Below, piece after piece: positions 1-64,000 of a stretch of DNA of 64,000 nt. Within the stretch, counting starts at the first letter, position 1. The number at the start of each line of letters is the position of its first letter. A program made the position numbers and the translations under genes. The notes beneath the pieces were generated by a model. It searched no databases and had not been told where the DNA came from. It was given only the letters and a program-made list of their open reading frames with translations. The DNA is from Streptomyces sp. MRC013 (GTDB lineage Bacteria > Actinomycetota > Actinomycetes > Streptomycetales > Streptomycetaceae): positions 806,001-870,000 of the forward strand of contig NZ_CP094264.1 of NCBI RefSeq assembly GCF_023614235.1, given 5' to 3'.

Positions 1-1
1 C

Positions 2-835
2 CAGAGCGCCATCAACGCCGCCGTCAACCGCGGCTCCACGATCGTCGTCGCGGCCGGCAACAGCAACGTGAACGCCTCCGGCTTCAACCCGGCCAACTGC
101 TCCAACGTCATCACCGTCGCCGCCTCGGACCGCGAGGGCAACCGCGCCTCGTACTCCAACTACGGCACCATCGTCGACATCACCGCCCCCGGCGGCGAGA
201 CCGCGGCGAGCTCCGCCAACGGCATCTGGTCCACGCTGAACAGCGGCACCCGCGGCCCGGTCGGCGAGAACTACAAGGCCTACCAGGGCACCAGCATGGC
301 CGCCCCGCACATCGCCGGCCTCGCCGCGCTGATGAAGCAGGCGAACCCGTCGATGACCCCGGCGCAGATCGAGTCCACGATCAAGAGCAAGGCCCGTCCG
401 CTGCCCGGTTACTGCTCCGGCGGCTGCGGCGCGGGCCTGGCCGACGCGGCGGCCACCCTCGGCGCGGGCGGCGGCACCCAGCCGCCGTCGGGCACGGTCT
501 TCACCAACTCGTCCAACGTGAACATCGTGGACAACGCCACCGTCACGTCCTCCATCGCAGTCAGCGGGATCAGCGGCTACGCCTCCTCCACCCTCAAGGT
601 CGACGTCGACATCAAGCACACCTACCGCGGTGACCTGAAGATCGAGCTCGTCGCCCCGAGCGGCGCCGCCGCCCTGCTGAAGGACGTCAGCTCCGGCGAC
701 AGCGCCGACAACGTCGTCACCACCTACACCGTGGACGCCTCCAGCGTCCTGGCGAGCGGCACCTGGAAGCTCCGCGTGACCGACGGCTACAGCGGTGACA
801 CCGGTTACATCGACTCCTGGAGCCTGACCTTCTGA
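2..835 (+). CDS. Subtilisin-like serine protease (S8) with C-terminal P-domain, 5' truncated
   Basis: This is the C-terminal part of a secreted S8 (subtilisin/kexin-type) peptidase whose start lies before the window; the frame is open from base 2. The oxyanion-hole Asn is in VVAAGNSN (about residues 14-21 of the visible part). The catalytic Ser lies in GTSMAAPHIAGLAAL, near bases 289-333. A Gly-rich linker follows, then about 115 residues matching a proprotein-convertase P-domain (IVDNATVTSSIAVSG through DTGYIDSWSLTF), a beta-sandwich usually found at the end of extracellular actinobacterial proteases. Asp and His of the triad, the signal peptide and any I9 propeptide would be upstream. A strong hairpin follows the stop. 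The family assignment is secure; the substrate is unknown. Confidence 0.93.
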   Translation, partial: QSAINAAVNRGSTIVVAAGNSNVNASGFNPANCSNVITVAASDREGNRASYSNYGTIVDITAPGGETAASSANGIWSTLNSGTRGPVGENYKAYQGTSMAAPHIAGLAALMKQANPSMTPAQIESTIKSKARPLPGYCSGGCGAGLADAAATLGAGGGTQPPSGTVFTNSSNVNIVDNATVTSSIAVSGISGYASSTLKVDVDIKHTYRGDLKIELVAPSGAAALLKDVSSGDSADNVVTTYTVDASSVLASGTWKLRVTDGYSGDTGYIDSWSLTF

Positions 836-860
836 CGGTCCCCGGCTCCGGTCCTCACCA

Positions 861-899
861 GGGGGCCTGCCGACGCCGCCCCGGCGCCGGCAGGCCCCC
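861..899 (+). terminator. Intrinsic terminator after the protease
   Basis: A perfect 12-bp stem (GGGGGCCTGCCG paired with CGGCAGGCCCCC) with a 15-nt loop begins 25 bases after the protease stop. It has no U-tract, which is usual for Streptomyces. Confidence 0.8.
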
Positions 900-1278
900 C
901 GCCGTCGGTACGGCCGGGCACCGCGCCCCGGCGCCCCGTGCCCGCGAGGTGCCGGCGCTGCGCGCCGACGAGGTGCGCACGGGGTGACGGCGGGACGCCG
1001 GCCCACCGGGCACCCCGGCGGGCCGGCCCACCGGGCGCGCCGGACAGCCGACCGGCGGGCGCGGCCGCCGGAGCCGCACCCCGCCCCGCCCGAACCCCCG
1101 CACCGCACCGCACCCCGCCCGCCGCCCGACCGGGGCCGTCCCGGGCCGCCGAGGCGCCGGGATCGCCGCCCGCGGGGAACCGGGTCCCGCGGCGCCTCGG
1201 CGTGGTCGACCAAACCCCACCCCAAGGTCTCGACCTGGCCGTCATGACGGGCCGGCGGGCGCCCGGTGTGATGGAGGG
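900..1278. other. Intergenic, GC-rich, no gene seen
   Basis: About 380 bases between the protease terminator and the next gene. Open frames here on both strands are low-complexity Pro/Arg/Ala/Gly readings of C/G-rich DNA without family features. A promoter for the following gene could lie near 1195-1270, where the composition is less extreme, but I cannot name -35/-10 boxes. Confidence 0.5.
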
Positions 1279-1293
1279 GTGCCGACTCCCCTG

Positions 1294-2523
1294 ATGCGAA
1301 CCCCGTGGAAGCGCCGGCTGCCCTGGTGCGGCGGCTGGCTCGCGGCGTCCGTGTGGGCCGGGGTGTTCCCGCTCACCGCGGCCCCCGAGCCGCACCGCGT
1401 CTGGGGGGCGTGCGCGTCCGCCGGGTACCTCTGCGCCGCGGTCGCCGCGCTGTGGCGGCGGGGGCGGGGCCCGTCCGTCGCGCTCGCCCTGGCCGGGGCG
1501 GTGGCCGTGCCGCTGCTGGTGCTGCTGGTGAGCGGCGGGGCGCAGAGCGAGGTGGACGTCGTCGAACGAGCCGGAGTACTGACGGTGCGTCAGGTCACCC
1601 CGTATCTAGCCGACCCCCGCGCGGTGACCGAGGTCACCCCGTACCTGCCGGGCATGGCGGTGTTCGGCCTGCCGCGCGCGGTGCTGGGCGACCCCGGCCC
1701 GCTGCCCCGGCTGCTGGGCGACGCCCGGCTCTGGTGCGCGGCGGCGTTCCTCGGCTGCCTGCGGGTGGCGTGGCGCCGGGCCGGGCGGGGTCCGGGCGAC
1801 CCCGGGACCGCGGGCCGGGACGCCGTCGGCGCGCTCCTCGCCTCGCCGGTCGTGGCGCTGCCGCTGTGCGTCAGCGGGGTGGACCTGCCGCTGACCGGGC
1901 TGCTGTTCCTGGCACTGGTGTACGCGGCCCGGCGGCGCCCGGTCGCCGCCGGGCTGGCGCTCGCCGCCGCCTGCTCCCTCAAGTGGACGGCGTGGCCCGC
2001 CGTCGCGGTCGCCGCGGCGCTCCTCGCCCACCGGGACGGCATACGGGCGGCCGCGCGCGGCGCGGCGGTGGCGGTCGCGGGAACCGCCCTGCTCGTCCTG
2101 CCGAGCGCGCTGCTGTCGCCCCGGGCCCTGGTGGAGCAGGTGTTCGCCTTCCCGACGGGACGCGGTCCGTGGCCGACGCCGGCGGCCAGCCCGCTGCCGG
2201 GCCGGCTGCTCGCCGACCTGGGGCCGGCCGGCTGGTGCGCGGCGGTCGCGCTGCTGCTGGCCGGCGGGCTGGCCGTCGCCGTGTCCCTCGTCGTCCGGCC
2301 GCCGCGCGACCTGGTGTCCGCCGCCGACCGGCTCGCCGCCGGCCTGTGCACGGCGTTCCTCCTCGCTCCCGCCGGACGGTTCGGGTACCTCGCCCTGCCG
2401 GTCCTCCTGGCCGTGGCGGCCCGTCTGCCGCACGGCGTCCGCCGGGCGGGGTCCGCCCGGGGTGCCGCCGTGCGGGCCCCGCGGCCCCGGCGTCCGGTCC
2501 CGGCCGCCCGGGGTCCGCGGTGA
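1294..2523 (+). CDS. Polytopic membrane protein, GT-C/GT87-like
   Basis: A protein of about 409 residues with roughly eight to nine hydrophobic segments separated by short Arg-rich loops, for example around LALAGAVAVPLLVLLVSGG and LALPVLLAVAARLP. The soluble loop holding TPYLPGMAVFGLPRA resembles the first extracytoplasmic loop of polyprenol-phosphate-dependent (GT-C fold, DUF2029/GT87-like) transferases. It sits directly upstream of a PimB-like glycosyltransferase, and that pairing favours a role in lipid-linked mannoside or envelope glycan synthesis. ATG 1294 is preceded by GGAGGGG at 1273-1279, a long spacing; GTG 1279 would add five residues. Function is inferred from topology and neighbourhood only. 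Confidence 0.7.
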   Translation: MRTPWKRRLPWCGGWLAASVWAGVFPLTAAPEPHRVWGACASAGYLCAAVAALWRRGRGPSVALALAGAVAVPLLVLLVSGGAQSEVDVVERAGVLTVRQVTPYLADPRAVTEVTPYLPGMAVFGLPRAVLGDPGPLPRLLGDARLWCAAAFLGCLRVAWRRAGRGPGDPGTAGRDAVGALLASPVVALPLCVSGVDLPLTGLLFLALVYAARRRPVAAGLALAAACSLKWTAWPAVAVAAALLAHRDGIRAAARGAAVAVAGTALLVLPSALLSPRALVEQVFAFPTGRGPWPTPAASPLPGRLLADLGPAGWCAAVALLLAGGLAVAVSLVVRPPRDLVSAADRLAAGLCTAFLLAPAGRFGYLALPVLLAVAARLPHGVRRAGSARGAAVRAPRPRRPVPAARGPR

Positions 2524-2606
2524 GCGCCCCGCGGCGCGCGCCGCCGGCGGCCGCCGCGCCCCCGCCCACCGCCCACCGCCCGGCCCTCACGAAGGCAGCG
2601 ACCCCG

Positions 2607-3776
2607 ATGAGCACCACCCTGATCGTCACCAACGACTTCCCGCCCCGCCAGGGCGGCATCGAGACGTTCGTCCACGCCATGGCGGTGCGCGTCCCCGGCG
2701 ACGACGTGGTCGTCTACACGTCCGGCGAGCCGGGCGCCGCCGCACACGACGCCGCCCTGCCCTTCCCGGTGGTCAGGGACCCCGCCCGCACGCTGCTGCC
2801 CACCCCGCGCGTCACCCGCCGCGCCCTGGCGATCGCCCGGCGGCACGGCTGCGACCGGGTCTGGTTCGGGGCCGCCGCGCCGCTGGCGGCGATGGCGCCC
2901 GCGCTGCGGGACGGCGGGATACGGCGCATGGTCGCCACCACGCACGGCCACGAGATCTGGTGGGCCCGCACCCCGGGCGCCCGGCGGGTGCTGCGGCGCA
3001 TCGGCGACCACGTGGACGCCGTCACGTACCTGGGCGAGTACACCCGGCGCCGCATCGCACCCGCGCTGGGGCCCCGGGCCGAGCTGGTGCGGCTGGTGCC
3101 GGGGGTGGACCCGGCGGCGTTCCGGCCCGCGCCCGACCGGGGGCGACGGGTCCGCGAACGGCACGGCCTGGTGGGCCGGAAGGTCGTCCTGTGCGTGTCG
3201 CGGCTGGTGGCGCGCAAGGGCCAGGACACGCTGATACGGGCGATGCCGGGCATCCGGCGGGCCGTGCCGGACGCGGTGCTGGTGATCGTGGGCGGCGGCC
3301 CGGACGAGGCGCGGCTGCGGTCCCTCGCACACCGGTACGCCCACGGGCACGTGGTGTTCGCCGGCGGCCTGGACCACGCCTCGACGGCCCCCTACTACGC
3401 GGCGGCCGACGTGTTCGCCATGCCGTGCCGGACCCGGAGGGCGGGGCTGGAGGCGGAGGGGCTGGGCATCGTCTTCCTGGAGGCCGCCGCCGGCGGGCTG
3501 CCCGTGGTCGCCGGCGACTCGGGCGGCGCTCCGGACGCGGTCGTCGACGGGGTGACGGGCACGGTGGTGGACGGCAGGGACGTACGGGCCGTGGCCCGCG
3601 CCGTGGCGGGGGTCCTGCGCGACCCCGAGCGGGCCGCGGCGATGGGCGCGGCCGGGCGGGCGTGGGTGGCGGACCGGTGGTCCTGGGACGCGTCGGCGGC
3701 GCTGCTGACGCGGCTGCTCACCCCGGGCGCGGGCCGCGGGACCGCCGCGCCGGGGCCGGCCGGCCGGGAGGGCTGA
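2607..3776 (+). CDS. GT4 glycosyltransferase, PimB-like mannosyltransferase
   Basis: A 389-residue retaining glycosyltransferase of family GT4 (GT-B fold), cytoplasmic and probably membrane-associated. The N-terminus VTNDFPPRQGGIETFV is the classic PimB-type start that binds the lipid acceptor. VVLCVSRLVARKGQDTLIRAM opens the C-terminal Rossmann domain. GLEAEGLGIVFLEAAAGGLPVVAGDSGGAPD (about residues 275-305) holds the E-x7-E nucleotide-sugar motif and the GDSGGAPD signature of phosphatidylinositol mannosyltransferases. GDP-mannose is the family's usual donor. The ATG at 2607 was chosen because the family begins exactly there; the frame is open further upstream, but that stretch is antisense-like composition. 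It lies 83 bases after the membrane gene and probably shares its transcript. Confidence 0.9.
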   Translation: MSTTLIVTNDFPPRQGGIETFVHAMAVRVPGDDVVVYTSGEPGAAAHDAALPFPVVRDPARTLLPTPRVTRRALAIARRHGCDRVWFGAAAPLAAMAPALRDGGIRRMVATTHGHEIWWARTPGARRVLRRIGDHVDAVTYLGEYTRRRIAPALGPRAELVRLVPGVDPAAFRPAPDRGRRVRERHGLVGRKVVLCVSRLVARKGQDTLIRAMPGIRRAVPDAVLVIVGGGPDEARLRSLAHRYAHGHVVFAGGLDHASTAPYYAAADVFAMPCRTRRAGLEAEGLGIVFLEAAAGGLPVVAGDSGGAPDAVVDGVTGTVVDGRDVRAVARAVAGVLRDPERAAAMGAAGRAWVADRWSWDASAALLTRLLTPGAGRGTAAPGPAGREG

Positions 3777-3795
3777 GGGGACGCCGGCCCTCCCG
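3765..3795. terminator. Bidirectional terminator between convergent genes
   Basis: A perfect 9-bp stem CGGGAGGGC/GCCCTCCCG with a 13-nt loop. The left arm covers the end of the glycosyltransferase gene, and the hairpin lies 25 bases before the end of the convergent response-regulator gene. Confidence 0.6.
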
Positions 3796-3819
3796 CGGGG
3801 AGGCGGCGGCGCGGCCCGG

Positions 3820-4485
3820 TCAGAGCGGCGGGGCGTCGCGGCGGAGGTGGGCGAGGACGGCCAGGACGCGGCGGTTGCCCTCGACCGGGTCCAGGTCCAG
3901 CTTGGTGAAGATGTTGCCGGAGTGCTTGACCACCGACGCCTCGGTGATGGTGAGCCGCTGCGCGATGGCCTGGTTGTTGAACCCCTCCGCCATCAGGGCC
4001 AGCACCTCCCGCTCCCGGGGTGTGAGGCGCCGCAGCGGTTCCTCCGCCGTCCGCTGCCGCAGCAGCACCCGGACCGCCTCCGGGTCGATCACGGTCTGCC
4101 CGCCGGCGACCCGGTCCAGCGCGTCGAGGAAGTCCGCGACCTCCCCGACCCGGTCCTTCAGCAGGTACCCGAGGCCTCCCGCGGACGGGGAGCCGCCGAG
4201 CAGCTGCGTCGCGTACGCCGTGGCGACGTACTGCGACAGCACCAGCACCGGCAGGCCCGGATGCCGGCCGCGCAGTTCCAGTGCCGCCCTCAGGCCCTCG
4301 TCGCGCAGGCCCGGCGGCATCCGCACGTCGGTGATGACCACGTCCGGCCGGTCGGCGTCCACGGCGCGGGCCAGTTCCCCGGCGTCCCCGACGGCGGCGG
4401 TCACCTCGTGCCCGACGCGGGACAGCAGTTCCACCAGGCCGGCGCGGAGCAGGACCGCGTCCTCGGCGAGCACTACGCGGAGCAC
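3820..4485 (-). CDS. NarL/LuxR-family response regulator
   Basis: A 221-residue two-component response regulator. The receiver domain (about 1-120) has the acidic pocket ED at residues 8-9, the phosphoacceptor Asp at about residue 53 in [10 protein letters not shown], and the K of LKDRVGEV. The C-terminal LuxR helix-turn-helix is [15 protein letters not shown] followed by [19 protein letters not shown] (about 155-195). The GTG start at 4485 overlaps the end of the histidine kinase gene by 13 bases and has GGAGGT at 4489-4494, only 3 bases away; a GTG four codons downstream is possible. The overlap implies translational coupling with its cognate kinase. The regulated genes are unknown. Confidence 0.93.
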
Positions 4486-5750
4486 GGCACCTCCAACCGC
4501 AGTCGCGTGGGCCCGCCGGCGGGGCTGGTCACGACGAGTCTCCCCTTCAGGACGGCCACCCGGTCCGCCAGGCCCCGCAGGCCGGCGCCGGCGGCCGGAT
4601 CGGCGCCGCCGCGGCCGTCGTCGGTGACGGTCAGGACCAGCCTGCCGCCGCGAAGCCGGCCGACGACGGCGATCTCCCCGGCGCCGCTGTGCTTGGAGGC
4701 GTTGGTCAGCGCCTCGGTGACGGTGAAGTACGCCGTCGTCTCGACCGCCGGGGGCAGCCGGTGCGGCAGGTCGATGTCGACGGTCACCGGGATCGGGTTG
4801 CGCAGGGCCAGTTCGGCGACGGCGGCGGGCAACCCGTGGTCGGTGAGGACCCGGGGGTGGATGCCGCGCACCAGGGAGCGCAGCTGCTCCAGGGCCCGAC
4901 GGGCCTCGCCGCGGGCACGGGCGACGAGCGGGGCGGCGGGCGAGTCCCGCTCGCGCAGCTCCAGCTCGGCCAGGCCCAGTGTCATGGCGAGCGCCACCAT
5001 CTGCTGCTGCGCGCCGTCGTGCAGGTCGCGTTCGATGCGGTGCCGCTCGGCCTCGAAGGCGTCGACGAGCCGGGCGCGGGAGCGGGTCAGCTCGATGACC
5101 CGGCGGTCCAGGTCCCCGTCCCTGGCCGACAGCAGTGCCCGGGCGACCCACACCTGGGCGCCCGCCAACAGCCCGCCCGCGTAGGCCGAGACCAGCAGCC
5201 CGAGCAACCCCACGGCGCTGCCCCCGAGGGCCTCCAGCGGACCGGAGACCGCCCGGCCGGGCACCAGCATCACCGTGTCGGGGGCGACCGCCCACACGAT
5301 GACGGGCGCGGCCGTCAGGATCACCGCCAGGCCGAGCAGGGCGGTGAAGCCGATCCCCGCGGCGGTGAAGACCACACCCAGGAGGAGCGTGTACGCCGAC
5401 TCCCGCCAGGTGGCCCGTTCGCGCAGCCGGGTGCGCAGCCACGGCAGGGCGCCCGTACCCGGCAGGGAGGCGTGCGGGTCGGGGAGGGGCTCCGGTTCGA
5501 CGAGCCGCAGCCGGCGCCGCTCCAGGGCGGCGACGGGGATGCCGAGGAGGGCGGCCGCCGTCAGGACGAGCAGGCCGACGCCCAGGACGGACAGGACGAC
5601 GCCGGCGAGGAGGAGGACCGCGAGGAGGAGCAGCGCCGCACAGCCCACGACGGTGCCGCTCAGCAGGAACGCCCAGCACCGCGGCGGCCAGGGGGAGAGT
5701 GCGAAGCGCAGGGGACGCCGCCGCATGGCGTCCCAGACGGCGACGGTCAT
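4473..5750 (-). CDS. Membrane sensor histidine kinase (HisKA_3/NarX type)
   Basis: A 425-residue sensor kinase. About five hydrophobic segments fall between residues 20 and 215. The HisKA_3 dimerisation helix carries the phosphorylated His at about 243 in [12 protein letters not shown]. The HATPase_c domain has N-box TNASKHSGA (about 352), DDGRGG and GLRGLADRV. This is the short-sensor architecture of Streptomyces NarL-partner kinases whose signal is sensed in or near the membrane. The ATG at 5750 has GGAGGAG just upstream; an earlier in-frame start exists but lacks a ribosome site. It forms an operon with the overlapping response regulator. Confidence 0.92.
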
Positions 5751-6046
5751 GGTGCTCCTCCCTCCCGGGGCCGTGGCGCGTGCGGGTCCACCGGGTACCT
5801 TAACCACCCGTCAGATCCGCCCGGGGCGGGGGGGAGTCGGCCGCCCGCCCCTCCGCGGAACCCCGGCCGCACCCCCGCCGGCGCGGGCGTGCCGGAGGAC
5901 GGCCGGGTGAAGCGGGCACGGGGAACCGGGCCGTGCCGGGAGCGGCGTGGCTCGCGGCACGGCCCAGCGGTGCGCGGCGAGTCTTCGGATCGGCCGCCGC
6001 CAGGCGGCCTGTGCGTCGCACGGCGGGCGGCGCGCTCGCCCGCCGC

Positions 6047-6109
6047 GCGTGGCGCGTGGCGCGTGGCGCGTGGCGCGTGGCGCGTGGCGCGTGGCGCGTG
6101 GCGCGTGGC
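6047..6109. repeat. Heptanucleotide tandem repeat (GCGTGGC)x9
   Basis: Nine perfect head-to-tail copies of GCGTGGC (63 bases) in the spacer between divergent promoters. The 7-bp unit is not a multiple of three and no gene covers it, so this is a simple-sequence array and not coding DNA. Confidence 0.97.
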
Positions 6110-6279
6110 GCCGACGGCGAGGTGTCCCCCTCCGGAGGGTTCCCGGGACGAGGTGGTCGGCGCTCATCGCGGGTACGGCACCACCGGCCGCCGCAATCGG
6201 TCTTCCCGGTGCCGCGGGCGTGTCACCGGAGGACCGGGTCGGTGCCCGTGCGGGAGCGGGAGGGGACCCCAGTTCGGTA

Positions 6280-6296
6280 ATGGGATCCATTTTCAT
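6280..6296 (+). promoter_or_regulatory. Candidate Zur box upstream of rpmF
   Basis: ATGGGATCCATTTTCAT matches the actinobacterial Zur palindrome (core TGAAAATGATTTTCA, recalled) perfectly in the right half and poorly in the left, 10 of 15 core bases. It lies 37 bases before rpmF, in a locally AT-rich stretch suited to a promoter. Cysteine-free ribosomal paralogues and COG0523 genes are standard Zur targets, which supports the reading. Confidence 0.65.
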
Positions 6297-6332
6297 GTAG
6301 CGTGGTCCCGTACCCGACCTGGAGAGTTCGTC

Positions 6333-6503
6333 ATGGCCGTCCCCAAGCGCAAGCTGTCCCGCAGCAACACCCGCCACCGCCGCGCCCAGTGGAAGGCGAC
6401 CGCCCCCCGGCTGGTGCCGGTCACGGTCGGCGGCGTCGTCCACCTGGTGCCGCAGCGCCTGGCCAGGGCGTACGAGCGCGGCCTGCTGCGCCCCGAGGGC
6501 TGA
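6333..6503 (+). CDS. rpmF: Zinc-independent 50S ribosomal protein bL32 (C-minus paralogue)
   Basis: A 56-residue bL32 with the canonical N-terminus [21 protein letters not shown]. Zinc-binding bL32 carries two Cys pairs in its second half. Here that part reads [32 protein letters not shown] with no cysteine, so this is the C-minus form that replaces the zinc-containing protein in ribosomes when zinc is scarce and so frees zinc. The start ATG follows GGAGAG at the usual spacing. A Zur-like box lies upstream and a COG0523 GTPase starts 5 bases after the stop, so the two are probably co-transcribed under zinc limitation. Confidence 0.95.
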
Positions 6504-6508
6504 CCGGC

Positions 6509-7678
6509 GTGGCCGGGCGACTGCCCGTCACCGTCCTGTCCGGCTTCCTCGGTGCCGGCAAGACCACCCTGCTCAACCACGTGCTGGACAACCGCGAGGG
6601 CCTGCGGGTCGCGGTCATCGTCAACGACATGAGCGAGGTCAACATCGACGCCGCGCTCGTGCGCGGCGGCGAGGCCGCCCTCTCGCGGACCGAGGAGCGC
6701 CTGGTCGAGATGACCAACGGGTGCATCTGCTGCACCCTGCGCGACGACCTCCTGGAGGAGGTGGCCCGGCTGGCCCGCGAGGGCCGCTTCGACCACCTGC
6801 TCATCGAGTCCAGCGGCATCTCCGAACCCATGCCGGTGGCCGCCACCTTCGCCTTCCCCGGCGACGACGGCGCCGCCCTCGGCGACCTCGCCCGGCTGGA
6901 CACCATGGTCACGGTCGTCGACGCCGCCGGCTTCCTGCCGGAGCTGGAGGGCGGGGACGGACTCGCCGAGCGCGGACTCGACCAGTACGAGGGCGACGAG
7001 CGCACCGTCAGCGACCTGCTGATGGACCAGGTCGAGTTCGCCGACGTCATCGTGCTCAACAAACTCGACCTCGTCGACCCGCCGAGCGCCGACCGCCTGC
7101 GAGCCGCCCTGGCCCGGCTCAACCCCGCGGCCCGGATCGTGACCGCCGTCCACGGGCGGGTGCACCCCTGCGAGGTGCTCGGCACGGGCCTGTTCGACCT
7201 GGAGCGCGCCCAGCAGGCACCGGGCTGGGTCATGGAACTCAACGGCGACCACGTACCGAAGACCGAGGAGTACGGCATCTCCTCGACCGTCTTCCGCTCC
7301 GACCGGCCGTTCCACCCGGGCCGGCTGTGGTCGTTCGTCACCGAGGGGCTCGACAGCGGCGCCTTCGGCCGGGTCCTGCGGTCCAAGGGCTTCTTCCTGC
7401 TGGCCGGCCGCCCGGACGTCACGGGCCTGTGGTCGCAGGCCGGTTCCGTCGCCCGCTTCGAGCCCTCCGGCGCCCGGGACCCCCACGACGCGCAGGGCCA
7501 GGAACTGGTCTTCATCGGCATCGGCCTGCGGGCCCCGGCGCTCCGGGCGGCGCTCGCCGACTGCCTCGCCGTGGAGGGCGAGGCCCTTCCGGCCACCGAC
7601 CCCTTCCCCGCGTGGGACGTCTTCGGCGCCGACGACGCCTGCGAGCACGAGCACCCCGAGCCCGTGCCGCGGGGATGA
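6509..7678 (+). CDS. CobW/COG0523 family zinc-related GTPase metallochaperone
   Basis: A 389-residue G3E-family GTPase. Walker A is GFLGAGKTT (residues 12-20). The family CxCC metal site is GCICCTL (Cys72, Cys74, Cys75). An ESSGISEP segment lies around residues 100-107 and the base-recognition motif is NKLDLVD. The CobW C-terminal domain follows. A short His/Glu tail ([10 protein letters not shown]) may also bind metal. COG0523 proteins deliver zinc or allocate it to client enzymes during deficiency. GTG 6509 is 5 bases after rpmF and was chosen because the family starts right before the P-loop strand. The clear CxCC and the rpmF neighbour favour a zinc role over cobalamin synthesis or nitrile hydratase activation. 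Confidence 0.92.
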
Positions 7679-8156
7679 GTGCTCCGGGTCGGGCGGTGGT
7701 CGCAGCCACGGCACCGTCCGACCCGGTACGTCCGCCCGGTGCCGCCGGGCCGGAACCGGCGCGGCACGTGCCGCCCGCCGCCGGCGCCCACCGGGCCCGG
7801 TCGTCCGCCGTCCGCGGCGCCGGACCCGGCGGGCCGTCGCGGCGGCCCGCGGGCTCCGCTCCGCTCCTCCGGCCGCACGGAGGCCGCGGGCCGCCCCGCA
7901 CCCCTCCGCTCCTCACGCCCCGGCCACCGCGGCCGGGGCGTCCGCGTACGGCCCCGGGCGGACCGCCGCGGCCCGGGGCGCGCTCCCCCGCCGCCGGGTC
8001 CGGCACGTACCGGACCGGGGGCCGGGCCTCCGGCCGCGGAGGGTGCGTCCGCGGGGCCGCGCCGTCGCCACCGTCCGGGGTGCCGCCGCCGGGTCGGCGC
8101 TCCGTGCCGTGGAGGGGCCGCCGGGGGCTGCCGCCGTCGAGGCGGCGGAGGGGTCG
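7679..8156. other. Intergenic, very GC-rich
   Basis: About 480 bases after the COG0523 gene with a hairpin (7916-7940). The minus-strand frame of the His-rich protein stays open right through here by lack of stop codons, but its composition turns into anonymous Pro/Arg/Gly. Confidence 0.5.
7916..7940. terminator. Hairpin, possible terminator
   Basis: A perfect 10-bp stem CGCCCCGGCC/GGCCGGGGCG with a 5-nt loop, about 240 bases beyond the COG0523 stop. It could end transcripts from either side. Confidence 0.5.
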
Positions 8157-8309
8157 GTGGTCGTCCCAGTGCCCGTCGTGCGCCGCGTGCCGGTGGCCGT
8201 CGTGGGCGTGGTCGACGTGGTCCCCGTGGGGAACCGCCACGTGGCCGCAGCCCTCGCCGTGGGCGTGGTCGTGCCCGGGGTGCGGCCGGTGCTCCGCTGC
8301 CGTCGTCAT
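8157..8309 (-). CDS. Small His-rich putative metal-binding protein (C-terminus unresolved)
   Basis: From ATG 8309 the first 51 residues are strikingly His-rich: PGHDHAHGEGCGHVAVPHGD then HVDHAHDGHRHAAHDGHWDDH, about a third His plus one Cys. I recall similar short proteins in Streptomyces that end just after this segment, but here no stop follows and the frame stays open to 7512 with low-complexity content. The end given is therefore the end of the recognisable part. An upstream in-frame ATG (8318) and GGAG nearby make the start reasonable. Its place between the COG0523 gene and a metallophore-type importer suggests metal buffering or delivery. Either the stop was lost or there is an indel. 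Confidence 0.6.
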
Positions 8310-8544
8310 GCCGATCATCTCCGCGGGTGCGCGCCGCCGCGCGCCCTGCCGGGCGGGGCGGCCCCGGAATCGCTTCTCCACCCCTTCGAAAGGGCTGTCA
8401 CAGACGGCGGGCACCGGCGAAGGCCGGAGCCTTCCGCGCGGTGGGGCGGTGGCGGCCCCGCGTCCTCCGCGGGGACGGGTCCCCTTCCGGACCGCCCGCG
8501 GCGGTTCCCGGTCCCGGGGAGCGGTGCCCGCGGGAGCGCCGGCC

Positions 8545-8590
8545 CGACGCCGCGGGGCCGTGTCCGGTCGGACACGGCCCCGCGGCGTCG
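8545..8590. terminator. Strong terminator after the ABC importer operon
   Basis: A perfect 21-bp stem (8545-8565 with 8570-8590, core CGCGGGGCCGTGTCC) with a GGTC loop, directly downstream of the binding-protein stop at 8597. Confidence 0.9.
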
Positions 8591-8596
8591 GTTCGG

Positions 8597-9609
8597 TCAG
8601 CTCTCGAGGGAGCGCAGGTACTTCGCGAACTTCTCCAGACCGTCGATGTTCCGCGGCCCGCTGATGCCTTCGTTGTAGTCGAGGATGAAGAAGTTGTTCT
8701 TCTTCACGGCGGGGAGCTCCCTGGTGTGGGGGGACTTCTTCAGGAACTCGATCTTCTTCTCGGCGGGCTGGTCGCCGTAGTCGAGGATCATGACCACCTC
8801 GGGTTCGGCCTCGGCGACGGCCTCCCAGTTGACCTGGGTCCACCGCTGGTCGAGGCCGTCGAAGACGTTCCGGCCGCCGGCGGTCTCGATGATGTCGTTC
8901 GGCGGCACCTGGTTGCCCGCGGTGAAGGGCTGGTCGGTGCCCGAGTCGTAGAGGAAGACCGGCACCGGGTCGCCGCCCCGGGGCGCCTGGGCCTTGACGG
9001 CCTCCACGCGCTTCTTCAGGCCGCCGACGACCTCGGCCGCCTTCTTCTCGACCCTGAAGATCCTGCCGAGCCGGTCGAGGTCGGTGTAGAGGGCCTCGAA
9101 CGGGGTGACCTTCTCCGGGTACTCCGGGTAGTTGAAGCAGCTCTCCGTGTGCATGAAGCTCTGGATGTCGAGCTTGTCGAGGATCTCGGGGGTGATGCCC
9201 CGCTCGTCCTTGAAGCCGGAGTTCCAGCCGGCGACGACGAGGTCGGCCTTGGCCTCCACGACGAGCTCCTTGTTGAGGAGGTCGTCGCTGAGCATCTTCA
9301 CCTTGGCGTACTCCGACGCCCACGGGGACTCGCTCACCGGCGGGTTCGCGGGCGGCATGACGTACCCGTGCACGTGCTCGGTGAGGCCGAGGCTGAAGAG
9401 CTTGTCGGCGCTCCCCCCTCGTACGCCACGACGCGCTTGGGGAGGGTGTACTCGACCGGCTCGCCGCAGCGCTTGACGGTGACCTTGTCGGACGCCTTGG
9501 CGTCCGGCTCGACCTCGGCGCCGCAGCCGCCGAGCAGCAGGACGGCCGCGGCCGCGGAACCGGGGGCGGCGCGGCGCCGCGCCGGGCGGGGAAGTCTGGT
9601 GGTGCGCAT
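8597..9609 (-). CDS. Metallophore ABC transporter substrate-binding lipoprotein (frameshifted)
   Basis: A periplasmic-binding-type lipoprotein of the FecB/BtuF class, about 337 residues once one frameshift is repaired. The N-terminus has a basic region, a hydrophobic run and lipobox LGGC with the lipidated Cys at 29. The remaining part has two-lobed binding-protein features (KLDIQSFMHTESCFNYPEYPE, GGRNVFDGLDQRWTQVNWEAV, PEVVMILDYGD). The frame breaks after KRVVAYEGG in a C6 run (9413-9418). One more base restores SADKLFSLGLTEHVHGYVMPP, so one base seems missing. It is the last gene of the operon with the ATPase and permease; the ligand is probably a metal-chelator complex. Confidence 0.88.
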
Positions 9610-9625
9610 GGGGTGGGGTCGCCTT

Positions 9626-10399
9626 TCACAGGGAGGGGTTGAGCGAATACAGCAGTTGGGGGGCGCCGGTGAGCGGGTGGGGGACGATGGTGGCCCTGAC
9701 GCCGAAGACCTCGTCGACCAGTTCGGGGGTGAGGACGTCGGCGGGCGGCCCGGCCGCCACCAGGCGGCCCCCGCGGAGCACGCCGACGCGGTCGCAGGCG
9801 GCCGCGGCGAGGTTGAGGTCGTGGAGCACGACCAGGACGGTGAGTCCGGAGCCGCGCAGCAGGGAGAGCAGTTCGATCTGGTGCCGCACGTCGAGGTGGT
9901 TCGTCGGCTCGTCCAGCACCAGGATCCTCGGTTCCTGGACGAGTGCCCGCGCCAGGAGGACGCGCTGGCGCTCCCCGCCCGACAGGGTGAGGACGCCGCG
10001 CCGGGCGAGGTGGGCGATGTCGAGCCGCTCCATCACCCGTTCGCACAGCTCCCGTTCGCGCCGGCCGAGCGCCTGGTTGCCCCGCAGGTGGGGAGCGCGT
10101 CCGAGCGCGACGACCTCCTCGACCGTGAAGTCGAGGTCGACGGCGCCGTCCTGGGTCATGGCGGCGACGGTCTGCGCGCTGCGGCCCATCGTCAGGCGCG
10201 AGAGGTCGTCCCCGCCCACCCGGACGGCGCCGGAGCTGGGGCGGAGCGCCCGGTAGACGCAGCGCAGAGCGGTGGACTTCCCGCTTCCGTTGGGGCCGAC
10301 CAGACCCACGACCCGGCCGCTCCCCACCTCCAGGGACAGGTCCCGCACCAGGCTCCTGCCCTCGGTCACCACCGAGATCCCGTCGAGTTCGAGCTCCAT
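9626..10399 (-). CDS. FecE-type ABC transporter ATP-binding protein
   Basis: A 257-residue ABC ATPase of the siderophore/cobalamin import class. Walker A is GPNGSGKST (residues 35-43), signature LSGGERQR (about 139), Walker B ILVLDEPTNHLD, followed by the H-loop VLHDLNLAAAACD. It energises the FecCD permease encoded just upstream (1-base gap). The DEPTNHLD variant and DLNLA after the switch His are typical of ferric-siderophore and B12 importers and not of ZnuC-type free-zinc importers, so the cargo is likely a chelated metal. Confidence 0.95.
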   Translation of the reverse strand: MELELDGISVVTEGRSLVRDLSLEVGSGRVVGLVGPNGSGKSTALRCVYRALRPSSGAVRVGGDDLSRLTMGRSAQTVAAMTQDGAVDLDFTVEEVVALGRAPHLRGNQALGRRERELCERVMERLDIAHLARRGVLTLSGGERQRVLLARALVQEPRILVLDEPTNHLDVRHQIELLSLLRGSGLTVLVVLHDLNLAAAACDRVGVLRGGRLVAAGPPADVLTPELVDEVFGVRATIVPHPLTGAPQLLYSLNPSL

Positions 10400-10400
10400 C

Positions 10401-11546
10401 TCAGCGGCCTCCGAACATGTAGCCCCTGCGGCGCATCAGGACGATGAACACCGGTACTCCGACGAGCGCGGTGATGACGCCCAGCGGCAGTTCGCGCGGG
10501 GCCACCAGGGTCCGGGACACCAGGTCGACCCAGACCATGAAGATCGCACCGGCCAGCGGGGCGACCGCGAGCACGCGGGCGTGGACGGCCCCGACGACCA
10601 TGCGCACCACGTGCGGCATGACCAGTCCGACGAAGGCGATGGCGCCGCTGACGGCGACCATCACGCCCGTCACCAGCGAGACGAGCACGAGGAGGCCCTT
10701 GCGGTGCCGGTCGGGGCTGACGCCCAGGCTGGCGGCGGTCTCGTCCCCGAGTGCCAGGACGTCCAGCGCCCGACCGTACCGGTGGAGCACGACCAGCCCG
10801 AGCAGGACGACGGCCGACACGACGGGCAGGGCGCCCCAGGTGGCGGCGCCGAAGCTGCCCATCGTCCAGTACAGGACCATGCTGGTCGCCTCGCTGTCGG
10901 GCGCGAAGTAGATGATCACGCTCATCACCGCCTGGAACCCCAGCGACATCGCCACCCCCGTCAGGACCAGGCGCAGCGGCGAGAGGGTGCCGCGGCTGGA
11001 GGAGGCGGCGTACACCAGCAGCGACGCCACCAGCGCGCCGACGAAGGCGCCGGCCGACACCGCGTAGATGCCCAGTACCGCCAGGCCGCCGGTGACGGTG
11101 ACGCCGACGGCGCCGACGGACGCCCCCGACGAGACACCGAGGACGAACGGGTCGGCGAGCGCGTTGCGCACCATCGCCTGGATGGCGACGCCGATCGCGC
11201 TCAGGCCGGCCCCCACGAGCGCCGCCAGCAGCACCCGCGGCGTGCGGATCTGCCAGATGATCTGGTACGTGGTCACCTCGTCCGCCCCGATGCCCCCGCC
11301 GCTGAGGGCCGCCCAGAGGTAGCGGGCGGTCCGGCCGGGTGCGATCACGGCGGATCCCAGCCCGATGGCCGTGACCACGGAGGCGAGGAGGACGACGAAG
11401 AGGAGGGCGCAGACCGCGACCAGGCTCTTGCGGGAGGCGAGCCGGTCCCTCACGCCCGCGGCGGGACCGGGGGCCGGGGAGTCGGCCTCCGGGGCGTCGG
11501 CCGCGGCGGCGCCGACCGGTGGTGGGGAGATCGCGGGCGGAGGCAT
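10401..11546 (-). CDS. FecCD-family metallophore ABC permease
   Basis: A 381-residue integral membrane permease with about ten hydrophobic segments after a 38-residue Pro/Ala-rich cytoplasmic tail. Family motifs: RTPRVLLAALVGAGLSAIGVAIQ, NALADPFVLGVSSGAS, LALGDETAASLG (coupling helix to the ATPase) and GAIAFVGLVMPHVVRM. Only one permease gene is present, so it should act as a homodimer. It is the first gene of the permease-ATPase-binding protein operon, and a Zur-like box sits 25-39 bases before its ATG. Confidence 0.95.
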   Translation of the reverse strand: MPPPAISPPPVGAAAADAPEADSPAPGPAAGVRDRLASRKSLVAVCALLFVVLLASVVTAIGLGSAVIAPGRTARYLWAALSGGGIGADEVTTYQIIWQIRTPRVLLAALVGAGLSAIGVAIQAMVRNALADPFVLGVSSGASVGAVGVTVTGGLAVLGIYAVSAGAFVGALVASLLVYAASSSRGTLSPLRLVLTGVAMSLGFQAVMSVIIYFAPDSEATSMVLYWTMGSFGAATWGALPVVSAVVLLGLVVLHRYGRALDVLALGDETAASLGVSPDRHRKGLLVLVSLVTGVMVAVSGAIAFVGLVMPHVVRMVVGAVHARVLAVAPLAGAIFMVWVDLVSRTLVAPRELPLGVITALVGVPVFIVLMRRRGYMFGGR

Positions 11547-11570
11547 GGGCTCGGCCTTTCATTTCCAAAA

Positions 11571-11585
11571 CGACAATCATGTTCG
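11571..11585 (-). promoter_or_regulatory. Candidate Zur box upstream of the importer operon
   Basis: Read on the minus strand, CGAACATGATTGTCG matches 11 of 15 bases of TGAAAATGATTTTCA and shares the core ATGATTGTC with the strong box at 15213-15227. The position, 25-39 bases before the permease start, suits repression. Confidence 0.6.
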
Positions 11586-11651
11586 AGGGGCAATCCAACA
11601 CGCTGCCCCGTGCCGCCCGCCACGGCGGACGGGCGGCACGTGCGCCGTCCG

Positions 11652-12923
11652 TTACCCGGCGCCCGCCGCCTCCCGCTCCTCCGCGCCCCCTCGGGACACC
11701 AGGAGGGCGGCACCGAGCGCCACGACGACGAGGGCGCCGAAGACGGCGGCGATGCCCGGGTAGCCGGCCAGGCCGAGGCCCGCGCCGCCCAGGGCCGCGC
11801 CCACGAAGACCCCGAGGCTCTGGCCCGCGGAGTTGAGGCTCAGGGCGGAGCCGCGCAGCGGGCCGCAGCGCCGCACCAGCAGGCTCACGGCGCAGGCGGC
11901 CACGAGCGCGTGGCTCGCCGCGTGGAGCGCGGTCAACGCGAGGGCGAGCGGAAGCCAGTGGGTGAAGTAGAAGCCCACGACCGACACCAGGGCCGCGACC
12001 AGGCCGAGGACGAGCAGCCGCTCGGTGCTGGTCCGGGTCCCCTCGGAGTTCGCGATCCGCCCGGTCAGGAGGTTGCTCACGAAGAACGACGCGCCGCTCA
12101 GCGTCCAGACGAGCGCGAAGAGCCCGGGATCGAGCTGGAACCGTTCGTCGTAGTAGGCCGCCAGATAGGCCAGGTACCCCATGAACACCGCGGTGCGGAG
12201 CAGGGAGACCAGCAGCAGCGGCACCGCTCCGCGCACCGCTCCCAGCGCCTTGAACGACGCGACGTAGCTCAGGCGCCGCCCGCTCCCGGCCGCCTCGGGC
12301 TCCTTCGGCCCGCTCCGTGCGAGGAAGACCGCGGCGAGGAGGACCGAGACCGCGCCCACGGCGACGAGGTCCCCCTCCCAGCCCCACAGGAGGGCGGGCA
12401 GGGCCACGACCGGCGCGGCGAGCATCGCGGTCATCGACTGGGTGGCCGTCACCAGGGTCGCCGCCCGGCCGGCCGCCTTGCCGGCGCCGAAGCGGTCGGC
12501 GGCCGCCGCGGTGAGGGCCGGGTTCAGCACGGCCGTGCTCGCGCCGACCAGCAGGCAGAAGACCGCCAGCAGGACGAAGTCCCCGCTCGCGCCCAGCACC
12601 GCCGAGGCGCCGAGGGCGGCGAGCCCGCCCGCGGCCGCCCACTCCTTGCGCACCCGGTCGACGAAGGGGGCGAGCGCCGTGCCGACCAGCAGGGCGGCCA
12701 GGCCGCCGAGTCCGCGCAGGCCGCCCATGGCGGCGACGCTGCTGCCGGCCTCGTCCGCGATCGGCACGAGGTAGGTGCTGAAGATGGTGAACGGCAGCAG
12801 GCCGACCGCCGAGGCGAGGAGGACCGGCCACAGGGCGCGGGCCATCCTCAGGTCGCCCGGCAGCGGTTCCTCCGCCTCCGGGGCCTCCCGGTCCGTCGCG
12901 GGGTTCTCGGTGCCGGCGCTCAC
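11652..12923 (-). CDS. MFS exporter, putative metallophore efflux
   Basis: A 423-residue major facilitator protein with about 12 transmembrane segments, for example LWPVLLASAVGLLPFTIFSTYL, LLVSLLRTAVFMGYLAYLAAYY and SLNSAGQSLGVFVGAALGGAG. The loop between segments 2 and 3 (FVDRVRKEW) is the usual site of the MFS Gly/Asp motif in degenerate form. GTG 12923 overlaps the stop of the DUF364 gene by four bases (GTGA), so the two are translationally coupled. In this setting export of the finished chelator is the simplest role; antibiotic efflux is the alternative. Confidence 0.85.
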   Translation of the reverse strand: MSAGTENPATDREAPEAEEPLPGDLRMARALWPVLLASAVGLLPFTIFSTYLVPIADEAGSSVAAMGGLRGLGGLAALLVGTALAPFVDRVRKEWAAAGGLAALGASAVLGASGDFVLLAVFCLLVGASTAVLNPALTAAAADRFGAGKAAGRAATLVTATQSMTAMLAAPVVALPALLWGWEGDLVAVGAVSVLLAAVFLARSGPKEPEAAGSGRRLSYVASFKALGAVRGAVPLLLVSLLRTAVFMGYLAYLAAYYDERFQLDPGLFALVWTLSGASFFVSNLLTGRIANSEGTRTSTERLLVLGLVAALVSVVGFYFTHWLPLALALTALHAASHALVAACAVSLLVRRCGPLRGSALSLNSAGQSLGVFVGAALGGAGLGLAGYPGIAAVFGALVVVALGAALLVSRGGAEEREAAGAG

Positions 12924-13765
12924 GAGCCGTCCCCGTTCGCGCGTGCCGGCCTGTCGGCGCGGTAGCGGTACATGGACGTCGGGTCGGCGCTGAACTGCGA
13001 GAAGGGGAAGGGCTCGGCGTTCAGGGCGGTGACCCCGCCGCCCAGGAAGGCGCGGGCGACGGCGCTGCCGGTCTGCGCGTAGACGACCAGGGGGACGCCC
13101 TGCTCCCGGCAGTGCTCGAGGATCAGGTCGAACGTTCCGTTGCTCAGGGTCATGCCGGTGGCGACGACGGCGTCGGCCTCCCCGAGGACCTCGGTCATGT
13201 CGTCGCTGACCTGCTCGCCCCACTGGGTGGTGCGCAGGTTCAGGTCGCAGGGGAGGCAGACGCCTCCCCGGTCGCGTATCGCCGCGACCAGGGGGTTGAC
13301 CACCCCGATGAGCGCCACCTTCGCACCCGGCTCGATGTCGAGGAGGCCGGCGATGGAGGCGTCGCGGGCCCGGGCGCGGACCTCGGGCGTCCCGATCGGC
13401 AGCGCGACCGGCTCGGCCTCGTCCGCCTCCCGGTGCGGCCGCGCCTCGGAGAGGTACGCGTCGAGGGCGGCGACCCGGACCGGGGTGGAGTCGTGGCGCA
13501 GCAGCGTGTCCAGGGTGTGGCCGGAGGCGTTCTCGCAGAAGTCGGGGGTCAGTTCGCCGGCTTCGAAGGAGCAGGCGCCGAAGGACCGCCCGACCCGGAC
13601 GACGAGGTAGTGGTTGTGGTACGTGACCTGGCCCCCGGCCAGCCGGGTGGTGTGGTAGAGCCAGAACGCGCTGGTGACGGAGAGGTCCTTCGGGTCGGGG
13701 CCGTGGGCGCCCGACAGCACGGCGTCGGTCAGTTCCGCGACGGTCCGCGGCGTGGGGTGTGGCAT
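12920..13765 (-). CDS. DUF4213/DUF364 Rossmann-like putative heavy-metal chelation protein
   Basis: A 281-residue soluble protein. Residues about 20-110 resemble the DUF4213 N-terminal fold. Residues about 145-260 match DUF364 (named putative heavy-metal chelation domain): KVALIGVVNPLVAAIRDRG, then EADAVVATGMTLSNGTFDLIL, then GVPLVVYAQTG. Cys residues at CSFEAGELTPDFCEN and VCLPCDLN could bind metal. Members are found with metal enzymes and transporters, but their biochemistry is poorly known. Here it sits between the PLP enzyme and the MFS gene, coupled to the latter, so a catalytic or tailoring step in chelator assembly is plausible. ATG 13765 follows GAAGGA at normal spacing. Confidence 0.8.
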   Translation of the reverse strand: MPHPTPRTVAELTDAVLSGAHGPDPKDLSVTSAFWLYHTTRLAGGQVTYHNHYLVVRVGRSFGACSFEAGELTPDFCENASGHTLDTLLRHDSTPVRVAALDAYLSEARPHREADEAEPVALPIGTPEVRARARDASIAGLLDIEPGAKVALIGVVNPLVAAIRDRGGVCLPCDLNLRTTQWGEQVSDDMTEVLGEADAVVATGMTLSNGTFDLILEHCREQGVPLVVYAQTGSAVARAFLGGGVTALNAEPFPFSQFSADPTSMYRYRADRPARANGDGS

Positions 13766-13849
13766 CTCGGTTCCTTCGTCGGGGTGGTGGGCGGTGCCCT
13801 GGGGTTCGGGCCGGCCGGTCCCGGTGGTGGCCGGGCCGGCCGGGGGCGC

Positions 13850-14854
13850 TCAGCGCCCGGGCGCGGTGCGCAGGTCGGACCAGGACGCGGTCGACCAGGG
13901 GTGCCTGAGCTCTTCGAGGGAGGTGACCTCGTGCGGCTTCAGGGTGTCGATGTCCCGGGCCTCCGCGTGCCTGGCGTAGGCGCCGTCGACGTAGCGGTGG
14001 CCGGTGTCGGCGGCGATGAACACGTAGGTGCGGGAGGTGTCCCTCCGGCGCTCCCAGTGGGCGGTGAGGTAGGCGGCGCCGGCCGACAGGCCGGCGAAGA
14101 CGCCGCTGCTGCGGAGGAGTTCGACGGCGCCGGAGAGCGCGTGGTCGAAGTTGACCCAGTGGATCCTGTCGTAGAGCTCGTGCCGGACGTTGCGGAACTC
14201 GATGGCGCTGCCGATCCCGGCGATGATCATGTCCGGGTCCGACACGTGCTCGGCGCCGAAGGTGACGCTGCCGAAGGGCTGCACGCCGACGAGCGAGACG
14301 TCCCTGCCGGTCTCCCTCAGGTAGGTGGTGAGGGCGCCGGTGGAGGCGCCCGTGCCCACGCCGCCCACCAGGGTCAGGGGCCCCTCGGGGACCTCCCGGT
14401 CGATCGTCGCGGCCACGTCGCGGTAGCCGTGGTAATGGATGCTGTCGTGGTACTGCCGCATCCAGTGGTAGGAGGGGTTCTCCTCCAGGATCTCGGCGAT
14501 GCGCCGCACCCGGAGTTCCTGGTCGAGGCGGAGGTCCTTCGAGGGCCTGACCTGCTCCAGCGTGACGCCGAGGATCTCCAGCTGCGCCCGCAGGGTCCGG
14601 TCCACGGTCGTGGACCCCACGATGTGGCACTTCATCCCGTAGCGGTGGCAGGCGAGCGCCAGGGCGTGCGCGTAGATCCCGCTGGAGCTGTCGACGAGCG
14701 TGTCGCCGGGTTCGACGGCGCCGGTCTCCAGGAGGTGGCGCACCGCTCCCAGGGCCGAGTAGACCTTCATCGTCTCGAACCGCACGCAGACCAGGTCCGG
14801 CTGCAGGGATATGAGGTCCGGTTCCTTGATCGCTTCTGCTGCGTGTGCGTACAT
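13850..14854 (-). CDS. Cysteine-synthase-like PLP enzyme (SbnA-like beta-substitution)
   Basis: A 334-residue fold-type II PLP enzyme. The predicted Schiff-base Lys is Lys30 in FETMKVYSALGA. SSSGIYAHALALACHRYG replaces the TSGNTG substrate loop of cysteine synthases, and GGVGTGASTGALTTYL is the phosphate-binding Gly loop. The altered substrate loop argues against housekeeping cysteine synthesis. Family relatives such as SbnA replace the phosphate of O-phospho-L-serine with an amino acid amine to start a metallophore. Together with the divergent GHMP kinase, which could supply O-phospho-Ser/Thr, this suggests synthesis of a diamino or aminopolycarboxylate building block. A strong Zur-like box lies 350 bases upstream. 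Confidence 0.85.
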   Translation of the reverse strand: MYAHAAEAIKEPDLISLQPDLVCVRFETMKVYSALGAVRHLLETGAVEPGDTLVDSSSGIYAHALALACHRYGMKCHIVGSTTVDRTLRAQLEILGVTLEQVRPSKDLRLDQELRVRRIAEILEENPSYHWMRQYHDSIHYHGYRDVAATIDREVPEGPLTLVGGVGTGASTGALTTYLRETGRDVSLVGVQPFGSVTFGAEHVSDPDMIIAGIGSAIEFRNVRHELYDRIHWVNFDHALSGAVELLRSSGVFAGLSAGAAYLTAHWERRRDTSRTYVFIAADTGHRYVDGAYARHAEARDIDTLKPHEVTSLEELRHPWSTASWSDLRTAPGR

Positions 14855-15211
14855 ACCCGTCTTCCCGTCAGGCGGCCGTGCCGCGAAGCTTTTCGATCCG
14901 GCCGGTCCGGACGCCGCCCGCGGTTCCGCGGGGTCCGCCGGCCGCCGGGGCGGCGCCGCCGGGCGGCCGGCCGCGGACCGTCCGGTCCGCCCCCGGTGCG
15001 GGCGTCCGGTGCGCGCGGCGGGCCCGCCGCGGGGCCGGCTCCGGCGGCGACCCGCGCTCCGGGGACGGGGGCGGAGGACGCCGGCGGGGCGGTCGCGCCC
15101 CCGCGCCGGCGGGGGCGCCGGGAAGGGCCGTCGTACGGGCCCGGTTCCGCTCGCCCATGCTTCCTCCTCGTGCCGGGTGCCGATGGGATCGAGCCGCGAG
15201 CATCACAGTAG

Positions 15212-15228
15212 ATGAAAATGATTGTCAA
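15212..15228 (-). promoter_or_regulatory. Strong candidate Zur box (PLP enzyme operon)
   Basis: ATGAAAATGATTGTCAA contains TGAAAATGATTGTCA at 15213-15227, 14 of 15 bases of the palindrome TGAAAATGATTTTCA. It is the best match in the window and lies in a short AT-rich island within very GC-rich DNA. Confidence 0.8.
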
Positions 15229-15346
15229 ATCCGGCCATGGCCCCCACGGGGGGCGCCGCGACGCCCGGAGCCCCCGCCCGGCGGGGGACGCGCGGAGGGC
15301 AAGCCGGCGCGACCGCCCCCGACTTGCCCGTTCCCGCGGGACCCAT

Positions 15347-15363
15347 ATAAAAACGATTATCGG
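15347..15363 (+). promoter_or_regulatory. Candidate Zur box (kinase gene)
   Basis: ATAAAAACGATTATCGG; its core TAAAAACGATTATCG matches 11 of 15 positions of the Zur palindrome. It ends 33 bases before the kinase start, where promoter elements are expected. Confidence 0.6.
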
Positions 15364-15395
15364 ATTCACTGCACACTCTGACAAGAAGGGGTTCC

Positions 15396-16358
15396 GTGGA
15401 GCTGCCGCAGAAGGCCGGATCACGACCCTGCCCGCCGCCGCGCGGGCCGGGGGCGGCCGGAGTGGGGACCGCCTTCGGCACCTTCGGCGAGCTGCTCCAG
15501 GGCGCGCTGCCGGAGAAGGACGGGGACTTCCTCGTCACGCTGCCCGTCGCCCGGTGGACCAGGGCGGCCTTCCGGCCCGATCCGGACGCGGACGGCCTGG
15601 TGGTCCGGCCGGCCTGGAAGCGGAAGGCCCTGCGCCTGGCCCGCATGATCGTCGAGGAGGAGGCGCCGCGCCCGGTCGGCGGGGAGCTGACCGTCCACAG
15701 CCTCATCCCGGAGGGCAAGGGGCTGGCCAGCTCCTCGGCCGACCTGGTCGCGACCGCGCGGGCGGTGGGGCGGGCCCTGGGCCTGGCGATGCCGGCCGCC
15801 CGGATCGAACGGTTCCTGGCCCGCATCGAGCCCACCGACGGCGTGCTCTACCCGGGCATCGTCGCCTTCCACCACCGCAGCGTGCGGTTGCGCGCGGTCC
15901 TCGGGTCCCTGCCGGCCATGGCCGTGGTGGGCATCGACGAGGGCGGTGCGGTCGACACGGTGGACTTCAACCGCGCCCCCAAGCCGTTCACGGCGGCCGA
16001 CCGGCACGAGTACGCGCGCCTGCTGGACCGGCTCGCCGGTGCCGTGCGCTCCCGCGACCTGGCGGAGGTGGGCAGGGTCGCGACCCGGAGCGCGCTGATG
16101 AACCAGTCCCTCCGGCACAAGTGGTCCCTGGAGCACATGTGCGGGATCTGCCGCGAGGTCGGCGGACTGGGCGTCGCCGTCGGCCACAGCGGCACGACGC
16201 TCGGCGTGCTGCTGGACACCGCCGACCCCGCGTACCCGCATCGCGCCACCGCGGCGGCGCAGGCGTGCACGGGGCTCGCGGGGGGTGTGGCGGTCTACCG
16301 GACCCTCAGCTTCCCGGGCGTCCTCGGCCCGGCAGCGGACCTGCCCGTACCCGCGTGA
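15396..16358 (+). CDS. GHMP-family kinase, PduX-like L-threonine/serine kinase
   Basis: A 320-residue GHMP kinase. GTFGELLQGALPE (about 28-40) is the family N-terminal motif. IPEGKGLASSSADL (about 104-117) is the Gly/Ser-rich ATP loop, and IEPTDGVLYPGIVAF marks the PduX (L-threonine kinase) branch. GVAVGHSGTTLGVLLD corresponds to motif 3. PduX phosphorylates L-threonine in cobalamin side-chain assembly, but no cobalamin gene is nearby. Here the kinase faces a cysteine-synthase-like enzyme that would use an O-phospho-amino acid. GTG 15396 follows AAGAAGGGG. A Zur-like box lies upstream. The exact substrate (Thr, Ser or homologue) cannot be read from the sequence. Confidence 0.88.
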   Translation: MELPQKAGSRPCPPPRGPGAAGVGTAFGTFGELLQGALPEKDGDFLVTLPVARWTRAAFRPDPDADGLVVRPAWKRKALRLARMIVEEEAPRPVGGELTVHSLIPEGKGLASSSADLVATARAVGRALGLAMPAARIERFLARIEPTDGVLYPGIVAFHHRSVRLRAVLGSLPAMAVVGIDEGGAVDTVDFNRAPKPFTAADRHEYARLLDRLAGAVRSRDLAEVGRVATRSALMNQSLRHKWSLEHMCGICREVGGLGVAVGHSGTTLGVLLDTADPAYPHRATAAAQACTGLAGGVAVYRTLSFPGVLGPAADLPVPA

Positions 16359-16456
16359 CCCCGCCTCCCCCGCGCCCCGCCCCCGTGGCCGGCCGGGCGG
16401 ACGGCTCCGCGCCGCCGGGTCCGCCGGCGGCGCGCGGAGGCCCGGGCCGGGCACCG

Positions 16457-16490
16457 GGACGGCCCCGCACCTCCCGGTGCGGGGCCGTCC
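16457..16490. terminator. Bidirectional terminator
   Basis: A perfect 15-bp stem GGACGGCCCCGCACC/GGTGCGGGGCCGTCC with a TCCC loop between the convergent kinase and esterase genes. Confidence 0.9.
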
Positions 16491-16506
16491 GTGCCGTCCG
16501 GGGCGG

Positions 16507-17316
16507 TCAGCCGATGACCGAGCGGACGGCCGGGGCGAAGCCGTTCGCGTAACCGCTGCGGGTGGGGTGGTAGGAGTCGCCGACGCTCCAGGTCGCGCCG
16601 TTGACCCACGGGTCGGCGGCGCAGATGTCGTGGCCGGTGAAGGAGCGGATGGAGCTCTTGTAGACGAACCCGGCCGCCTCGGCCCGGCTCTTGGTGACCG
16701 CGTCCAGGTTGTCGGCGACGGCGTTCAGCTTGACGGCCTTGTCCGGGGAGGCGCCCGCGGCCGCCGGGCAGCCGAGGTCCTGGCCGAAGACGCGGCCGTA
16801 GCCGAGGACGACGACGGTGGCGTTCGGGGCGCCCGCGCGGATGGCGGCGTAGGCCTTGTCGAGCTTGGCGGGCAGTTCGTTCCTGATCCGGTTGTTGGTG
16901 TTGTCGATCGCGCTGTCGCAGGTGGGGCTCCAGCTGCCGGCGCAGTTGACGATCAGGTTGGCGAAGCCGACGTCGTTGCCGCCGATGGTGATCGACACGT
17001 AGTCGGTGTCCGCGCTGAGCGCCCTCGCCTGTCCGGGTACGTCCCCGGTCGTGGCGCCCTGACAGGCGACGAAGTCCAGCGAGGTGTTCGGCCGGCTCCG
17101 CGCGACCAGGTGGGGGTAGGCGTAGGTGTTGCGGCCGCAGGCGGAGTCCAGGTTGGTGCTGAAGGCGCCGTTCCCGGAGGAGTAGGAGTCGCCCATGCCG
17201 ACGTAGCGGTCGAGTTCGGCCGCCGAGGCGGGAGCGGCGGGCGCCAGCAGGGCGGCGCAGGCAGCGGTGACGGCGAGGGTCGTGCGGCGCGGTCGGCCGG
17301 TCGGGGGCGTCGGCAT
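16507..17316 (-). CDS. Secreted SGNH/GDSL hydrolase (esterase/lipase)
   Basis: A 269-residue secreted esterase. A twin-Arg-containing signal peptide with hydrophobic core LAVTAACAALLAPAAPASA precedes cleavage near residue 33. The nucleophile Ser44 lies in GMGDSYSSG (block I). GGND is block III, and Asp247/His250 lie in GDSYHPTRSG (block V). Six Cys residues suggest disulfides, as in the Streptomyces extracellular GDSL lipases of this size. It is monocistronic behind a shared terminator and divergent from the PucR-like gene. Substrates are probably fatty-acyl esters. Confidence 0.93.
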   Translation of the reverse strand: MPTPPTGRPRRTTLAVTAACAALLAPAAPASAAELDRYVGMGDSYSSGNGAFSTNLDSACGRNTYAYPHLVARSRPNTSLDFVACQGATTGDVPGQARALSADTDYVSITIGGNDVGFANLIVNCAGSWSPTCDSAIDNTNNRIRNELPAKLDKAYAAIRAGAPNATVVVLGYGRVFGQDLGCPAAAGASPDKAVKLNAVADNLDAVTKSRAEAAGFVYKSSIRSFTGHDICAADPWVNGATWSVGDSYHPTRSGYANGFAPAVRSVIG

Positions 17317-17489
17317 GCGAGGGTCCTTCCTCGGACGGAAGCGGAACCGGATGGCTTACCCGGAGGTAACCTGCACGGTAGGGGCACCGCCCTGGTGGTG
17401 AAAGGCCGCTGGCATGGCATCGTGCCTGAAATTCCGGCCGCTGCCTTGTGAAGTGGAACAGCCCGTGCCACGGGGACGAGAGGGAGAAC

Positions 17490-18775
17490 ATGCCTGTTCC
17501 TCCACCGGCGGACGACACCGTCCGCCCGCCGCTCACCATAGGCGGCGACGCGCTCGCCGAGCGGCTGCTGCGGGAGCGCACGGCACTCGTCGAGGAGGTC
17601 AAGGCGCACCTGCTCGCCGAGGTGCCCTACTACCGGATGCTCCCCGGGAGCAGTTGGCCGGGGACATCACCGAGGTGGTCCGGCGGAACCTGGCGCTGTT
17701 CGCGGACGTCCTGCGCCGGCGCCGCCCCCTGGACGGCGGCAGGCTGCGCGAGCTGGCGGCGTCCGCGGTGCAGCGGGCCGAGGAGGGCGTCCCCGTCCAG
17801 CACGTCTTCTCCGCCTACCACGTGGGGATGCGGGTGGTGTGGAAGCGGATGGCGGCCGGGGTCGCGCCGGAGGACCTTCCCGACCTCGTCGAGACGACCG
17901 TACTGCTCCTGGACCACCTGCGCGTCCTCACCGAGACGGTCGTCGGCGCGTACGTGCACGAGCGGTTGCAGGTGTCCGGCCGGGAGCAGGCGGGGCGGCG
18001 CTCCCTCCTGGCGGCCCTGCTGGAGGGCCGGGCGCCGGGCGCGGACGCCGAGACCGACGGGCCGCGCCCGGCCGAGGCGTACGTCCTGCTGGCCCTGGCG
18101 GTCTCCGCGCACCCCGACGAGCGGGGCGAGGACGCCGGCGCGAGGATCGCCGCCCGCCGCAAGCTGCGGCGGCTGACCGGCACGCTGCAGGAGTGGGTGC
18201 CGGAGCACGCCCTCGTCGCGCTGGACACCGGCGGCGGCACGGTGCTCCTGCCCCTCGACTGCTCGGAGGCCGCCGACGCCGGGAGCACCGCACGACGCGT
18301 CGACGCCCTGGTGGCCCGGGCCTCCCGGCGTGCCGGCGCCGACGTGCGGGCCGCCGCCGTCGGCTGCCGGCGCGCCGACGTCCCGCACGCCCGCACCGAG
18401 GCGGCGGAGGTGCTGCGCGTCGTGCTCGCGCAGGGCCGCCCACCGGGGGTGTACCGGCTGGACGACGTGCTTCTCGAGGTGCAGCTGAGCCGTCCCGGAC
18501 CGGCCCTCGACAGACTGGTACGGCTCCTCGACCCCCTGGAGACGGCGCCGGAACTGCTGGCGACGCTGACGGAGTACCTGGCGCACGGTCAGAGCCGCAA
18601 GCGCGCCGCGGCGGCGCTGCACGTCCACCCGAACACGGTGGACTACCGGCTGCGGCGCGTCGCGGAGCTGACCGAGCTGGACCTGCACAGCGCCGCGGAC
18701 GTCGTCCGGCTCACCGCGGCCCTCATAGGACGCAGCACGCGGCCCGGCCACCGCACGGGGGCGCGCGCCCCCTGA
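17490..18775 (+). CDS. PucR/CdaR-type transcriptional regulator (frameshifted)
   Basis: About 428 residues after repair. The N-terminal part is a helical sensor-like region (ITEVVRRNLALFADVLRRR, VQHVFSAYHVGMRVVWKRM). The C-terminal part has the PucR HTH_30 helix-turn-helix: LTEYLAHGQSRKRAAAALHVHPNTVDYRLRRVAELT. One base is missing in a C4 run at 17642-17645: the protein reads AEVPYYRMLP in one frame and resumes as REQLAGDITEVV in the next. The ATG at 17490 has GAGAGGGAG upstream. Divergent from the secreted esterase. Its target and ligand are unknown. Confidence 0.87.
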
Positions 18776-18854
18776 CCCTCCCCCGGGTGGCGAACCGGCA
18801 GCGAGGGGACGGGCCCCGGGCGGAACGGCCCCCGGACGGAGCAGGATCCGGGGT

Positions 18855-18923
18855 GGCGGCCCGTTGAGCGCGCGGCCCGGCGGGACGCCGCGGAGGCGGC
18901 CCGTTGAGCGCGCAGCCCGGCGG
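18855..18923. repeat. 29-bp direct repeat, two copies 40 bases apart
   Basis: Two copies (18855-18883 and 18895-18923) of a 29-mer beginning GGCGGCCCGTTGAGCGCGC, differing at one base, in the spacer between the convergent PucR-like and Lrp genes. No protein or known element is attached. Confidence 0.85.
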
Positions 18924-18964
18924 AGGCGGAGGCGGCCCGTGCCCCGCGGTCCGCGGTCCGCGGG

Positions 18965-19956
18965 TCAACCCCGCCCGGCGCCCACCGGTTTGACGGCGCG
19001 GGCGATCACCGTGGTCTCCACGCCGCTGACGCCCAGCGGGCCGAGGACGTCCGTGGTGAAGTCGTACAGGGCCCGGAGGTCACGGCAGTACACGGCGGCG
19101 ATGAGGTTGCACTCGCCGGTGGTCGCGGCCACCGCGTGGGTGAGGGGGTGGGCGGCCAGGGTCTCGCCCGCCTCGCGCAGCCGCGCGGGCGGCACCCGCA
19201 TCCACAGGTCGGCGTCGACCGTCAGGCCGAGCAGCTCGGGCCGCACCCGGACCAGGGTGCGCAGTCGCCCCGCGGCCTCCAGCCCGCGCAGCCGGCGCCG
19301 GACCGTCGTCTCCGGGACCCGCGCCAGGCGCCCCAGCTCCGCGAAGCCGAGCCGGGCGTCCCGGTCCAGGACGGCGAGCAGCCTGCGGTCCACGGCGTCG
19401 GGCACGGCCCCCGCGGAGCCCGCGGCCGCCACGGGCCCGGGGGTTCCGCGGACTCGGCGGGCTCCGGCGCGAGCAGCCCGGCCGTCTCCTCGGGGGTGAG
19501 GACGTCGGCACGCCACTGCCGCGCGTCGGCGAACACGCGCAGGACGCTGTGGACCGACAGGGACGTGATCGCCGCGGTGGCCGGAACCTGGCGGTACAGC
19601 AGGCGGTCGCGCTCGGCGCCGTCGCCGAGGAGCAGCACGCTGATCTCCTCGCCGCCGGCCATGAGGTCCACGGAGAGGACGTCCGGCCGCGCGGCGAACG
19701 CCTCGGCGACCGTGTCCCCCCTGCCCCGCGCGACCCGCACCCGCAGCACCGTGGCCCCCACGACCTCGTCGGGGGGCGCCAGACGTACGACGGAGACGGC
19801 CCCCGCGTCCCGCATCCGCGCCAGGCGGCGGGAGACCGTCCGCGCCGAGACCCCGAGCACACCGGCGATGCGGGCCGCCTCCGCCCGGCCGTCGACCTGG
19901 AGGGCGCCGACGATGCGCCGGTCCAGCCGGTCGAACGTGATGACGCTGTCCGCCAC
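18965..19956 (-). CDS. Two-domain Lrp/AsnC-family regulator (frameshifted)
   Basis: About 330 residues, roughly twice the classical Lrp length: two HTH and two ligand-binding halves in tandem. First HTH: FDRLDRRIVGALQVDGRAEAARIAGVLGVSARTVSRRL. Second HTH: DAVDRRLLAVLDRDARLGFAELGRLARVPETTVRRRL. The last part contains ECNLIAAVYCRDLRALYDF, a RAM-like effector fold. One base is missing in the compound C/G tract at 19433-19443, between the halves. GTG 19956 has AGGGAG upstream. It is divergent from the inositol-monophosphatase-like gene, which it may control. Confidence 0.87.
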
Positions 19957-20089
19957 TGCCGCGCGCTCCCTGACCCGTACCCGCCGTTTCCCCCCGCCGC
20001 CGGGAGGTCCCGGACACCGGCCACGGTACCTCTGTGTCGGCGACCGCGCCGCAGGCGGTCGGCCGTGGACGACGGAAGGGAACGGGAAC

Positions 20090-20911
20090 ATGGCGACGGA
20101 GGACCACGCGGAGCTGCTGCCGCGGCTCGTCGAGGCGGTGCGGGAGGTCGGCGCGCTCGCCGGTTCGGCGCACCGCGGGTGGCCGGGCGACGGCGCGACC
20201 GTCGAGGAGATGATGACCGCGTTCGCGGCCGTGGACGGGCCCGCGGGCAGCCTGCTGCGCGAGCGCACGCGCGCGCTGCGCCCGGGCGCCCGCTGGGCGG
20301 CGGACGAGGTCGGCACCCGGGTGGCCGACACGGGCGAGGAGTGGGTGTGCGACGCGATCGACGGCGCGGTGCACTACCTGCAGGGGCTTCCGTACTGGAG
20401 CGTGACGTCGACGCTCGTCAGCGGCGGCAGGCCGGTGCTGGCGGTGATCTGGGCCCCGCAGCTCGGCCTGCTCTACACCGCGGTGCGGGGCGGGGGCGCC
20501 CGGCTCAACGGCCGGCCCGTGGCCCCCTCCCGCAAGGTCCTCGCGGCCGCGCTGGCGACGACGAGCCAGCCGCCGTGGAACACCGAGCCCGAACGGGCCG
20601 GTTCCTCGCTGACGGCGATGCTGCGCCGCACCCTCGCGGTCCGGAACCTCGGCCCGACCTCGCTGCAGATCGCCCAGGTCGGCTCGGGACACGTGGACGT
20701 GTTCTGGGAGTTCGGCCGGGACGCCTCGAACCTGCTCCCCGGCTCCCTCGTCGCCGCCGAGGCGGGGGCCCGGGTCACCGACGCGGCGGGGCGCGCGTGG
20801 ACCCCGGCGGCGACGAGCTTCGTGGCCGCCGCCCCCAGCCTGCACGGGGAGGTCGTCGACGTGCTCTCCGACACGGTCGCCGCGCACCGGCGGCAGGGCG
20901 CCGCCTCCTGA
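20090..20911 (+). CDS. Inositol monophosphatase family protein
   Basis: A 273-residue member of the Mg-dependent IMPase/FBPase phosphatase fold. The metal-binding motif CDAIDGAVHYLQGLPYWS corresponds to DPLDGT-N-F, with the middle residues altered. ADEVGT supplies the upstream acidic residue, and FGRDASNLLPGSLVAAEAGARVTD is the second family motif (W-D-x-A-x-x-L-L-x-x-EAG). DAIDGA instead of DPLDGT may shift substrate preference or weaken activity. Divergent from the Lrp regulator. Likely substrates are sugar or inositol phosphates. Confidence 0.88.
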   Translation: MATEDHAELLPRLVEAVREVGALAGSAHRGWPGDGATVEEMMTAFAAVDGPAGSLLRERTRALRPGARWAADEVGTRVADTGEEWVCDAIDGAVHYLQGLPYWSVTSTLVSGGRPVLAVIWAPQLGLLYTAVRGGGARLNGRPVAPSRKVLAAALATTSQPPWNTEPERAGSSLTAMLRRTLAVRNLGPTSLQIAQVGSGHVDVFWEFGRDASNLLPGSLVAAEAGARVTDAAGRAWTPAATSFVAAAPSLHGEVVDVLSDTVAAHRRQGAAS

Positions 20912-21023
20912 CGGCGGGTCACCGGCCGTCAGGGCGCCGTCCGCCGCCGGCGGGCCACCGGCACCGGCCGTCGGGGCGCCACCCGCCGGCGCCGGAGCAC
21001 CGCCCCTGACGGCGGGTCACCGG
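20908..21023. repeat. 18-bp direct repeat near the IMPase stop
   Basis: CTGACGGCGGGTCACCGG occurs at 20908-20925, where it includes the stop codon, and again at 21006-21023. Related partial copies with GGCCGT and GGGGCGCC lie between. This looks like a small local duplication in non-coding DNA. Confidence 0.7.
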
Positions 21024-21083
21024 GCCCCGGCCACCGGGGCGCGCCCGCTGGGGCGGGGCCGGCGCCCGCCGGTGGCCGGGGCC
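21023..21083. terminator. Long-stem hairpin downstream of the MFS gene
   Basis: GGCCCCGGCCACCGG (21023-21037) pairs perfectly with CCGGTGGCCGGGGCC (21069-21083). It lies about 80 bases past the MFS stop, with a 31-nt loop that is itself GC-rich. Confidence 0.55.
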
Positions 21084-21162
21084 GGCACCCGCCCGGTGTC
21101 CCGCGGCGCCCGCGCCCCGGCCGCGGGTGCCGCGCCGGTGCGGCGGACGGGGGTCCCGCCGG

Positions 21163-22503
21163 TCACACCCGCCGCGCGGCGATGGCCGCCGCTCCGAGCG
21201 CGCAGGCGATCGCGGCCGCGAGGTAGGCGAGGTGGTAGCCGGTGAGCCGGTCCCCGGAGGCCGTCGCGACCAGGACCATGACCGCCACCCCGACGCTGGC
21301 GCCGATCTGCTGCGCCACGACGTTCAGCGCCCCGGCGACCGCGTGCCGCTCGGGCTCGACGCCCGTGAGGGCCGCGGACGTCATCGAGGGGAAGTTCAGT
21401 CCTTGGCCGATGCCGCTGATGACCAGTCCGGGCAGCAGGTGCAGCAGGTAACTGCCGTCCTGCGGCGTGGTCATCCACAGCGCCGTTCCCATGCCGATCA
21501 GGGTGAGTCCGACGGCCATCAACGTGCCCGAGGCGTACTTGGCGAGCAGGCGTCCGGTGACGAAGCTGGCGGTGAGCGTCACGGCCATCGACATCGGCAC
21601 CATCGCGATGCCGGACTCGAACGGCGAGTAGCCCAGCACCCCCTGCATGTACAGCGGCGCGAAGAACATGAGCCCGACCGAGCCCATGTACTGGAGGAAC
21701 GCCGCCAGGCTCGCGGCCCGCACCGACGCGACCCGGAAGAGGCCGAGGGGCAGCGCCGGGTCGGCACTGCGGTGTTCGCACACGACGAAGAGCACCAGGG
21801 AGACCACCGCGGCGCAGAGCGCGCCCCAGGCCGCCGCCCCGTCGGTGCTCACGCCGACGATCAGCAGGGTGAGGCCGAGCGTGCCCGATATCGCGCCGGG
21901 CAGGTCCAGTCGGCCGCCGCGCGCGACACCGCGGGACAGCCCGGCGCGCGTCATGGCCAGCACGGCCAGTCCCAGCGCCGTCGAGAGGCCCAGCACCGAC
22001 CGCCAGCCGAGGAACTCGGTCAGCGTGCCGCCCAGCAGCACTCCGACGCTGAAGCTGGAGGCGCCGACCGCCGTGTACACGCCGAGCGCCCGGTTGCGCA
22101 TCGGGCCGGCCGGGAACACCTCGGTCAGCAGGGCCAGTGCGGCCGGACCCGACAGGGCCGCGCCGATGCCCTGGACCGCCCGCGCGCCGAGCAGCACCGC
22201 GGTGTCCGGCGCCAGGGCCCCGGCCAGGGCCGCCGCCGTGAACAGGCCGACCCCCAGCTCGAACACCGTCCGCCGGCCGAACACGTCGGCCAGGCGACCG
22301 CCCACCAGCAGGAAGCCGGCGAACGTGACGGCGTAGGCGGTCATGACCCACTGGAGCGTGGCGTCGTCCAGGTCGAAGTGCGCTCCGACGGAGGGCAGGG
22401 CGGCGTTGAGCACCCCGAGGCCGCTCACGTCCAGTGCGAGCGCGCCGGTCAGCACCGCGAGTGCCAGACCAGGCCGCCGCGGCACGGTCTCGGTACTGGT
22501 CAT
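21163..22503 (-). CDS. DHA2-type MFS drug/proton antiporter
   Basis: A 446-residue membrane pump with about 14 predicted helices. LQWVMTAYAVTFAGFLLVGGRLADVFGRRTVF is the DHA2 first-domain signature including the G-R-L-A-D-x-x-G-R-R motif. GARAVQGIGAALSGPAALALL and GLVISGIGQGLNFPS follow. The ATG at 22503 is clear. It stands alone with about 1.1 kb of non-coding DNA upstream. Likely exports hydrophobic drugs or metabolites; there is no direct link to the NRPS cluster 2 kb further on. Confidence 0.92.
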   Translation of the reverse strand: MTSTETVPRRPGLALAVLTGALALDVSGLGVLNAALPSVGAHFDLDDATLQWVMTAYAVTFAGFLLVGGRLADVFGRRTVFELGVGLFTAAALAGALAPDTAVLLGARAVQGIGAALSGPAALALLTEVFPAGPMRNRALGVYTAVGASSFSVGVLLGGTLTEFLGWRSVLGLSTALGLAVLAMTRAGLSRGVARGGRLDLPGAISGTLGLTLLIVGVSTDGAAAWGALCAAVVSLVLFVVCEHRSADPALPLGLFRVASVRAASLAAFLQYMGSVGLMFFAPLYMQGVLGYSPFESGIAMVPMSMAVTLTASFVTGRLLAKYASGTLMAVGLTLIGMGTALWMTTPQDGSYLLHLLPGLVISGIGQGLNFPSMTSAALTGVEPERHAVAGALNVVAQQIGASVGVAVMVLVATASGDRLTGYHLAYLAAAIACALGAAAIAARRV

Positions 22504-23635
22504 CCGCGCCGCCCGGGCGACTCGGCGCCGACCGCGTCCGTCACGCGATCCGGCGGCCCTCCCGCACCGACGAGCCGGACCGCGCTCCCGGAGCGTTCCG
22601 GTCCAGCGGCCCCGGCCCGTACCGCGGCGGCCGCCGCAGGACGACTCGGGAGACGTCCGTATAACGTCGCTCCGACACGGGCCGAAAGCGTCTGCCGTGC
22701 TGTGGCGGTCCCCGTATGTCGAGTGCCTCTCATCATGACGCGGGTGCCGGTCGGCACCGGTTCACGATTCATGGATTTCATGTCGAGCAGCTTGCAAGGA
22801 CCGCCCGCCCGCTGTCCACCCCTATCCGACCCGATCGCCGCCGAAATAGGCCCTTCTCACTGGACCTTCACCGAACTCCGTATCGTACGGGCGTTACCGG
22901 TCCCCATTGTCTCGGAATTGGTCCACATTGAACGAGCATGCCCGACTGTTGCCCGTGATGCCCGAATCACCGCACCGGCACCGGACGAGGGGCCGAGCCG
23001 GACCCCCTGGGGTCGGAATCCTGCCACACCTCTTCCCACCTGCGGAATCGCACATCGCTCGCCACCTCCTCGGCGGCGGCCCGGCACCGGCCGGCCGGCT
23101 CCCGCGCCGGAGTCCCGGTCCACGCCGGTCCGCATGATTCCCGATCCGGGGTGCCGAAAATCCCGCCGCCGACGGGTGTGCGACCGAAAATCCCAGCACG
23201 CACGTTTTCGAGGGAAATACGGCCGGAGGACCGACCCATCCAGAATACGGAGCGTGCGCGCCGGCAGGCGGACAGTCACCCCGGGCCGAATTAGATTCCC
23301 ATTCAACCAGATGGCTCGGCCGTCATTTCTTATGGTGCTGTCCGCCGCCGAACCGCGCATGACGGATGTGGGGCCGCCACCCGAAGTGCGTCCGCCGCCC
23401 CCTCCCCGGGCGCCCCGCCTTCCGGGCCGCCCGGCGGCGCCCGGACTCGGGAGGGGGCCCCGAAGCCGCCTCACCGCCGCCTCCGGGCGCGTACGCGCCG
23501 TGCCGCATCCCCGGGCCGGCGGCCCCAGCGCGGCGGTGGATCGTGCGCACCGCCCACCGGACGCACCCGTACGCTGACGCACCGTACGGACGGTACGTCT
23601 GGATCACGCCCCCGCGCGCCCCCCACGGTGGGCCC
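22504..23635. other. 1.1-kb region without a convincing gene
   Basis: Base composition drops below the surrounding average between about 22680 and 23350 and codon-position bias disappears. Possible frames up to about 240 codons (minus strand, 22857-23582) give peptides with no hydrophobic core, domain or ribosome site. No repeat or transposase remnant is recognisable. Promoters of the flanking divergent genes must lie at its two ends. Confidence 0.6.
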
Positions 23636-24085
23636 ATGCACAGCACCACCCCTCACGCCCCCGCCGCGTCCCGGGCCTTCGCCCGGTCGCTGCCCTCCAC
23701 CCGCCGCGGCGCCCGCCTGGCCCGGCTGCTCGCCGCGGAGCGGCTCCGGTCCTGGGAGGTGTCACCCGCCGCCGCCGAGCGAGCCGAGCGGATCACCGCC
23801 GAACTCGCCTCCAACGCGGTCCTGCACGGCCGGGTGCGGGGCCGCGGCTTCCGGCTCGTCCTCCTCCTCGACGGGACGGCCGGGAGACTCCGCGTCGCGG
23901 TCACCGATGCTCGCGGCGACCGGGTTCCGGTGCCCTCGGTGGCGCCCCTCCGGGAGGAGTCCGAGTCGGGCCGCGGCCTCCTCCTCGTCGAGTTGCTCGC
24001 CGACCGCTGGGGCACGGAGCCGTACCCGCCCGGCGGCAAGACCGTCTGGGCGGAACTCGACGGGCACCCCGCGGGCCCGCCGTGA
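23636..24085 (+). CDS. HATPase_c anti-sigma-factor-like ATP-binding protein
   Basis: A 149-residue single-domain GHKL ATPase of the RsbW-like class common in Streptomyces. N-box is ITAELASNAVLHGRV (about 47-61), then VAVTDARGDRVP, then the G-box ESGRGLLLVELLADRWG. The final KTVWAELD is the family's C-terminal strand. Such proteins usually bind sigma factors or HTH/DUF397 partners. Here no DUF397 or HTH gene is adjacent, unlike the homologue at 62708. ATG 23636 starts immediately before the family region; longer versions lack support. Confidence 0.85.
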   Translation: MHSTTPHAPAASRAFARSLPSTRRGARLARLLAAERLRSWEVSPAAAERAERITAELASNAVLHGRVRGRGFRLVLLLDGTAGRLRVAVTDARGDRVPVPSVAPLREESESGRGLLLVELLADRWGTEPYPPGGKTVWAELDGHPAGPP

Positions 24086-24601
24086 CCGGCCGGATCCCGG
24101 CCGCCCACCGGGGTCCGGCGCCGGAGGGGGGCGCCCGGCCGGCGGCGGTGCGCTCGCCGGAGCCCGGACATGCCGCGGCGGCGCGGCGGGCGTGCGAGCG
24201 CCGGAGTGAAGTGCTTTTTCGGACATTCTCTTCGGTGGGACGAACTTCACTTGTGGGGCGCACCTCCCTTTGGGCACGCCCCTCCCTTTCGCACGCCCAC
24301 CCGCCCTTCGGGGACGGGCCCGCCCTTCGGTGACGGAGCCTCCCCTCGGGGACGGGCCTGCCTGTTGCGCGGCGGAGTGGGAGGCGGACGCCGGTCCCCG
24401 GCCGGTGCGGCCCTTCCCGCGGGGGCGGGGTCCGGACGCGGCCGCGGAAGCGTGCGCCGGGTGGCCGCCGGGGCCCGGGGACGGCGGGCCGGCGGCGCCG
24501 GGAGAGGCCGCCTCCCCGGGCGCGTTCGCGTCCTGTCAGTGGGTTGTGGGCTCGTTGTCAGAGCCCTCCCGGAGGATCCTGCCCGGACCCAAGGAGACCC
24601 C
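24086..24601. other. Intergenic upstream of the NRPS-cluster ABC genes
   Basis: 516 bases with a short tandem repeat (24302-24360). The stretch 24200-24260 (GTGCTTTTTCGGACATTC) is AT-richer and may be promoter DNA. No gene is visible. Confidence 0.5.
24302..24360. repeat. Three imperfect 20-bp tandem units
   Basis: Consecutive units CGCCCTTCGGGGACGGGCC, CGCCCTTCGGTGACGGAGCC and TCCCCTCGGGGACGGGCCTG (24302-24320, 24321-24340, 24341-24360) lie about 240 bases before the DrrA-like gene. Confidence 0.7.
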
Positions 24602-25584
<983 letters not shown>

Positions 25585-25588
<4 letters not shown>

Positions 25589-26388
25589 GTGCCGTCGTCG
25601 AGTCGACCGCCGTCGAGCGCGTGGGGCTGGTGCGCGGCCTCGGGCACGGCCTCACCCTGGCGGCCCGGAACATCCGCTACATCCTGCGCTCCCCGGCCAC
25701 CCTGGTGGACACGATCATCCAGCCGGTGCTCTTCCTCGTGGTGTTCGCGCTGCTGTTCGGCGGCGAGATCGCGGGCGACTGGCAGGCGTACCTCCAGCCG
25801 CTGGTGCCCGGGCTGATGGTGCAGATCATCCTGTACGCCAGCGCCGGCACCGGGCTCGCCCTGAACACCGACGTCGTCAAGGGGGTGTTCGACCGCTTCC
25901 GCAGCCTGCCCATCGCACGCTCCGCGCCGCTGGTCGGCGCCGTCCTCGGTGACGTGGTGCGCTACGCCCTGGCGCTGGTCGTCCTGCTCGGCCTGGCCTT
26001 CGCGATGGGCTTCCGGGTGGAGACCGGCCCGGTCGAGGTGCTGCTCGCGATGCTGCTGGCGATCGGCGTCGGCCTCACCATGTGCTGGCTCTCGGTGCTG
26101 ATCGGCATGGCCGCGCAGAGTCCGCAGGCGGTTCCGGGCATCACCATGGCCCTGGTGCTCCCGCTGACGTTCGGCAGCAACATCTTCGCCTCGCCCGAGA
26201 CCATGCCGGGCTGGCTGCAGTGGTGGGTGGGGGTCAATCCGGTCAGCCACTTCGTGGACGCCACCCGGGCCCTGATGCTCGGCGGGGACGTTTCGGGGCC
26301 GCTCGTGGCCAGTTTGATCTGGATGGCCGTCCTGTTCGCCGTACTGTTCCCGTTGGCCGTACGCACGTACGCCCGCCGGACGAGGTGA
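25585..26388 (+). CDS. DrrB-type ABC-2 permease
   Basis: A 267-residue ABC-2 membrane subunit with about six transmembrane segments (PATLVDTIIQPVLFLVVFALLFGG; ALALVVLLGLAFAMGF; MCWLSVLIGMAA; SLIWMAVLFAVLFPLAV). The family motif GVNPVSHFVDATRALMLGG is near residues 210-228. Starts within the ATPase stop (ATGA), so the two are coupled. Confidence 0.94.
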
Positions 26389-26440
26389 GTTCACGTCGGG
26401 TTGGCATATTGGTCATTGGACTCAGAGCAGGAGGACATGC

Positions 26441-27439
26441 GTGCTGACCGTGCACTTCACTCACGAGGACATCGCCAAGGCCTATATGTCGCCCACGGCC
26501 CGTCCTGAGGCGGAGGCGTTGTACGCCCTCGGCCACCTGGAGCGCTCCGCGCGCCAGAGCAGGGGCGTGGGGAGGTGGGTGTCGCACGCACGCGCCTGGG
26601 TGGCGGCGCGGCCGTCGCGCCACCCGGCCCTGCAGCACGCGCTGCGACTCAGCGACGACCTGATGCCGTTACTGCTGTCGCGCCGCGCCCCGGACCGGGG
26701 CGCGGCGGTGCCGGAGGGGACCCGGCGGGCGCTGGCCGCGCTGGCCGAGTTCCGCAGGGCCTGCGTCACCCCGTACGAGACGAGCATCCGGGAGATACTC
26801 GACGAGACCCGCCACCGCTACTCGAACATGGTCGCCCGGCTGGGGCTCGCGGAGACGCTCGAACGGCTGCAGTGCAAGGCCAAGTGGGAGGCCGGCAGGC
26901 TGACGGTCGACTACGGCCCGGACCGCGAGGTCTTCCTCGACGGCCAGGGGCTGGAGCTGGTGCCGTCGGTCTTCCTCAGCGGTCCCCCGCAGCTGCACAC
27001 CCGGCAGGACCGGGCGGCGGAGCGCACCGGGGCGGAGCGCTCCGCCGCCCGGCCGGTGAACGTCATGGTATTCCCGGTCTGCTCGCACGGCCTGGCCACC
27101 ACCGCGCTGGTGAAGGACGCCCAGCGGCCCACCAGGCCGCTGCCGCAGCTGCTCGGGCGGACCCGGGCGGCGGTGCTGGAGCGCCTCACCCGGCCGCAGT
27201 CGACCAGTGAGCTCAGCGCCGCGCTGCGCATCTCGGTGACCACGGCCAGCGAGCACGCCTCGGTGCTGCGCAGCTCGGGGCTGGTCTCCACGACCAGGAA
27301 CGGCAGCAGCGTGCTCCACGAGGTGACCCCGCTGGGGGCCCTGATGCTGAACTCCCCGCCGGAGCCCACGCGCACGTGGTGCCGCGAGTGCGACGAGCGG
27401 TGTGCCGTGGGAGGCGAGGCCAGGGAGCTGGTCGCATGA
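26441..27439 (+). CDS. ArsR-like winged-helix regulator with TTA codon
   Basis: A 332-residue regulator. The C-terminal winged helix (LGRTRAAVLERLTRPQSTSELSAALRISVTTASEHASVLRSSGLVSTTRNGSSVLHEVTPLG, about 235-300) is ArsR/SmtB-like. The N-terminal 230 residues are an uncharacterised helical region often found in Streptomyces regulators of this size. It ends in a Cys cluster (WCRECDERC) that might bind metal or redox signals. GTG 26441 follows CAGGAGG. Codon 77 (26669-26671) is TTA, so translation should depend on the bldA leucyl-tRNA. It lies between the exporter genes and the SARP activator and is probably a cluster regulator. Confidence 0.87.
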   Translation: MLTVHFTHEDIAKAYMSPTARPEAEALYALGHLERSARQSRGVGRWVSHARAWVAARPSRHPALQHALRLSDDLMPLLLSRRAPDRGAAVPEGTRRALAALAEFRRACVTPYETSIREILDETRHRYSNMVARLGLAETLERLQCKAKWEAGRLTVDYGPDREVFLDGQGLELVPSVFLSGPPQLHTRQDRAAERTGAERSAARPVNVMVFPVCSHGLATTALVKDAQRPTRPLPQLLGRTRAAVLERLTRPQSTSELSAALRISVTTASEHASVLRSSGLVSTTRNGSSVLHEVTPLGALMLNSPPEPTRTWCRECDERCAVGGEARELVA

Positions 27440-27487
27440 CATGATGATCCGCGGATGAGCGAGAGGTGTGCCGGGAGAGTGGCGAAC

Positions 27488-30400
27488 GTGCGTTTACTGC
27501 TTCTGGGCCCACTCGAACTGCGCGACCGCGACGGTCGGCCGGTGCCGCCGGGCGGTCGCCGCGTCGGCCTGCTCCTCGCCCGGCTCGCGCTCACCCCCGC
27601 CGAACTCGTCCCCACCGGCACCCTCGTCGCCGACCTGTGGGAGGACGAGCCGCCGGCCGCCGGCGGGATCAACGCACTGCACCGGCTGGTCTCCCGGGCC
27701 CGCCGCACGCTTCACCGGGCCGGCCACGACGACGTGGGCGTGGTCTCGGGACCCGGTGGCTACACCCTGGCCGTCGACCCGTCGGACGTGGACGCGCACC
27801 GGTTCGAACGGCTCGCGGCGGAAGGCCGCCGGCTGCTGCGCGCGGGCACCCCCGAGCAGGCCGCGTCGGTGCTCCGGGAGGCCCTGTCGCTCTGGCGCGG
27901 TCCGGTCCTGCCCGAGTTCGCCGACGTCGGGTTCGCCGGGCGCGCCGCCACCCGGCTGGAGGAGCTGCGGCTCGCCGCCGTCGAGGACCACGTCGAGGTC
28001 CGGCTGGAGCCGGGCCGCGCGCCGGAGCTCCTGTCCGAGCTGTACGACCTGACCACCGCGCACCCCCTGCGGGAGCGCGCCACCGGTCTCCTCATGCGCG
28101 CCCTCCAGCTCTCGGGCAGCCCGGCGGAGGCGCTCGCCGCGTACGAGCGGCTGCGTGCCGCGCTCGCCGACGAGCTCGGTGCCGTGCCGTCGGCCGAGTT
28201 GCGGCGCCTCCACGCCGAGGCGCTGACCGACGGCGCCCGGCGGGGCGCGGCCGGCGCTCCCGACGGGCCCGCCGGCGTGCGGCCCCGGAGCGCCGGACCC
28301 GGAGCGGCGGCCACGGCGTCCGCGCCGCCGTCCGGCGCGCCCGCGCCGACCGGGAAGCGGGGCCTGCCCAGTCCCATCACCCGCTTCGTCGGCCGCTCCG
28401 GCGAGCTGCAGCGGGTGGCGGCCTCCCTGCGCGGTTCCCGGCTGGTCACGCTGTACGGGCCGGGCGGGGTGGGCAAGACCCGGCTCGCCGCCGAGTTCGC
28501 CTCCCGCGCCGACTCGGGCACCGCCGACCTGGTGCGCCTGGTCGAACTCGCCGGGCTCCGCGCCGGCGACGACCTGCCCGACACGGTCGCGCGGGCGCTC
28601 GGGCTGCCCGGCGCCCCCCTGCTGGAGCAGCCCCAGTCCGGGCGCAGCCGGTTCGACCAGCTCACCGCCTTCCTGTCGGCCCGGCGCGTCCTGCTGGTCC
28701 TCGACAACTGCGAGCACCTCATCACGGAGGTCTCCCGGTTCGCCTCCGAGCTGCTGGCCGCCTGCCCGCGGCTGCTGCTCCTCGCCACCAGCCGCGAACC
28801 GCTGATGATCACCGGTGAGGCGATGTGCCGGGTCGACCCGCTGCACCTTCCGTCGTCCGAAGCCGAGGCCGAGCACTCCACCGCCGTGCAGCTCTTCTGC
28901 GACCGGGCCGCGCTGGTGCGCCCCGGCTTCGCCCTCACCCCGGCCAACGCGGCCCAGGTGGTGGAGGTCTGCCGCAAGCTCGACGGGCTGCCGCTGGCGA
29001 TCGAACTCGCCGCCGCCCGGCTGCGGTCGATGTCCCTCCAGCAGATCACCGAACGCCTCGACGACCGCTTCCGGCTCCTGGCGGCCGGCAACCGCACCAC
29101 CGCCGCCCGGCACCGCACCCTGCGCGCCACCATGGACTGGAGCTGGGCGCTGCTGACCGAACCCGAGCGCGCCCTGGCCCGGCGGCTCTCCGCGGCCGGG
29201 AACGGCGTGACCCAGGACGCGGCCGCCGCCGTCGGCGCGGGTCCGGGCCTGGCGGAGGAGGACGTGCCGTACGTCCTGTCCTCGCTGGTCGACAGGTCCC
29301 TGCTGCACCTGTGGGAGACCGAGGACGGCGAGATGCGCTACCGCATGCACGAGACCACCAGGGCGTACTGCGCGGAGCGCCTCGCCGAGGCCGGTGAGCG
29401 CGAGTCGGCGGAGGCCGCCTGCACCCGGCACTTCCTCGAACTCGCGGAGCGCGCCGCCGGGCACCTGCGCGGTACGGGCCAGGCGCGCTGGATCACCCGG
29501 CTCGACGCCGACCACGGCAACGTGCTGCTGGCCCTGCGCCGGGCCGTGGACGGCGGGGACGTCGACACCGCGGTCCGGCTGGGGCTGGCCCTGAGCTGGT
29601 ACTGGGTCATGCGCGGCCGGTACACCGAGGCCAACAGCCGGTGCGCCGAGCTGATGCGGTTCGGTGCGCGCGTGCCGGAGAGGGCCGCGGCCCTGTTCAC
29701 CACGTTGCGGCTGCTGCTGCCCGCGCCCCCCGGCCGCGACCCGGACGGCGGGGACCGCGACCAGGGCGTCGCCGAGGCGGCCCGGCGGGCCCGCGACTGC
29801 GACGCCATGGGCGAGCACCCCCTGCTGGCCCTGTTGGAACCCAAGTGCTGGCAGCTCGCGGGCGAACACGAGGAGATGGAGCGCAGCGCCCGGCGGGCCT
29901 GCGCCCACCCGGACGCCTGGGCACGGGCCTCCGGCCGTGCCGCCCTCGGCTTCGCGGCGGAGACCGCGGGCGACGTCGGCGCGGGCGAACGGCACCTGCG
30001 GGCCGCGTTGGAGTCGTTCCGCGAGCTGGGCGACCAGTGGTCCACGGGCCAGCTCACCTCCATGCTGTCCCGGTTCACCTCGCTGCGCGGGGACACCGAA
30101 GGGACGCTGGCGCTGCTGCACGAGGCGCACGACGCGATCGAGGCGGTCGGCTCGGCCGACGACATCGCGCAGATCCGGGTGCGGCTCGGCTTCGAGCAGC
30201 TCCGCTCCGGGGAGTACAACGCCGCGGAGGTGAGCTTCCGCCGCGTACTGCACGGCCCGCGGCGCACCATGCCCGAGCACGAGGTGCTCGTGGCCGCGGG
30301 CATGGCGGAGCTGGCCATCCGCCGCGGGCAGCCGCCCATCGCCTCCATGCGGCTCGAACGGGCGCTGCGGCTGCTCGACGACACCCTCATCGACAAGGAG

Positions 30401-30778
30401 TACCTGCGCATCGAGGTGCTGCGGCGCACCGCCGCGCTGGAGTTGTCGCAGGAGACGGGGGACGTCGCCGCGGCCCGGTCGGCGGCGGCCGAGGCGCTGC
30501 GGCTGGCGCTGCCGCTCAACGACATGTGGGTGCTCGCCACGGTCGCCGAGCTGCTGGCGACGGTCGCCCTGCACGAGGGCGGGCCGGAGCGGGCGGCGCG
30601 GCTGCTCGGCACGGCGACGGCGCTGCGGGGCCTGGCGGACCTGGGGAGTCCCGAGGTGCGGGCCCTGGGCGAGGAGCTGACCGCGCGGCTGGGCGCGGCG
30701 GAGTTCCGCCGGGTGCGCGCGGAGGGCGAACACCTCTCCCGGGAGGCGGCGGTGCGCGCGCTGGTGGCCGCGGTCTGA
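27488..30778 (+). CDS. AfsR/SARP-family activator with NB-ARC and TPR-like region (TTA codon)
   Basis: About 1,096 residues. Residues 1-80 form the OmpR-like DNA-binding domain ([30 protein letters not shown]). Residues 85-240 are the bacterial transcriptional activation (BTAD) domain. Residues about 300-620 are NB-ARC with P-loop LYGPGGVGKTRLA (about 321-333), VLLVLDNCEHL (Walker B) and GLPLAIELAAARL. The rest is helical and TPR-like. GTG 27488 is preferred since GGGAGAG precedes it at good spacing and relatives start VR(F/L)xxLGPL; ATG 27455 would add 11 residues. Codon 3 (27494-27496) is TTA. A pathway-specific activator of the NRPS cluster is the likely role. Confidence 0.93.
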   Translation: MRLLLLGPLELRDRDGRPVPPGGRRVGLLLARLALTPAELVPTGTLVADLWEDEPPAAGGINALHRLVSRARRTLHRAGHDDVGVVSGPGGYTLAVDPSDVDAHRFERLAAEGRRLLRAGTPEQAASVLREALSLWRGPVLPEFADVGFAGRAATRLEELRLAAVEDHVEVRLEPGRAPELLSELYDLTTAHPLRERATGLLMRALQLSGSPAEALAAYERLRAALADELGAVPSAELRRLHAEALTDGARRGAAGAPDGPAGVRPRSAGPGAAATASAPPSGAPAPTGKRGLPSPITRFVGRSGELQRVAASLRGSRLVTLYGPGGVGKTRLAAEFASRADSGTADLVRLVELAGLRAGDDLPDTVARALGLPGAPLLEQPQSGRSRFDQLTAFLSARRVLLVLDNCEHLITEVSRFASELLAACPRLLLLATSREPLMITGEAMCRVDPLHLPSSEAEAEHSTAVQLFCDRAALVRPGFALTPANAAQVVEVCRKLDGLPLAIELAAARLRSMSLQQITERLDDRFRLLAAGNRTTAARHRTLRATMDWSWALLTEPERALARRLSAAGNGVTQDAAAAVGAGPGLAEEDVPYVLSSLVDRSLLHLWETEDGEMRYRMHETTRAYCAERLAEAGERESAEAACTRHFLELAERAAGHLRGTGQARWITRLDADHGNVLLALRRAVDGGDVDTAVRLGLALSWYWVMRGRYTEANSRCAELMRFGARVPERAAALFTTLRLLLPAPPGRDPDGGDRDQGVAEAARRARDCDAMGEHPLLALLEPKCWQLAGEHEEMERSARRACAHPDAWARASGRAALGFAAETAGDVGAGERHLRAALESFRELGDQWSTGQLTSMLSRFTSLRGDTEGTLALLHEAHDAIEAVGSADDIAQIRVRLGFEQLRSGEYNAAEVSFRRVLHGPRRTMPEHEVLVAAGMAELAIRRGQPPIASMRLERALRLLDDTLIDKEYLRIEVLRRTAALELSQETGDVAAARSAAAEALRLALPLNDMWVLATVAELLATVALHEGGPERAARLLGTATALRGLADLGSPEVRALGEELTARLGAAEFRRVRAEGEHLSREAAVRALVAAV

Positions 30779-30804
30779 GGGGTCCGGCCGCGGCCCGGCC
30801 GCGT

Positions 30805-31449
30805 CTACCGGTTGAGGAAGGCCAGGACCGCCAGGACGCGGCGGTGTCCGGTCCCCGACGCGGGCAGGCCCAGCTTGGTGAAGATGTTCTTGATGTGCTT
30901 GCTCACCGCCGGTGCCGACAGGCCCAGCAGTTCGCAGATCCGCCCGTTGTCGTGGCCCTCCGCCATCAGGCCGAGCACCTCGCGCTCGCGCGGGGTGAGC
31001 TGGTCGAGCGGGTCGTGGGTGCGGCGCCGGCCGAGGAGCTGGGATATCACCTCGGGGTCCATGACCGTGCCGCCCGAGTGGACGCGGTGCAGCGCCGCCA
31101 TGAACTCGGCGACGTGGCCCACCCGGTCCTTCAGCAGGTAGCCGATCCCGCTCGCGTCGTCGCCGAGGAGTTCCGTCGCGTAGTTGTCCTCCACGTGCGC
31201 GGAGAGCACGAGCACCGGGAACCCGGGGCGCCCGCGGCGGAGTTCGGCGGCGGCCCGCAGGCCCTCGTCGCGATAGGTCGGGGGGAGCCGCACGTCGAGC
31301 ACCACCACGTCGGGCGTCAGGGTCTCCACCAGCTCGGGCAGTTCGTCGGCCCGGTCCACGGCGCCGACGACCGTCATCCCCTCCGTCGCCAGCAGCAGTT
31401 CGAGCCCCGCCCTCAGCAGGGCGTCGTCCTCAACGATCAGCACGCGCAT
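30805..31449 (-). CDS. NarL/LuxR-family response regulator of the NRPS cluster
   Basis: A 214-residue response regulator. Receiver with acidic pocket EDD (residues 7-9), phosphoacceptor Asp52 in VVVLDVRLPP, and LLKDRVGHV. LuxR HTH is [18 protein letters not shown] then ICELLGLSAPAVSKHIKNIFTKL (about 150-195). It overlaps its kinase by 13 bases, exactly as in the system at 3820-5750, to which it is clearly related. It is convergent with the SARP gene. The divergent MacB-type transporter at 32779 is its most likely target. Confidence 0.93.
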   Translation of the reverse strand: MRVLIVEDDALLRAGLELLLATEGMTVVGAVDRADELPELVETLTPDVVVLDVRLPPTYRDEGLRAAAELRRGRPGFPVLVLSAHVEDNYATELLGDDASGIGYLLKDRVGHVAEFMAALHRVHSGGTVMDPEVISQLLGRRRTHDPLDQLTPREREVLGLMAEGHDNGRICELLGLSAPAVSKHIKNIFTKLGLPASGTGHRRVLAVLAFLNR

Positions 31450-32388
31450 GGAAGTTCCACCCGGATGGTCGTGGGCCCGCCCGGCGGGCTGGACACCTCG
31501 GTCGTTCCGTCGAAGGCCGCGACCCGGCCCCTGATGCCGGCGAGCCCGCTGCCGCGGGTCTCGTCGGCGCCACCGCAGCCGTCGTCGGTCACGGTGACGT
31601 ACAGGATCTGCCCCTCGGTTCCCACGGTCACACGGATCCGGGAGGCTCCGCTGTACTTGACGGCGTTGGTGAGGGTCTCGGCGACGACATGGTACGCGGC
31701 CACCTCCACCGCCGCGGGGGGCGCGGGTCAGTTCGCCGATCTCGAGGTCGCACGGCAGCGGGCAGCGCAGGGTGAGGGCCGAGACCGCGCCGGCCAGGCC
31801 GCGGTCGGCGAGCACCGGCGGGTAGATGCTGCGCACGACGTTCCTCAGTTCGGAGAGGGCCTCCTCGGCCGCCGACTGGGTCACCCCGATCAGCTCGCGG
31901 GCCTTGGCGGGGTCGCCGTCCATGAGGCGTTCGATGATGCCCAGGTGCAGCCGCACGGCGACCAGCCGGTTCTGGGTGGAGTCGTGCAGCGCGCGTTCGA
32001 TGCGGCGCAGTTCCGCGGCGTGCGCCTCCAGGGCCTCCGCCCGGGAGGTGGTGACCTCGGCGAGCCGGTGGGCGAGCCGCGCCCGGCCGGGGGCGGTCAG
32101 CTGGCGGACCCTGAGCCGGGCGTGCAGCAGGGCCACCGGCGGGGCCAGGTACACCAGGAGGGCCAGGTGCGGGACCGTCGCCACGGGGGTGAGGAGCGCG
32201 GTGGGCCAGTCGCGGACCTCGAAGAGGGCGGGGCTGAGCACGACGTGCGGCGGGAGCAGCCACCACCACAGCGGGAGAGTGAGGGCGACGGCGGCGGTGA
32301 GCGCCGGCACGAGGACGAAGACGCCCGCCATCAGTCCGGCCAGCGCGTTGACCACGGACCGGCCGAGTTCGCGCCGCAGCCGGGCCAT
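31437..32388 (-). CDS. Sensor histidine kinase (HisKA_3), frameshifted
   Basis: About 316 residues after repair. Two to three hydrophobic segments fall between residues 14 and 90. HisKA_3 has the phosphorylated His135 in RIERALHDSTQNRLVAVRLHLG. The ATPase domain has TLTNAVKYSGAS (N-box), TDDGCGGAD and GLAGIRGRVAAFDG. A single extra base in a G6 run (31716-31721) shifts the frame right before VAAYHVVAETLTNA. ATG 32388 has GGGAGG upstream, though a longer N-terminus reaching into 32389-32780 is possible. Partner of the overlapping response regulator. Confidence 0.88.
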
Positions 32389-32778
32389 TTCCTCCCGCGG
32401 CCCGGGCGCCGGCGCCCGGGGGCCGGTATCTCCCTCCTCATGAAAACGGAGAGGCTGGCGTCCAGATCTCTGGCCCGTTTTCTGCTGGCCCGCTCCAGCA
32501 CGGTGGGCACAAAATCGGTGCGCACCCCCGTAGCGGAGAACACACAGGCGAAAACGAGGAGGGGAAGCGCGAACCAGGAGCCCGCGGCCGAGCGTGCGGC
32601 GGCGACCAGATAGCGCACCTCGGGCCGCGCCTCGTGAACCTTTTTCCTCAGGGCCGAACCGATACTCCGCTTCCCGGGCATATCTGGGTGCACCTTCCCG
32701 GGTGTACCCAACTCTCCGTTGTCCGGCTTCGCGGCGGCGTGATAACTTCCCGGCGTCATTCTGAGCGGGGGTTTCCTC
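32389..32778. other. Divergent promoter region between kinase and ABC genes
   Basis: 390 bases of lower GC content. They contain the inverted repeat at 32685-32710. A minus-strand open frame here encodes a plausible membrane segment (SWFALPLLVFACVFSATGV) that could belong to a longer kinase N-terminus if another indel lies near 32400, but I cannot support that. Confidence 0.5.
32685..32710. promoter_or_regulatory. Inverted repeat, candidate response-regulator operator
   Basis: TGGGTGCACC and GGTGTACCCA form a 10-bp inverted repeat (one mismatch) around TTCCCG, about 70 bases before the MacB-type ATPase gene and about 300 before the kinase gene. Confidence 0.5.
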
Positions 32779-33540
32779 TTGTCCGGCGTTTCCATGAATT
32801 ACAGCGCACCCGACGCGCCTGCACTGGCCTTGCGCGACGTAACGAAAAACTATGGCTCCAAAGAGAATTCCGTGCAAGCCCTTCGGGGTATTTCCGTAGA
32901 ACTTGCACGGGGCACCTTCACTGCGGTAATGGGACCGTCCGGTTCCGGAAAGAGCACATTCCTGCACTGCGCCGCCGGGCTGGACCGCCCCAGCGGGGGC
33001 GAGGTCCGGCTCGGCGGCGTCTCCCTGTCCGGCATGGGCGAGGCCGAGCTGACCGGCCTGCGACGGGACCGGATCGGGTTCGTGTTCCAGGCGTACAACC
33101 TGCTGCCCTCGCTGAGCGTGCGGGACAACATCACCATGCCGCTGCGGCTCAGCGGTGCCTCCCCGGACCGCGCCTGGCTGGAGGAGATCACCGAGCGCGT
33201 CGGGCTGACCGGCCGCCTGCGCCGCCGCCCGTCCGAGCTCTCCGGCGGCCAGCAGCAGCGGGTGGCGATCGCCCGGGCGCTGATCAGCCGGCCCGACGTC
33301 ATCATGGCCGACGAGCCGACCGGCGCCCTCGACTCCCACACCGGCAAGGAAGTGCTGCGGCTCTTCCAGGAGCTGGTCCACGACCTCGGGCAGACCGTGC
33401 TGATGGTCACCCACGACCCCGTCGCCGCGTCGTACGCGCACAGCGTGCTCTTCCTCGCCGACGGCAGGCTCGTCGAGCGGCTCGACTCCCCGACGGCCGA
33501 GACCGTCGCCGAACGCATGGCGCGGCTCGGAGGCCGGTGA
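32779..33540 (+). CDS. MacB/LolD-type ABC transporter ATP-binding protein
   Basis: About 253 residues. Walker A is GPSGSGKST, Q-loop FVFQAYNLLPSLSV, signature ELSGGQQQRVAIARAL, Walker B VIMADEPTGALD, H-loop MVTHDP. The class (MacB/LolD) pairs with FtsX-like permeases to pump peptides or lipids mechanically from the membrane. The first 30 codons are AT-richer than the rest. TTG 32779 has GCGGGGG at fair spacing; ATG 32794 lacks a ribosome site but is the more usual codon, so the start is uncertain by five residues. The stop overlaps the permease start (GTGA). Confidence 0.93.
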   Translation: MSGVSMNYSAPDAPALALRDVTKNYGSKENSVQALRGISVELARGTFTAVMGPSGSGKSTFLHCAAGLDRPSGGEVRLGGVSLSGMGEAELTGLRRDRIGFVFQAYNLLPSLSVRDNITMPLRLSGASPDRAWLEEITERVGLTGRLRRRPSELSGGQQQRVAIARALISRPDVIMADEPTGALDSHTGKEVLRLFQELVHDLGQTVLMVTHDPVAASYAHSVLFLADGRLVERLDSPTAETVAERMARLGGR

Positions 33541-36083
33541 CCGTGCTCGAGATCGCGTGGAAGACCCTGCGCGCCCGCAAGGCGGCGTTCCTCGGCGCCT
33601 TCGTGGCGCTGTTCTGCGGTACGGCGGTGATCGCCGCGTCCGGCATCCTCGTCGAGTCGGGGCTGCGGACGTCGGTGCGGCCCGAACGCTACGCCGGTGC
33701 CGCGGTGATGGTCGGCGGCAACCAGACCCTGCGGATCCCCGGCGGCGACTTCACCGTCCAGGAGACGCTGCCCGAGCGGGCCCGGCTGAAGGCGGGCACC
33801 GTCCGCGCGGTGGCCGGCGTCCCGGGGGTGGAGCGCGCCGTCGGCGACTACGACTTCGCCGTCGCCCTGGCCGGCGCGGACACCGGGCCGGTGTCCGGGC
33901 ACGGCTGGGACAGCGCGGTCCTCGGCCCGTTCCGGCTGACCGAGGGCCGGGCACCCGCGTCCGCCGCCGACGTGGTGCTGGACGCCTCCACCGCCCGGGC
34001 CGCCGGTGTGCGCGCCGGGGACCGGGTCCGCGTCGTCGTGGAGTCCGTGCCCGCCGAGTACCGGGTCGCCGGCATCGCCGCGCCGGCCGGCGGCGCCGCG
34101 CTCGAGCGCCGGGGCGCGGTGTTCTTCACCACCGCCACCGCCGCCCGGTTGTCCGGCCACCCCGGCGCCTTCGACGCCGTCGGCGTGCTCGCCGAGGGCG
34201 GCGCCGACGCCGACGACCTGGCCGACCGCATCCAGGACGGCGTCCCCGGCACCGTCACCTACACCGGCAACGACCGGAGCAGGCTGGAGTTCCCCGACGT
34301 CGGTTCCTCCAGCGGGCTGCTCATGCTGGTCGCCACCTCCTTCGGGGGCATGGCGGCCTTCGTCGCCATGTTCGTGGTCGCGGGCACCCTCGGGCTCTCC
34401 GTCAACCAGCGGCGCCGGGAGTTCGCGGTGCTGCGCGCCATCGGCTCCACCCCGCGGCAGGTCTACAAGCTGGTCCTCAGCGAGGCGCTGCTGGTCGCGG
34501 TCGTCGCCGGCGTCCTGGGCTGCGTCCCCGGCGTGGCCGTGGCGGAGCTGCTGCGCGGCCTGTTCGCCGGGTTCGGCGCGATCCCCCACGACCTCCCCCT
34601 GGTCGTCGGTCCCGTGCCGATGGTGGTGGCGCTGGTCCTGGGCGTCGGCACCGCTCTGGTGGCGGGGCTGATCGCCGCGTACCGCCCCGCGCGCATCAAC
34701 CCCGTCGACGCGCTCGGCGAGGCCGCCGTGGAGCGCCGCGGACTGCCCGTGTGGCGCGTGCTGCTCGGCCTCTTCCTCTTCGGCATCGGCACCCTCGCGG
34801 CCCTGATGCCCCTGGTGGTGCGCAGCGAGTTCGGTGCCGCCGGGGCCGGCGGGGCGGCGCTGCTCGGCCTGGTCGGGCTCGCCCTGCTGGGGCCGCTGGT
34901 GGTCCGCGCCGTGGTCGCCGTGATCGGCCTGCCGCTGCGGGCGAGCCGGGTCAGCGGCTTCCTCGCCGCCTCCAACAGCCTCACGTCGGCGCGGCGGCTG
35001 AGCTCCGCGGTCATGCCGCTGGTGCTCGCCATCGGCTTCAGCGTGACCCTCGTCTACACCCAGACCACCCTGTCCGCGGTCTCCGGCAGGCAGGTCGAGG
35101 AGGGCCTGGGCGCCGACTACGTGGTGGGCGACGGCGGTTCGGGCGGTCTGGCGCCGCAGGTCGTCGACCGGGTCCGCGGGGTGAAGGACGTGGAGGTGGC
35201 GACCGCCGTGTCCACGTCCAAGGGCTTCATGTCCGTCACCGTCTTCGAGGACAAGGAGATCGCCGGCTTCTCGCTGCGCGGCGTCACCCCCGAGAAGCTC
35301 TCCCGGACCATCGACCTCGGGGTCGTCGACGGCGACGTCGGGGACCTGCGCGGCCGGACCCTGGCCATGGAGGACTCCCAGGCCGCCCTGCTGGGCGTCG
35401 CGGTCGGCGAGCGGGTCCCGCTGTACCTCGGCGACGGCACCCTCACCGAGCTGAAGCTGGTCGCCACGTACGAACGCGGCATCGGCTTCGGCGAGATGAC
35501 CGTCCCCCAGGAGGTCCTGGCCGGGCACACCACGGCCCGCTCCCCCGGGCAGCTGCTGGTACGGGTCCGGGACGGCGGCGACCGCGCGGCGGTCGGCGCC
35601 GCGCTGCGGAAGCTGGCCGAGGCGCACCCCTCGCTGTCCGTGCAGGACCGGAGCGGCTTCTCCGCCGGGGTGCGGGAGGAGGCGACCACGGCCGCCTGGG
35701 TGAACCTCACGGGCCTGGCGCTGATCCTGGCCTACATCGCCATCTCCGTCGTCAACACCCTGGTCGTGGCGACCGCGGCCCGCTCCCGCGAGTTCGCCCT
35801 GATGCGGCTGATCGGCATGACCCGCCGCCAGGTGCTCCGCACCCTGCGCTGGGAGTCGCTGCTGATGTGCGCCATCGCGGTGCTGCTGGGCACCGCGATG
35901 ACCCTGCTGCCGCTCGGGGCGCTGAGCCTCGCGTTCCTGGGTCGTCCGCTGCCCGCCGGGTCCCCGCTGATCTACGTGTCGGTGACCGGCGCCACGGTGG
36001 TGCTCGGCGTCGTGGCGACGATGCTCCCGGTGCGGCTGGCCCTGCGGGCCAAGCCGGTCGAGGCCATCGGCGTACGCGAGTAG
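33537..36083 (+). CDS. FtsX-like ABC permease (two FtsX domains)
   Basis: 848 residues. An N-terminal TM helix (AAFLGAFVALFCGTAVIAASGIL) is followed by a large extracytoplasmic domain of about 210 residues. Then comes a first FtsX four-TM block (about 260-380; NQRRREFAVLRAIGSTPRQVYKLVLSE), further TMs, a second extracytoplasmic domain, and a last FtsX block (about 720-848; RSREFALMRLIGMTRRQVLRTLRWE). This duplicated layout is common in Gram-positive peptide-resistance exporters linked to two-component systems. Together with the divergent kinase/regulator pair it probably forms a self-resistance module for the peptide made by the NRPS. Confidence 0.93.
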   Translation: MTVLEIAWKTLRARKAAFLGAFVALFCGTAVIAASGILVESGLRTSVRPERYAGAAVMVGGNQTLRIPGGDFTVQETLPERARLKAGTVRAVAGVPGVERAVGDYDFAVALAGADTGPVSGHGWDSAVLGPFRLTEGRAPASAADVVLDASTARAAGVRAGDRVRVVVESVPAEYRVAGIAAPAGGAALERRGAVFFTTATAARLSGHPGAFDAVGVLAEGGADADDLADRIQDGVPGTVTYTGNDRSRLEFPDVGSSSGLLMLVATSFGGMAAFVAMFVVAGTLGLSVNQRRREFAVLRAIGSTPRQVYKLVLSEALLVAVVAGVLGCVPGVAVAELLRGLFAGFGAIPHDLPLVVGPVPMVVALVLGVGTALVAGLIAAYRPARINPVDALGEAAVERRGLPVWRVLLGLFLFGIGTLAALMPLVVRSEFGAAGAGGAALLGLVGLALLGPLVVRAVVAVIGLPLRASRVSGFLAASNSLTSARRLSSAVMPLVLAIGFSVTLVYTQTTLSAVSGRQVEEGLGADYVVGDGGSGGLAPQVVDRVRGVKDVEVATAVSTSKGFMSVTVFEDKEIAGFSLRGVTPEKLSRTIDLGVVDGDVGDLRGRTLAMEDSQAALLGVAVGERVPLYLGDGTLTELKLVATYERGIGFGEMTVPQEVLAGHTTARSPGQLLVRVRDGGDRAAVGAALRKLAEAHPSLSVQDRSGFSAGVREEATTAAWVNLTGLALILAYIAISVVNTLVVATAARSREFALMRLIGMTRRQVLRTLRWESLLMCAIAVLLGTAMTLLPLGALSLAFLGRPLPAGSPLIYVSVTGATVVLGVVATMLPVRLALRAKPVEAIGVRE

Positions 36084-36104
36084 CGGTACCGCGGGTGGGA
36101 GAAG

Positions 36105-36148
36105 GGGGCGGGGCCCCGGCCGGTCGTCCGGCCGGGGCCCCGCCCCCT
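36105..36148. terminator. Very strong bidirectional terminator
   Basis: A perfect 20-bp stem (36105-36124 with 36129-36148, beginning GGGGGCGGGGCCCCGG) and a TCGT loop between the convergent permease and MbtH genes. Confidence 0.92.
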
Positions 36149-36162
36149 CGCGTGCGTCCCGC

Positions 36163-36372
36163 TCAGGCGCCCATGGCCTCGACGAGGCTCTTGGGCCGCA
36201 TGTCGGTCCAGTGGGTGTTGATGTACTCGACGGCCTCGGCGCGGGAGGTCTCGGCCAGGACGGTCTCCCAGCCGGCCGGCACCTCGGCGAAGGACGGCCA
36301 CAGGGAGTGCTGGCCCTCGGCGTTGACCAGGACCAGGTAGGTGGCGTTCTCGTCCTCGAAGGGGTTGCTCAT
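36163..36372 (-). CDS. mbtH: MbtH-family NRPS partner protein
   Basis: A 69-residue MbtH-like protein: [34 protein letters not shown] and [14 protein letters not shown] carry the invariant Trp residues and the N-P-F-(E/D)-D start. Such proteins bind adenylation domains and are often required for their folding or activity. It is the last gene of the NRPS operon, 107 bases after the end of the two-module NRPS. Confidence 0.97.
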
Positions 36373-36479
36373 GGGATGTTTCCTCTCGTGTGTCCCGTCC
36401 GCTGTCCGCGGGGTGTGCCTGCCGTGGGTGGTCTGTCTGCCGCGGGCCCGGTCGCCGCGGGGTCTGCTCGCCGGACGGT

Positions 36480-39400
36480 CTACCTGCCCGGTGCCGCGGC
36501 CTCCGCGATCTCGCGCAGGCCGTCGCCGAAGTCCTGGGCGAGCCGTTCGACCGTCTCACGCCGGTGCAGCGCCGCCGAGTACGTCCAGGAGAACTCCAGG
36601 CGGTCCCCGGACACACTGCCGGTGACGTCCAGGACGTTCGTACGCAGCTCGGCGGGCGCGTGGTCGCCGCCGGGGCCGGGCAGGAACCGGCGGTAGAAGC
36701 CGTCCCCGCCGTCCTGACCGCCGAACTGCCCCAGGTAGTTGAAGGAGACCGGCACCATCGGCAGGTTCCTCAACCCGGCCCGCTGCTCCTCGGTGCCCAG
36801 GTGGGCGAGGGCGCCGAAGCCGATGCCGTTGCGGGGCACCCGGCGCAGCTGGCGCTTCACGGCCGAGACCGTCCGGCGCCAGTCCGCGTCGCCGGGCAGG
36901 TCCAGGGCGACCGGGTAGACGGTGGTGAACCAGCCGGCCGTGCGGGAGAGGTCGACGTCGTCGAAGAGCTCCTCGCGGCCGTGGCCCTCCAGCTCCACCA
37001 GCACCCGGGAGGAGCCGGTCCACCGCTGGAGGGTGCGCCCCAGCGCGGCCAGCAGCACGTCGTTGATGCGGCTGCGGAAGACGCCGGGCACCCGCTGCAG
37101 CAGCAGGCGGGTCTGCTCCTCGGTGAGTGCCGACACCACCGTCCCCTGCGAGGCCACGGTGTTGTCCCCGCCGGGGTGGTCCAGCGGCACCTCGACCGGC
37201 GCGCCGTCGAGGACGCCGGCCCAGTGGGCGGCCTCGTCGTCGAAGCCGCCCTCGCGGGTGAACTCCGCGAGGCGGTTCGCCCACTGCGGGAAGGAGGTGG
37301 ACTTGGCCCCCAGGTCGGGCTGCTTCCCGGCGGCGAGCTGCTGGTAGGCGGTCGCCAGGTCCTCCAGGAGCACCCGCCAGGTCACCCCGTCGACCACCAG
37401 GTGGTGGGCGCACAGCAGCATCCGGACGGGGCGGGCGGCGCCGCTGTCGAAGGCGACGGCCTCGAACAGCGGACCGGTCTCCAGCCGCCCGGCGGGCCGG
37501 GCGCGGTGCGCCCGTTCGCGGATCGCCGCGTCGAGGGCGTCGTCGTCCAGCCCCGAGGTGTCGACGGTCTGCCAGGCGCCCGGCGCGTCGTCGCGCGGCG
37601 CGATCCGCTGCCTCCACTCGCCGTCCTCGCGCGTGACGCGCAGCCTGAGCATGTCGTGCTGCTCCAGGACGGCCTCGACGGCCCGGGGCACCAGGGCGAG
37701 GTCGACGGCCTCGTCGAGTTCGACGAGCAGCGTCATGTCGAAGTGCTCGGGCGCCTCGGGGTGGCTGCCGAGGAACCAGCTCTGCACGGGGGTGAGCGGG
37801 ACCTCCCCCGTCACCGCGCCCTGCTCGGCCCCCGCCCCGCGGGCGGCGGCCGGCGACTGCCCGCCCGCGTCGAGCCCGACGGCGAGTCCGGCCACGGTCT
37901 GGCGTACGAACACGTCCTTCGAGGTCAGCTCGAGGCCGGCCTTGCGGGCCCGGGACACCAGCTGGATGCTGAGGATGGAGTCGCCGCCGAGCTCGAAGAA
38001 GTTGTCCTCGGCGCCGACGCGCTCCACGCCGAGCAGCTCGGCCCAGATGCCGGCGAGGAGGCGCTCCGTCGCGGTGCGCGGCTCCACGTAGGCGGCGCCG
38101 GCGAGGGCGTCGTGGGACGGCTGCGGCAGGGCCGCGCGGTCCAGCTTGCCGTTGGCGTTGAGCGGGAGCTCGTCGAGGAGCACGACGGCGGCGGGGACCA
38201 TGTACTCGGGCAGCGCGGCGGAGGCCGCCGCCCTGACCTCGCGGGCGGTGACGCCCTCGGCCACCACGTAGGCGACCAGGCGCCGGGCCCCGGGCGAGTC
38301 CTCGCGTACGACGGCGACGGCGTGCCGGACCCCGGGCGCCGCGGCCAGGACGGCCTCGACCTCGCCGAGCTCGATGCGGAAGCCGCGGATCTTCACCTGG
38401 TTGTCGGCGCGGCCGATGAACTCCAGCTCGTGGTCCGCCGTCCAGCGCACCACGTCGCCGGTGCGGTAGAGCCGGCTGCCGGCCGGGCCGAAGGGGTCGG
38501 CGACGAACCGTTCCGCCGTCAGGTCGGGCCGTCCGGCGTACCCCTGGGCCACGCACGCGCCGCCCAGGTACAGCTCGCCGTGCACCCCGACGGGCACCGG
38601 CCGCAGCGCGGCGTCCAGCACGTGTGCGCGCACCCCCGGCATGGGGCGGCCGATCAGCGGCTTCTCGCCGTCCCGGATCGGCCAGTACACGCTGTTCACG
38701 GTGTTCTCGGTGGGGCCGTAGAAGTTGTACCCGGCGCTCACCCCGGCCGCGCGCAGCCGGGCGAGCAGGGCCTCGTCGAGCGCCTCGGCGCCGACGGTGA
38801 CCACCTGCGGGCGGTGGCGGCCCTCGTCGAGCAGTCCGGCCGCGACGAGCTGGGTGAGGTACGACGGGGTCGCGTCGAAGTAGTCGATGCGCCACTCGTG
38901 CAGGGCGCGGCACAGCTCCTCCGCGTCCAGCCGGGTCCGCTCGTCCACCACGTGCAGGTGGTGGCCGTCGAGCAGCCACACCAGGGGGTCCCAGGACGCG
39001 TCGAAGGAGAACGCGGCGATGTGCGCGGCGCGCCGGGGCGCGCCGGGGTCCGGCAGCGCGTCGAGCACGACCGCGCGGTAGCCCTCGATCATGGCCCGCA
39101 GGTTGCCGTGGGCGATCACGACGCCCTTGGGGGTGCCGGTGGAGCCGGAGGTGTACATCACGTACGCCGGGTGGGCGTCGGTGAGCGGCCGGACCCGCTC
39201 GGCGTCGGTGAGCGGCGAGCCGTCCTCCCCGGCCAGGGCGGCGGCGAGGTCCCCGTCCAGGGACACCACGTCCGTCTCGGGGCCGAGCAGCTCGCGCAGC
39301 GCGGCCGCGCTCGGCTCGACGGTGAGCACGCTGTGCGGGCGGGCCTGGCCGACGATCGAGCGGATCCGCTCGTCGGGGTAGGCCGGGTCGACGGGCACGT

Positions 39401-42400
39401 AGGCGGCGCCGGCCCGCAGTACCGCGAACACGGCGGTCACCACGTCCGCGGTGCGCGGCAGGACCAGGGCGATCCGGTCGCCGGGCCCGGCGCCGGCGGC
39501 GATGAGCCGGCGGGCCAGCCGGTTGACGCGGGCGTCGAGTTCCCCGAAGGACAGCGTGGTGTCCCCCGCGGTCAGCGCGGGCCGCTCCGGGTGCGCGGCG
39601 GCGGCCTCGGCCAGGCCGTGCAGGACGTGGCCGTCCCCCGCGTCGAGGGCGGGCCCGGACGCGGCGGCCAGCAGCTCGCCGCGGGTGGCGTCGGACAGCG
39701 GGACGAGGTCGCGCAGGACGCGGCCGTCGTCCTCGGCCATCAGGCGCAGCAGCAGCGTGAGCTGGTCGGCGAAGCGGGCGACGGTCTCGGGGTCGAACAG
39801 GTCGGTGTTGTACTCCAGCGCGCCCAGCAGCCGGCCGTCCACCTCCCCGAAGTCCAGGCTGAGGTCGAACAGGGAGTGCTCGCGGACCAGCGGGTACTCG
39901 GTGAGGTCCAGGCCGTCGAGGTGCGGGGTCTGGCCCGGCGCGTTCTGCAGCGCCACGACCGCCTGGACCAGCGTGGGCCGCGACGGGTCGCGCTCGGGCG
40001 CCACCGCCTCCACCACCCGGTCGAAGGGCACGTCGGCGTGTTCGAACGCCTCCAGGACGGTCTCGCGGACGTCGGCGAGCAGCCCGGCGACGGTCGCCGA
40101 CTCGTCGACGCGGCCGCGCAGCGCCAGGGTGTTGACGAAGAACCCGACGATGTTCTCCAGCTCGGCGCGTTCCCGGCCGGAGGTGACCGTGCCGACGGTG
40201 ATGTCGTCCTGGCCGGTCCACCGGGACAGCAGGAGGCGGACCGCGGCGGTGAGCGTCATGAACAGCGTGGTGCCGTTCGCCCGGCCGAGCCGGTGCAGCC
40301 CGTCCAGGACGTCGGCGGGGACGGCGAAGTCGTGCACCGCGCCGGCGGTGCCGCGCACGGTGGGGCGCGGGCGGTCGGTGGGCAGCTCCAGCGGCTGGGC
40401 GCCGGCGAGCCGCCGCGTCCAGTGCTCCAGGGACTCGCGGAAGGCCTCCGAGGACTCCCTGCGGGTCTGCCACACGGCGAAGTCGGCGTACTGCAACGGC
40501 AGTTCGGGCAGTCCGGCGCGTGCGGGCAGCTCGGCGGCGGGCGTGCCGGGGTGGGACAGCGCCGCCGCGTACAGGGAGCCGAGCTCCCGGGTGATCACCG
40601 ACATCGACCAGGCGTCGGTGACGATGTGGTGGATGCTCATGAGGAGCACGTGCTCCTCGGGGCCGAGCCCGACGAGCAGCAGCCGCAGCAGCGGGCCCTC
40701 GTCCAGCGCGAAGGGCCGCTGGACCTCCGCGGCGAGCCGCGCGTCGAGTTCCTGTCCGGACCGGCCGGTCAGGTCCTCGAAGGGCAGCGGTACGGGCGCG
40801 GGCGGGCGGACGACCTGCACCGGGCTGCCGTCCCGCGGGACGAAGACGGTGCGCAGCGACTCGTGCCGGTGCACCAGGGCGTCCAGGGCCGTTCGCAGCG
40901 CCGCCCGGTCCAGCGGGCCGGTGAGCCTGAGCGCGCCGCCCGAGTTGTACTCGGAGCCGCCCGGCTCGAAGTCGTCCAGGAACCACAGGCGGCGCTGGGT
41001 GAACGACAGCGGCAGCGGCTCGTCGCGCGGCACGGGCGTGATCCGGTCGGCGTCCGGGTCCTCCGCGGCCGCGGTGGCGTCGATCAGCGCGGCGAGCCCG
41101 GCGATCGTCGGGCGGTCGAAGACGCTGCGCGGCGGCAGCCGCACCCCGAGCACGTCGGCGGCCCGGGACAGCATCCGGACGCTGCCGACGGAGTCCCCGC
41201 CGACCCGGAAGAAGTTGTCGTGGACGCCCGGGTCCTCCAGGCCGAGCAGCTCGGACCAGATCCCGGCGAGCGCGGTCTCGGTGGGGGTGGAGGGGGGCAC
41301 GTGGCCCGCGCCCGACTGGCTCGCCCAGTCGACGGCGGGCAGCGCCTTGCGGTCCACCTTGCCGTTGCTGGTCAGCGGGACCGCGTCGAGGAGGCAGAAG
41401 GCGGCCGGCACCAGGTACTCCGGCAGGACCGCGGCCAGCTCCTCGCGCAGGCCGTCCACGGTCGCCGCGCCGGGCTCGGCCGGCACCACGTACGCGACGA
41501 GCCTGCGGTCGGTGCCGCGGCCCTGCACGTCGACGACGGCCTGCGCCACCCCGGGCAGCCGCAGCAGGGTGCCCTCGATCTCGCCGGGCTCGACGCGGTG
41601 GCCGCGGATCTTCACCTGGCCGTCGGAGCGGCCCAGGAACTCCAGCTCGCCGTCGGCGCGCCGGCGCACCACGTCGCCGCTGCGGTACATGCGGGCGCCC
41701 GCCGGGCCGAAGGGGTCGGCGACGAACCGCTCCGCGGTCAGGGCGGCCCGCCGCCAGTAGCCGTGCGCCAGGCCGTCGCCCGCGATGTACAGCTCGCCGG
41801 GCACACCGGGCCCGACCGGCCGCAGCCAGCGGTCCAGCACGTACACCCGGGTGCCCTCGATCGCGGTGCCGATCGGCGGGGTGCCCGCGCCGGACAGCGG
41901 GGCGCTCATGGTGGCGCACACGGTGGACTCGGTGGGCCCGTAGGCGTTGAACATCCGGCGCCCCGCGGAGAACTGCGCGACCAGCTCGCCGGAGGTCGCC
42001 TCGCCGGCGACCAGCAGCGCCTTCAGCGGGCGCAGGTCCTCCGGGTCGAGGCCGGGCAGCAGGGCGGGCGGCAGCGTCACGTGGGTGACGCCGTACGCCT
42101 CGAGCGCCCGGACGAGCCCCTCGCCGTGCAGCTGCTCCCTGGGCAGCACCACGGAGGCGGCGCCGTTGAGCAGCGCCACGGTCAGCTCGGCGATCGCCGC
42201 GTCGAAGGCCGGCGAGGCGAACTGCAGCATCCGCGCCCCCGGGCCCACGTCCATGCGGGAGCCCTGCGCCGCGGCCAGCGCCGCGATGCCGCGGTGGCCC
42301 ACCAGCACGCCCTTGGGGCGGCCGGTGGAACCGGAGGTGTAGATCATGTACGCGGCGTCCTCGACCGTGGCGGGGTGCGGCGCGGGCTCGCAGGCCAGGA

Positions 42401-44277
42401 CCTCGTCGCGCACCCGGTCGAGCAGGATCGGTTCGACCGTGCCGGGGAGCACCCCGGCGACGGAGGTGTCGGTGACGACCGTGCGCACCCCCGAGTCCTC
42501 CAGGACGTAGGAGAGGCGCTCGGCGGGATAGCCGGGGTCCAGCGGCAGGTAGACGCCGCCCGCCTGCACGACGCCGAGCAGCGCGGCCACCTGGTCGGCG
42601 CCCCGCTCCAGGCACACGCCCACGAAGTCGCCGCGGCGCAGGCCGCGGCGCAGCAGGTACGCGGCGAAGCGGGCGGCCCGGTCGGCCAGTTCGGCGAAGG
42701 TCAGCTGCTCGCGGTCGGAGACGACGGCGACCTCGTCGGGGTGGTGCGCGGCCCGCTCGGCGAGGAGTTCGCCGAGGGTGCGCGGGGTCGGGCCGGCCGC
42801 GCCCCGGCCGGCGTCGAGCGCCCGCGCGCGGCCGTCGGCGCCGAGCGGTTCGGTGTCCCGCAGCGGCCGGGGGTCGGCCGCCGCGGCCAGCGCCGCACAC
42901 AGGTCGCGGGCGAGCAACTCGATCGTGCCCGCGTCGAACAGCTCGGTGGCGTACTCGATCTGCGCGTCCAGGCCGTCGGCGGTCTCCTGGAACTCGAAGG
43001 TCAGGTCGAAGACGGCGTGCTCGCGCCGCAGCGGGTAGGGCTCGACCTCCAGCCCGCCGAGGCCGGTCCGCTGCCCGTTGCCGAGGTTCTGCAGGACCAC
43101 CGTGGCCTGCACCAGCGGCGGCGTGGAGGGGTCCCGCTCGTCCAGTACGGCGTCCACGACGGCGTCGAAGGGCACCTCGGCGTGGTCCAGGTCGGCGAGC
43201 ACGCCGTCCTTGACCCCGGCGAGGAACTGCCCGAAGGACTGCCGCTCGTCCACCCGCCCGCGCAACGCGACGGTGTTGACGAAGAAGCCGACCGTGTCGC
43301 GCAGCTGCGGGTCGTCCCGGCCGGCCACGACCGTGCCGAGGACCACGTCGTCCGAACGGGTCCAGCGGGACAGCACCAGCCGCACCCCCGCGACCAGCAC
43401 CGTGAAGAGGTTGGCGTCCTGCTCGGCGGCGGCCTGCCGCATCGCGTCGGCGGTGGCCTTCGGGACGCGGAAGAAGTGGGAGCCGCCGCCGGTGCCGCGC
43501 ACCGGCGGCCGCGGGCGGTCGGTGGGCAGGGCCAGCGGTTCGGCCCCGGCCAGCTTGGTCCGCCAGTGCTCCAGGGAGCGCTCGTGGCGCTCGCCGCTCA
43601 GCCGTTCGCGCTGCCACACCGCGTAGTCCGCGTACTGCACGGCCGGCTCGGCCAGGCCGGCGGCGCCGGGCAGCTCGGCGGCGGGCGCGGCGGGCCGCTC
43701 CAGCGCGGCCCGGTACAGCACGTCGAGTTCGGAGCGCAGCACGCCCATCGACCAGCCGTCGGTGACGATGTGGTGCATCGTCACCAGCAGCACGTGCCGG
43801 CGCTCGCCGGCCCGCACCACGTGGACGCGCAGCAGCGGCCCGGTGGCCAGGTCGAAGGGGGAGGGCGTGGCGCTCGGCCAGCGCCTCGTCCAGGGCCTGC
43901 TCGCCGTGCGCCTCGGCGAGCTCGAAGAGCAGCGCGTCCTCGGCGTCCTGCGGCGGCCGCACGCGCTGCACGCCCCTGCCGTCCTCCTCGTGGAAGGTGG
44001 TGCGCAGCGACTCGTGCCGCACGACGAGCGCGGTGCAGGCGCGGCGCAGCGCCTCGGGATCCAGGTCGCCGCGCAGCTCCAGGCAGAAACCGGAGTTGTA
44101 GTCGGCCCGCCCCGGTTCCAGCCGGTCGAGGAACCACAGGCGCTGCTGGGCGTACGACAGGGGCAGCTCGCCGTCCCGGGGGGCGCGGGTGATCCTGTTG
44201 CGGTCCTTGCGGGCCTGCTGCGTCGCCAGCCGGCGCAGCATCTCCTGCTTCAGCCGTTCCTTGCGGTCGAGGGTCAT
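36480..44277 (-). CDS. Two-module NRPS: C-A-T / C-A-T-E (frameshifted)
   Basis: About 2,598 residues after removing one extra base (C5 run on the coding strand, 43857-43861). Domains: C5 (about 35-450, HHIVTDGWS), A5 (505-985), T5 (VGGDSV, about 1020), C6 (1085-1520, HHIVTDAWS), A6 (1560-2050), T6 (LGGDSI, about 2095), E6 (2165-2598, [10 protein letters not shown] and FNYLGQF). By standard alignment to the GrsA pocket, A5 reads D-A-A-T-L-A-A-V-C-K (aromatic-like) and A6 D-A-D-D-T-G-F-V-N-K (two pocket acids, suggesting a basic residue). It ends in an epimerisation domain and has no thioesterase, so the last residue is D and release must be in trans. ATG 44277 follows GGAGGA; the gap to the upstream NRPS is 52 bases. 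Confidence 0.95.
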
Positions 44278-44329
44278 CGTGCTGTCCTCCGGCGCTGGTG
44301 CGAGTGGTGGGTCGGCAGGGGGGCCATGG

Positions 44330-47300
44330 TCAGTCCCCGTCCTCGAGTTCGGCGAGGACGGCTTCCTCGACGGCCTCCGCGAAGGCCCGCAGTGTCTGGT
44401 GCGTGAACAGGGCCCGGGTCGGCATCCGCACCCCGAGGGCGGTCTCCACGGCGCCGACGACCTGGATGCTGCGGACCGAGTCGCCGCCGATGTCGAAGAA
44501 GTTGTCGTGGACGCCGACCCGTTCCAGGCCGAGGATTCCGGCCCAGATCTCGGCGAGCGCCTCCTCGGTGACGGTCTCCGGGGCCTCGTAGCTCTCCTCG
44601 GAGAGCCGTGACCAGTCGGGTGCGGGCAGCGCCCGGCGGTCCACCTTGCCGTTCGGCGTCAGTGGCAGCGTGTCGATGGGCAGCAGCAGCGTCGGCACCA
44701 TGTACGCGGGGAGCATCCCGGCGAGTTTGGCCCGTACGGCCTCCGCGTCGGGCACCGTTCCCGGCTCCTCCGGGAGGAGGTGGCCGACCAGCTGCTTGGC
44801 CCCGGACGGCGAGTCCGCGACGGCCACTGCGGCGCGGGCGACGCCCGGGCAGTCGGCGAGCGCGTTCTCGATCTCGCCGAGCTCGATGCGGAAGCCGCGG
44901 ATCTTGACCTGTCCGTCGGCGCGGCCGATGAACTCGATCCGCCCGTCGGTGTTCCAGCGCACCACGTCGCCGGTGCGGTAGAGGCGCCCGCCGGTGGAGA
45001 ACGGGTCGGCGACGAACCGCTCGGCGGTCAGCGCGGGCCGGTTCTCGTAGCCGCGGGCCAGTCCGTCGCCCGCGAGGTACAGCTCGCCCGCCGCCCCGGC
45101 CGGCACCGGCCGCAGCAGCGCGTCCAGGACGTAGGCCCGGGTGTTGTCCATCGGCCGCCCGATGGGCGTCGCGGCCGCGCGGGCCTCGTCGGCGGTGATC
45201 GGGGTGCAGGTGGCGAAGGTGGTCGTCTCGGTGGGGCCGTAGACGTGCACGACGGCGGTGTCGGGGCACGCCTCGGTGACCCGGGCGAAGGCCGCGGGCT
45301 GGGCCGCCTCGCCGCCCGTCCACACCTCGCGCAGTCCGCCGAAGCACCCCGGGTCCTGCTGGGCGAACAGGTTGAACAGCGCGGTCGTCAGGAACATCGC
45401 GGTGACGCCGTGCTCGGCCGCCTGGGCGCGGATGGTCTCGGCCGTCAGGTCCCCTGCCGGGGCGACGGAGACGGCGCCGCCCGCGAGCAGCGGGGTCCAC
45501 ACCTCGTAGGTGGCGGCGTCGAAGGCGTGCGGCGAGTGGAAGAGCACCCGCTCGTGCCCGTCCCGCCAGCGCCGGTCCAGGGCCAGCGCCACGATGCTGC
45601 GGTGGCTGACGGTGACGCCCTTGGGGGTGCCGGTGGACCCGGAGGTGAACATCACGTACGCGGCGGAGTCGGCCGGCACCGGCGGCAGCGCGGTGCCCTC
45701 GTCCTCCGGGACGGCGTCACCCGTCGCGTCGTAGGTGACCACCGGTACGCGGGGGTCGGCGAGCCGGTCGAGCATCGAGGTGTCGGCGACGACCGCCGCG
45801 GCGGCGGTGTCCTCCAGCAGCCAGGCCACCCGGTCCGCGGGGAAGGCCGCGTGCACGGGGACGTACGCCCCGCCCGCCTTCAGCACCGCCAGCATCGCCA
45901 CGACCACCCGCGGGGAGCGCGGCATCAGCAGCAGCACCCGGGACTCCGGGCCGACGCCCCGCTCGCGCAGCACGCGGGCCAGGCGGTCCGCCTCGGCGTC
46001 GAGCTCGGCGTAGGTGAGCGACTCCCCGTCGCCGATGACGGCGACCGCCTCGGGCCGCCGCGCGGCCTGCGCGGCGAAGAGCTCCGGGACCGTGCCGTCG
46101 GGCACCTCGGCGGTGCCGCCGTCCTGGAAGGCGTCCAGGGCGGGGTCGCGCCGGACCGGCATCCGGCCGAGGGGGCTGTCGGCCCCGTCGACCATCGCCC
46201 GGAGGATGTCGCCGAGGTGGTCCAGCAGGCCGCGGACGGTCGGCTCGTCGAAGTGCTTCGGCTCGTAGCCGAGGACCACCCGGACCCGGTCGCCGGAGTA
46301 GGCGCTGAGCGTGAGCGGGTAGTTGGTGGCCTCGTTGGCGGTCACGGGCTCCACGGTCAGGCCGTGGGCGCGGGCGCTGTCCTCGTCGACGGGGTAGTTC
46401 TCGAAGACCACCAGGCTGTCGAAGAGGGTGGTGTCCGCGGGGGAGGCCGGCCTCCGCCTGGATCCGGGCCAGGGAGAGGTAGTCGTGGCGCCGGGACTCG
46501 GTCTGCCGGAGCTGGATGTCCCGGAGCCAGTCGGCGACGTTCCGCCCCGGGTCGACGTGGACGCGCACCGGCAGGGTGTTGATGAAGATGCCGACGGCCG
46601 ACTCGATGTCCGGCAGGTCGGCGGGGCGGCCGGAGGTGGTCGCGCCGAAGACCAGGTCGGTGCGGCCGGAGTACGCCGACAGCAGCAGCGCCCAGGCGCC
46701 CTGGACGACCGTGTTGACGGTGAGCCGGTGGCGCTTGGCGAAGTCGAGCACCGCGTCCGACAGCCCGTCCGGGAGGTCGAGTTCCCGGCGCTCGGTGGAG
46801 CGTGCGGCGCGGACGTCGTCGGGGGTGCGGTCGTAGGGCAGGGGTACGGGGGTGTCGTAGCCGGCCAGGACCTCCCGCCAGTAGGCGTGGGCGGCCTGGG
46901 CGTCCTGCTCGGCCAGCCAGGCGTGGTACTCCCGGAACGCCGGGCGGGCCGGCAGCTCCCCACCGCGGTAGGCGGTGAACAGGTCGGCCATCACCAGCGG
47001 CAGGCTCCAGCCGTCCAGCAGGATGTGGTGGAAGGTCCACACCACCTGCACTCGCGTCTCCGACAACCGGAACAGCGCCACCCGCGACAGCGGCGCCGCC
47101 GTCAGGTCGACGCCCCGCCGCTCGTCCTCCGCGGTGAACTCCTCCAGCGCCGCGCGCCGCCCCTCCTCCGACAGGTCCCGCCAGTCCCCGACGGTCACGG
47201 GCAGGACGGCTTCGCGCCGGACGATCTGCACCGGTTCGGCGATGCCCTGCCAAGCCAGCGTCGTACGGAGCACGGGGGTGGCGTCCACGACCTGCTGCCA

Positions 47301-50300
47301 GGCGCGGGCGAGGGCCTCGACGTCGGTGACGCCGTCGAGGACGAGGAGGGTCTGCTCGAAGTAGGAGGAGGAGTCGGGTTCCAGCAGGCTGTGGAAGAGC
47401 ATGCCCTGCTGCATCGGGGTGAGCGGATAGATGTCCTCCACCCCGCGCCCGTCCCCGGCCAGCAGGTCCACCTCGGCCTGCGTGAGCGTCGCCAGCGGGA
47501 AGTCCGACGGGGTGACCCCGCCGGTGCCCTCCGCCACGCAGTGCCCGATCAGCTCCGTCAGCTCGGTCAGGAACCGCTCCGCCAGACCCGCGACCGTCGA
47601 CCCCTCGTGCACGCCCTCGGCGTACGCCCAGTCGAACACCAGCCGCCCGTCGACCACCCGGCCCACCACGTCCAACAGGTGCGCCCGCTCCTCCCCCGGC
47701 GCGTACTCGCCGCCGGGTTCGAGGGACGAGGTGCCGAAGAGGCCGCCTTCGCCGGCCGAGGTGTCGAACTGGCCGAGGTAGTTGAAGCTGACCTTCGGCT
47801 CGGGCACGGAGCCCAGCTCACCGCGCAGATGACGCAGCGCGCCGTAGCCCAGGCCCCGGTTGGGGATCGCCCGCAGCAGCTCCTTGGTGTGCTTGATCTG
47901 CGCGTCCCAGCCCTCCCGGGCCTCAAGCGCGACCGGGAACATCGTGGTGAACCAACCCACCGTACGCGACAGGTCCACCCCCCCGAACAACTCCTCACGG
48001 CCATGGCCCTCAAGATCCACCAGCAGCCGCGACTCACCCGTCCAACCGCACAGCACCCGCGCCAACGCCGCCAACAGCACATCGTTGACCTGCGTCCGGT
48101 ACGCCCCCGGCACGTCCAGCAACAACCGACGCGTCAACTCCGCCGACAACTCCGAACGCACCGTCCGCTGGGCACCCATCAGGTTCCCGCCCCCACCGTC
48201 CACCGGGACGTCGGAGGGGACGCCTTCGGTCAGGGCGGTCCAGTAGGGCAGTTCGGCGTCGAAGCCGCCCTGTTCGGTGTGCTCGGCGAGTCGTGCCGCC
48301 CACTGCTGGAAGGAGGTGGTCTTCGGTCCCAGCGGCTCACGGCGGCACGCCGCGTCCAGGTCCTCCAGCAGCACCCGCCACGACACACCGTCCACCACCA
48401 GATGATGCGCCGCCAGCAACAACCGCGACCCACCGTCCGCACCGGCGTCGAAGAACACCACCCGCACCAACGGACCCGCCACCAGATCCAGCGACGACTG
48501 CACCCGCACCGAGTGCTCCCGCACCACCGCATCCAGCGCAGCACCGGACAGACCCCGCACGTCGACCGTCTCCAGCACCCGGCCCGCATCCTCGAAACCG
48601 GCCACCGACAACCGCCCGTCCACCACCCGCAGACGCAACATGTCGTGCTGCCCCAGCAACACCCCCACCGCATCCGCCAGCACACCCGCGTCGAACCCGG
48701 CCCCCACCTCCAACAGCACCGCCATGTTGAAGTGATGCGGCGCCACCGGATGCGAACCGAAGAACCACTCCACGATCGGCGTCACCACCACCTCACCCGT
48801 CACCACACCCTGCTCGGCGGCCGGTACCGCGCCCTCTCCGGGGGCGGCGGCCGCGGCGAGGCCCGCGACGGTCTGGTGGGCGAAGACGTCCTTCGAGGTG
48901 AGGTGGACGCCCTCGCGGCGGGCGCGGGAGACGAGCTGGATGCTCAGGATCGAGTCGCCGCCCAGGTCGAAGAAGTTGTCGTGCACACCGACCCGCTCGA
49001 CACCCAGCACCGACGCGAACACCCCCGCCAGCGTCCGCTCCACCTCGTCGCGCGGCGCGACGTACGCGGCGTCCTCCGTGGTCCACACGGGGTCCGGCAG
49101 CGCCTTGGTGTCGATCTTGCCGTTGGCGGTGAGCGGGAGTGCGTCCAGTGTGACGACGGCCGCCGGAACCATGTGGGCGGGCAGGGCCTCGCCGACGCCG
49201 GCGCGCAGTTCGGCGGCGTCCGGGGCGGCGCCGTCCTCGGGGACGACGTAGCCGACGAGCCGCTTGGACCCGGGCCGGTCCTCGCGGACCGCGACCACGG
49301 CCTGCCGGACGTCCGGCCGGGCGAGCAGCGCGGCCTCGATCTCGCCGAGCTCGACGCGGAAACCGCGGATCTTCACCTGGTTGTCGGCGCGGCCGACGAA
49401 CTCCAGCTCGCCGTCGGTGCGCCGGCGGACCAGGTCGCCGCTGCGGTACATGCGGTCGCCGGGTGCGCCGTACGGGTCGGCGACGAACCGCTCCGCGGTC
49501 AGGCCGGGGCGTCCCCAGTAGCCGCGGGCCAGTCCCTCGCCGGCGATGTACAGCTCGCCGGTGACCCCGGCCGGCACCGGCCGCAGGAAGGCGTCCAGGA
49601 CGTACACCCGGGTGCCCTCGATCGCGGTGCCGATCGGCGGGGTGCCCGCGCCGGACAGCGGGGCGCTCATGGTGGCGCACACCGTGGTCTCGGTCGGCCC
49701 GTAGGCGTTGACCAGGCGGCGGCCCTGCGACCACCGGTCGGCGAGTTCGCCGGGCAGCGCCTCGCCGCCCGTCGCCAGGACGGCCAGGCCGGGCACCTCC
49801 CGCGGGTTCATGGTGGGCAGGACGGCGGGCGGCAGGAGGGCGTGGGTGACCCCGAAGTCCCGGATGACCTCGACGAGTTCCTCACCGGCGAGCTTGTCGC
49901 GGGAAGGGGTGACGAGGGTGGCACCGTTGAGCAGGGAGGCGGTGATCTCGAAGACCGCGGCGTCGAAGCTCGGCGAGGCGAACTGGAGGGTGCGCGAGTC
50001 CGGGGCGACCCGCATCCGGTGGAGCTGGGTGCGGGCGAAGTCGGCCACGCCCCGGTGGCCGACCACGACGCCCTTGGGGCGGCCGGTGGAGCCCGAGGTG
50101 TAGATCATGTACGCGGCGTCGTCGGGACCGGGCTCGGGCAGCGCGGCGCCGTCCGCCGCGGTGTGGCCGGTCAGCTCGTCCAGGAGGAGCTGCCGCTCGG
50201 TGCCGGGGACGGTCCCGGTGAGGGAGCGCTGGGTGACGACGGTGCGGACGCCGGAGTCGTCGACCATGTACTGGAGGCGGTCGAGCGGGTACGTCGGGTC

Positions 50301-53300
50301 CATCGGCAGGTAGGCCGCGCCGGCCTTCATCACGCCCAGGTAGGACACGACCTGCGACGGGCCGCGTTCCAGGCAGACGCCGACGAACTCGCCGCGCCGC
50401 ACGCCCTGTGCGCGCAGCGCGCGGGCGACCCGGTCGGAGCGGGCGTCGAGCTCGGCGAAGGTCAACTGCTCGTGCTCCCCGAGGAGCGCGACGCGCTCCG
50501 GGTGCCGTGCGGCCTGCTCGGCGAAGAGCGAGACCATGGTGCCACCGGCTTCGGTCCGCCGCGCGGGGCCGCCCAGGGCGGCCCGCTCCTCGGCCGGGGT
50601 GAGCAGCGGTACGGCGGCGACCCGACGGCCGGGCTCGGCGACGAGCGCGGTCAGCAGGTGGACCAGCCGGTCCAGGAGGCTCCGGGCGGTGTCCGCGTCG
50701 AAGTGGTTCGGGTCGTAGCGCAGGTGGAGGCCGATCCTGGCGCCGTCGTAGGCGACCAGCGTGAGCGGGTAGTTGGTGGCCTCGTTGGCGGTCACGGGCT
50801 CCACGGTCAGGCCGTGGGCGCGGGCGCTGTCCTCGTCGACGGGGTAGTTCTCGAAGACCACCAGGCTGTCGAAGAGGGTGGTGTCCGCGGGGAGGCCGGC
50901 CTCCGCCTGGATCCGGGCCAGCGGCAGGTAGTCGTGGCCGTGCGCTTCGGTCTGCCGGAGCTGGATGCCCTGGAGCCAGTCGGCGACCCGCTGGTCCGGG
51001 TCGATGCGGACGCGCACCGGCAGGGTGTTGATGAAGATGCCGACGGCCGACTCGGCGTCCGGCAGGTCGGCGGGGCGGCCGGAGGTGGTCGCGCCGAAGA
51101 CCAGGTCCGTCTGGCCCGAGTGGGCCGACAGCAGCAGCGCCCAGGCCGCCTGTACCACGGCGTTGACGGTGAGCCGGTGGCGCTTGGCGAAGTCGTGGAC
51201 CGCGTCGGACGGTCCGGTGCCGAGGTCGTCGACGAGCCGGGCGGTGGAGCGTGCGGCGCGGACGTCGTCGGGGGTGCGGTCGTAGGGCAGGGGTACGGGG
51301 GTGTCGTAGCCGGCCAGGACCTCCCGCCAGTAGGCGTGGGCGGCCTGGGCGTCCTGCTCGGCCAGCCAGGCGTGGTACTCCCGGAACGCCGGGCGGGCCG
51401 GCAGCTCCCCACCGCGGTAGGCGGTGAACAGGTCGGCCATCACCAGCGGCAGGCTCCAGCCGTCCAGCAGGATGTGGTGGAAGGTCCACACCACCTGCAC
51501 CCGCGTCTCCGACAACCGGAACAGCGCCACCCGCGACAGCGGCGCCGCCGTCAGGTCGACGCCCCGCCGCTCGTCCTCCGCGGTGAACTCCTCCAGCGCC
51601 GCGCGCCGCCCCTCCTCCGACAGGTCCCGCCAGTCCCCGACGGTCACGGGGAAGGCGACCGAGCGGTGCACCCGCTGGACGGGCTCGTCCAGGTCCTCCC
51701 AGGCCAGGGAGGTGCGCAGGACGGGGGTGGCGTCCGCGACCCGCTGCCAGGCGCGGGCGAGCCCCTGGACGTCGGTGACGCCGTCGAGCACGAACACGAG
51801 CTGTTCGAAGTAGGAGGAGGAGTCGGGTTCCAGCAGGCTGTGGAAGAGCATGCCCTGCTGCATCGGGGTGAGCGGATAGATGTCCTCCACCCCGCGCCCG
51901 TCCCCGGCCAGCAGGTCCACCTCGGCCTGCGTGAGCGTCGCCAGCGGGAAGTCCGACGGGGTGACCCCGCCGGTGCCCTCCGCCACGCAGTGCCCGATCA
52001 GCTCCGTCAGCTCGGTCAGGAACCGCTCCGCCAGACCCGCGACCGTCGACCCCTCGTGCACGCCCTCGGCGTACGCCCAGTCGAACACCAGCCGCCCGTC
52101 GACCACCCGGCCCACCACGTCCAACAGGTGCGCCCGCTCCTCCCCCGGCGCGTACTCGCCGCCGGGGTTCAGCTCGATCGACTCGTACAGGCCGCCTTCG
52201 CCGGCCGAGGTGTCGAACTGGCCGAGGTAGTTGAAGCTGACCTTCGGCTCGGGCACGGAGCCCAGCTCACCGCGCAGATGACGCAGCGCGCCGTAGCCCA
52301 GGCCCCGGTTGGGGATCGCCCGCAGCAGCTCCTTGGTGTGCTTGATCTGCGCGTCCCAGCCCTCCCGGGCCTCAAGCGCGACCGGGAACATCGTGGTGAA
52401 CCAACCCACCGTACGCGACAGGTCCACCCCCCGAACAACTCCTCACGGCCATGGCCCTCAAGATCCACCAGCAGCCGCGACTCACCCGTCCAACCGCACA
52501 GCACCCGCGCCAACGCCGCCAACAGCACATCGTTGACCTGCGTCCGGTACGCCCCCGGCACGTCCAGCAACAACCGACGCGTCAACTCCGCCGACAACTC
52601 CGAACGCACCGTCCGCTGGGCACCCATCAGGTTCCCGCCCCCACCGTCCACCGGGATCTCCGCCCCGGCTCCCGTGGTGGCCTCGGTCCAGTACGACGTC
52701 TCCGCGTCGAAGCGGCCTTCGGCGGCGGCGGTCGTCAGCAGGTGCGCCCACTGCTGGAAGGAGGTGGTCTTCGGCCCCAGCGGCTCACGGCGGCACGCCG
52801 CGTCCAGGTCCTCCAGCAGCACCCGCCACGACACACCGTCCACCACCAGATGATGCGCCGCCAGCAACAACCGCGACCCACCGTCCGCACCGGCGTCGAA
52901 GAACACCACCCGCACCAACGGACCCGCCACCAGATCCAGCGACGACTGCACCCGCACCGAGTGCTCCCGCACCACCACATCCAGCGCAGCACCGGACAGA
53001 CCCCGCACGTCGACCGTCTCCAGCACCCGGCCCGCATCCTCGAAACCGGCCACCGACAACCGCCCGTCCACCACCCGCAGACGCAACATGTCGTGCTGCC
53101 CCAGCAACACCCCCACCGCATCCGCCAGCACACCCGCGTCGAACCCGGCCCCCACCTCCAACAACACCGCCATGTTGAAGTGATGCGGCGCCACCGGATG
53201 CGAACCGAAGAACCACTCCACGATCGGCGTCACCACCACCTCACCCGTCACCACACCCTGCTCGGCGAGGGTCCGCCCGGCGCCGGTGGGGACGGCCACG

Positions 53301-56300
53301 GTCGCCAGGCCGGCGACGGTCTGCCGGACGAAGACGTCCTTGGAGGTGAGTTCCAGTCCCTCCTTGCGGGCGCGGGAGACGAGCTGGATGCTCAGGATCG
53401 AGTCGCCGCCCAGGTCGAAGAAGTTGTCGTGCACACCGACCCGCTCGACACCCAGCACCGACGCGAACACCCCCGCCAGCGTCCGCTCCACCTCGTCGCG
53501 CGGCGCGACGTACGCGGTGCCGGCCGTCAGCTCCGGGGCGGGGGCGGGCAGGGCGCGCCGGTCGACCTTGCCGTTGCTGTTCAGCGGCATGGCGTCGAGC
53601 GGGATCAGGACCGCCGGGACCATGTACTCGGGGAGCCGCTCGCCCAGCCGGGCCCGGCAGCCGTCGAGGTCCAGGGGGTCTCCAGACCCCGCTCCGCCAC
53701 CACGTAGGCGACGATCCGCTTGCCGCCGGCCTCGGTGCCGTGCACGACGACCGTCGCCTCGCCGATCTCCGGGAGCCGCAGCAGCGCGGCCTCGATCTCG
53801 CCGAGCTCGATGCGGAAGCCGCGGATCTTCACCTGGGCGTCGACGCGGCCCAGGTACTCCAGTTCGCCGGCGGGCGTCCAGCGCACCAGGTCGCCGGTGC
53901 GGTAGAGGCGCTCCCCGGGCGCGGTCGGGTGGGCGACGAACCGCTCCGCGGTCAGGTCGGGGCGTCCCCAGTAGCCGCGGGCCAGTCCGGCGCCGCCGAC
54001 GTACAGCTCGCCGGTGACCCCGGCCGGCACCGGCCGCAGGAACCCGTCGAGGACCAGCAGCCGGGTGTCGTCGAGGGCGGTGCCGATGGGCAGCGTCTTC
54101 GCCTCGCGCTCGCTCGGCGCGTAGGCGTGGACGGTGGCGAAGGTGGTGGTCTCGGTGGGTCCGTAGCCGTTGCAGATCACCAAGTCCGGGCAGGCGTCGG
54201 CGACCCGGCGGACGGCCTGCACGTTCGCGGCCTCGCCGCCGGTGATCACCGCGCGCATCCCGGAGAAGCACTCCGGCATCTGGTTGGCGTAGAGGTTGAA
54301 CAGCGAGGTGGTGACGAACGTGGACTGCACGCCCCGGGCGTCGACCAGCGCGCCGAACGCCTCCGCGTCGAGGTGCTCCGGCGGGGCGACGACCACGCTG
54401 CCGCCGTTCAGCAGCGGCACCCAGATCTCGAAGGTCGCCGCGTCGAAGGCGTGCGAGGAGTGGAACAGCGTCCGCTCGTGGCGGCCGTCGCGCCAGCGGC
54501 TGTCGAGGGCGAGCCGGGTGATGTCGTCGTGGGTGACGCCGACGCCCTTCGGGGTGCCGGTGGACCCCGACGTGAACATGAGGTAGGCGAGCTGGTCGGG
54601 GTGGTGCGTGGCGGGTCCGTCGAGCGGTTCGCCCGGGCCCTCGGAGGTCGGCCTGCCGCCCTCGTCGAGGACGATCAGGGGCAGCCCGGTGTCCTGCGGG
54701 ACGCGGTCCTTCGACGCCTCGTCGGTGATCACGCAGACCGCTCCGGCCTGCTCGATCAGCGCCCGGACCCGGTCCACGGGGTGGCCGGAGTGCGCCGGCG
54801 CGTAGGCGCCGCCCGCGCGCAGCACGGCGAGCATGGAGACCACGACCTGCACGCCGCGTTCGAGGACGAGTACGACCGGCGCCTCGGCCCGCACTCCCGC
54901 GGCGCGCAGGCGGCGGGCCAGGGCGTCGGTGCGGGAGTCGAGCTCGGCGTAGGTGAGCTGCTCGGCGGTGCCGACGAGGGCGGTCGCGTCGGGCGTCCTC
55001 GCGGCGATCTCGGCGAACCGCTCGGGAACGCCCGGCACCGTGCCCCGCGGGGCGTCGCCGGACCACTGCGCGAGCCGGTCCCGCTCGTCGGGCGACAGCA
55101 GGTCGAGGGCGGCCAGGGGCAGCCGCGGCTGCGCGGTGGCGGCGGCGACGAGGCGGCGCAGCCGCTCGCCGAGGCGCCGGGCCGACGCCTCTTCGAACAG
55201 CTCGGTGTTGTACTCCAGGGCGACCCGCAGCGCGCCGTCGCGCTCCTCGTACTCCACGACCAGGTCGAACAGCGAGCGGGTGCGCGGGAGCAGCACCTCG
55301 GAAACGTCGAGGCCGGGCAGCTCGACCCGCTGGGGAAGGGTGTTCTGGAGCACCATCATGGCCTGGAACAGCGGGGTGCGGCCGGGGTCGCGCTCGGTGA
55401 CCAGCTCCTCGACCAGCCGGTCGAAGGGGAGTTCGTGGTCGAAGGCGTCCCGCACGGTGGTGCGCACGTCGTCGAGGAAGGACGCCACGGTGTCCGTGGT
55501 GCGCGGCCGGGAGCGGATGACGACGGGGTTGACGAAGAAGCCGACCAGGTCGTCGGTCTGCTGGTGCTCCCGGCCCGCCGAGGCGACGCCCAGGGCCACG
55601 TCGCGGGTGCCGGACGCGGTCGCCAGCAGCAGCTGGGTCATCGCGGTGAGCGTCATGAAGAGGGTCGCGCCCCGGCCGCGGCCCAGCTCCTTCAGCGCCT
55701 CGGTCTCGGCGGCGGTCAGCTCGAAGCGGTGCACCGCTCCCCTGGTGGTGCGGACCTCGGGGCGCGGCCGGTCGGTGGGCAGCGCGAGCGGCTGCACCTC
55801 GTCCAGCTGCCGCTCCCAGTAGGCGAAGCGGTCCGCGACGGCGGCGCGGTCCCAGCCGTTCTGCTCCCAGGCGGCGAAGTCGGCGTACTGCACGGAGAGT
55901 TCGGCCGGCGGGGCCGCCTGCGGGTCGATCGCGGCCCGGTAGAGCGCCGCGAGGTCCCGGGTCAGCACGTCCAGCGACCAGCCGTCGCTGACGATGTGGT
56001 GGGTGCTCAGGACCAGGACGTGGTCGTCGTCGGCGAACCGCACCAGCACCGTCCGCAGCAGCGGGCCGGCCGTGAGGTCGAACGGCTTCTCCACCTCGGC
56101 GAGCAGCAGCGCGGACAGCGCCTCCTCGCGGTCGGCGCCGGACAGGGCCGACAGGTCCTCCTCGTCGAGGGCGAGCGGGGCGTCGCCGGGGGCGTGCACC
56201 CGCTGGACCGGGTGGCCGTCCTCCTCGTGGAAGGTGGTCCGCAGGGACTCGTGCCGGGCGACCAGCCCGCGCAGGGCGGTGCGCAGCGCCGGCACGTCGA

Positions 56301-58185
56301 GGGCGCCGCTCAGCCGGTAGGCGCTGCCGGTGTAGTACTCGGTGGAGCCGCCCTCGTAGCGGTCGAGGAACCACAGGCGGCGCTGGGCGGAGGAGAGCGG
56401 CAGCGGGCGGTCGCGGTCGGCGCGCGGTATGCCGTCGTCGGTGGAGGCGGCGGTCAGCCCCTCGGCGGCGAGTTCGGCGACGGTGGGGTGGGCGAACAGG
56501 GCGCGCCGCGCGGCCTTGACCCCCAGCCGCGCCTCGGTGCGCGACAGGGCGTGGACGGCGCGGATGGAGTCGCCGCCGAGGTCGAAGAAGTCGTCGTGGA
56601 CGCCGACCCGGGGCACGCCGAGGACCTCGGCGAACACCTCGGCGACGGCCTCCTCGGTGGCGTCGCGGGGGGCGACGTACTCCCCGACCAGTTGGCCGGG
56701 GGACGGTTCGGGCAGCGCGGCGCGGTCGATCTTGCCGTTGACGGTGAGCGGCAGCGCGTCCAGCGTGACGACGGCCGACGGCACCATGTACTCGGGCAGC
56801 TCGCGCCTCAGGGCGGCGCGGACCGCGGAGGGCGTGGGCGCGTCGGCCGCGTCGTCCGGGACGGCGTACGCCACCAGGCGGCGGTCGCCCGGGCGGTCCT
56901 CCCGGACCAGGGCGACGGCGTGGGCGACGCCGGGCAGCCGCATGGCGGCGGCCTCGATCTCGCCGAGCTCGATGCGGAAGCCGCGCAGCTTGACCTGGTC
57001 GTCGACCCGGCCGGCGAACTCCAGCCCGCCGTCGTCGGTGCGCCGCACCAGGTCGCCGGTGCGGTACATGCGGGTGCCGGGCGCGCCGTACGGGTCGGCG
57101 ACGAAGCGTTCCGCCGTCAGGTCGGGGCGGCCCCGGTAGCCCCGGGCCAGTCCCTCGCCGGCGATGTACAGCTCACCGGTGGCGCCCGCCGGGACGGGCT
57201 GCAGGCGCCCGTCCAGGACGTACACCTCGGTGCCCTCGACCGGGGTGCCGAGCGGCGGGGTGCCGCCGCCGCTCATCGGGGCGCTCATGGTGGCGCAGAC
57301 GGTGGCCTCGGTCGGCCCGTAGCCGTTGTACATGCGGCGGCCGCGCGACCACAGGTCGACCAGTTCGCCGGGGCACGCCTCGCCGGCCACCATCAGGGCG
57401 GCGAGGCCCGGCAGGTCCTCGGGGTCCATGGTGGGCAGCACGGCGGGGGGCAGTGTCGCGTGGGTGACCCCGAAGTCCCTCAGGACCCGGGTCAGCTCGG
57501 CGCCGGCCAGCCCGCCGCGGTCGGGTACGACGAGGGCGGCGCCGTTCAGCAGCGACTTGGTGACCTCGAAGACGGCCGCGTCGAAGCTGGGCGAGGCGAA
57601 CTGGAGCACCCGCGAGTCGGGCGTGACCTCCATCCGCTCCCGCTGGGTGCGGGCCAGGTCGGCGATGCCGCGGTGGGTGACGACGACGCCCTTGGGGCGG
57701 CCGGTAGAGCCCGAGGTGTAGATCATGTACGCGGCGTCGTCGGGGCCCGGCTCCACGGCGGGCGCGCCGGCCGGCACCGCGTCGTCCAGGTCCGCCAGGA
57801 GCAGCCGCCGCGGCCCGTCCGGCACCCGCCCGGCCACGGACGGCTGGGTGATCACCAGGCCGATCCCGGAGTCGTCGGTCATGTAGCGCAGCCGCTCCGC
57901 CGGGTAGGCCGGGTCCAGCGGCACGTACACGCCGCCCGCCCGCATGACGGCGAGCATCGACACCACCAGCGCGGTGCCGCGCTCCAGGCACACGCCGACC
58001 GGCGTTCCGCGCCGCACCCCCCGGTCGTGCAGCACGGCGGCCGCCCTGGCCACGCGCGCGTCCAGCTCGGCGTAGCTCATGGATCCGGATTCGGCCGCCA
58101 GCGCGGTCGCGTCGGGTCGTCGGGCCACCTGTGCACCGAACAGCGCCGGGAGCGTCCGGCTCTCCGCGTGCTGGGCAGAAACCAC
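44330..58185 (-). CDS. Four-module NRPS: A-T / C-A-T-E / C-A-T-E / C-A-T (three frameshifts)
   Basis: One gene of about 4,618 residues once three single-base indels are repaired (missing base at 53674-53678, missing base at 52427-52432, extra base at 46439-46443); the net length then divides exactly by three. Domains: A1 (10-500), T1 (535), C2 (590-1020, HHIVSDGWS), A2 (1050-1550), T2 (1590), E2 (1625-2080), C3 (2100-2530, HHILLDGWS), A3 (2543-3030), T3 (3075), E3 (3120-3560), C4 (3580-4000), A4 (4025-4530), T4 (4565). All T domains keep GGDS. Pocket codes: A1 D-A-F-T-M-A-G-V-C-K, A2 D-A-F-F-I-G-G-T-F-K (Val/Ile-like), A3 D-A-F-L-A-G-A-V-C-K, A4 D-A-Y-F-W-G-V-T-F-K (aliphatic-like). No starter C domain, so the peptide begins with a free amine. 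GTG 58185 follows GAAGGAG. Confidence 0.95.
46319..48819 (-). repeat. E3-C4 segment, copy of a 2.5-kb intragenic duplication
   Basis: This stretch (epimerisation domain of module 3 plus condensation domain of module 4) is collinear with 50769-53267 at an offset near 4,450 bases. Long blocks are identical or nearly so, for example 48301-48819 and 46850-47200, alternating with diverged blocks. Confidence 0.9.
50769..53267 (-). repeat. E2-C3 segment, copy of a 2.5-kb intragenic duplication
   Basis: Counterpart of 46319-48819. The E2 and C3 domains share near-identical DNA with E3 and C4, whereas the adenylation domain lying between the two copies is unique. Confidence 0.9.
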
Positions 58186-58360
58186 GGTTGCTACTCCTTC
58201 GAGAGCCGCACGCGCCGCGGCATCGGTCCGGCGCGAGCCGTGGAACCGCACACCGGCGCGGCTCCACGTGAGGGAAGGACAGGGCCGTGCCGCCGGCCCG
58301 GCCGGCGGCACGAGGGAGAACGGGGGGTGGGGGGAAGGAGGAGAGGGCGGTGGCCGGGGA

Positions 58361-59734
58361 TCAGGCGGCCTGGCAGATTTCGCCCGCCCGGCGCAGGGTC
58401 CGGCCGTTGTACTGCATGAGGTCGGCCGGGCGGCCCTTCCGGGACCTGAGGAAGCGGCCGCTGAACAGCACGTCGCCCTGGTCCGCGGCCCGCACGCTGA
58501 AGATGAGGTCGGAGCCGACGGTGAGCGTCCCGGAGACGCCGTTGTCCGCGTCCAGGCGCAGCTTGCCGCCGTTCCCCTCGGGGAACACGCGGATGGCGAG
58601 CTCGCCGTTGACGAACTCACCGGCGAGCGCGGCGGCCTCGTCGCACGGACGGCCCGCGGGAGCGGGCTGCTCGTAGTGGCCGACACGCAGGCCGAAGGTG
58701 CGGTCCAGCTCGCCGACGAGGTCGAACCAGGCGGCCAGGCCGGTGGTGGAGTTGGTGGTGAAGGCGAGGGCGGTGCCGCTGGCCTGGTCGACGCGGACGT
58801 TGCAGGAGCCGCCGTCGAGGGTGCCGTCGTGGCCGAGCCACAGGCTCTCCCCGGCGGGGTAGAGGCCCCAGCCGGCGCCCCATCCCGCGGCCAGGCCGAA
58901 CGGCTCGGCGGCCGGCACGGCGTGGCCCATCACCGCCAGCACGTCGGGGTCGGCGATGTCGGCGTCCAGGGCCCCGTGGCCCTCGCCGAGGAACGCCCGG
59001 CCGAAGCGCACCAGGTCGGTGGCGCTGCCCGCGAGGCCCCCGGCCGCGGCCAGCGTCGACTCGCAGTAGAAGTCCACGGGCTCGGTGCGGCCGGTCCGCG
59101 CGTTCACGGCGTGGCCGCTCACGGCGGCGCCCGGTCCGCGGCCCGGGCGCGGGTCCTCGATGAACGCGAGGTCCAGCCCGGTCGGGTGTGCCAGGTACGA
59201 CTCCAGCGAGTCCCACCAGCTCTGCCCGGTGAGCACCTCGATGACGTACGCGGCCACGGCGTAGCCGGTGTTCGAGTAGGAGAAGGCGGTGCCGGGCACG
59301 CCGAAGTGCCCCTCGCGTACGACGGACTCGAAATAGCGGCGCAGGGACGGGGAGCGCAGCGGGGTTCCCTCGTAGTCGGACACGAGCCCGGCGGTGTGGC
59401 TCAGCAGCTGGCGGAGCGTCACCTCGTGCATCGGGTGGTCCGCGGGCACCGCCGTGTGCCCCGCGATGTCCGCGAGGACCTCCATGACGGGAGTGTCGAG
59501 TTCCACCTCGCCCTCTTCGACCAGCTGCATGACGAGCGCGGCCGTGAAGACCTTGCTCACCGAGCCGTAGGCGAAGCGGGACTTCACGGACACCGGCACG
59601 TCGGAGCCGATCCGCTCGACGCCGGTGCACACCTCCCACAGCGTGCCGCCGCTGTACAGGGACAGCTGGGCTCCGGGTATCCGGTGGTCGCGAACCAGTT
59701 CGTTCACCATGCCGGAGAGGACGCCGACATCCAT
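58361..59734 (-). CDS. PBP-type stand-alone thioesterase / peptide cyclase
   Basis: A 457-residue serine hydrolase of the beta-lactamase/penicillin-binding-protein fold. SxxK motif is Ser58-Val-Ser-Lys61 in YGSVSKVF; YxN is Tyr153-Ser-Asn155 in FSYSNTGY; third motif is HDG at 302-304 in [13 protein letters not shown]-terminal beta-rich (lipocalin-like) domain follows from about 380. It has no signal peptide and no transmembrane segment, unlike a true PBP or secreted beta-lactamase. First gene of the operon whose NRPSs lack a thioesterase and finish with an E domain. Relatives (SurE, DsaJ and MppK types) release and cyclise peptides that have a D C-terminal residue, head to tail. An independent esterase or beta-lactamase is the less likely alternative. 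Confidence 0.9.
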
Positions 59735-59797
59735 GCTCTCGTACCCCCGTTCGAGAGTGCCGTGCGGCTTGGTCAGCCGCTCGACCGCCTAGGGATA

Positions 59798-59826
59798 GCT
59801 GGCTCTACCTCTTTCGTAGGGCCAGC
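59798..59826. promoter_or_regulatory. Inverted repeat upstream of the NRPS operon
   Basis: GCTGGCTCTA and TAGGGCCAGC form a 10-bp inverted repeat with one mismatch and a 9-nt spacer, 64-92 bases before the thioesterase ATG. It could be an operator for a cluster regulator or part of a 5' leader hairpin. Confidence 0.5.
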
Positions 59827-60605
59827 CTGACTTTCGGTCACAGACTCATCGATACCGTCGGCAATCTCAAGGACTCCCAGCTCAAACCGAAAGCCGCAGG
59901 TCAGAGCCGCACTACACGCGCAGAAACGACCATGCTCGATCCTCTGGGAAGGCATGGGAAGCGGCAGGCGGAAGACCCCGCTCCACCTGGTCGAACACCA
60001 CCGCACACCCCGCACCGCATGCCACCGGAACGGGTGAAGGCCTCCCCGCGCCGGGGAAGGCGCAGTTCACGAGCGCCCGGCGCGTCGGACGCGCCTCACG
60101 GCCCGGAAGCCGGGCGAACACCCGGGACCGGGCCGGTCCCCGGGACCCGCACCGTCGCGGCCCCCGGCCGAAAACCTCGGCGGAGGCTACGGAAAAGCGC
60201 CACCGCACCGGGAGGCGCCCGCAGCCCGGGGGCGTCGGCGGTGAAACCGCGCCGCGGAGGGGCCGTCCTCCCCCGCACCGGGGGAGGACGGCCCTCCTCG
60301 CACCGGAGGGGTGGTCTTCCTCACAGACGGGCCGCGGCCGGAACGCCGGACCGGTCTCCGCGCCCCGCACGGGGTTCCGCACTCCGCCGGGCGCCGGCCG
60401 GGTACGCGGGTACCCCCACCGCTCCCGGACATGCCGGCGCACCCCGCCCGAACCCGACCGCCCGCGGCGCGCCCCCCCCGTCCGCGACACCCGCGACGCC
60501 CCCCGGTCGCGGAGACCGGCCGTGCGGTCGCCTTCTTCCCCGGTTCTTCGCGCGGGTGGGCCCGGCCACCGGCGCCGGGGCGGGCGGCGTAAGCGGTGTC
60601 AGGGG

Positions 60606-60627
60606 GTGGTGTAGCGTACTGCACCAC
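60606..60627 (+). promoter_or_regulatory. Inverted repeat GTGGTG-N10-CACCAC
   Basis: A 6-bp perfect inverted repeat in a less GC-rich stretch about 100 bases before the small membrane protein gene; possibly an operator overlapping its promoter. Confidence 0.4.
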
Positions 60628-60723
60628 AACCCCGTTACGGCGCCGCCTCGTTCGATGCTGCGAGCCCGGGCACCGTACTGCCCACGAGGGCACCGGCCCC
60701 TTCGCCCGACGAAAGAAACGGTC

Positions 60724-60885
60724 ATGAAGATCCTCCTCTGGATCCTGCTCGCGGCGGCTCTCGCCGCCAACGCCTACTCCACCTTCGCCTTCCAGGGCGG
60801 CAAGCAGACTGCCGTCAGCGCCATCAGCGGTACGGTCGCCCTGGCCTCGGCGGTCACCCTCTTCCTGACCCGCAAGAAGCGCTGA
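60724..60885 (+). CDS. Small two-helix membrane protein (53 aa)
   Basis: MKILLWILLAAALAANAYST then SAISGTVALASAVTLFLTRKKR: two transmembrane helices joined by a short polar turn (FQGGKQTA), ending in positive residues. Codon-position bias is good and a promoter-like region and hairpin flank it. I recognise no named family; similar tiny membrane proteins are common in Streptomyces. Whether it belongs to the NRPS cluster is unknown. Confidence 0.75.
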   Translation: MKILLWILLAAALAANAYSTFAFQGGKQTAVSAISGTVALASAVTLFLTRKKR

Positions 60886-60904
60886 GCGAACCGGGCCTGA
60901 CGCC

Positions 60905-60932
60905 GGGACGGCCCGGCCGCCCGCGCCGTCCC
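60905..60932 (+). terminator. Hairpin after the small membrane protein
   Basis: GGGACGGC/GCCGTCCC, an 8-bp perfect stem with a 12-nt loop, 20 bases after the stop. Confidence 0.5.
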
Positions 60933-61442
60933 CCGGTTCTCCACCGCGCACCGGCCCGACCCGGCCCCGGCTCCGGTGCGCTTCTCGCGGCCCTGCGGAC
61001 GGGACCGCCGGCTCCACGGCCCGGCGCGGCTGCCGTCTCCCGTCGAACGGACCCCCCCGGGGGGCGGGGGGCCGGCGCGTTCACCGGTGAGCCCGCCGCG
61101 GGGCATCCCCGCAGGCGGGCCGGAGCCCCCCGAGAACCCGAAGGCACCGGCGTCGTCCGTCCGCGTCGAAGCCCGCGCGGACGGCTCCCGTCCGGGCCCC
61201 TGTGCTCCTCGCCGGGCGTGCGGGAGCTTCGTCCCGGGTTCCGCCCCTGGACCGCCGGTTCCGTCGTCCTGCCCGGCCGGACCTCCACCGCCCTGTCCAC
61301 GTGCTCGCCCCCGTGCACCCGCCCCGCCGACGCGGTACCCGCGGGCGGGCTGCGGCCTGCTGCGGAGATCGCCGTCGGGTACGGGCTCCGGCCGTCCCCT
61401 ACGAGGTGAGGCCCCGAGTCGGCCGACCAAGTCGGACACGGC

Positions 61443-61471
61443 TCTGCCCCCGGTGCAGAACCGGGGGCAGA
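61443..61471 (-). terminator. Terminator after the HTH-DUF397 operon
   Basis: A perfect 11-bp stem TCTGCCCCCGG/CCGGGGGCAGA with a 7-nt loop, ten bases past the DUF397 stop. Confidence 0.75.
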
Positions 61472-61481
61472 ACTCCACCGC

Positions 61482-61685
61482 CTACCGGACGGCGGAGCCG
61501 ACGAACGCCGCCCAGGCGGGAGCACCCACCGAAAGGGCAGGCCGGCTCGTGTCCTTGGAGTCACGGATGTGGACAGTCTGGACGCAATCGGCTACTTCGA
61601 TGCATTCTCCTCCAGCACCACCGCTGTAACTACTCTTGCGCCAGAGCAGGTCGCCCACCGCACTTGGGGTCTCGTTCACCTTCAC
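61482..61685 (-). CDS. DUF397 protein
   Basis: A 67-residue DUF397 protein: LLWRKSSYSGGAGGECIEVADC followed by VHIRDSKD and a short tail (PAWAAFVGSA). DUF397 proteins accompany WhiJ-like HTH regulators in Streptomyces and are thought to modulate them. The GTG at 61685 overlaps the stop of the HTH gene by four bases (GTGA), so they are co-translated. Confidence 0.92.
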   Translation of the reverse strand: MKVNETPSAVGDLLWRKSSYSGGAGGECIEVADCVQTVHIRDSKDTSRPALSVGAPAWAAFVGSAVR

Positions 61686-62560
61686 ACCTCTCCAAGCAGC
61701 TTCTCAACGAAGGCCAGCGACTCGCGCGGAGTGAGAGCCTGCGCACGGATGATGCCGTAGCGCGACGCGATTCCCTGGACCTCCCGCCGGTCGCTGACCA
61801 TTGTGCTGCGTCCCTGAGCTTCCAGGTAAGCCACTTGATCGCCCCCGACGCGATTCAGCAAGGTGAAAGGACCGTCCACCCCGGCGTTGTCCTCCCGGTC
61901 GAGCGGCATGATCTGAATCTCGACGTTACGGAAGGCACCGACGAGTAACATCTGCTCCAACTGACCGCGCATGACCGACCGGCCGCCCAGTGGTCGGCGC
62001 ACGACCGCCTCGTCGATGACGAAGCTCAGCAAAGGCGCAGGTCTGCGCTCGAAGACATGCTGGCGTGCGAGACGGGCCGCAACTCGTTGCTCCAGCGTCT
62101 CCTCGTCCAGCGGTGGACGCCACATGCCGAAGACCGCCCGCATGTACTCCTCGGTCTGGAGCAGTCCGGGCACCGCCTGGGTGGCGTACACCCACACCTC
62201 CACCGCCTCCCCCTCCAACCGGGCCGCGTCGCGGAAGAACGCCGGGTACTGGGCGCGCGCCACCTCCTCCTTCATCTCCTGGAGGACGCCGCCCGCGTCC
62301 AGCACCTCGTCCGCCCGGTCGATGAACCTCGGCGGCGGCACCCGGCGCCCCTGCTCGTACGCGGCGATGGTCGAGACCGAGTAGCCCGTCATGGAGCCGA
62401 ACTCGGGCCGCTCCAGGCCCGCCCGCAGCCGGAACCGCTTCAACTGGCGCCCGAAGACCCGCAGGACGCCGGAGTTCGCGTCCGGTTCCGGCGGCCGTTC
62501 CCCACCACCGTCGTCGCCGCGGTCCGGTGCCTCGTCCATCGATCCCGTCGGTTCGCTCAT
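61682..62560 (-). CDS. WhiJ-like XRE-family regulator with TTA codon
   Basis: A 292-residue HTH_31/DUF5753 regulator. The helix-turn-helix is FGRQLKRFRLRAGLERPEFGSMTGYSVSTIAAYEQGRR (about 35-72). The DUF5753 effector-like part follows, with YATQAVPGLLQTEEYMRAVF and RPAPLLSFVIDEAVVRRP. Codon 205 (61946-61948) is TTA, implying bldA dependence and stage-specific expression. Forms a set with the overlapping DUF397 gene and the divergent HATPase gene; such sets act in developmental control in Streptomyces. Confidence 0.93.
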   Translation of the reverse strand: MSEPTGSMDEAPDRGDDGGGERPPEPDANSGVLRVFGRQLKRFRLRAGLERPEFGSMTGYSVSTIAAYEQGRRVPPPRFIDRADEVLDAGGVLQEMKEEVARAQYPAFFRDAARLEGEAVEVWVYATQAVPGLLQTEEYMRAVFGMWRPPLDEETLEQRVAARLARQHVFERRPAPLLSFVIDEAVVRRPLGGRSVMRGQLEQMLLVGAFRNVEIQIMPLDREDNAGVDGPFTLLNRVGGDQVAYLEAQGRSTMVSDRREVQGIASRYGIIRAQALTPRESLAFVEKLLGEV

Positions 62561-62707
62561 CGTCGTACCCCCTCCCCCGGCCAACGCGCCTCCGCGCCGA
62601 TCGTCACGCTCCGCCCCGCCGACACCCGCGCACACGCCTCCTACAGCGATCTCCCGTGTGCGCGGCGTGCCTGGCCGCGCCGGGGCCGCACCGGCAGCGT
62701 GGACCAC

Positions 62708-63178
62708 ATGAACAGCCGAATCCCCACCCGTCAGGTGCCCGCTCCCGGCGCCGGGGCGGACGCCGTCCGCCCGCTCCGCGAGTTCGCGATGGCCTTCACC
62801 TCCTCCCCGCGCGGCGCGCGCCTCGCCCGCAGGCTGGTCTCCCACCGGCTCGACACCTGGGGGCACCCGTACGGCGGCCGGGCCAACGACGCCCTCACCC
62901 TGATCACCGCCGAACTCACCGCCAACGCCGTGCGCCACGGGCACGTCCCTGGACGGGACTTCCACGTCCGGCTCGCCCACGGCACCGACGCCCTGCGCAT
63001 CGAGGTCAGCGACACCCGGACCGAACGCGTCCCCGTGCCCTGCGACCGGGAGCCGCCCGGTGACGCGGAGTCCGGCCGGGGGCTGCTGGTCGTCGCCGAG
63101 CTGGCGACCCGCTGGGCGGTCGCCCCGCGCGAGGGCGCCCCCGGCAAGACGGTCTGGGCGGAACTGGCCCTGGCATGA
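62708..63178 (+). CDS. HATPase_c ATP-binding protein (WhiJ-set partner)
   Basis: A 156-residue GHKL ATPase. N-box is ITAELTANAVRHGHV, then IEVSDTRTERVPVP, then G-box ESGRGLLVVAELATRW, ending KTVWAELAL. It is homologous to the protein at 23636-24085. It is divergent from the HTH/DUF397 operon, completing the characteristic three-gene arrangement. It probably binds a regulator or sigma factor and not a receiver domain, as no DHp domain is present. Confidence 0.9.
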   Translation: MNSRIPTRQVPAPGAGADAVRPLREFAMAFTSSPRGARLARRLVSHRLDTWGHPYGGRANDALTLITAELTANAVRHGHVPGRDFHVRLAHGTDALRIEVSDTRTERVPVPCDREPPGDAESGRGLLVVAELATRWAVAPREGAPGKTVWAELALA

Positions 63179-63438
63179 GGCGCGCGGCCCCGGCCGCCGT
63201 CGGGCGGCGTCCGCACCGGCACCCGACGCGGCGGGCCGCCCGGCGGTGCCCGCCGCGTCGGGTGCCGGGAGCCGTGCCGTCGGGTACGGCGCCTCGGCCG
63301 GTGGGGATCTCGCCGTGGTGGGGAGACGTGGCCTCGGCCCTGGCCGGGACCTCGTCGGAGCCGGGGGCCGGGCCGGGGACGGTGGGGTGGCGGGGCTCGC
63401 CGGGTGCGGCGCGGGCGACAACCGGAGCGCGCGTGGAA

Positions 63439-64000
63439 TCAGCCTCCCGGGGGCCGGGTGCCGGCGACCGTGCCGATGGACAGGACGTTGCCCTCCCGGA
63501 CGTAGGCGTCGGGGTGATCGAGCGGATGGTCCACGGCGTCGACGTCCCGGAACGCGTGCCACTGCGGGCTCATCCCCAACCGGGCCGCCTGCTCGGCGAG
63601 TCGTGCGCAAGCCGGTTTGTAGAAGTCCAGCTCCGCCGCGGTGAGGGGCGCGTGGTGCTCGATGAGCGTCGTCCGCTGGGTCACGTCGACGAGGCCCGCG
63701 CCCTTGAGCCAGAGATGCAGCTCCTGCGTGCGCAGCAGCTGGTGCGCGTAGCCGGGCCCCGCCCCCGCCGCGCGGAAGAAGTCGGCGAAGAGGTAGGGGT
63801 CGGCCGGACGGGCGGTGATCAGGTGGGCGTCGAGGTCCTTGACGGCGACCGTGCCGCCGGGCCGGACGACGCGGACCAACTCGGCGAGGGCCTGGCTCAG
63901 TTCCTGGTCGCCGAGGTACTGGACCGTGTTGGAGCACCAGGCGGCGTCGAAGTGGTCGTCCGGGTAGGGGAGGCGGAGCAGGTTCTCCCGCTCCACCCTC
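63439..64000 (-). CDS. Class I SAM-dependent methyltransferase, 5' truncated
   Basis: The C-terminal 187 or so residues of a Methyltransf_11-type enzyme, continuing beyond the window. Visible: LPYPDDHFDAAWCSNTVQYL (post-motif II acidic loop and motif III region) and ELVRVVRPGGTVAVKDLDAHL (motif after beta-4/5). The SAM-binding Gly motif would be upstream. The substrate cannot be inferred; its distance from the NRPS operon and intervening regulators argue against a tailoring role. Confidence 0.88.
   Translation of the reverse strand, partial: RVERENLLRLPYPDDHFDAAWCSNTVQYLGDQELSQALAELVRVVRPGGTVAVKDLDAHLITARPADPYLFADFFRAAGAGPGYAHQLLRTQELHLWLKGAGLVDVTQRTTLIEHHAPLTAAELDFYKPACARLAEQAARLGMSPQWHAFRDVDAVDHPLDHPDAYVREGNVLSIGTVAGTRPPGG

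Follow-up and report, generated by a model that had tools for sequence, protein, structure and literature searches.

A predicted Zur-repressed zincophore locus of Streptomyces that pairs a cysteine-synthase-like PLP enzyme with a DUF364 protein

Among the Zur-controlled metallophore pathways of actinomycetes, the pertinent sections of reviews name those for coelibactin and EDDS, and also list the sid genes of Mycobacterium avium subsp. paratuberculosis. In the summaries of the relevant studies EDDS is described as being under Zur regulation and as synthesized with neither NRPS nor NIS enzymes (PMC4993170, PMC9252823), and a cluster of the EDDS class that includes a cysteine synthase is outlined in PMC13206832. 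Importers of both the dipeptide/Nik type and the FecCD type are likewise reported, in outline, for actinobacterial opine clusters (PMC7438024). For Dhaf4260 (3L5O), the excerpted description has its authors predicting a condensation or hydrolysis role in siderophore-like synthesis, in a metal-transporter context.

Here we analyze a window of 64,000 nucleotides (the whole stretch of Streptomyces sp. MRC013 DNA under study), in which a sequence-only reading had reported a GHMP kinase gene diverging from those of a cysteine-synthase-like PLP enzyme, a DUF364 protein and an MFS exporter, with a FecCD-type importer operon after them. All four genes and the importer lie where they had been placed, and Pfam matches at each frame bear out this inventory. 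The features of the locus are as follows:

8150-8309 (approximate, by eye), minus strand: short His-rich frame downstream of the binding protein, a possible zinc-binding accessory
8597-9609, minus strand: substrate-binding lipoprotein gene, frame interrupted (pieces 9334-9609 and 8597-9373); Peripla_BP_2, 86.7 bits on 8597-9373
9626-10399, minus strand: ABC ATPase; ABC_tran, 112 bits
10401-11546, minus strand: FecCD-type permease; FecCD, 288.7 bits
11571-11585, minus strand: weak, imperfect match to the Zur motif, lying upstream of the importer genes; 2 mismatches in 11
11652-12923, minus strand: MFS transporter, proposed exporter, overlapping the end of the DUF364 gene; MFS_1, 93.4 bits
12920-13765, minus strand: DUF364 protein, proposed second biosynthetic enzyme; PF04016, 45.6 bits against a gathering cut-off of 23 bits
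13850-14854, minus strand: cysteine-synthase-like PLP enzyme with an SSSGIYA loop and presumed catalytic K30 (FETMK); PALP, 112 bits
15199-15228, minus strand: promoter of the PLP operon, predicted from sequence; the -35 element TTGACA (15228-15223) shares bases with the Zur box and is followed 18 bases on by the -10-like GATGCT (15204-15199)
15213-15227, no strand assigned: Zur box TGAAAATGATTGTCA in the intergenic region from which the kinase and PLP operons diverge; 0 mismatches to the S. coelicolor motif
15348-15362, plus strand: a second, weak and imperfect match to the Zur motif, lying upstream of the kinase gene; 3 mismatches in 11 fixed positions, counted by eye
15396-16358, plus strand: GHMP kinase (KIN), a proposed amino-acid kinase, L-threonine-kinase-like by its relatives' names; GHMP_kinases_N, 42.8 bits

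The binding-protein gene is not a single open frame in this assembly; the same gene is open in locus L013, the nearest relative of the window, and frames similar to the His-rich one occur in L013, L019, L049 and L068. The DUF364 protein matches a solved member of its family (3npg, E 1.7e-4). Its earlier label, DUF4213/DUF364, holds for the second part and not for the first, as the window protein gave no DUF4213 match at E 0.001. Searches of an open-access literature library turned up no account of this gene set.

Conservation was counted over 86 related actinobacterial loci in five groups taken from the PLP-enzyme tree, where the window's group and group B sit on forks of 82/89 and 92/99, both unstarred. 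The source sample comprised the best 80 of 191 confirmed loci and therefore leans to close relatives; the short loci L001-L012 and 11 rows outside the five groups (L079, L098, L100-L102, L106 and L108-L112) are excluded from the counts, and L093-L095, second copies of L014, L022 and L034, from one Zur-box scan of loci. DUF364 occurs together with the PLP gene in 83/86 loci, a pairing that is beyond chance. MFS genes are found in 79 of the 86, Zur-like boxes in 75 and importers of the FecCD or Nik type in 71, with all five elements together in 61; the PLP and DUF364 genes are constant across the groups, while gene order and importer type vary. The sequence-only reading had expected the kinase to belong to this conserved unit. 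The PLP, DUF364, exporter and importer genes are indeed kept together, but the core set proposed there was too wide, as the kinase was seen in only 40/86 loci and in none of the 42 loci of three groups (of the 46 loci in which it was not seen, three are cut contigs in the window's own group). A search at E 1e-6 recovered no kinase homologue in 14/16 genomes carrying kinase-less forms of the cluster, and with the 0/42 count this rules the kinase out as a core gene; the PLP step, therefore, cannot in general require a dedicated kinase. Some related groups add a methyltransferase-like protein, c6, which scores just under methyltransferase-family cut-offs; its identification as a nicotianamine-synthase-like enzyme found no support. 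Furthermore, a distant family built of ATP-grasp, DUF364, PLP, MFS and Nik-importer genes appears from its gene content to repeat the design of the window cluster, with DUF364 and PLP genes in 7/7 stretches and a Nik binding protein, an MFS family member and a Zur-like site each in 6/7.

The intergenic region between the divergent operons provides the regulatory signal. The ChIP-derived Zur motif of Streptomyces coelicolor is given in the portion of PMC5472717 that describes it as tGaNNatSatNNtCa; it gives two strand matches in the window and none in 100 shuffles, and a 15-bp motif at a predicted promoter, one mark of Zur regulon membership, is found at 15213-15227. The sequence-only reading did not mention this box. 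TTGACA lies in or next to the box in 50/53 related box fragments, and in all 50 of these an NANNNT hexamer follows 17 or 18 bases past it, against 5% with the downstream bases shuffled. The degenerate motif is by itself not specific in this GC-rich genome. A Zur-like box arose in 3/97 simulated loci, as against 75/86 cluster loci. Of the 11 loci that lack it, 6 have full flanks. In the same genome a ZnuA-domain gene (272.8 bits) begins at two boxes of the same Zur type. The site upstream of the importer operon is graded weak because none as good was found at the permease of 21 relatives, for which the model start used may fall inside the upstream gene. Thus the metal control envisaged earlier can be predicted to be zinc control in particular, from the boxes here and in the relatives.

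Such PLP enzymes usually carry an SGN-type loop. The unusual SSSGIYA loop is genuine, being present in 93/98 aligned PLP rows with the distant L108-L112 as the five exceptions, and K30 and S56-A62 are invariant among 37 aligned PLP sequences. The best NCBIfam match of the enzyme is the SbnA model TIGR03945 (131.1 bits, E 4.4e-38), well under the curated cut-off of 349.95; the enzyme is therefore SbnA-like, as had been suggested, and not SbnA. In the kinase, G31, E32, Q35 and G36 are invariant among 27 aligned sequences, that of the window included. Presence of the kinase goes with Ser168 of the PLP enzyme and its absence with Thr168 in 76/78 full-flank rows, an agreement that spans about four changes, three of them forced, on a quick tree from which eight cut rows were excluded. 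The window enzyme breaks the pattern, having the kinase-less state Thr168 despite its kinase, and L013 has Thr168 too, although its species has a kinase. This natural contrast, with the kinase and without it, gives a way to approach the choice of substrate. The kinase tree prompted the idea that the two kinase types were recruited separately; we do not claim this, since the branching order of those groups is not settled by the PLP tree.

We propose that the cluster is probably a Zur-repressed zincophore system, with no NRPS in the conserved unit and without an EDDS-class cyclodeaminase and decarboxylase nearby. As zinc falls, Zur is predicted to leave the box at 15213-15227, allowing the divergent operons to be transcribed. 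The kinase would then phosphorylate the hydroxyl of threonine or serine, and the PLP enzyme would expel the phosphate and add an amine nucleophile. The likeliest nucleophile is an amino acid, for instance aspartate, and the product would be an N-linked diamino polycarboxylate. Kinase and PLP pairs in L110 and L112 (29-34% PLP identity) accompany argininosuccinate-lyase homologues, a hint at aspartate that comes from distant relatives only. From its co-conservation, DUF364 may modify or extend the PLP product; export of the chelator would fall to the MFS protein, and recovery of the zinc complex to the FecCD-type ABC system and its lipoprotein. The kinase-less groups would run the same core, presumably fed O-phosphoserine or O-acetylserine from primary metabolism.

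The same machinery could make a metallophore for iron, nickel or cobalt, with the Zur-like boxes misleading us; FecCD and Nik-type importer families also serve iron and nickel carriers, and the 11 box-less loci would accommodate such a reading. Nevertheless we regard it as unlikely, given the fit of the box to the Zur motif and its sharing with the znuA gene of the same genome. Iron control is moreover disfavoured by a search of the window for DmdR1-like sites, which found none with up to 3 mismatches to the motif used. Of comparably low probability is an EDDS-type pathway in which DUF364 replaces the decarboxylase and cyclodeaminase to yield EDDS or a near homologue. Its appeal lies in the Zur regulation, the NRPS- and NIS-free synthesis and the cysteine synthase described for the EDDS class. 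It is countered by the genome, where ornithine cyclodeaminase (PF02423) matches only near 4.80 Mb, about 4.0 Mb from the cluster at 0.82 Mb, and diaminopimelate-type decarboxylase (PF02784) only at 1.36 and 3.34 Mb, the nearest about 0.5 Mb away; the earlier remark that no SbnB partner is present thus stands. Streptomyces sp. WAC 01529, further, has an adjacent PF02423-PF02784 pair about 0.69 Mb from its copy of the cluster, so EDDS-like clusters and the present kind may coexist.

The kinase invites two other explanations. With the PLP enzyme it might feed a diamino acid to the MbtH-NRPS cluster at 36.2-58.7 kb of the window, 20 kb from the unit, much as such a pair in L109 adjoins an NRPS protein. 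This is quite improbable, since an NRPS-like frame was seen in only 1/86 related loci (L047; the query was a piece of the window's NRPS) and the companions of the pair are instead DUF364, transporters and the Zur box. Still less probable is an ordinary cobalamin-related threonine kinase present here by chance, although some relatives are annotated 'L-threonine kinase' or 'Threonine kinase in B12 biosynthesis'. The kinase diverges from the PLP operon across the Zur box in many Streptomyces and also adjoins the PLP gene in a second group, and its presence tracks residue 168. A kinase serving cobalamin synthesis had been named as an outcome that would undo the earlier proposal; that role is disfavoured, with no Rfam riboswitch match in the window and no homologue in the 14/16 kinase-less-cluster genomes.

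The zincophore reading thus makes the unit look like a small, so far undescribed zinc-scavenger kit for making, exporting and re-importing a chelator at low zinc, with relatives in many soil actinobacteria. Only a small number of metallophore pathways under Zur control have been recognized in actinomycetes, and the present unit is common, a DUF364 relative of at least 475 bits occurring in 74/392 sampled Streptomyces genomes by a hand count of the matches listed. DUF364, whose family name is 'putative heavy-metal chelation', can now be linked to a specific partner enzyme, to a predicted regulator and to a route of transport, which opens its function to direct tests. A broader proposal, in which our confidence falls somewhat short of even, is that PLP plus DUF364 forms a new core for actinobacterial zinc-scavenging small molecules, spanning several groups with or without the kinase or methyltransferase-like protein and the second, ATP-grasp architecture, with Zur-like boxes in both architectures; DUF364 would catalyze an undescribed bond-forming step leading to a new small aminocarboxylate zincophore scaffold.

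In comparison with known systems, the cluster shares predicted Zur control, freedom from NRPS and NIS enzymes and a cysteine-synthase-like enzyme with the [S,S]-EDDS or aminopolycarboxylic-acid metallophores (Amycolatopsis japonicum; an antiSMASH 7 class), as these are outlined. Its gene content sets it apart, the window genome having neither cyclodeaminase nor decarboxylase nearby and the related loci having DUF364, often with the kinase or methyltransferase-like protein, instead. SbnA, which works with SbnB on a staphyloferrin B precursor, has the PLP fold in common with the window enzyme, which differs in its sub-cut-off score, its SSSGIYA loop and the lack of an SbnB-type cyclodeaminase near it. 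The opine-like zincophores (staphylopine, pseudopaline) share the zinc theme and, in the account drawn on, Nik-type and FecCD importers; opine dehydrogenase (PF10100) matched 0/15 genomes, but control genomes gave no match either. S. coelicolor SCO0472-0476, part of which we take to be znuB2C2, was considered because its genes appear among reported Zur targets, and is not claimed as the same kind of cluster. Dhaf4260 belongs to the same Pfam family as the window DUF364, and its excerpted description, unlike the window, includes neither a PLP enzyme as partner nor a Zur box. Finally, the friulimicin dabABC genes form a kinase, cysteine-synthase-like and lyase module for 2,3-diaminobutyrate. Such modules resemble the window in the kinase adjoining the PLP enzyme, and L110 and L112 are lyase-linked relatives. 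In agreement with the sequence-only reading no lyase was seen by Pfam in the window unit and the NRPS lies outside the conserved unit, which instead joins the PLP enzyme to DUF364, an exporter, an importer and a Zur box.

The window genome, a Streptomyces of 5.33 Mb (window at G000:C1:806001-870000), has a close relative in S. somaliensis, with 96% identity in the PLP enzyme and 89% in the kinase. Judged from sequence comparison, the cluster makes better sense as a zinc system with a core of PLP enzyme, DUF364 protein, exporter and importer under a predicted Zur promoter, the GHMP kinase being a partner in some groups of loci. The features of the window are as follows:

8597-9609, minus strand: importer binding-protein gene, two overlapping frames in the assembly (9334-9609 and 8597-9373)
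9626-10399, minus: ABC ATPase
10401-11546, minus: FecCD-type permease
11652-12923, minus: MFS gene, overlapping the DUF364 gene
12920-13765, minus: DUF364 gene, overlapping the MFS gene
13850-14854, minus: PLP enzyme
15396-16358, plus: kinase, divergent from the PLP-DUF364-MFS genes
27455-30778, plus: large BTAD/NB-ARC (SARP/AfsR-like) regulator, between the zinc and NRPS clusters
36163-58686, minus: NRPS cluster, three large frames with condensation, AMP-binding and PP-binding domains
36163-36372, minus: MbtH-like protein of the NRPS cluster
58361-59734: beta-lactamase-family gene beside the NRPS cluster

The binding-protein gene is an open frame in S. somaliensis (L013), and its break in the window is either real or a sequencing artefact. 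Downstream of the importer lies a short His-rich frame (about 8150-8309, minus), with similar frames in L013, L019, L049 and L068.

A genome scan named the best 80 of 191 confirmed loci, to which 20 stretches from other relatives were added; removal of three duplicates left 97 for scoring. The PLP enzyme occurs in other settings in 11 of these, and the remaining 86 form five groups on the PLP tree. DUF364 is present in 83 of the 86, the exceptions being L023 and L026, which are cut contigs, and L067, which despite full flanks lacks matches to both DUF364 and MFS. An MFS gene was found in 79 loci and an importer in 71 (FecCD in 52, Nik-type in 22). A site was scored as a Zur-like box if it lay no further than 9.5 kb from the PLP gene, deviated at no more than 2 of the 11 fixed positions and had A/T at 3 or 4 of the 4 free ones. 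Such a box is present in 75 loci; of the 11 box-less loci five are cut contigs and the other six are uncut, and simulated sequences gave a box in 3/97 loci. DUF364, MFS, importer and box are all present in 61/86. The pairing of PLP enzyme and DUF364 is constant across loci, and importer type and gene order vary. Among the best 80 of 191 loci the hosts include Streptomyces, Kribbella, Pseudonocardia, Amycolatopsis, Nocardiopsis, Kibdelosporangium and Microlunatus. DUF364 matches at E 1e-60 occur in 170/392 Streptomyces, with a close relative (at least 475 bits) in 74/392 by hand count of the match list, and in 30/394 genomes of the class sample, 21 of these at 395 bits or more.

The predicted operator at 15213-15227, TGAAAATGATTGTCA, differs by 1 mismatch from TGAAAATGATTTTCA and by none from the S. 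coelicolor Zur motif tGaNNatSatNNtCa, reported from 172 Zur-enriched regions (PMC5472717). The box pattern at up to 3 mismatches was never matched in 100 shuffled windows; across the whole genome TGAAAATGATTTTCA at this stringency occurs in 5 places, two of which lie in tandem where a ZnuA-domain gene (272.8 bits) begins and provide a positive control. By itself the degenerate motif lacks specificity in this genome: with 1 mismatch allowed it occurs in 38 places, and the reversed pattern in 9. The box overlaps TTGACA on the PLP-gene strand, with a -10-like GATGCT 18 bases further. TTGACA likewise occurs at the box in 50 of 53 fragments, picked by five common box spellings, one per related locus; in every one of the 50 an NANNNT hexamer follows at 17 or 18 bases, as against 5% with shuffled downstream bases. 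The window contains no DmdR1-like iron box and no Rfam match.

The sequence-only reading had combined kinase, PLP enzyme, DUF364 and MFS in a non-NRPS metallophore pathway with an adjoining importer. The gene set and the finding are real; the kinase does not belong to the conserved core, being present in 21/25 loci of the window's group, 19/19 of group B and 0/42 of the other three. The four kinase-less loci of the window's group are three cut contigs and the uncut L053, and 14 of 16 searched genomes with kinase-less clusters have no kinase homologue at E 1e-6. A methyltransferase-like protein with weak Pfam matches (c6) accompanies 35/86 loci and was not found in the window genome.

Kinase presence largely follows residue 168 of the PLP enzyme, in the glycine-rich loop, which holds the PLP phosphate in cysteine synthases: the main pattern is Ser with kinase and Thr without. 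The 78 full-flank rows divide into 34 Ser with kinase, 42 Thr without, one Thr with kinase (the window) and one Ser without (L108). L053 has Thr168, as has L013, on a contig that breaks off next to the PLP gene; S. somaliensis has a listed kinase. On a quick tree kinase and residue each change four times, three of these forced. Because kinase presence tracks Ser/Thr168, the PLP enzyme probably receives the product of the kinase, although the window's own lineage contradicts the pattern. In L108 (G030) the PLP relative is split over two frames, and no kinase was seen nearby. Group B kinases share 32-37% identity with that of the window (PLP enzymes 62-67%) and side on the kinase tree with those of L109-L112, more distant kinase-PLP pairs. 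The PLP tree does not settle how these groups branched, so the kinase may have been gained once and then lost in places, or gained several times.

K30 and loop S56-A62 of the PLP enzyme are kept in all 37 aligned sequences, and the proteins of solved structure that resemble it in sequence are cysteine and cystathionine synthases, with SbnA among them. In L110 and L112 (29-34% PLP identity) argininosuccinate-lyase homologues accompany the kinase-PLP pair, which points to aspartate as amine donor in these loci and to release of a diamino acid by the lyase. If no lyase follows, the condensation product would be left as such, in the window putatively a chelator of the toxin A/aspergillomarasmine type. 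The pair adjoins an NRPS protein in L109 and an aspartate/ornithine carbamoyltransferase in L111. ATP-grasp genes beside SSSGIYA-type relatives in L079, L098 and L100 suggest that the PLP enzyme may make a ligatable amino acid. L098, L100, L101 and L102 combine such an enzyme with ATP-grasp (tested in L098 and L100) and MFS-like genes, show no DUF364 match or Zur-like box, and perhaps represent another natural-product family. The only solved match of DUF364 at E 0.001 is 3npg, in which a glutamate stands opposite D174 of the window's protein in an alignment read by eye. The 3L5O paper (2010) describes a deep pocket between enolase-like and Rossmann-like domains and suggests that the protein performs a condensation or a hydrolysis in the making of siderophore-like compounds.

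Part of the weaker DUF364 group belongs to a different unit, seen in seven stretches among L152-L158 from several Streptomyces. In all seven DUF364 adjoins a PLP enzyme (29-32% identical to the window's where identity is listed), with an STSGT loop in contrast to SSSGIYA, and is preceded by an ATP-grasp-type family; in the one protein tested (L155) the C-terminal domain is that of an L-amino-acid ligase. An MFS-type family (Pfam test in L152) is missing only from L156, and a Nik-type binding protein and Zur-like site only from L153. An alpha/beta-hydrolase family (tested in L156) diverges from the unit in 3/7.

An NRPS-like frame occurs in 1/86 loci, and an opine dehydrogenase in 0/15 genomes by a search that had no positive control. 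Titles and abstracts, with most subscription journals outside the search, gave no recognisable account of a DUF364-PLP metallophore, which is weak evidence of novelty. The aminopolycarboxylate cluster described in PMC13206832 combines a cysteine synthase with a diaminopimelate decarboxylase and an ornithine cyclodeaminase. Neither of the latter two families lies near the cluster in the window genome. The two cluster types may coexist in one genome, as Streptomyces sp. WAC 01529 carries an adjacent decarboxylase-cyclodeaminase pair about 0.69 Mb from its DUF364/PLP cluster.
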